DNA of 27,046 nucleotides, from IMG/VR virus record IMGVR_UViG_3300020159_004793, positions 1-27,046 of that record; one strand, 5' to 3'. Shown in pieces: positions 1-27,046 of the stretch. This DNA comes from a virus. The first letter of the stretch is position 1. The number at the start of each line of letters is the position of its first letter. Under the pieces are notes generated by a model that ran no database searches, was not told the DNA's origin, and was given only the letters and a program-made list of their open reading frames with translations. The translations under genes were made by a program, and so were the position numbers.

Positions 1-1
1 A

Positions 2-682
2 AGGCATTCAGATGCATATTCCCATCTTCTAGAAGTTCTGGGAATGAATAATGAATTTGATCAACTATTGCAAAATCCTGTTATTCAAGGTAGAGTTGAT
101 TACTTGACAAAGTATTTAAAAGGCGCTTCTGATAATAGCGATGAAAATTATACTTTAACTTTAACTTTGTTTAGTATATTCATAGAAAATGTCAGTCTGT
201 TCTCTCAGTTTTTAGTTATAAAATCTTTTAACAAGTATATGAATTGTTTAAAAGATATTGATAATGTTGTTCAAGCTACTCAAAAAGAAGAGCAAATACA
301 TGCTCTTCTTGGTGTTTATTTAATAAAGACTATTCAAAAAGAATTTCCTGATTGGTTCAATGAAGATTTCTACAACAAACTGTATAGAGCTTGCAAAAAA
401 GCATATGAAGCCGAAGCAAAAATTATTGATTGGATTTTCGAAGCTGGAGAACTTTATTTCTTGTCAAAAGAAAATGTAAAAGAATATATCAAGCAAAGGT
501 TTAACGAAAGCGTTGAAATGGTAGGAGGCAAAAAGGTTTTTGATATTGATCAGTCTAAACTTTCCGAGTTAAAATGGTTTGAAGATGAAATACACGCCGA
601 AGTTAACACAGACTTCTTCCATAAGAAACCTGTGACATATTCCAAAAATGCAAAGCCAACAACAGCAGAGGACTTATTCTAA
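2..682 (+). CDS. nrdB: Ribonucleotide reductase class I beta subunit, 5' partial
   Basis: The frame is open from the window edge, so the ATG at 44 is internal and the N terminus lies outside. The beta subunit holds the metal-radical cofactor that starts ribonucleotide reduction in the alpha subunit. The first visible residues, RHSDAYSHLLEVLG, match the family's ExxHSxxY segment. The His (codon 2) aligns with E. coli NrdB H118 and the Tyr (codon 6) with Y122. Further metal ligands are the Glu of FIENVSLF and the E/H of EEQIHA. The protein ends in an acidic tail (AEDLF), the usual site of binding to alpha. Its stop overlaps the nrdA ATG by one base (TAATG). The HSDAYSHLLEVLG form recalls NrdB of Bacteroidetes-type enzymes, some of which use a dimanganese cofactor without a Tyr radical. 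The cofactor type therefore cannot be fixed from sequence. Confidence 0.93.
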   Translation, partial: RHSDAYSHLLEVLGMNNEFDQLLQNPVIQGRVDYLTKYLKGASDNSDENYTLTLTLFSIFIENVSLFSQFLVIKSFNKYMNCLKDIDNVVQATQKEEQIHALLGVYLIKTIQKEFPDWFNEDFYNKLYRACKKAYEAEAKIIDWIFEAGELYFLSKENVKEYIKQRFNESVEMVGGKKVFDIDQSKLSELKWFEDEIHAEVNTDFFHKKPVTYSKNAKPTTAEDLF

Positions 683-2331
683 TGAGCAGCAAATATAGAT
701 GGCTTACTGAAATGTCTCAAGTATTTCTTGAGAGAGACTATTTGGTTGATGGTCAAACTGTCGATCAAAGAGTTGATGAGATTTGCAATACAGCCGAAAA
801 GCTACTTAACAAGCCGGGATTTGCTGCCAAGTTCAAGGAAAATTTCCAAAAGGGTTGGTATAGCCTATCCACTCCCATTTGGACAAACTTTGGCAATGAA
901 AGAGGAATGCCCATTTCCTGCTTTGGGTCGTCAATAAGCGATTCTATGGAATCTATTGCATATACTTGGGCAGAAGTAGCCATGATGACCAAATATGGTG
1001 GAGGAACATCTGCCACATTTGGCAATTTAAGACCCAGAGGAGCATCTATTAGAGACAACGGAGAAAGCTCTGGTGCTGTTCACTTTATGCAAGCGTTTGA
1101 AAACCTAATTCAAATTGTGTCACAGGGCTCAACAAGGAGAGGTAACTTCGCTGCTTATCTTCCTATTGACCATGCCGACATTATGGAATTCCTTCAGATA
1201 AGAACTGAAGGTTTCGCTATCCAAGATTTGTCATATGGTGTCTGTGTTCCAGACTATTGGATGGAAGAAATGATTAATGGAGATGCAGACAAAAGAAAAG
1301 TATGGGCTAAAGTTCTCGAAATGAGAGCAAACTTTGGTTATCCATATATTACATTTATAGACAATGCAAATAATAATACTGTAGATTGTTATAAAGACAA
1401 AGGAATGAAGATTACACACTCAAATTTGTGTAATGAGGTGCTTTTGGTTGACAATGAAGACGAATCTTTTGTCTGTGATTTAAGTAGTATGAATATTCTT
1501 TATTATGACGAGTGGAAAGACACAGATGCTGTAGAGCTTCTTGTTTATCTTCTTGATGCTGTGATGACAGAATTTATTGAAAAAGCCAAGAATATTAAGT
1601 TTATGGAAAGGGCTGTTAGATTTGCCGAAAGGCATCGTGCTCTTGGTGTTGGCTGGCTTGGCTGGCATAGCTACTTACAAAGCAAGATGATTCCTTGGGA
1701 GAGTATGGAAGCCAAGTTCCACAATACTCAAATCGCAAAAAACATCAAAGAAGCCGCATATAAAGCCAGTGCAAAGCTAGCAGAAGAATATGGTGAGCCA
1801 GAAGTGTGTAAGGGTTACGGCAGAAGAAATACCACTCTTCTTGCTATAGCCCCTACAAAATCGTCTGCGTTTATTTTGGGACAGGTTTCTGAAGGTATTG
1901 AGCCTCATAGAACCAACTATTATATTAAGGATTTGCAAAAGGGTAAATTTACAATCAAGAATGTAGAGCTTGAGAAGCTTTTGAAAGCTAAAGGACACGA
2001 TACTGAAGAAATATGGAAGAGTATTCTTATGGATGGTGGAAGCGTTCGGCATTTAGAATGTCTTACAGATGAAGAAAAAAATGTATTCAAAACTTTTGCT
2101 GAAATTAGCCCTAAAGAAATTGTTATTCAGGCAGCACAAAGGCAGAAGTACATCGATCAGGGACAAAGTCTCAATCTTATGATCCACCCATCTGTTCCTA
2201 CCAAGGATGTAAACGCATTGATTATTGAAGGTTGGAAAATGGGCATCAAGGGTTTATATTATCAAATTTCCGTAAACGCTGCCCAGAGTTTTGCAAGATC
2301 GATTCTTGAATGCACAAATTGTGAATCCTAA
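682..2331 (+). CDS. nrdA: Ribonucleotide reductase class I alpha subunit, compact form
   Basis: This is the catalytic subunit that makes dNDPs or dNTPs from ribonucleotides. All active-site elements are visible. The redox Cys pair is C80 (PISCFGSS) and C265 (CDLSSMN). The N248-x-C250-x-E252 motif in SNLCNEV holds the thiyl-radical Cys. The radical-transfer pair Y526-Y527 lies in GLYYQ, and the C-terminal shuttle cysteines are in CTNCES. A PTKSSAF...SEGIEP loop matches the family. At 549 residues it is far shorter than E. coli NrdA (761). It begins directly in the alpha N-domain and so has no N-terminal ATP cone (the allosteric activity site). An AGAGG stretch lies about 10 bases before the ATG, and the gene is coupled to nrdB. 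The identification is secure; its allosteric behaviour is an inference. Confidence 0.95.
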   Translation: MSSKYRWLTEMSQVFLERDYLVDGQTVDQRVDEICNTAEKLLNKPGFAAKFKENFQKGWYSLSTPIWTNFGNERGMPISCFGSSISDSMESIAYTWAEVAMMTKYGGGTSATFGNLRPRGASIRDNGESSGAVHFMQAFENLIQIVSQGSTRRGNFAAYLPIDHADIMEFLQIRTEGFAIQDLSYGVCVPDYWMEEMINGDADKRKVWAKVLEMRANFGYPYITFIDNANNNTVDCYKDKGMKITHSNLCNEVLLVDNEDESFVCDLSSMNILYYDEWKDTDAVELLVYLLDAVMTEFIEKAKNIKFMERAVRFAERHRALGVGWLGWHSYLQSKMIPWESMEAKFHNTQIAKNIKEAAYKASAKLAEEYGEPEVCKGYGRRNTTLLAIAPTKSSAFILGQVSEGIEPHRTNYYIKDLQKGKFTIKNVELEKLLKAKGHDTEEIWKSILMDGGSVRHLECLTDEEKNVFKTFAEISPKEIVIQAAQRQKYIDQGQSLNLMIHPSVPTKDVNALIIEGWKMGIKGLYYQISVNAAQSFARSILECTNCES

Positions 2332-2342
2332 GGAGTTTAATC

Positions 2343-2597
2343 ATGGATGATATGCGTGCGATTAAAAGCGCCTTGGTGGTTTTGCCGTCCGACTTTGAGC
2401 CCTATGGCAACAGAAGTCGGACAGCTGATTATGGGCCAGATTGTTCTTGTAATTGCAAGTATTTCATTAAATTAGAACAGCCATTTGGCCATGATTATGG
2501 TGTGTGTATTAATCGTCACAGTCCTCGTAAAGGTTTATTGACATTTGAGCACCAAGGTTGTCGATTTTTTGAAGAAAAAAATGATTTCTCTGAATAA
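2343..2597 (+). CDS. Small Cys-rich protein, possible metal binder
   Basis: An 84-residue protein with a clear SD (AAGGAG) 11 bases after the nrdA stop, so it is probably co-transcribed with nrdA. Five cysteines lie at 34, 36, 38, 55 and 73, in a CSCNC cluster, DYGVC and HQGC. The segment GLLTFEHQGC looks like a conserved motif I have seen in small uncharacterised bacterial and phage proteins, but I cannot name a family with confidence. The Cys/His spacing suggests a structural zinc or iron-sulfur site. Its place between ribonucleotide reductase and CTP synthase hints at a link to nucleotide metabolism, but nothing in the sequence shows an enzymatic function. Confidence 0.75.
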   Translation: MDDMRAIKSALVVLPSDFEPYGNRSRTADYGPDCSCNCKYFIKLEQPFGHDYGVCINRHSPRKGLLTFEHQGCRFFEEKNDFSE

Positions 2598-2621
2598 AAC
2601 TAATTTAAGTTAAAGAAAAAG

Positions 2622-2655
2622 AATTGATTGAAAAATAATTGATTGAAAAATAATT
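2622..2655 (+). repeat. 15-bp tandem duplication upstream of pyrG
   Basis: The unit AATTGATTGAAAAAT occurs twice head to tail (2622-2636 and 2637-2651), followed by a partial AATT. It lies in the only sizeable gap of the plus-strand cassette. A weak sigma70-like pair, TTGATT (2639-2644) and TAAGAT (2661-2666) with 16 bases between, overlaps the second copy, so the repeat may sit in a promoter for pyrG. That reading is tentative. Confidence 0.6.
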
Positions 2656-2691
2656 TTTAGTAAGATTTGAAAAAGTCACACAAGGGAAAAC

Positions 2692-4335
2692 ATGGCCAAG
2701 TACATTGTTGTTTGTGGTGGTGTAATTAGTGGTACTGGCAAAGGAGTTTCCATAGCAAGTTTGGGCCTTTTGTTGGCCTTGCGTGGGTTAAAGGTTGTTC
2801 CTATTAAGTTTGATCCATATCTGAATACCAATGCAGGTGTGCTGGCACCTAGAGAACATGGTGAGGTTTTTCTTTGCGACGATGGTTCAGAAACCGATCT
2901 TGATTTGGGAACTTATGAAAGAATAATTAATTGTCAAGTTAGTTCAAAAAACATTCTAACATCTGGCACTGTCTATAAAGAAATCATCGAAGAGCAGGAT
3001 CAAGGTAAGTATCTTGGCCAAACCGTTCAAATTGTGCCACATGTAACAGATAAAATAATTGGAAGACTATTAGATTTAGGAAAAGATGCCGACATAGTAT
3101 TGGTTGAAATAGGTGGCACCGTTGGAGATGCAGAGTCATATACATTTCTAGAAGCAGTAAGACAATTCAAGCAAAGAAATTGGAATGATGTCCTGATCAC
3201 TTTGGTAGCCCCAGTTCTATGGGTTCCTACTATTAAAGAATTTAAAACAAAACCACTACAACAAGCAGTGCAATGCATGCAAAGTAATGGACTGCAACCA
3301 GAGGTGTTATTTTGCAGAACTGATAGAGATATTCCTAAGGGAATATTGGAAAAAATATCTAATTTAACAAATGTTTCTAGATCTTCTGTGTTTGAAGCTC
3401 CTGATGTAAAATCTGTATACCAAGTTCCTATTGAATTTTATAATAGACATGTTGATGATTTGGTTATTGACAAATTCCATCTTACCAGAAATGGCGTTCG
3501 CATACACAAATACAGAGATTTAGTGGAAAAATATGTAAATAGTGATGATTTGCAGACTGTAAGAATTGCGGTTTTAAATAAGTACGATAATTGTGATGAG
3601 GCTTATTTGAGTCTTAAAGAAGCCATATTCCATGCTGCTGTGGCTAAAAATGTTAAAGCTGAAATAGTATGGATAAATGCCGACGAGGTAGAAGCTTGTA
3701 GGGACTTAAAGTGCGTTGCCAAATTGGTTGAAAACATAGATGGAATGATTGTTCCCGGTGGTTTTGATGTTCGTGGTGTGGAAGGAAAAATAAAAGGCAT
3801 AAAATATGTGCGTGAAAACAAAGTGCCATTTTTGGGCATTTGTTTGGGCCTTCAATGTGCAGTAATCGAATTTGCAAGATTTGTTGGCTGGGAAGACGCA
3901 ACCAGCGAGGAATTCAACACAAATACCAAACACCCTGTTGTGCATTATATACCGGGACAAGAGAAGATTACTAAGAAATCTGGCACCATGCGTTTAGGTT
4001 CATATTCTTGTGAATTAGCCAAAGATTCTATAGCATATGAGTGGTATAAAAAGAAAATAATTCACGAAAGGCACCGACATCGTTATGAAGTTAATAACGA
4101 ACTAGTAAGTCTTGAATCATTCAAAAACAAAGGCTTCCATGTTACAGGGAGAAACCCTGATACTGGATTAATAGAAATTATGGAATTAGAACGATCTATA
4201 CATCCATATTTCGTGGGCACCCAAGCACATCCTGAGTTCAAGTCGAGGCTCATGGGTGCTTCTCCTTTATTTGTTGGATTGATAGAAAATTCTTTAAAGA
4301 AGAAGTTTGAAAACATAAATAGAAATGATGGATAA
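2692..4335 (+). CDS. pyrG: CTP synthase
   Basis: Converts UTP, ATP and glutamine to CTP. Both domains are present at full family length (547 residues). The N-terminal synthase domain has the P-loop region GGVISGTGKG (residues 9-18), KFDPYLN, the HGEVF and DGSETDLDLG segments, EIGGTVGDAES and KTKPLQQAVQ. The C-terminal class I glutaminase domain has the nucleophile C384 in GICLGLQC and the H513/E515 pair in QAHPEF. The P-loop reads SGTGKG where most bacterial enzymes have SSLGKG. The start has an AAGGGA site 6 bases upstream. The last 11 bases overlap the next gene. A CTP synthase is uncommon in phages. All visible catalytic residues are intact, so it is probably active. Confidence 0.96.
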   Translation: MAKYIVVCGGVISGTGKGVSIASLGLLLALRGLKVVPIKFDPYLNTNAGVLAPREHGEVFLCDDGSETDLDLGTYERIINCQVSSKNILTSGTVYKEIIEEQDQGKYLGQTVQIVPHVTDKIIGRLLDLGKDADIVLVEIGGTVGDAESYTFLEAVRQFKQRNWNDVLITLVAPVLWVPTIKEFKTKPLQQAVQCMQSNGLQPEVLFCRTDRDIPKGILEKISNLTNVSRSSVFEAPDVKSVYQVPIEFYNRHVDDLVIDKFHLTRNGVRIHKYRDLVEKYVNSDDLQTVRIAVLNKYDNCDEAYLSLKEAIFHAAVAKNVKAEIVWINADEVEACRDLKCVAKLVENIDGMIVPGGFDVRGVEGKIKGIKYVRENKVPFLGICLGLQCAVIEFARFVGWEDATSEEFNTNTKHPVVHYIPGQEKITKKSGTMRLGSYSCELAKDSIAYEWYKKKIIHERHRHRYEVNNELVSLESFKNKGFHVTGRNPDTGLIEIMELERSIHPYFVGTQAHPEFKSRLMGASPLFVGLIENSLKKKFENINRNDG

Positions 4336-4837
4336 ATTACATTTGAACTTTAGAAATTTTATACTGAATGAAAACCGCCAATTCTTAGGATTGGAAATCG
4401 GAAAGATAAAATCGTCGCTAGAAACACTAAGCGGCCAAGTTAAAGAAATAGGCACTAAAAACTTGGTTAGTATGGCTGATAAAATTGTAACAAAAATAAG
4501 ATCTCTTTTAGGTGGTCACTGGGAGTCATCCGATTACAAATTTTTATTAGATCTACAAACAGTTGGAGTCAATTTGGCAAAAGCTTTAGATAAGAACGAC
4601 AATTTAGAACAAGTAATATTCTCCTCTGCACAACAGCTTGGTACAACTATGAAAAATATAGGAGTCCCAACAAATGATTTGGGAGTGGCCTCTAAAGACG
4701 CTTCAAAACCTTATTCTAGCGGTCCTGTGAATACCATGGAGCCGGGTGCTGCAACAATAGAACCAGAATTGCCCAGTTTTGCAGGTGCTCCTGCTGAGAA
4801 ACCCGCCTCGGCACTGGGAATGCCACCAGTAACTTAA
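4325..4837 (+). CDS. Unknown protein with Pro/Ala/Gly-rich C terminus
   Basis: I do not recognise this 170-residue protein. Residues about 1-110 look mainly helical. Residues from about 120 on are rich in Pro, Ala, Gly and Ser and probably disordered. The N terminus (LNFRNFILNEN) has a Phe-x-x-Phe...Glu-Asn pattern resembling the start of the protein at 20180-20779. It includes an L-N-E triplet that would fit the T4 prohead-protease pattern [LI]xE. The start overlaps the end of pyrG by 11 bases with no SD. ATG 4328 is an alternative, and translation is probably coupled. The glutamine amidotransferase gene starts one base after the stop. A virion or internal head role is possible but unproven. 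Confidence 0.7.
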   Translation: MMDKLHLNFRNFILNENRQFLGLEIGKIKSSLETLSGQVKEIGTKNLVSMADKIVTKIRSLLGGHWESSDYKFLLDLQTVGVNLAKALDKNDNLEQVIFSSAQQLGTTMKNIGVPTNDLGVASKDASKPYSSGPVNTMEPGAATIEPELPSFAGAPAEKPASALGMPPVT

Positions 4838-4838
4838 T

Positions 4839-5849
4839 ATGTGTGGACTTTTAGGATTCATAGGTATTTCGACAAACAAAACAGCAAGTGAAAGCTTGGT
4901 TAATGAGTTATTCAAAAATACAAGATACAGAGGCATAGATGCTTCTGGTTTTTATTGTGTTAGTTCTTTTGATCAAAAAAAAATATTTTATTATAAACAA
5001 TCTGGTCCTTCAACAGATATTGTATTGCATTCAAAATATAAAAAAATTTGGCAAAACGATCTGAGCTTAGGCTTGTTTCACTGTAGGGCTACATCACCAA
5101 ATTCAGGTCCTGCTTGTCATAATGAAAACAATCACCCATTTGTCAGTCATGATTACAAAAAAGCTATAATTCACAATGGAATGATAAGTGACAAAGAATT
5201 TAAAAAATTGAAAAATGGATTGGAACTAGTAAGTAAATGTGATTCAGAAATCATTCTCAGATTTTTAGAAAACAAAAAGCAAGCCATAACTTCAATAACC
5301 AAGCTAATTGACGAAATAGAAAAAAGCTATTATGCTATTGCTTTTTCTGAAATTACAGCAAAAGAAAGAAGTTTATACTTATTTAGAAATTTACATAGAC
5401 CATTATTTTTAGCCGACTTCAGAAATGATTTGGGTCAATATTTTTTCTTCAGTACACTTGACATACTCAATGAATCATTGAGAACTTTGCAAAAAAATGG
5501 AATTAAAATTAACCCAACAATTGTAGTTGAAATAGAACCTAGTCAAATTATTCAATTAATTTTAAAAGAAAACGAAGAAATCATATTAAAAAAATTTATT
5601 TACAAAAAAGATTTTTTATTAAATGAAAAGAAATTATTCGAAGTTTCAAACCCAAGCCAACTTACTTCTTCAAATGAAGAAGAGCTTGTTTTTAAAGAAA
5701 TAACTGATATTATGTATCTGAATATAAAACTAGAAAAACAAATTAGATCTTTTATATTTAGCAAAATATTTAATCAAGAAAAGAAAAAAATGTTGATTGA
5801 AAAAATAAATGAAATAAAAAAAATATATCAAAAAATATCTAATATTTAA
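4839..5849 (+). CDS. Class II glutamine amidotransferase domain protein
   Basis: The protein starts MCGLLGFIG, so Cys2 becomes the N-terminal nucleophile after Met removal, as in the Ntn-type glutaminase domains of GlmS, PurF and AsnB. Other family marks are YRGIDASG (about 30-37), HCRAT with R83, IHNG with N113-G114, and D135 in KCDSEII. The glutaminase domain fills roughly residues 1-250. The remaining 85 residues are Lys/Glu/Ile-rich and helical. I see no sugar-isomerase, PRTase or synthetase domain, so the ammonia acceptor is unknown. It might act with an off-window partner, for example in base or sugar modification. ATG 4839 is fixed by the need for Cys at position 2. The stop overlaps the stop of the opposite-strand gene by 4 bases. 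Confidence 0.85.
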   Translation: MCGLLGFIGISTNKTASESLVNELFKNTRYRGIDASGFYCVSSFDQKKIFYYKQSGPSTDIVLHSKYKKIWQNDLSLGLFHCRATSPNSGPACHNENNHPFVSHDYKKAIIHNGMISDKEFKKLKNGLELVSKCDSEIILRFLENKKQAITSITKLIDEIEKSYYAIAFSEITAKERSLYLFRNLHRPLFLADFRNDLGQYFFFSTLDILNESLRTLQKNGIKINPTIVVEIEPSQIIQLILKENEEIILKKFIYKKDFLLNEKKLFEVSNPSQLTSSNEEELVFKEITDIMYLNIKLEKQIRSFIFSKIFNQEKKKMLIEKINEIKKIYQKISNI

Positions 5850-6394
5850 TTTTCTTTATCTATAAAAAAATCATCTTCTAATTTAAGTAAATGTTCTAAA
5901 GCAATTCCTGTCCACTTACCATAAGTTATTGTATATTTGAATTCTATGTTTTTTATTTCTTCCTTAATAACAAATGCAATCCAAGGTTTTCTTGTTCTTT
6001 TCCAGCATAACATAGGCTTTCTATTGCATCGTTTTGCATCCTCTGTTGCTTGATCGAAAAATGTTTCTAGTTCTTTATTCCCAGTCAAAAAAATAGATCC
6101 TATATCAATACTATCATATCCACCTTTCGATTCTATTGCAAATTTGAAACCTTTAGGGACAATTAAATCTCCAGAAAACACTTCTTTAGCATGCTGAGGC
6201 AAAGTAGCTTGTGACCATCGGGAGCCAGATCCCACAGTTCTACTGAATGGACTTTTAAATCTTTCAGTAAGTATTTTGGTCAAATCTAATTCTGTACGAT
6301 TTCCTTTTTTTTTCCCATTAACCTTTTTCTTAGGTTTGTTTTTTGATATATCATCTATATGATAATCGTCAAATTCATCGGCATTAATAGACAT
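5846..6394 (-). CDS. PD-(D/E)XK nuclease, Holliday-junction-resolvase-like
   Basis: A 182-residue protein with the core pattern of Hjc-type resolvases and related phage nucleases. E35 is in GNRTELDL, D76 in SGDLIVP, and E88-x-K90 in IESKGG. The SRTVGSGSRWSQ segment is typical of phage members. The N terminus is Lys-rich (about residues 18-32), fitting DNA binding. The likely role is cutting branched DNA during phage recombination, replication or packaging. A restriction-like host-DNA nuclease is the alternative. A G-rich site (GGGGTG) precedes the ATG. The gene lies 30 bases downstream of the VWA-type gene on the same strand, and its stop overlaps that of the amidotransferase gene. Confidence 0.75.
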   Translation of the reverse strand: MSINADEFDDYHIDDISKNKPKKKVNGKKKGNRTELDLTKILTERFKSPFSRTVGSGSRWSQATLPQHAKEVFSGDLIVPKGFKFAIESKGGYDSIDIGSIFLTGNKELETFFDQATEDAKRCNRKPMLCWKRTRKPWIAFVIKEEIKNIEFKYTITYGKWTGIALEHLLKLEDDFFIDKEN

Positions 6395-6424
6395 ATTTCA
6401 CCCCATAATATTATGGAGTGTTGA

Positions 6425-7729
6425 TTATTCGAATTCATCAAGATTGTAAACATGTGATTGCTTTGGAATATAATCTATACATCCATTTGGTGTCAAAAAC
6501 CAGTTCCATACATCTGGTTTTAAAGGATGAATATGATCTCCAAAGCCATCAGTTAAAACCCACACTGCATCAGGATAATTGGAATTATTTTGTTTTATTT
6601 GATTTAATATAAAATTTTCTAAAATACAAAACGATGTTCCACCACCACCATATATTTTTCTAGATTCTAGAGTTGTTTCTTGCACCCTAGTGTCAAAACA
6701 AAAAAGCTTTACATCAAATTTTTTCTTATCTAAAGACAAGGCTGCATTAAAAAATCTTTCTTTCAAATGGTAGCAGCTACCACTGGTGTCAAGAAAAAAC
6801 ATCACAGAAAGCCTTTTTTTCTCTGTCTTGATATCCAGTACATCTTGTTCACTGGGCAAAAATAAATCCTTGCCTAAAAAGACATGTCTTCTATGTGTTC
6901 TGGCCCATTGATCAGAGAGTATTTCTGTTTCGTAACGAAGTTTTGAAGTCCATTTTTTAACAATTGATTCCCATTTTTTCTTTTTTGCAATAAATGCTTC
7001 TGGAATATAATCTATTAGGCCACCGGCAGAGGTGCCAGCTTTTTTGTGTTTTGACATCATGTTGCCAATTTCTTTTTTTTCCTCTCCACTTAAAGATTTG
7101 GATATTTCTTTTACAATTTTGTTTGATGAAGAATTCTTGTCAAAATCGTGGTGATCTACCGTTTTAGGATAGGACTGTCCTGATACATCTTCTTTTTTAC
7201 CCGAACCATCATTGCTGCCGTCTTTTTTACTAGATTTTTTAGTGGAATCCTTTAAAAGCAATCGATAATAAAATTCAGATGTTTCATCATCAGATATTGG
7301 CAAACCATTGTAAGTTTTATCTTTAAAAACAGTATCAATCCAGCAATATTCTTCCCAGCCTTCAATTTTCTCACGAGAAAAACCAAACCTAGAAAGCAAA
7401 GCGTGGTTTATAGCAACATCCATAGCAACATTTGACAGAAGTGGATTTTCTGATTCTGCAAATCTATAGCCATGGTTAAAAAGAATGTGCAGAGACTCAT
7501 GGCATATTACGAACAGCTTTTTATAGCAGGAACACGAATCCCAAAAATCTGGGTTAAAAAGAAAACTAACATGTTTGCCATCTTTATCAAAAGTTACACA
7601 AGCGGTAGGAATTTCTGTAGTAAAAACAGGCTTGCCAATTTCCCACATTTTGTAAAAAATTGTATGATAGTCTTGCAGATCTAGGCATATTTTTTTCCAA
7701 TCTTTAGGAATCATTTTAGTTGTGATCAT
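6425..7729 (-). CDS. VWA-like protein with DUF2201-type metallopeptidase region
   Basis: The N-terminal half carries HESLHILFNH, an HExxH motif at residues 77-81, as in the DUF2201 putative metallopeptidase region. The C-terminal half is a von Willebrand factor A-like domain with the MIDAS motif D314-T-S-G-S318 (FFLDTSGS) and a later GGGGTSF loop. A linker at about 170-230 is Ser/Lys-rich. I chose ATG 7729 over an upstream in-frame GTG at 7735, because GGAG lies 5 bases before the ATG and the ATGA overlap with the ATPase stop is the classic coupled form. MoxR ATPases pair with VWA proteins to remodel or mature protein or metal complexes, so the two probably act together. The substrate is unknown. 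Confidence 0.85.
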   Translation of the reverse strand: MITTKMIPKDWKKICLDLQDYHTIFYKMWEIGKPVFTTEIPTACVTFDKDGKHVSFLFNPDFWDSCSCYKKLFVICHESLHILFNHGYRFAESENPLLSNVAMDVAINHALLSRFGFSREKIEGWEEYCWIDTVFKDKTYNGLPISDDETSEFYYRLLLKDSTKKSSKKDGSNDGSGKKEDVSGQSYPKTVDHHDFDKNSSSNKIVKEISKSLSGEEKKEIGNMMSKHKKAGTSAGGLIDYIPEAFIAKKKKWESIVKKWTSKLRYETEILSDQWARTHRRHVFLGKDLFLPSEQDVLDIKTEKKRLSVMFFLDTSGSCYHLKERFFNAALSLDKKKFDVKLFCFDTRVQETTLESRKIYGGGGTSFCILENFILNQIKQNNSNYPDAVWVLTDGFGDHIHPLKPDVWNWFLTPNGCIDYIPKQSHVYNLDEFE

Positions 7730-9201
7730 ATGCACTCCGATTCAGAAAAATCATTTGCCAATCCTACACCAGAAAGAAGCAGAATTGATTTGTATTTGGG
7801 GTCATTTATTATTTCGCTAAAATCAAACCCTTGTGTGGTTGCCATTTTGTGTAATTTACTAAGCAAGAAATTAGCCACATTAGGCAAGCCGTGTAGCTCT
7901 TGCGATAATAGTGTATTTGTAGAAGAATTTTCACATATTGCATTTAAAAAAATCAAAACAGACAAACACTCATCTTTAGATATTTGTTCTGGTATTTCAA
8001 AACATAGTTTTTTATAACTATCAAATTTTTTAGATATTAATTTCATGTTTGTCATATGCAAACTTGACAAAAGGCTGCAAAGACCATCTTTTGGTCTTAA
8101 AGCGGTTGGTTTAAATGGTTCTAAAGGAGGAATACTATCGGCAATATCTGTGTTTTTATTTTTCAGGCTATTAAATTTTTCTCTTTGACTACGGGCAAAA
8201 ACATTTTGTATTTTTTTCTTAAGAAGTTGATTTTTGCTTAAAAGTCCTGATTGAAGCAAACTTTCAAAAACAGGGTATGCTTGCCAATTTTTGCTGATGT
8301 GTTTGAAGACATCATCGTTTGATATTAGTAAAGACATAAGTTTTTCTTTATGAATTAATGGGAGAAAAAAATTCATATAGTCATCATTTTTAATAATGTG
8401 TGGAATAGCAGATGTAGAATTATTATCGTTCGAAAGATAAAGTTTTGAATCTGATTCGTTTTTTGATTCAAACAAAGATTTTATTTTTGTTTCAACAGAG
8501 CCGTTTTTTAAAGACTGTAGTAGCTTTGGAATATTCGATGACACTGGAAGAATGTCACGAACATCTCCTCCTGCAATAAATTCGTCCAGAGCGTATTCGA
8601 GTCGTCTAGGGCTGATTTTGTTTTTTTCGGCATCAGGAAGGGCATTCCACCATTCTATACTGGTGGCAGCATGTTCCTGTCCAAATCTTGATACAAAGAA
8701 ATCAAAATCACATTCGTAGGGAATTTCTTTTATGATATGAAATCGATCTTCTTGAGCAGGATCTACTTTTTCAACATCATAAACATCATCAGAATCAGGG
8801 TTTACAGCAGTCCAAACACACTTCAGGTCTGGAAACCTAAATCCATTGATGCTTTTGAACTGCAGTAGCTCCATGACTGCATTTCTTACTTTTTTAGGAG
8901 AACGATTGAACTCATCAAAGAAAATTGCAACAATTTTACCATGATATAGATTTTTTGGCCTAACTATATCAAGATATAAGCGTCCTTCTTCATCTCGGAC
9001 TTCTTTGGGACAGCCAATAAGATCCACCCAAGGGTCCAAGGTTGAAGCGCTAAAATATAGGTAAGTTTCGTTGTGAATAAGGCCATGTCGTTCAAAACAT
9101 GCTTTGATCATGGCGGTCTTGCCTACACCATGACGGCCAACAAGCATGACATTTTTATTAGTATTGAACCACCAATCCAAGGTATCAGGCTTAATAGACA
9201 T
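7726..9201 (-). CDS. MoxR-type AAA+ ATPase
   Basis: The N-terminal ATPase domain shows Walker A (GRHGVGKT, G22-T29), Walker B (AIFFDEF, D96-E97), sensor-1 N134 in TAVNPDS, an arginine finger R153 in QEDRF, and SPRRLEYA near sensor 2. About 250 C-terminal residues are helical and unlike anything I can name; they may bind the VWA partner. The predicted role is ATP-driven remodelling of a protein complex with the VWA protein encoded 4 bases overlapping downstream. The start has a perfect GGAGG 5 bases before the ATG. The same frame is open for 33 further codons upstream, with a protein-like sequence but no standard start codon. Confidence 0.9.
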   Translation of the reverse strand: MSIKPDTLDWWFNTNKNVMLVGRHGVGKTAMIKACFERHGLIHNETYLYFSASTLDPWVDLIGCPKEVRDEEGRLYLDIVRPKNLYHGKIVAIFFDEFNRSPKKVRNAVMELLQFKSINGFRFPDLKCVWTAVNPDSDDVYDVEKVDPAQEDRFHIIKEIPYECDFDFFVSRFGQEHAATSIEWWNALPDAEKNKISPRRLEYALDEFIAGGDVRDILPVSSNIPKLLQSLKNGSVETKIKSLFESKNESDSKLYLSNDNNSTSAIPHIIKNDDYMNFFLPLIHKEKLMSLLISNDDVFKHISKNWQAYPVFESLLQSGLLSKNQLLKKKIQNVFARSQREKFNSLKNKNTDIADSIPPLEPFKPTALRPKDGLCSLLSSLHMTNMKLISKKFDSYKKLCFEIPEQISKDECLSVLIFLNAICENSSTNTLLSQELHGLPNVANFLLSKLHKMATTQGFDFSEIINDPKYKSILLLSGVGLANDFSESECI

Positions 9202-9296
9202 GTAGTCCTCCAGACTTAAGTATGTGTCTATAAAAGGGTCAAATTTATTTTCGCCGTAGTCGATTTCATAGTACGCAAAAAATGTTTTTTGGCAAA

Positions 9297-10037
9297 CTAA
9301 TCAAAAATCTGTATTTGATATTTTTCTGATATATAAGTATTTTCACCAAGGTCTAGTTCAAACCAAACATCATAAATTGCAACTTCCATATCTGTGGTAT
9401 CTAACATATAATAGCCAAACTTTTTTTCTCTGTAAGTAACATCAGCTTTATCAACTAATAGTCTTAGATCTGCTTCTTGTGGCAAACAATCACCAGTTCT
9501 TTGCTCAATAGAAACTTTCATATTACCAACGATAGCCAGATTTTCATAATATCTTTGTAAATCTGTTCCTTTGGGAACATTTGGAGTTACTTCAATAATA
9601 AGATAACGCTTGGATCCTTTTCTTAATTTTGATGGTCTAAAAGCAAAATTAAAATCATAAACAACTGGTATTGGTGTGGTGTACCAAAGGTTTGGATACA
9701 CTGTAAAAGGATTGGTTACATCAGAAATTTCATCAAATTGATTATTGAAATTTACAGTCCAAACATCAACATAATTACCTATTGTATAGGTGTTTTCAGA
9801 AACTTCAATATCAATATAATACTGGCCTGTATCGCTATTTACAATTGATGCGCTGGTAACAGTTTGAACCAGCGTCCTTGCCGATACATCGTTCATAGAT
9901 GCCCCATCGGCAACTTTATAAATTTTTACTTCTTGGATCTGATTGACATCAGCAAAATTATTGCTGTTGTAAAAAAACAACCTTAATCTTAAGGTGTCAC
10001 CGACTACAGGATTTTGATATCGTTCTTTTGTTGGCAT
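9297..10037 (-). CDS. Probable virion protein, beta-rich
   Basis: A 246-residue protein with many alternating hydrophobic/polar strands, few helices, and no signal peptide or membrane segment. That composition is usual for phage tail or baseplate beta-sandwich proteins. Segments such as GDTLRLRLFFYN and DTGQYYIDIEV read like two Ig-like repeats, one before and one after residue 120. I cannot assign a named family. It follows the gp26-like gene and its frameshift extension by 17 bases on the same strand, which supports a tail role. The start has no good SD. A near-match to the late promoter (GATAAATA) lies only 4 bases before the ATG, too close to serve it. Confidence 0.75.
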   Translation of the reverse strand: MPTKERYQNPVVGDTLRLRLFFYNSNNFADVNQIQEVKIYKVADGASMNDVSARTLVQTVTSASIVNSDTGQYYIDIEVSENTYTIGNYVDVWTVNFNNQFDEISDVTNPFTVYPNLWYTTPIPVVYDFNFAFRPSKLRKGSKRYLIIEVTPNVPKGTDLQRYYENLAIVGNMKVSIEQRTGDCLPQEADLRLLVDKADVTYREKKFGYYMLDTTDMEVAIYDVWFELDLGENTYISEKYQIQIFD

Positions 10038-10054
10038 AGGATATTTATCTTATT

Positions 10055-10270
10055 TTACCCGTTTTTCATTTCCTTTTCCATATCTTCTTTTTCTTTTTGC
10101 TTTTGCTCTATGAACCTATCAATCATGTATTTTCTTTCCATGATCGGTATTTTCATCCACTTAAATCTGTCTATATTTAAATGGTAATTGAAAAAGAACA
10201 TTTCTTCTAATAATCCACGGTACAAAATCAGGCTTGGTTCTTCTCCTTCTTCTTGCCCCGTGGGAAGAAA
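10055..10270 (-). CDS. -1 frameshift extension of the gp26-like gene
   Basis: This frame, one base back from the gp26-like gene, is open from the slippery site through that gene's stop to TAA at 10055. A shift at 10270 adds 71 residues, giving a fusion of about 397. The core LLEEMFFFNYHL...PIMERKYMIDRF ends in a Lys/Glu-rich helix. It resembles, from memory, small proteins following gp26-like genes in other T4-like phages. ATG 10201 could alternatively start a separate 48-residue protein, but it has no convincing SD. By analogy with lambda G/GT, the longer product may be a tail assembly chaperone. Coding nature is likely; the expression route is inferred. Confidence 0.7.
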   Translation of the reverse strand, partial: FLPTGQEEGEEPSLILYRGLLEEMFFFNYHLNIDRFKWMKIPIMERKYMIDRFIEQKQKEKEDMEKEMKNG

Positions 10271-11247
10271 AAATTTGCTTCTAGTGGCAATTCAACCTCA
10301 AAATCGTCGCTAGTTATTGGTGATGCAACTGTTACTTTAGTATCAATACCAAAGGGAGGTTCGGTGACTAGATTTCTTAAATAAGAAACATCTTGAATTG
10401 GCAGTTTTTTAATTAGAACCTGTAGTTCATTTTTATCTGTGATGTTTTGAATGGAATTTACAAGCTGTGCTGTGCGATAAATCAAAGTGTCATCTGTAGA
10501 ATTATCTCCACTTTGTTTTAGCCGCTTTTCTCTGTACTCTTGCACGGCAATTTCATCACGACCACGAGAAAATCTGTATTCAAAATGAAAGCCGGTTTTA
10601 GGTAGTACATCCGTAAGTTCTGGGCCAAAATTATTAGAGCATCTTTCAACATTCAAAGTATCTAGATCAAGAACTGTTGTAAATTTTCTATCTGTTTCTG
10701 GATCTTTTATTTCTACTTCATAGTCGGTACCATAAGAAATACCACGCAAATATATTAAAAGATAAGTTCTATCAACTGACAAAAGGTTTTCAGGCTTGAA
10801 ATTTTCCTGAATGCACTTGCTAAAAATCATATTTATTGCCTGCCCACGCTTTACAAATCTAGGTGTCGCTAGAATTTGTTCTTCCTCACCAGTCATGGGC
10901 CTAATGTGTAAACGACCATCAGAAGGCCCATCTGTACCATCATAAAAGCGACCAAGAGAAGGAAGTACAATTTCTTCATAGGTTGCAGATTGTAATTTCA
11001 GTGTTTCTAGCAAAGCTTGCAAATCGTTGCTCATATTCGGAACGAATTGTTGCAAACTGGGAGCGTTTGTAGTTCTAACTGGAGTTGCTTCTCCACTTGC
11101 TATTTGCTGCTGTCTTTTTTGTAATCTTTCCATAAGTTCGGGAGGTACTGCTCCACTAATATGAACGCCGTCCTCGTGATTGTTCTGAAAATTATCGCCG
11201 TTGGGTTGTTGATTTGGTTTGCTCATGCGAAAAACATCATCTGACAT
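10228..11247 (-). CDS. T4 gp26-like baseplate hub / tail assembly protein
   Basis: A 339-residue protein. Residues about 1-85 are polar, Gln/Asn-rich and probably disordered. The body has marks of the T4 gp26/baseplate family: LPSLGRFYDG, IRPMTGEEEQILATPRFVKRG, and LLIYLRGISYGTDYEVEI. I set the start at ATG 11247, which has AGGAGA 6 bases upstream. The frame reaches TTG 11340, but that would overlap the divergent gene and adds unrelated sequence. The likely role is assembly of the baseplate hub or of the tape-measure complex. Near its 3' end it holds a -1 slippery site leading into an overlapping extension ORF. The family assignment is from memory of motifs and is fairly strong. Confidence 0.7.
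   Translation of the reverse strand: MSDDVFRMSKPNQQPNGDNFQNNHEDGVHISGAVPPELMERLQKRQQQIASGEATPVRTTNAPSLQQFVPNMSNDLQALLETLKLQSATYEEIVLPSLGRFYDGTDGPSDGRLHIRPMTGEEEQILATPRFVKRGQAINMIFSKCIQENFKPENLLSVDRTYLLIYLRGISYGTDYEVEIKDPETDRKFTTVLDLDTLNVERCSNNFGPELTDVLPKTGFHFEYRFSRGRDEIAVQEYREKRLKQSGDNSTDDTLIYRTAQLVNSIQNITDKNELQVLIKKLPIQDVSYLRNLVTEPPFGIDTKVTVASPITSDDFEVELPLEANFFFPRGKKKEKNQA
10267..10276 (-). promoter_or_regulatory. Candidate -1 ribosomal frameshift site
   Basis: In the zero frame the codons read GCA AAT TTT TTC. This makes two overlapping canonical X_XXY_YYZ heptamers, A_AAT_TTT (10276-10270) and T_TTT_TTC (10273-10267). Six bases after the first, CCACGG (10263-10258) can pair with CCGTGG (10220-10215) across a 37-base loop, so the spacing is right for a stimulatory structure. 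A purine-rich AAGGAG lies in the loop. The site is 37 bases before the zero-frame stop, and the -1 frame is open from here for 72 codons. Confidence 0.65.
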
Positions 11248-11287
11248 TTTTTCTCCTAAATTGTATTGACTTAAATTATAATAGTTT
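11248..11287. promoter_or_regulatory. Divergent promoter region with palindromic -10
   Basis: These 40 bases separate two divergent genes and hold the palindrome ATTATAAT (11275-11282), which gives a TATAAT -10 box on both strands. On the minus strand it is followed by a 5' leader with AGGAGA before ATG 11247. On the plus strand TATAAT (11277-11282) is only 5 bases before ATG 11288, so a transcript would be nearly leaderless. No good -35 or perfect TATAAATA is present. Confidence 0.4.
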
Positions 11288-11656
11288 ATGGCAATAGTTT
11301 TAAATATAAAAAATGCAGAGCAATTTATTCTTTCTAACAAAAAAATAGAGGATGCTCTTCCAAATTACAAAAGCATGTTTAATACTTGGTATTTTGCAAG
11401 TAGAATACATGGTTTAAAAGAAATGAGGATCAATACTGCCATTCAATTCATCAAGATGCTTAAAGACGATGATTTAAAAATAATACAAAATATTTTAGGA
11501 TATGCTGTTATAAAAGATATAAATTTATACAATTCTTGTTTACATTTTGGTGGCAATATTGATAATATAGAATTTTTTTTACCAACAGACTTTAATACTA
11601 TTGACATTTGTGTTTACAGAAAAAAAGATTCGATTGGAGTTACTTTATGGAATTAG
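11288..11656 (+). CDS. Unknown 122-residue protein
   Basis: Not recognised. It is predicted to be mixed helical (about 20-75) and beta at the C terminus, with no motifs, membrane segments or Cys clusters. It starts a run of four overlapping plus-strand genes. There is no SD before ATG 11288. ATG 11372 is a weaker alternative. The TATAAT lying 5 bases upstream would fit a leaderless message. The final codons overlap the start of the next gene by 10 bases. Confidence 0.65.
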   Translation: MAIVLNIKNAEQFILSNKKIEDALPNYKSMFNTWYFASRIHGLKEMRINTAIQFIKMLKDDDLKIIQNILGYAVIKDINLYNSCLHFGGNIDNIEFFLPTDFNTIDICVYRKKDSIGVTLWN

Positions 11657-11964
11657 GAAATTTTTTGTTTTTTATTTTTGCCTCAATAGGCATGACACAC
11701 ATTATAGTGGAGGGAGAAATATTTAGATCTATAAGGGATTTCTTTGATTCTAAAATGCCAAAATTTCTTTCTAAATTAATAAACTGTTATCAATGCACAG
11801 GATTTTGGTCGGGATTAGCGCTGGGTTGTGTTTTCATTTTGCCCCAGCTAGATTTATTTATTTTAGGCAAAATATTTGCCGCTGGTTGTGCTTCGAGTTG
11901 TTTGAGTTATTTTTGGGCCATGTTTTTGACATACATCGAAGCAAACACGAGTATTAAATCATGA
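11647..11964 (+). CDS. DUF1360-like small membrane protein
   Basis: A 105-residue protein with three hydrophobic segments: about residues 3-21, 53-73 and 77-95. Before the second sits the motif NCYQCTGFWSGL, recalling the CxxCxGFW signature of DUF1360 membrane proteins, whose function is unknown. ATG 11647 has GGAG 7 bases upstream and overlaps the preceding stop. A longer frame from TTG 11608 exists but lacks an SD. The Cys pair could bind metal or form a disulfide. The next gene starts in a 4-base ATGA overlap, so the two are translationally coupled. Confidence 0.72.
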   Translation: MELGNFLFFIFASIGMTHIIVEGEIFRSIRDFFDSKMPKFLSKLINCYQCTGFWSGLALGCVFILPQLDLFILGKIFAAGCASSCLSYFWAMFLTYIEANTSIKS

Positions 11965-12203
11965 AAAAATCAGCTATTTTTTGGTGTGAACATTGTTCGA
12001 AAAAATATACTATTGATGATTTTGAAAATGCCCGCCAGATTGATTTGTCTAAAATACAAAAAAAAATACCTTATTTGGAAGTCGAAAAAAATAAAAAGAC
12101 AAAACCTGTCTTCTTCGAAAGACAAAAGAAAATTAAATGCACAATTTGTGGTTATATTTTGAGGAAAATAGAAAATGACAAATCAGGAAATAAGCCTTCT
12201 TGA
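11961..12203 (+). CDS. Small zinc-ribbon protein
   Basis: An 80-residue Lys-rich protein with two CxxC knuckles, C9-C12 (WCEHC) and C60-C63 (KCTIC), the pattern of a zinc ribbon interrupted by about 47 residues. Such proteins often bind nucleic acid or RNA polymerase. It starts in an ATGA overlap with the membrane-protein gene, and its last 29 bases overlap the next gene. Function is otherwise unknown. Confidence 0.68.
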   Translation: MKKSAIFWCEHCSKKYTIDDFENARQIDLSKIQKKIPYLEVEKNKKTKPVFFERQKKIKCTICGYILRKIENDKSGNKPS

Positions 12204-12558
12204 TATCAAGACCGCTTTAAGAGATAAAAATTTTCGTGATAAGTTGCCTAAACATTTAGAAGAAGATGTTCGAAAATTTCTGCAAAATCCTAATTGCACA
12301 TGTAATTTCAAAATATACCAAAAAATTTATAGGGAAGCACAAAAGGAAATAAAAGAATTTTTTCCAAGTAAAGAATATAAAAATTTGGATCAATCTTTAG
12401 AAGAATTAGCAAAAAACAATTTCTCGGTCATTAATTGCTCTATAGGAGAATTAGAATCACGGCTAAAAAGTTTACCACCCGGTAGAAAGCAAATTGCTAT
12501 AGCTAGATACGAAGATCAGATTACAATAATTGTCAATGAATTAGAAATTATCTACTGA
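12175..12558 (+). CDS. Unknown 127-residue protein with NPNCTCN motif
   Basis: Mostly helical with a short C-terminal strand pair. The segment HLEEDVRKFLQNPNCTCN followed by a Tyr/Lys-rich helix resembles a conserved stretch in T4-like phage hypothetical proteins, as I remember them; no function is known to me. GAGG lies 11 bases before the ATG, inside the upstream gene, which it overlaps by 29 bases. The 3' end overlaps the opposite-strand TPR gene by 18 bases. Confidence 0.68.
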   Translation: MTNQEISLLDIKTALRDKNFRDKLPKHLEEDVRKFLQNPNCTCNFKIYQKIYREAQKEIKEFFPSKEYKNLDQSLEELAKNNFSVINCSIGELESRLKSLPPGRKQIAIARYEDQITIIVNELEIIY

Positions 12559-13353
12559 TTTAATAATTTTTATACCTTGTAATGTATCAGAAACCAATCT
12601 GTACATATTTTCGGCATAATCTTCATTTTTTTTTATCCACAAAGGAAATCTGTCGTATATGTTTCTATGTTTTTTTACTATATTTGCATTTTTGTATATG
12701 TGCTTTGCTTTTTCATATTGTTTTATATCAAGAAGAATGTCTCCCCAAGCACACCATAATTCCGGCATACTCGGCATCAAGAAAATAGAAACACCCAAGT
12801 GTTCAAGAGCCTTTTTAGTATTTTTTAATTTAAAATGACACACAAGACCACAATAGTATCTTAACATAACTTGCTTGCTTGTAATGTTTAAGTTGTGAAA
12901 TATCCATTTTTCACTTTCTAATACAAATTTTGCAAAATCATTTTTTTTATAAATCTCTTTAAGAAAATTAAATTCAAAAGGCAAAACAGGATTATCAATT
13001 TTTTTATCAGTCGATACAACAATTTGCTGGCATTGTTCTGCTGTTTTTTTTATATTATTTGAAAATACTCTGAGCTCCTTGTTAACCCAATTTTTATCAC
13101 TCACACAAATATAATCCGATCTGTTTGTGAAATCTTCCAGTTTGAGTAGCTTTATTTTTTCATTTTTTTCTAAAACAAGAATACCTTGTATTTTGTGTTT
13201 TTCTAATAACTTTTGTAAAATATTTTGATTTTTCAATTCTTCAAAAGACAAAAAGTTTATGTTTGGGTTTGTTGTAAAGATTTTTTCAGAAAATTGTTTA
13301 TAGTATTCTGTCTCCTTAGTATCATGTATCTCTTTCAGAAGCAATGCTATCAT
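12541..13353 (-). CDS. TPR-repeat protein, function unknown
   Basis: A 270-residue protein. From about residue 160, two helical repeats fit the tetratricopeptide pattern. One is around YYCGLVCHFKLKN...ALEHLGVSIFLMP; the next is around ELWCAWGDILLDIKQYEKAKHIYKNA. The N-terminal 150 residues are unlike anything I can name and have no catalytic motif. TPRs bind partner proteins, and in phages they occur beside glycosyltransferases, but none is visible here. ATG 13353 has AGAGGAAAG just upstream. The start overlaps the end of a 59-residue ORF by 32 bases. Confidence 0.75.
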   Translation of the reverse strand: MIALLLKEIHDTKETEYYKQFSEKIFTTNPNINFLSFEELKNQNILQKLLEKHKIQGILVLEKNEKIKLLKLEDFTNRSDYICVSDKNWVNKELRVFSNNIKKTAEQCQQIVVSTDKKIDNPVLPFEFNFLKEIYKKNDFAKFVLESEKWIFHNLNITSKQVMLRYYCGLVCHFKLKNTKKALEHLGVSIFLMPSMPELWCAWGDILLDIKQYEKAKHIYKNANIVKKHRNIYDRFPLWIKKNEDYAENMYRLVSDTLQGIKIIKSVDNF

Positions 13354-13501
13354 ATTTGCTTTCCTCTATTATTTTAGAAAAAATATAAATATGATCATTT
13401 AATATTTTATCTTTTTTACATAACTCAATTATTTCAAGTATATTTTGTTTTTTCTTAGGATTCCACAAATAATCATAAAAAATTTCAATGAGCTTTTTCA
13501 T
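13322..13501 (-). CDS. Small 59-residue protein upstream of the TPR gene
   Basis: An open frame from ATG 13501 to TGA 13322 encoding a Lys/Ile/Glu-rich, probably helical peptide (starts MKKLIEIFYDYLWNP). It fills the otherwise empty 147 bases before the TPR gene and runs into it by 32 bases, the tight packing seen elsewhere here. Composition matches neighbouring genes. There is no SD. TATAAATG overlaps its start codon, and the sigma-factor gene diverges 23 bases away. Moderate confidence that it is a real gene. Confidence 0.5.
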   Translation of the reverse strand: MKKLIEIFYDYLWNPKKKQNILEIIELCKKDKILNDHIYIFSKIIEESKYDSIASERDT

Positions 13502-13523
13502 TTATACTTATTCAAGGAGAAAA

Positions 13524-14060
13524 ATGTCAAACGAATACCTAAACAACAAGTCTTTTGAGATAATTATAATTAAGTATCAAGAAGCACAAAGGATGAAACA
13601 AAAATTAAAACTTTTACAACAAGATATTGTGCACCAACTACAATATTCAAAAAATATAAGAAAACCTTTGAAAGTCGAACAACAAGAAATATCTGATGCT
13701 GAAAACGAATGGGTAGAAGCTCAAAAAATACTTGCAACTGCTTTTTATACTTTGTCACAAAACATTGTAAGATATGCCAAGTTCAGCAACATAGATGAAG
13801 ACGATGCTGTACAAGAAGGTGTATTGATTTGTTTTGAAAGAGCAGAAAAATTTGATCCAGCTAAAGGAAAAGCATTCAATTATATGACAACATGTATATT
13901 GAATCATTTTAGACAATTGTGGAGATCTGCAAGAAATTATCAAGAATTGAAAAAGCGTTATAGTGATATAATACAAGTTAAATTAGGAATGGATTTTATC
14001 AACAAGAGAAAAGATAGAATATCAGGCAAAAATTTTGATAGATACCATGATATAATGTAG
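13524..14060 (+). CDS. T4 gp55-like late sigma factor
   Basis: A 178-residue protein resembling T4 gp55, the sigma70-family factor that redirects host RNA polymerase to late promoters. The N terminus YLNNKSFEIII parallels gp55 YVNNKELL. The sigma region-2 core is at about residues 90-140 (DAVQEGVLICFERAEKFD, then AFNYMTTCILNHFRQ), followed by a basic helix, as in gp55. Region 4 is absent, also as in gp55. ATG 13524 has AAGGAG 6 bases upstream, better than the in-frame ATG at 13488. The perfect TATAAATA sites upstream of virion genes in this window are what such a factor would recognise. In T4, gp45 clamp and gp33 are also needed; neither is identified here. Confidence 0.85.
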   Translation: MSNEYLNNKSFEIIIIKYQEAQRMKQKLKLLQQDIVHQLQYSKNIRKPLKVEQQEISDAENEWVEAQKILATAFYTLSQNIVRYAKFSNIDEDDAVQEGVLICFERAEKFDPAKGKAFNYMTTCILNHFRQLWRSARNYQELKKRYSDIIQVKLGMDFINKRKDRISGKNFDRYHDIM

Positions 14061-14164
14061 TTTTTATTTTTTTTAAGGATATAATTTTTTGGATATTTAA
14101 AATTTATAAAAAAAAGGGGCGCATAATTCGATATGTTAGTATTTCGGATTAATAGCGTATAAAT

Positions 14165-14401
14165 ATGAAGAAGAATTTCCTTGAAGTTATAGAAAAACAA
14201 GAAATATTACAAATACTAGAAGATCGTGGATTTGGAGACAAAATCGAAGCTCTTCTTTTAAATGAAAATAAAGTTTATACTAAAAAAGGCCGACTAAACA
14301 AAAGTGGAGCATGCAGGATTCTTGGCATGAAACCAAAAGAACTTGAGGAATTTTTAGCAAAATGCAGAGATGCAATTAAAGCTGACCAATTTCTCGACTA
14401 A
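14165..14401 (+). CDS. Small helical, HTH-like protein
   Basis: A 78-residue protein. Residues about 37-70 (GRLNKSGACRILGMKPKELE) look like a helix-turn-helix, with a first helix around SGACRILG and a second from KPKELEEFL. From memory, similar GRLNKSGACR stretches occur in T4-like phage hypothetical proteins. It lies 104 bases after the sigma-factor gene, so a transcription-related role is possible, but it does not look like gp33. The start has no SD; TATAAATA (14158-14165) directly overlaps the ATG. The preceding 104 bases hold an extended -10-like TGATATAAT (14048-14056). The stop overlaps the tail-tube stop by 4 bases. Confidence 0.7.
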   Translation: MKKNFLEVIEKQEILQILEDRGFGDKIEALLLNENKVYTKKGRLNKSGACRILGMKPKELEEFLAKCRDAIKADQFLD

Positions 14402-14907
14402 CTTGTTTTATATGCTCTGTCATATCGCAAAGTAATATCTACAGTGCAAACTCCTTGATCTTCATTGCTAAGGGAATTGAAGTTTGCACTCGTACACCAA
14501 GCGTTTTCATAAAGCCAAGATTCGATTGTATTCCCACATCCATCAAGCATGCTTAAAAGACAGGTTTTTTTATATCTGTTATAATCAAGGCCTCCAGAAA
14601 CATTTGATGTTTGATAGCCGCCCTGATAAGGGTTATAAAGTTGCAAAACCCAATTCCACACAGGACTACTGGCTTTAACATCATATAAGGTTAGTTGAAA
14701 AGTTTGCCAATTAGGACGGCTTGGAAAAAATATTGTTTCTGTTAAATGAGGCACAGACATTTCTTCAAATGACAAACTTGGTCTAGCAGCAGAAGCTGGC
14801 GGCAAAGCACCGATCCCGTCATCAACGACTCCGGGTATGTAAAATAAATATCTGTGTTTTCTTTTGAATACAGCATTGAATGCCCACTGTATGCCCATGT
14901 TGGCCAT
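14398..14907 (-). CDS. Tail tube protein paralog A (gp19-like)
   Basis: A 169-residue protein, close in length to T4 gp19 (163). It has the family layout: FKRKHRYLFYIPG at the N terminus, then SRPNWQTFQLTLYDV, WNWVLQLYNPYQGG, SMLDGCGN (about 116-123) and a final DITLRYDRA strand. It shares this layout and the MLDGCGN signature with the gene at 14999-15661, so the two are paralogs. The start has AAAGGAA, and a perfect late promoter lies 17 bases upstream. A terminator separates it from the upstream paralog, so it is expressed separately. It could be the main tube or a specialised tube such as an initiator or terminal ring. Confidence 0.82.
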   Translation of the reverse strand: MANMGIQWAFNAVFKRKHRYLFYIPGVVDDGIGALPPASAARPSLSFEEMSVPHLTETIFFPSRPNWQTFQLTLYDVKASSPVWNWVLQLYNPYQGGYQTSNVSGGLDYNRYKKTCLLSMLDGCGNTIESWLYENAWCTSANFNSLSNEDQGVCTVDITLRYDRAYKTS

Positions 14908-14924
14908 AAGATATTCCTTTATAT

Positions 14925-14932
14925 TATTTATA
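14925..14932 (-). promoter_or_regulatory. T4-type late promoter core for tail tube A
   Basis: A perfect TATAAATA on the minus strand, 17 bases before ATG 14907, followed by an A/T-rich leader with an AAAGGAA ribosome site. It lies just downstream of the terminator at 14944-14974. Its sequence, position and orientation match T4 late promoters recognised by gp55. Confidence 0.75.
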
Positions 14933-14943
14933 CTTCAATATGG

Positions 14944-14974
14944 AAAAAAAAGACGCTGGATACCCAGCGTCTTT
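14944..14974 (-). terminator. Strong intrinsic terminator after tail tube B
   Basis: On the minus strand AAAGACGCTGG, loop GTAT, CCAGCGTCTTT form a perfect 11-bp stem, and the downstream arm runs into a T8 tract. It lies 24 bases after the stop of the 14999-15661 gene. It is the only clear intrinsic terminator I see in the window. Confidence 0.92.
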
Positions 14975-14998
14975 AAGGTTGTTGCTTTTAAAAATAAA

Positions 14999-15661
14999 TC
15001 AAGTTGCGCCACCAATGCTGCCTGCGGGAGACCATGGGAAGCTATAAGTAAAGCCTGAACCACCTGATGTACTGCGACCAGCAGCACAAGTGAAAGTAGG
15101 CTGGTTGCCAGCTAGGTTTACACGCTTCGCAAACTGATACTTCAATCCAAGTGATACATCAGATGCTTCCATAGTTTCGTAAGAAAGTTCTCCGAAATTT
15201 ACAGATTTTGGCCAACACATGAACAGAGTGAATTGCTCCAGACCATTGCCGCAACCATCTAGCATGCCAAGCTTTCCAGTAGCAGTATAACCGCCGGGGC
15301 CTGTAGCATTAGATGACATGCGAGGATTGACTGCTGTGCCTGTTGGTGAAAGGAAGTCATATACACCTCCAATCCAATTGTATAATTGCAACATGCTATC
15401 GTCGTTATCAACAATATCATGATAAACAAGTGTTATGTCCTGAAAAGTAGCCCTGTTGGGCATAGTCATTTCACCATGAAGGAAAGACACTTTGGTTTCA
15501 CCGAAATCAACATTCGGTCTGCCTGTGCTTTTCACATAATGCTCAGGAATAAACTGGCCGGGATTACCATTGATATTCTCGACCCTAAAAACCCACCTAA
15601 ACTTCCTCTTGAATGTAACATTTCTTTCGGCAATCTTGCCAATACCCATATTATAGGCCAT
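14999..15661 (-). CDS. Tail tube protein paralog B (gp19-like)
   Basis: A 220-residue protein of the gp19 tube family: FKRKFRWVFRVE at the N terminus, RATFQDITLVYHDI, LQLYNWIGGVYDF, KLGMLDGCGN, and a final VSLGLKYQFAKR strand. It has the same order of motifs as paralog A. It carries extra sequence: an insertion before MLDGCGN and a C-terminal Gly/Ser-rich tail of about 40 residues. It follows the sheath gene by 17 bases and has TAGGAGA upstream, so sheath and this tube are probably one transcript, as in T4 18-19. That makes it the better candidate for the main tube. A terminator follows. Confidence 0.84.
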   Translation of the reverse strand: MAYNMGIGKIAERNVTFKRKFRWVFRVENINGNPGQFIPEHYVKSTGRPNVDFGETKVSFLHGEMTMPNRATFQDITLVYHDIVDNDDSMLQLYNWIGGVYDFLSPTGTAVNPRMSSNATGPGGYTATGKLGMLDGCGNGLEQFTLFMCWPKSVNFGELSYETMEASDVSLGLKYQFAKRVNLAGNQPTFTCAAGRSTSGGSGFTYSFPWSPAGSIGGAT

Positions 15662-15678
15662 ATTAGTCTCCTATTAAA

Positions 15679-18048
15679 TTAAGCAATAACCTCTGTATTT
15701 TCAGTAAACGAACCAGTACGGTGCAAGGAGAATTCAATGTACATGAATTCAGCAGCTTTAACTGGCTGCACACCAATTCTGGCTCTCATTTCATTTCTGT
15801 CGATAACATCAGGTGGATTCAACTCTTCATCACACTGGATGACATAGTCATAAACACCCTGATTTGTTTTAACATTTTGCAGCACACCATTTGCTAGGTC
15901 AACGAATCTAGACCTGAGAGCAGCAGTGTGTGGTTCGAACAACAAGGCCCTAGCCTGAGCTCTGATATTCTTTTCGAGATAGAACATAAGCCTGCGGACA
16001 TTAACTCTATCTAGAGCGGTTGGTCTTCTTTGTAGTGTCTTCTGACCCCAAATAACGAATCCTGCGATATCAGGATAAGTTACGATTGGATTGATGGCAT
16101 TGCGGTTGCCATACATCATGTCCTTCTCTTCTAGAGTTGGCTGTGTATAGACATCAGTAATACCGGGAACCACACCACGATTTAGACCGGCTGGAGCAAA
16201 CCATGGGAACGAAAGATTGTCAGATCTTGCAATAGTCGCAAGAACAGCACCGCTAGGTGGAACCCATACATCCAGATTGTTGAATGTGTCACGAATCTTG
16301 ACCCAAGGCCAGTACAGAGCACCGAAGTCGGAGTCAAATTGTGTGGTGTTTAGTGGATGAACACCGTTTTGCCAGTCAACAATTTCTCTTGGTGTAAGAC
16401 CAAAAGGAGGATCAACAATTGCCAAGCAGTCTTGTCGATAGTTTTGGCAGACATTGAGCAGAGCAAATACAACGGATGTTGATGAGTGACCGGGAACTGC
16501 AAGCAGATCGATATCAATTTGCTCTGGCTCGGAGAAAGCATACAGGCCGGTAAAGGCTGCTGCATTTCCAATTAGGAGAAGGTCTTGATCATCTGGGTCT
16601 GTTGGAATACCATCACTACCACCAGTTAAAACAAGTCCTGTTCCACCAGTATTGGCAGGAGGTGCAGCTACTGCTGTGTTGTCCGTAATTCGGATGTAAT
16701 CACTTACCAAGTCAAGATAGGTTCCGACATACAAAGTGGAACTTTCATCTTTAGTAAGGTTACCCCATGCTTCTACGGGATCTCCACCAACGAAAACCTG
16801 AATATTGAATGTACCACCGTTTTCGTTTGTAATAACGATTTGTGTGTCATTGCCATCTATGCCGGGAGAATCGGCAGTCACTGTAAATGTAGGAGTTGTG
16901 CCAACATAAGCAGTGCCTGTGATAATGCCAGCGGTTTCAGCGCCAACTTCGTTCCAAGCAGCGGTTGGTGAAACACCAGAGTGAAGAAGATTATCTAGAC
17001 CGAGAATTGCATCTCCAGTACTAGCAACCTTGACGCTGATTTTTGCATCACGGCCAACAGTAAGCGTGCGAAGCTTGATGTTGTAGCCACCGCTAGTGTA
17101 TGCTTCGAAACCACCACTGAGATTTACTGTGATGTAACTGTTTACTGCAGATACAACTTGAGCAGTAGTGTATGGACCACTTGTTAGAAGAGAATCCAGA
17201 TCAACAGTCTGAACAATATTATCAATGTTGACATTGTCGGTACCATCAACAACAACTTGTAAGGTTAGGGATGATAGACCGCTGAAATCCCAAACATTAG
17301 GAGTTGTGTGAGAAGCATCTACAGGATAGTGGGTAGTGGTGCCAACTATTTCAGCAACTTCCATAAGGTCACCAAGGCCAACAAGATTGCTTGCCCCGCC
17401 TACCATCATGTCTTGAATACTAACGAACTCTAAGGTTGCACTTGGACCATAAGCCCATGTGGTGCGAATTCCAAGTGTAGGAGTACCATCAGGATCATTT
17501 TCATAAAACTCGATACCATCGATAGAAGGAACAAGTTGTGCATTTAGTTCTTCAACAAGGCTTGCAACGGTGAAAGGAGCATTAGCATCCAAAATAACTA
17601 AGGTTTTGCTAGCTAAAACACCATTTACTTTCCATCGGAAGAAGACATCTTGACCGAAATCAAAAGTGCCTGCAGTAGCTGAATAAACATCAATTTCAGA
17701 ACCAGATGGTAGAACATCCACTTCGGCAGTTTGAGCATAAGCTGGATTTACAAGATTGGTTTCGGCAACACGCACAATCATAACTTCATTGCTAACTTGC
17801 AATGCGAGTTGTGCAGCATAAATTAGGTAAGGATCACCTGTGTCAGGATGAGGATTTCCAAATACTGTGGTAAGTTGACTTAATGTTGAAATAGTAGTCG
17901 GTGTATTAATTGGTCCCTTGGAAGCAAACCCAACAATACCGATACGATTCAAGCTTGGCGTGCTGCTTATAAAGCTTAAATCCTTCTCGGTAATGCGGAT
18001 CGAAGGACTAATTGTATTGCTGGGTGGAAAACCCTTAAGTATTGCCAT
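15679..18048 (-). CDS. Contractile tail sheath protein (gp18-like)
   Basis: The sheath surrounds the tail tube and contracts at infection. The N terminus has the usual SPSIRITEKDLSF...RIGIVGFASKGPIN pattern. Residues about 110-490 form the variable, surface-exposed Thr/Val/Gly-rich insertion domains. The C-terminal conserved domain has IWGQKTLQRRPTALDRVNVR, MFYLEKNIRAQARALLFEP, and a final PVKAAEFMYIEFSLHRTG. At 789 residues it is longer than T4 gp18 (659), the extra length lying in the insertion region. The start has AGAGGAGA. It overlaps the upstream 78-residue gene by 14 bases and is followed by tail tube B. The assignment is firm. Confidence 0.95.
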   Translation of the reverse strand: MAILKGFPPSNTISPSIRITEKDLSFISSTPSLNRIGIVGFASKGPINTPTTISTLSQLTTVFGNPHPDTGDPYLIYAAQLALQVSNEVMIVRVAETNLVNPAYAQTAEVDVLPSGSEIDVYSATAGTFDFGQDVFFRWKVNGVLASKTLVILDANAPFTVASLVEELNAQLVPSIDGIEFYENDPDGTPTLGIRTTWAYGPSATLEFVSIQDMMVGGASNLVGLGDLMEVAEIVGTTTHYPVDASHTTPNVWDFSGLSSLTLQVVVDGTDNVNIDNIVQTVDLDSLLTSGPYTTAQVVSAVNSYITVNLSGGFEAYTSGGYNIKLRTLTVGRDAKISVKVASTGDAILGLDNLLHSGVSPTAAWNEVGAETAGIITGTAYVGTTPTFTVTADSPGIDGNDTQIVITNENGGTFNIQVFVGGDPVEAWGNLTKDESSTLYVGTYLDLVSDYIRITDNTAVAAPPANTGGTGLVLTGGSDGIPTDPDDQDLLLIGNAAAFTGLYAFSEPEQIDIDLLAVPGHSSTSVVFALLNVCQNYRQDCLAIVDPPFGLTPREIVDWQNGVHPLNTTQFDSDFGALYWPWVKIRDTFNNLDVWVPPSGAVLATIARSDNLSFPWFAPAGLNRGVVPGITDVYTQPTLEEKDMMYGNRNAINPIVTYPDIAGFVIWGQKTLQRRPTALDRVNVRRLMFYLEKNIRAQARALLFEPHTAALRSRFVDLANGVLQNVKTNQGVYDYVIQCDEELNPPDVIDRNEMRARIGVQPVKAAEFMYIEFSLHRTGSFTENTEVIA

Positions 18049-18271
18049 TTTTTTCTCCTCTACCGTAGCTGTTTACTAAATATCTGGTTGATATAAGACC
18101 AGCCTTTTGTGCTCTATCTATATATTCAGTTGATCTCTCTTCTTCTAAATTAAAAATATTTTTTCCATTACCTATGCCCGGAATATTCAAAACCGTAAAG
18201 CTTTTTGGTGTTAATCTAGACCTGATTATCAGCTGTACAGGATGCTTTTTTAAATTTCTTATTTCTATCAT
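18035..18271 (-). CDS. Small conserved-looking protein between gp15-like and sheath genes
   Basis: 78 residues, with IRNLKKHPVQLIIRSR and a central IPGIGNGKNIFNLEEE segment, beta then helical. I do not recognise a family. It starts in an ATGA overlap with the gp15-like gene, has GAGGAAT upstream, and overlaps the sheath start by 14 bases. It is therefore an integral part of the tail operon and probably a minor tail or assembly component. Confidence 0.72.
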   Translation of the reverse strand: MIEIRNLKKHPVQLIIRSRLTPKSFTVLNIPGIGNGKNIFNLEEERSTEYIDRAQKAGLISTRYLVNSYGRGEKNGNT

Positions 18272-19260
18272 TTTAATTCCTCTACTGCCTCTTCTAGTCT
18301 GTTCATAATTTCACTGATTTGCTCAGGATCCAATGAATTTACTACATCCATTCGAGTCTTAAGCACGGCTTTTTCTCTTCGAATTGGCTGAGCAACATAG
18401 GTTTCGGCCTTGATCATAAACTGAAACTTAATTACTCTAAGAGCCGCATCTCCCGGTTCAGTTTGTAAATTGTTGCCGATTGATTCTAACTTGACGGCAA
18501 CTTCCCACAAAACGCCCCGCACTTTTATGTATGCAATCGGGCTAAATTTAGTTATAATTTGTTCTAATATTTGATTCATATCTTCAAGTTGCAATGTCCA
18601 TGCATACATTGTATAATCAATGTCTAACGGTATACCTCTGGTAACTCCAAAAACAGTATCTTTTTCATACTTTTCATTGGCAGTAAATTGTGGCTTTCCA
18701 CTATGATCAGTTAAAAAATTTATTGCATGATGATATGTGTATCTTGACATATTCATGCCAAAGCCAGTGCTGCTGATTGCTAACATAGGAAGACGAATTC
18801 TATCAACAACTAATGTTTCATCTTTTCTAACATTTTCTTGAACAACTGCTGCAACCGCTCTTTCTTGTGTGCCCCAAATAATAGGCACAGGATGAGCTTT
18901 TCCGTCTTCATCAATAACAACCAAATTACGAAAAAGATCCATAACAGCTTCGTCGCAAGCCCTTACGGATTTGCTGTATCTGTAAATTGTATTTCTATTT
19001 GGTGTTTCTAGGTCGTTTACTATGCTTCCAGATTGAAAAGGATCACAATTATTTTGTGATCCAAGTCCTATCTTTTGTGTAAAGACATCTGTTGTCCAAT
19101 CAGATGGCACTCCAAGTCCTATATTGTTTTGATTATCTGGAGGTTGTTGTGTAAAACCCGGAGCAGGATCTATGTTCTCAGAACGAAATAACGGAGACTT
19201 CTCTTTGAAATCATTAAGTGTTTTGTCATAGCTGTTTGAATTTGGCCCAATTGGTTTCAT
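18268..19260 (-). CDS. Tail completion / sheath stabiliser protein (gp15-like)
   Basis: A 330-residue protein whose middle matches the pattern of T4 gp15, the ring that caps the tail and joins it to the head. It has FRNLVV...VPIIWGTQERA, RLPMLAISSTGF, and IDYTMYAWTLQLEDMNQILEQII, followed by KFSPIAYIKV. Compare the gp15 features of an ERxF-like segment, LPRINL, and a DDMFQIVEQILPYF-like helix. About 75 N-terminal residues are polar and probably disordered, an extension relative to T4 (272 residues). ATG 19260 has AAGGAT, with a perfect late promoter 20 bases upstream. The gene heads the operon gp15-like, 78-residue protein, sheath, tube B. Confidence 0.72.
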   Translation of the reverse strand: MKPIGPNSNSYDKTLNDFKEKSPLFRSENIDPAPGFTQQPPDNQNNIGLGVPSDWTTDVFTQKIGLGSQNNCDPFQSGSIVNDLETPNRNTIYRYSKSVRACDEAVMDLFRNLVVIDEDGKAHPVPIIWGTQERAVAAVVQENVRKDETLVVDRIRLPMLAISSTGFGMNMSRYTYHHAINFLTDHSGKPQFTANEKYEKDTVFGVTRGIPLDIDYTMYAWTLQLEDMNQILEQIITKFSPIAYIKVRGVLWEVAVKLESIGNNLQTEPGDAALRVIKFQFMIKAETYVAQPIRREKAVLKTRMDVVNSLDPEQISEIMNRLEEAVEELK

Positions 19261-19280
19261 AAAATTTATCCTTAGTTATT

Positions 19281-19288
19281 TATTTATA
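19281..19288 (-). promoter_or_regulatory. T4-type late promoter core for the tail operon
   Basis: A perfect TATAAATA on the minus strand, 20 bases before ATG 19260, with AAGGAT between. It lies in a 32-base divergent gap shared with the Dam gene. On the plus strand the same bases give TATAAT (19285-19290) two bases before the Dam ATG. Confidence 0.75.
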
Positions 19289-19292
19289 ATAT

Positions 19293-20183
19293 ATGAAAAG
19301 TATTTTTAGATATCCCGGCGGGAAAAGTAAACCTGCCATTCAAAAAACAATTTTGAAATATGTCCCACAAGATATAAAAGAATATAGAGAACCATTTGTT
19401 GGTGGAGGTGGTATTTTTTTTGCCATGCCTGAGGTGGAAACAAGATGGATTAATGATTTAAATAAAAATTTAATTGAAGTTTACAAAGCGCTTCAAGAAA
19501 GACCTGAAGAATTTATAAAAAAATGCAGAGAAATCGAACCGGAAAAAAAAGGAGAACCACTTGTGTCAACCAAGCCGGGTGGAAAGGCAATTTACAATGC
19601 AAGACTTAAAGAATGGTTTGATTTCTTTGCAGAAAACGAGAACTGTGATCAAGCATTAAGATATTACTTCGTAAATCGCACCGTCTGGGGAGGAAGAGTG
19701 CGTTATGGAGTCAAATGCCAAATGTATTATTCAAAACCAGCTGGATGGAACATAACAACAAAGCCTGTAATGGAACAAGCAGCTAAACATATGAATAATG
19801 TAAAAATTACTTGCCAATCATATGAATCAATTATTTTAGAACCATCAGATAAAAATGTTTGGATATATTGCGATCCACCATATTTTGTAAATACACTATT
19901 GCCAGAAAAACTCAAACTTTATGATAACAATTTTACCAAACAAGATCATGAAAAATTTGCACAAATATGCAAATCAAGTCCGCATAAAATTTGTATAAGT
20001 TATGATGATTGTCCCGAAATACGGGAAATTTATAATAAAATTGGTTTCAATATACACGAAGAGGGCTGGACATACGGTGGTACATCCAGCGCCAAATCAA
20101 TCGAAAATCATATTTACATGGACGAAGATAAAGAAATCGTCAAGAAAAAAGTTGGCAAAGAACTAGTAATAACCAACTACTAA
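19293..20183 (+). CDS. dam: DNA adenine N6-methyltransferase, D12/Dam class
   Basis: Methylates adenine in DNA using S-adenosylmethionine. It has the D12-class layout: FRYPGGK (residues 5-11), the AdoMet-binding motif EPFVGGGG (33-40), INDLN, a variable target region at about 55-170, and the catalytic DPPY at 194-197. 296 residues is typical. GATC is the commonest target of this class, but specificity cannot be read from the sequence. It may protect phage DNA from host restriction or mark it for packaging. It is alone on the plus strand between minus-strand structural operons. There is no SD before ATG 19293. Its stop overlaps the opposite gene's stop by 4 bases. Confidence 0.9.
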   Translation: MKSIFRYPGGKSKPAIQKTILKYVPQDIKEYREPFVGGGGIFFAMPEVETRWINDLNKNLIEVYKALQERPEEFIKKCREIEPEKKGEPLVSTKPGGKAIYNARLKEWFDFFAENENCDQALRYYFVNRTVWGGRVRYGVKCQMYYSKPAGWNITTKPVMEQAAKHMNNVKITCQSYESIILEPSDKNVWIYCDPPYFVNTLLPEKLKLYDNNFTKQDHEKFAQICKSSPHKICISYDDCPEIREIYNKIGFNIHEEGWTYGGTSSAKSIENHIYMDEDKEIVKKKVGKELVITNY

Positions 20184-20779
20184 GCCATAGGAGCAGCTGG
20201 CGCTCCTCCCATTGCATTCATCATGGCTTCTCCACCCTGCATAGTGCCAGCGCCGGGAGCAGTAGGCATGCCAGCCTGTCCACCTAATTCGGGACCGCCT
20301 TCTCCTGACTCAGCAGCACCACCAGCAGGAATTGGGTTTTGTCCTTCTGCGCCTTGAGGAGGAGCTTCTTCTTCTCCCTCTTCTTTTTCCTCGTCCTCTG
20401 TGCCAGTAATACTCGCAACTAAATCTTTAAGTTGATTTACTAGTTGCTCATACTGTGCGCCTTTATCTTCATCTTGGGACTTGAAATTGTCAGCCATTCC
20501 GGCCAATGATTCAAGCGCTTGTGCTACAGATTCTGTGTCTAGTTCACCAGCAGAAGGTGAAACATTACTCTTGTCTTCTTCTGAGCCAGCTTCTGGCTCT
20601 TCTGGCATAGCCTCTGCGCCAGCAACAGCAGGAGCAGCAGCAGGCATGGCAGGAGGAGCAACTCCACCTTGCATGGGAGGCGTTCCTCCTGTTGCGTTGG
20701 CAGTCATGGGATCTCCCATTTCTTGCTCAAACAACTTATTTTCCTTGATTAGACGGTAAAATTCATAAAAACTTTTCAT
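20180..20779 (-). CDS. Acidic Pro/Ala/Gly-rich protein, candidate internal head protein
   Basis: 199 residues, strongly biased: long Pro/Ala/Gly/Met stretches at both ends, an acidic middle (EEDK..., DEEKEEGEEE) and one short helical patch at about 80-125. The N terminus MKSFYEFYRLIKEN resembles the T4 capsid targeting sequence of internal proteins (MKTYQEF...). It is followed by two [LI]xE triplets, I11-K12-E13 and L16-F17-E18, the pattern cut by the T4 gp21 prohead protease. This suggests a scaffold or internal head protein; the function is inferred. AAGGGGA lies upstream of the ATG. The local base composition is richer in GC than in neighbouring genes because of the Ala/Gly/Pro codons. Confidence 0.7.
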   Translation of the reverse strand: MKSFYEFYRLIKENKLFEQEMGDPMTANATGGTPPMQGGVAPPAMPAAAPAVAGAEAMPEEPEAGSEEDKSNVSPSAGELDTESVAQALESLAGMADNFKSQDEDKGAQYEQLVNQLKDLVASITGTEDEEKEEGEEEAPPQGAEGQNPIPAGGAAESGEGGPELGGQAGMPTAPGAGTMQGGEAMMNAMGGAPAAPMA

Positions 20780-20793
20780 AGCAATCCCCTTTA

Positions 20794-21327
20794 TTAAACA
20801 ATTTTGTAATCAACATCAGGCATTTTATTTACAGATGTACCACTAACATCATCTTCTTGGAATCTTTGACATATCAATTGAACATGCAAAACTTGATACA
20901 TCTTAAATTCCGCCGTTTTTCTTTCTATAATAACCCAGTTTTCTTTTAAAAATGGGCTGAAAATTCTTGAGCCAATTTTTGGCACATGTCCAACATCCCT
21001 CAAAACCGCTCGATAATTCATCTCAAAAATCATTTCATCAGGAGAATCTATACCAAACGCTGTTTGCATATTTTGACTTGCAACAGGCTCATAATAGCCA
21101 TAAAGCTGAATTGGATTAGGACTATAAATTTTGGCACGAGACTCAAGATAAATTGGATCTATGTTGTTAGTGTCAATGAACAGTTCATAGTAAAACAGAG
21201 GAGTGCCACCGATTTTGATGGCCTCCTCATCCCATGTGTTGAAAAGTTCATGTTCAGGCAAACCATCATCAAACTGCTGTCTTGAACCTGTTACAGCATA
21301 TGGTTTACCATCATTACGATATATCAT
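20794..21327 (-). CDS. Neck protein, gp14-like (tentative)
   Basis: A 177-residue protein whose centre follows the pattern of T4-type neck protein gp14: YYELFIDTNNIDPIYLESRA, an aromatic GYYEP turn, FGI..DEMIFEMNY, GHVPKIGSRIFSP then NWVIIERK, and a final FKMYQVLHVQL strand. gp14 sits in the neck joining head to tail. Position supports this: it is encoded upstream of the gp15-like and sheath genes, as in T4. The N terminus (RNDGKPYAVTG) resembles that of the 23729-24367 protein. The start overlaps the preceding gene by 14 bases with only a weak SD (AGAG). Confidence 0.5.
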   Translation of the reverse strand: MIYRNDGKPYAVTGSRQQFDDGLPEHELFNTWDEEAIKIGGTPLFYYELFIDTNNIDPIYLESRAKIYSPNPIQLYGYYEPVASQNMQTAFGIDSPDEMIFEMNYRAVLRDVGHVPKIGSRIFSPFLKENWVIIERKTAEFKMYQVLHVQLICQRFQEDDVSGTSVNKMPDVDYKIV

Positions 21328-23245
21328 TTATAATCTCTTTGACTATCCTGTTGATTTCATACTTAAACTTCAAGTTTTCGTAGATATCATCAAATGACAC
21401 AGCTTCTTTCTTGACACCTTTTTCGATATCATAGTGTCTTCCCCTGAATGGGAATGTAAATTGTGGGTGATCACATGCTTTGTCGTTATCAATAACAGCA
21501 TTTGCGCTTGCCACGATGGTGCCAAATATTGCTTTTTCAATAATATTAGTTTGGGCAACTGTCTTGAATTCAAGGCTTGGAAATCTGATATCGAAGAACT
21601 TGTTGACAAGGTCTGTTAGTTTTTGCTGATCAGTAGTGCCTCTTATTAGAAGTATCTGATCACATGATTTTCCAGATCTGAAATCAACGGCAGATGGGTC
21701 TTTGGTGCCTTCAGGACCGTCTTGTTCCAACATAAAACCTTCCATAGCCACATCGGCACCAGACATGTTAACATTTTTTCTAATGTCATCACGGAATATT
21801 GATGGAACATTTTCAAGAGCCTGTGCAACATTCATACAGCCTTTTGTGCCTCTTGCGATTCCTGCTAGTCCAAGGAAGGCACGAACAGCCAATGCTTTAA
21901 GTAATTCCATATCTTTGGCAATTACTGTTTTGAATTGTTGTCCGAAGTCGCTCATGAGCAAGCCTTCGACATCTGTCACTCCCTTGGGAACTACTACAAG
22001 GTTTGTGTGAATGCCTTGGATACCAGCAACATGTTTGCCGAATCTAGCCTGAACAGCTTGTTTTTCGGATTTCTTGCGACCCATTGCTTGGTTGATATCA
22101 TCAATGGTCATTTGGGTTGCAACTTTTAAGAAATCCTTTTCTTCTGATCCTTCTGGCATGCCTTGCGTCATGAGTGTTTCTTGGTTTTTTCTGAGCATAA
22201 CTGTGACTTGAGCTTTGGCATCTTCGGCAGCTTTTTTACTAACAGCACCACGCTCATAACCTTCTCCACCCTTTTGGAATTGTGGCAGCTTTCTGTATCC
22301 TCTCTCAAGTTGCTTGGCCAATTCTGCTTCATAAGCACGAATATTTTGAACATCCATACCTTTTACTTTTTTGGCTTGTTCAACATCTTTGCTAATACTT
22401 ACTGAAAGTGTCTTCTTTAGGATGTTTTCATATTTTTCTGGATTGGTCTCAATCATATTCAAAATGTATTGAGCAAAATATTTTGCATATGCGGCATTCC
22501 TGTAGACATTGCTGCCTACTCCGGTAGAGTCATAAATCTTTTTGCTAGAAGCAGCAACTTGTTCTTGTGCTTGTTTGTAAAGATTTGCAAAACACACCTT
22601 GCTTCTGTCGGTCAAAACCTTAAAGAAACCTTCAGCTGTTTCTCTTCCTTCACCAGCAGCGATCTGATCAGTTTCTCTTTTTTTCCTCTCAACATCAGAC
22701 ATGCCACCAACTTGGCCAGCCATAGTTTTGCCACTATCACCAGATTTAACATCGTAGCTAACTTCACCGGGTTTTTTTAACACCTTGCCCGTCTTCTCCA
22801 TACCACCAATTTCTTGAATGATATCGATGAATCTAGGAGCAAGATTCCTTACATTTGATACTTCTAATCTTTTTCTTAAAAAGGAAGAAAAATCTTCAAA
22901 TTTGTCAAAAACTCTACCAGCATATTTTTCAAGCCTATCGTAAAAAGTAGCAAATCCAGCAACTAGTAAATCAGAGTTGGGTAGTGTCAAAGATTGACCA
23001 GCGGCAGGCTCAAATTCAGATTCTGATGTAATTCCTAGTCCAACTTCTGCAAGTTTGGACATATATGCCATTTGGTCAGAAGTCATGTAGCCGGGACGAT
23101 CTTGAGCATATTCCACAGCACGCTGCGCAAACTCTTGAACCATTTTGCTATACGAATCAACAACCTTGGAGTAGTCGTCTTCTCCAATAGCGGCTTCGTT
23201 TACTTGAAACCAATCGGCAAAAAAGAAATTCATAATATTATCCAT
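21314..23245 (-). CDS. Large unknown protein, probable virion component
   Basis: 643 residues from ATG 23245, which has GGAG 6 bases upstream; the frame also reaches TTG 23257. Mostly helical, Lys/Glu/Ala-rich, with likely coiled segments at about 180-400. A more hydrophobic helix lies near 455-485 (MELLKALAVRAFLGLAG), followed by a mixed domain to the end. No enzyme motif was found. It has no signal peptide. The first gene before it on the same strand is the beta-rich protein behind a late promoter, so it is expressed late, and it is translationally close to the gp14-like gene. It could be an internal head, core or portal-associated protein. I do not recognise it. Confidence 0.72.
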   Translation of the reverse strand: MDNIMNFFFADWFQVNEAAIGEDDYSKVVDSYSKMVQEFAQRAVEYAQDRPGYMTSDQMAYMSKLAEVGLGITSESEFEPAAGQSLTLPNSDLLVAGFATFYDRLEKYAGRVFDKFEDFSSFLRKRLEVSNVRNLAPRFIDIIQEIGGMEKTGKVLKKPGEVSYDVKSGDSGKTMAGQVGGMSDVERKKRETDQIAAGEGRETAEGFFKVLTDRSKVCFANLYKQAQEQVAASSKKIYDSTGVGSNVYRNAAYAKYFAQYILNMIETNPEKYENILKKTLSVSISKDVEQAKKVKGMDVQNIRAYEAELAKQLERGYRKLPQFQKGGEGYERGAVSKKAAEDAKAQVTVMLRKNQETLMTQGMPEGSEEKDFLKVATQMTIDDINQAMGRKKSEKQAVQARFGKHVAGIQGIHTNLVVVPKGVTDVEGLLMSDFGQQFKTVIAKDMELLKALAVRAFLGLAGIARGTKGCMNVAQALENVPSIFRDDIRKNVNMSGADVAMEGFMLEQDGPEGTKDPSAVDFRSGKSCDQILLIRGTTDQQKLTDLVNKFFDIRFPSLEFKTVAQTNIIEKAIFGTIVASANAVIDNDKACDHPQFTFPFRGRHYDIEKGVKKEAVSFDDIYENLKFKYEINRIVKEIINDIS

Positions 23246-23260
23246 TTTATTCTCCAAAAA

Positions 23261-23686
23261 TTATGCAAGGTTTACAGTAGGTGTAATTTGTATTTGACCG
23301 CCAGCCGATGGAAGAACGAAAGGTCCTCCACTAAATGCTTCGGCCCACAAAAGGTTGGGGGTTGGACTTGTAAGATCAACAACATAATATCCAAAAACAG
23401 TCTCGCTTGTACTAAAGGTATAGACAGCGTCTGGAGAATAAGTTGCAGTAGTTGTGCCACCAGCGCTAGTTGATGCTGTCCATCCTGCAGTTGTAATTGT
23501 AATAGCAGCATAACCAGAGGCCGTGCATTCTGTGAATTGAGTTAGAGTGCTGTCATCATCGGGAAATGGAGATATTCCAACAGGCCCAGATTTGTAAAGT
23601 TTCATAACCTGCGCACCACTAGAAGCTGCGCCAACCAACCTGTTCAACATTGCCACTTCGGATGTATTCGGAACCACTAATGCCAT
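23261..23686 (-). CDS. Small beta-rich virion-like protein
   Basis: 141 residues, Thr/Ser/Gly/Ala-rich. It has the layout VVPNTSEVAMLNRLVG, KLYKSG, then TQFTECTASGYAAITI and repeated beta strands, a pattern I associate with small phage structural proteins of unknown role (a FTE...GYA motif). It might be a capsid decoration, fibre or neck accessory protein. The start has a strong GGAGGAA, and a perfect late promoter lies 19 bases before the ATG. It heads a late operon of at least four genes down to 20180. Confidence 0.75.
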   Translation of the reverse strand: MALVVPNTSEVAMLNRLVGAASSGAQVMKLYKSGPVGISPFPDDDSTLTQFTECTASGYAAITITTAGWTASTSAGGTTTATYSPDAVYTFSTSETVFGYYVVDLTSPTPNLLWAEAFSGGPFVLPSAGGQIQITPTVNLA

Positions 23687-23705
23687 ATTTCCTCCAGTTG
23701 TTATC

Positions 23706-23713
23706 TATTTATA
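23706..23713 (-). promoter_or_regulatory. T4-type late promoter core for the neck/head operon
   Basis: A perfect TATAAATA on the minus strand, 19 bases before ATG 23686, with GGAGGAA between. It lies in the 42-base divergent gap shared with the plus-strand gene at 23729. On the plus strand, a TATATT (23717-23722) sits 6 bases before that gene's ATG. Confidence 0.75.
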
Positions 23714-23728
23714 CTATATATTTAAAAT

Positions 23729-24367
23729 ATGGTGATAAAAAATAAAGATGGCACCCCATATACACTTCGAGGACCAAACCCACTTATGAAAGAACAAGAT
23801 TTGTGGGCCGAATTCCAATTACACAATATGGAATTTTCAAAACAAGTTATCACCAATAATAATAAAGAAATAGTTAGAAATAAATTAAAATTAAACTTGG
23901 GAAAAACTGTTGTAGAAACAGATAACAATCTAATAAAGGTTGAAAAAGTCCAGAAACCACCAGAAATAGAAATTCCTGTAAAACAGGAAGAAACGCAAAT
24001 ACCCCATGTTCCAGTTAACGAAGAACCGGTAGAAAGACCGGCCTCTATTAATTCAAAATTGCTAAATTATAAAAGAACCATTATAAATTGCCTTCCAGCC
24101 ATAGCAGATGTTCATATTGATGATTTGTATGGAGAAAGAAGCATAAAGATAAAGTATGACAAAAAATTTAACTTCGAAGCCATTTTAATTGAAGAAGATG
24201 ATTTTAATTTGGTATTTTGGACTCATTTGTCAAAAATTACCAAATATTCTGTCTTGTATCCAAAAAATAAAGACAAAAGATGGTGGAAAGTAACAGAAAT
24301 AAAACAAGCACCAGAAGGATTTTTTATAAGCTGCATGCCGTCTGAGTATCATCCGAATTTTGATTAA
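23729..24367 (+). CDS. Unknown 212-residue protein
   Basis: Not recognised. The N terminus (IKNKDGTPYTLRG) resembles the start of the gp14-like protein (RNDGKPYAVTG), each followed by an acidic/Trp-containing helix. Residues about 75-105 are a Pro/Glu/Lys-rich linker (KPPEIEIPVKQEE). The C-terminal 100 residues form a mixed alpha/beta domain with FNLVFWTHLSKIT and KDKRWWKVTEIK. It is alone on the plus strand inside a minus-strand late block. There is no SD before ATG 23729. The 3' end overlaps the opposite gene by 44 bases, the longest overlap of the convergent pairs here. Confidence 0.7.
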   Translation: MVIKNKDGTPYTLRGPNPLMKEQDLWAEFQLHNMEFSKQVITNNNKEIVRNKLKLNLGKTVVETDNNLIKVEKVQKPPEIEIPVKQEETQIPHVPVNEEPVERPASINSKLLNYKRTIINCLPAIADVHIDDLYGERSIKIKYDKKFNFEAILIEEDDFNLVFWTHLSKITKYSVLYPKNKDKRWWKVTEIKQAPEGFFISCMPSEYHPNFD

Positions 24368-24614
24368 TTCGAATAGAAGCTGTCAAACCATATTTCTCAA
24401 GTATTTCTTTGTGAGCGTCCACAGACTGCCTATAACCAGATTCAAAAAGTTTTGCAAAAAATTGAGCAGCCATATTTACATCTTCTTGGCTTTTTAAACC
24501 AGAAGACAGTTTGAAAATAACAGCAGTGTAATCCTTGGCAGATTCTCCAAATATTTTTTTTAGAGAATCTACCAAGGCCTGTACAACCATGAAATGCAAA
24601 TATTGATTATCCAA
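24324..24614 (-). CDS. Small unknown helical protein
   Basis: Up to 96 residues, helical, ending in a polar tail. The frame starts at TTG 24614, with AGAGGA 5 bases upstream, just after the previous gene's stop. ATG 24590 would give a protein 8 residues shorter. I favour TTG because of the spacing to the ribosome site. No motif is recognised. It is the second gene of the minus-strand unit that begins off-window, and its last 44 bases overlap the plus-strand gene. Confidence 0.65.
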   Translation of the reverse strand: MDNQYLHFMVVQALVDSLKKIFGESAKDYTAVIFKLSSGLKSQEDVNMAAQFFAKLFESGYRQSVDAHKEILEKYGLTASIRINQNSDDTQTACSL

Positions 24615-24615
24615 A

Positions 24616-27045
24616 TTATCCTCTTTGTTTTATTTCCGCATCTATACTTGATAGTTTAGCATTATAAACATTTGCATAAGTTGGATTCTTTTCAACATAT
24701 GCCTTGAGCGCAGCATACAGAGATTCTAGCCTAGGCTTGTCTGCAATTTTAAGATCATTTACATTTATATTGAAAAATGAATTCGATGCAATCATTCTAT
24801 CTATGGCAGCATTGGCATTAGACATTTTCAATTGAGCCTGATCACGCAAATACTTTAGCTCACTAGGAGTTTCGTCTGGGTACCTTTTACCCATTTTTTC
24901 CACAGCATTTTTGATAATCATATCATAATTTTTAGGATCTGCATCTAGTTGTTTTTTCACATCGGCATATGCAGTAAGATTTAACTGTGCAGCTGGAACA
25001 GATGTCTTGGGCTCTTGAGTCTGTGGAGTAGTCTGTTCTTCTGGAGGCTTAACAATGTTAACATTTTTCTCAACTTGATTTTGAATTTCACCAAGCATGG
25101 CCTTGGTGCTTAAGCTTGTTTTTGCAAGATTATTTAGGAACTCTTCAACCTGTCTCTTTGCTTGTGCGAAGGCTTCCAATTCTAAGGTTTCCAAGTCTTC
25201 TACTTTACCCTTTTTAGCAACTTCAAAATAAGAAAGCTCTAAAGCCATAAGGCCCTGCTCAAAAGCTGCCTTCAAGTGGAGAATTTCAGTTTCCAAATCC
25301 TCAGCAGATAGATCATCCTGTTTATCAATTGCATCAGAGGCCTTAATAGCTAGTGCAATAGCCTCTCTACCAATATCAAGAAGTTCATCAAGATCATATC
25401 GGAAACCGCAACGACTACTGCCTAATCTACGCTTGTCTGGACGGCAAACAACAGAATCACTATATTTTTTGATATCGTCAATAGTGCCTGTGAAGAATAT
25501 TCTTCTTGAAACTCTGGTGCGCCTTGAGCCTCTGCCCAAATCCTGTTGTTCAAGATGGTCAATAATACTCATAATCATTTTTCTACGAACTTTTGTGCCA
25601 GCATCGGTTCGCAATTCTATACCATCAATACCAAGGTTTTCTAGTACTTTAAGGAAAGCAATTTTTGTAAGCTGATCGACAGCGCCACGCAATACCATGC
25701 GCTCAACTATAGTATCGAAAGTATCTTTTTTACTGCTCATCAACAACTGATTGTCTACTTCGTTACGAATCTCAGCTTTTAGTCCTGCACCTTCAGGATC
25801 GTCTTTAAACAATGTGGCAATTTTATCGTTGTATTTCTGCCTATTAATTCCATGTTTGCTCAAAAATATCTTAATGTCAGAGTCTTGATTCGGATGAAAA
25901 CCACCAGCACGACTATGCTCAGAACCTTGACGACCATGTTTCAAGTCCATCTCGTTATGTGAGTTAACATAAATTGGCTTTACTTTATCGGTACTGATGT
26001 CGTAATGCATACCACGAAGCTTGCGACTTAGTATTTCGTATTGCTGTCTTTCTGGTTCGGAAATTTTAGACAAATCACCACCAGCTTCTTGTACCTTATC
26101 AATCAAAGCTGATTCAGCCGGATTTATTCTTCTGTAAAAATGCCCAGCAGTCACCACCGGATTCATGGTTTTTTCTTCAACTTCATTTCCAACTGAATTT
26201 ATTTTTCTTATGGTAAATTCTTTGTGTGGCAAGAAAAGATCTGGGTGAATAACCCTGCCGCTTGCATCTAACTCAAGTTTTTCACCAGTTGGTGTAACAA
26301 TCTTTCCTGCCCGTATCAAATCCTTGAGCTCAGCTTCAGCGACAAGCTTTGCGTCTTTTTCAAGTTTTACAGCACTGCCCTTGTATTCAACAGGTCTTTC
26401 TCTTTTAAGAATAGCTTTGTGCTTTTTAATCAAATCATTCAATGCTAGTTTGTAAGTGTAATTATCACTAACACCATCTGCATTTTCTGTCCTCTTGTCG
26501 GGAAGATTCTTAGTATTTTCCAGTTCCTCAGGATCATATTTTAAAATACCATGTGCATGTAATTTTAAGTATTCTGGCAAAACTTCACTGATAGTATCAA
26601 AGTTCGGGAAATTAAAACCATCTGTTTTGTTTTGAAGGATTACACTATCACCTTTCTTTTTTTCAACCACTGTTGGATGTGATAAATCAAAACCATCCTC
26701 GTTATCAATAGTTCCTTCTAGTTTCTGCACCAAAGAATTAATCATTGGATCCGCAACATATTTCTCTGTAGCAGCACCTTTTCTTTTGAATTCAAACACT
26801 TGATCTTTGTCGGCAGCAGGGAATTTATCTGTTGGAACAATATCAAAAGCCTCTCTCTTAGCCAAAACCCTAGCATGCTTTCTGGCCAACTCTTCTTTTG
26901 TTTTAGGGCTTAATCCAGCATAGTCAGGACTGCCAAACTGTTTTCTTTCGTCTTCTAGATGTTTGTCAAACTGAGCCTTATAAACCTCATCCCTTTTTGC
27001 CTGCAAATCTTTCAAATAATTGAACAAACTTTGAAAGCCTTCAGA
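24616..27045 (-). CDS. Large unknown protein, 5' partial
   Basis: At least 809 residues. The frame is open to the window edge and the TTG at 27027 is internal, so the true start lies outside. Very charged and mainly helical, with coiled-coil-like stretches at both ends. A central domain (about 330-560) holds LRGMHYDISTDKVKPIYVNS, GRQGSEHSRAGG and a very basic GRGSRRTRVSRR patch before FFTGTIDD. A Thr/Pro/Gln-rich linker follows at about 670-695 (TTPQTQEPKTSVPA). No enzyme motif is evident. Size, charge and position in a late block suggest a virion protein, such as an internal or portal-associated one. I do not recognise a family. Confidence 0.75.
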   Translation of the reverse strand, partial: SEGFQSLFNYLKDLQAKRDEVYKAQFDKHLEDERKQFGSPDYAGLSPKTKEELARKHARVLAKREAFDIVPTDKFPAADKDQVFEFKRKGAATEKYVADPMINSLVQKLEGTIDNEDGFDLSHPTVVEKKKGDSVILQNKTDGFNFPNFDTISEVLPEYLKLHAHGILKYDPEELENTKNLPDKRTENADGVSDNYTYKLALNDLIKKHKAILKRERPVEYKGSAVKLEKDAKLVAEAELKDLIRAGKIVTPTGEKLELDASGRVIHPDLFLPHKEFTIRKINSVGNEVEEKTMNPVVTAGHFYRRINPAESALIDKVQEAGGDLSKISEPERQQYEILSRKLRGMHYDISTDKVKPIYVNSHNEMDLKHGRQGSEHSRAGGFHPNQDSDIKIFLSKHGINRQKYNDKIATLFKDDPEGAGLKAEIRNEVDNQLLMSSKKDTFDTIVERMVLRGAVDQLTKIAFLKVLENLGIDGIELRTDAGTKVRRKMIMSIIDHLEQQDLGRGSRRTRVSRRIFFTGTIDDIKKYSDSVVCRPDKRRLGSSRCGFRYDLDELLDIGREAIALAIKASDAIDKQDDLSAEDLETEILHLKAAFEQGLMALELSYFEVAKKGKVEDLETLELEAFAQAKRQVEEFLNNLAKTSLSTKAMLGEIQNQVEKNVNIVKPPEEQTTPQTQEPKTSVPAAQLNLTAYADVKKQLDADPKNYDMIIKNAVEKMGKRYPDETPSELKYLRDQAQLKMSNANAAIDRMIASNSFFNINVNDLKIADKPRLESLYAALKAYVEKNPTYANVYNAKLSSIDAEIKQRG

Positions 27046-27046
27046 T

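Follow-up and report, generated by a model that had tools for sequence, protein, structure and literature searches.

The window, by which we mean the whole stretch of 27,046 nucleotides of viral DNA analyzed here (IMG/VR record IMGVR_UViG_3300020159_004793, positions 1 to 27,046), carries on its minus strand a gene for a protein of 339 aa (10228..11247), with a Shine-Dalgarno sequence, AGGAG (ttaggagaaaaaATG), on the same strand (11253..11257) before the ATG at 11247. In a profile search, the gene product matched PF12322 (T4_baseplate) with 46.3 bits and an E value of 5.5e-12 and thereby passed the gathering score (cut-off 24.5); the gene is a member of the T4 gp26/gp51 family. Its PHROG match is phrog_150, baseplate hub. 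Upstream of the gene, the sheath and tube genes are encoded on its own strand; several opposite-strand genes and a single further same-strand gene intervene, and no tape measure gene was identified directly downstream of it in the window. In the relatives SP-15, LIS04, immuto, and HTVC008M, the order is tube gene, PF12322 gene, (small ORF), and tape measure or large tail gene. Two further features of this region of the window are two gp19-like tail tube genes side by side, downstream from the sheath gene (14398-15661), and, near the tail genes, an AAA-type ATPase gene that adjoins a DUF2201 metallopeptidase/VWA-like gene (6425-9201).

Close to its end, the gene reads GCA AAT TTT TTC TTC CCA (minus strand). 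This stretch includes an upstream heptamer, A_AAT_TTT (10270..10276), and the main slippery heptamer, T_TTT_TTC (10267..10273), which overlap and are both in frame, and 36 bases lie between T_TTT_TTC and the TGA stop codon (10230-10228). In the -1 frame, about 71 codons (10055..10270, minus strand) follow without interruption up to a stop at 10057-10055, and the fused product would have 397 aa whichever heptamer slips. The first-pass annotation had the overlapping heptamers, the open -1 frame, and the products of 339 and 397 aa right. The zero-frame product would be the short form of a chaperone (TAC-N, the counterpart of lambda gpG), and the extension, judged from its open frame, its homologues, and its dN/dS, would be the C-terminal part of the long form (TAC-NC, like lambda gpGT). 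Taken by itself, the site in the window is only suggestive of a frameshift: canonical in-frame heptamers are common in the window (51 in 6,256 codons), and the heptamer alone is therefore weak evidence. A 71-codon open -1 frame arises in 17 of 5,000 dinucleotide shuffles.

Searches with the extension against Pfam, PHROGs, and phages (BLAST) gave nothing useful except LR756511, and therefore, the frames themselves were used to make a profile. It was seeded on the -1 frames of the clade, represented by 80 IMG/VR relatives with 65 distinct proteins at the site and 61 distinct extensions, and was then run against all three forward frames; it matched the -1 frame in 80/80 relatives and frame 0 in none. 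Past the zero-frame stop, the median dN/dS was 0.10 in the -1 frame compared to 1.3 and 1.8 in the other frames, which points to strong purifying selection, and the most variable positions of the extension are third codon positions. The codons of the site itself do not vary among the distinct relatives (TTT in 65/65, TTC in 65/65), compared to 61% TTT among the Phe codons elsewhere and a mixture of TTT and TTC at three other conserved Phe positions that served as a control. T_TTT_TTC is kept in 63 of the 65, and 2 have C_TTT_TTC, which is not a canonical heptamer; A_AAT_TTT or its GGG form, G_GGT_TTT, is present in 54. Hence, of the two heptamers originally proposed as the signal, T_TTT_TTC holds and the upstream one is dispensable. 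In bacterial genomes, a pattern scan found one relative, and the family was found in 3 of 295 genomes. Conservation of the heptamer and of the -1 frame in homologues and the dN/dS of the extension had been named beforehand as checks on the frameshift proposal, and all came out in its favor. On these comparative grounds, the conservation across relatives is overwhelming and appears to settle the frameshift question where the heptamer of the window alone could not.

A possible downstream RNA stem, in which CCACGG (10263-10258) pairs with CCGTGG (10220-10215), spans 10215..10263 on the minus strand. This stem, which the first-pass annotation had noted as a possible one, is strong in the window, with a folding energy of -18.1 kcal/mol and a z score of -3.5 against dinucleotide shuffles (0/200 were as good), and it is also found at locus L021 and partly at L022, but it is not conserved across the clade: over 57 distinct clade sequences, no consensus RNA structure was found downstream of the site, and a conserved stem was dropped as part of the signal. 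An internal Shine-Dalgarno stimulator was also rejected. In the window clade, only 6 of 56 sequences have a motif resembling a Shine-Dalgarno sequence upstream of the site, and its presence in 72/72 sequences of the cyanophage type is confounded by a conserved Glu-Gly-Leu.

A corresponding arrangement is found in other phages. In the cyanophages S-RIM44, S-RIM8, P-SSM7, and syn9, the Pelagibacter phage HTVC008M, the Sinorhizobium phage phiN3, and the Aeromonas phage phiAS5, gp26 has T_TTT_TTC or T_TTT_TTT at its end, just a few bases ahead of the stop. The small ORF that follows gp26 in the cyanophages, HTVC008M, phiN3, and phiAS5 is read in the -1 frame relative to gp26 and is named "gp51" or "baseplate hub assembly catalyst" (in phiAS5, hypothetical protein). 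The "gp51" of the cyanophages, HTVC008M, and phiN3 is probably a misannotation, being the C-terminal portion of a gp26 made by frameshifting. Among the cyanophage-type IMG/VR loci, the same extension as in the window clade is at -1 in 79/80, T_TTT_TTC is invariant, and dN/dS is 0.11. The separate "gp51" of 31 to 60 aa in these public records is annotated at L216:1851-2030, L217:1893-2030, L218:1932-2027, L219:1884-2021, L220:1902-2045, and L221:1842-2003.

The direction of the shift is not the same throughout the family. In Mel-JY01-like phages, the +1 frame holds the homologous extension in 78 of 79 loci (site TTT TTT TGG CCT), and the same is true of SP-15-like phages (25 loci, site TTT TTT CGN); these two clades comprise loci L096-L175 and L176-L205 (e.g., L006:3756 and L005:3747). 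The +1 extensions are under purifying selection as well, with dN/dS values of 0.13 (Mel-JY01-like) and 0.26 (SP-15-like, from few pairs). Reaching these extensions takes a shift of either +1 or -2, two possibilities that are indistinguishable by sequence. A lone Mel-JY01-like locus, L139, has its extension at -1 (site AAT TTC TTC TGG), which is either a recent switch of direction or a contig error. The -1 clades are the window clade, the cyanophage type, and XacN1/Atu_ph07, and on a tree of 70 proteins, made by a quick method and with several open forks, there are at least three changes in direction.

T4 gp26 spans the whole PF12322 profile, and gp51 does the same and continues for another 48 residues. 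The profile of the cyanophage-type -1 extension found the C terminus of gp51 in six Straboviridae phages (best full-length E value, 3e-6) and found no gp26. Five of the six gp51 C termini outranked all 8,195 decoys (E values of 1e-6 to 0.05); the sixth, from Acinetobacter, had an E value of 0.16. The non-cyanophage extension profile alone gave no convincing match to T4 gp51, and the link to gp51 therefore passes through the cyanophage-type sequences. In the tree of 70 proteins, gp26 clusters with gp51 (support, 94), and next to them is phiAS5 (support, 89), which retains one frameshifting gene. Since gp51 carries the extension, gp26 is without it, and both group together, the short and long forms in T4 appear to be two gene copies. 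In RB43 (L214:1501-2794), gp51 (the long copy) and gp26 (the short copy) are in tandem on one strand, compared to opposite strands in T4; the tandem arrangement may more nearly reflect the duplication as it first occurred. A review describes the G/GT-type frameshift as widely conserved "except T4" (PMC5009743), and a gene duplication would explain why T4 looks like an exception. The window record has one PF12322 match only, with the extension in another frame; the record may be a fragment, so that a second PF12322 copy may lie elsewhere. In all, we consider it quite probable that one chaperone family uses a -1 slip in some clades and a +1 (or -2) slip in others, with at least three changes of direction, and that the T4-type phages escaped frameshifting by gene duplication (gp26 and gp51).

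For the gene in the window, the conserved site, the -1 extension, the selection acting on it, and the protein family together argue for programmed -1 frameshifting that yields a short/long, G/GT-like chaperone pair from one gene; we give the frameshift a probability of about 0.93. In our model, the source is one late tail gene. The majority of ribosomes would stop at the TGA and release the 339-aa short form, and a minority would slip back by one base with the P-site and A-site tRNA-Phe on UUU UUC (T_TTT_TTC) and continue for about 70 codons to give the long form of 397 aa, whose C-terminal extension is charged and helical. Together, the two proteins would serve as the tail assembly chaperone of a contractile-tailed phage, probably in the manner of lambda gpG/gpGT: numerous short copies would coat the tape measure protein, and few long copies would recruit the tail tube protein. 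The sequences establish the site, an open -1 frame, selection in both reading frames, homologues across phages, and the absence of a separate start; from these, we infer that ribosomes shift, how often they do so, and that the products are chaperones, the last of which is likely in view of the family, the gene position in relatives, the short/long pairing, and the fold.

Two other explanations of the second frame have to be weighed. The extension could be an independent small gene, with its own start or coupled to the upstream stop, as implied by the cyanophage and Sinorhizobium phage records that annotate a separate ORF of 31 to 60 aa ("gp51," baseplate hub assembly catalyst), and an ATG, GTG, or TTG does precede the helix in 41 of 61 extensions, including an ATG in that of the window. 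However, a start codon led by a Shine-Dalgarno sequence is present in only 1/61, and 20/61 are without any start codon; the arrangement that, according to the first-pass annotation, would refute its proposal, an independent gene with its own Shine-Dalgarno sequence and no slippery site, is not what the relatives show. The -1 frame is open back to the heptamer, the codons of the site are frozen in the zero frame, and in gp51 of the Straboviridae, the extension and the PF12322 domain are fused in one frame, which shows that the fused form is functional there. We regard an independent gene as very improbable. The chance is just as slight that the RNA polymerase, and not the ribosome, changes the frame by slipping on the T run, even though every site is a T run of about 6 to 7 and the family shows both -1 and +1 outcomes. 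Polymerase slippage usually needs runs longer than 6 T, so that the 6-T runs are rather short for it, and what the -1 clades conserve is a tRNA-pairing heptamer with a fixed final C (TTC in 65/65), not the length of the run.

It is also conceivable, albeit unlikely, that the frameshift is real yet its products are structural parts of the baseplate hub and not chaperones. The PHROG and Pfam names are those of baseplate and hub proteins, and a T4 review gives contradictory evidence, some of which puts gp26 in the hub; the same review, however, also counts gp26 and gp51 among the chaperones of hub assembly and states that the virion contains no gp51 (PMC3004832). A short/long pair from one frameshifted gene beside the tape measure gene is, moreover, a mark of tail assembly chaperones, and the predicted fold argues in the same direction. 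In the AlphaFold model of the window protein (mean pLDDT, 73), the HK97 tail assembly chaperone gp13 (2ob9) ranks first among the PDB matches, with a Z score of 5.7 and an rmsd of 3.5 Å over 79 of 104 residues (model residues 208-299, about a quarter of the window protein; 13% identity). The second match is 3fgx (Z score, 4.7), which we take to be a protein grouped with the tail assembly chaperones, and the next falls to 3.0. Since a Z score below 8 in this fold-match tool indicates a possibly common arrangement, the match to 2ob9 falls in the uncertain range and supports a chaperone fold without proving it. Matches of the fold among viral models (BFVD) were the SP-15 baseplate hub subunit and gp26 of Aeromonas phage 25.

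Programmed frameshifting into a chaperone pair, our preferred reading, has several known counterparts. Lambda gpG/gpGT and P2 E/E' likewise consist of a short and a -1 extended form, made by a low-level -1 slip from a tail gene near the tape measure gene; the slippery sequence of the window differs in being U-rich (UUUUUUC) at a Phe-Phe motif, and the likeness drawn here is one of gene plan. In Pseudomonas phage Adele and the Vandenendeviridae, TAC-N and TAC-NC arise from the T-rich motif GTTTTT, and as is probably so in relatives of the window, the conserved -1 frame was wrongly annotated as a separate gene (PMC12846349); these phages belong to a different family and are likened here by the frameshift arrangement. 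HK97 gp13 is comparable as the top-ranked solved structure only, with the low identity and uncertain Z score given above. T4-like gp26/gp51 shares the protein family (PF12322) and the extension with the window gene, as far as can be judged, but T4 itself has two gene copies where the window has one gene and a slippery site. Tail assembly chaperone genes of T4-like phages have been identified by Vladimirov, Gautam & Davidson (2022, Virology 566:9-15), a paper to which PMC12846349 refers on poly-T signals for a -1 shift in "TAC-N genes of T4-like phages." Going by that citation, the remark of the first-pass annotation that it was aware of no established case among gp26 proteins no longer holds, and the core finding is therefore known in kind; the T4 duplication step, and perhaps the rest, may already be contained in the same paper. 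For a change of shift direction in this family, we found no description in a limited literature search, and this point may be new.

With these results, a large set of tail genes from uncultivated phages and cyanophages would follow the rule that a long tail requires both a short and a long chaperone. Many public "gp51" genes are probably no genes but the far end of gp26. For T4, gene duplication offers a concrete route by which frameshifting may have been lost, with phiAS5 as the frameshifting relative. Finally, clades in which the direction changes and the product is kept would form a natural series, useful to test how the ribosome chooses between -1 and +1 on near-identical U-rich sites.
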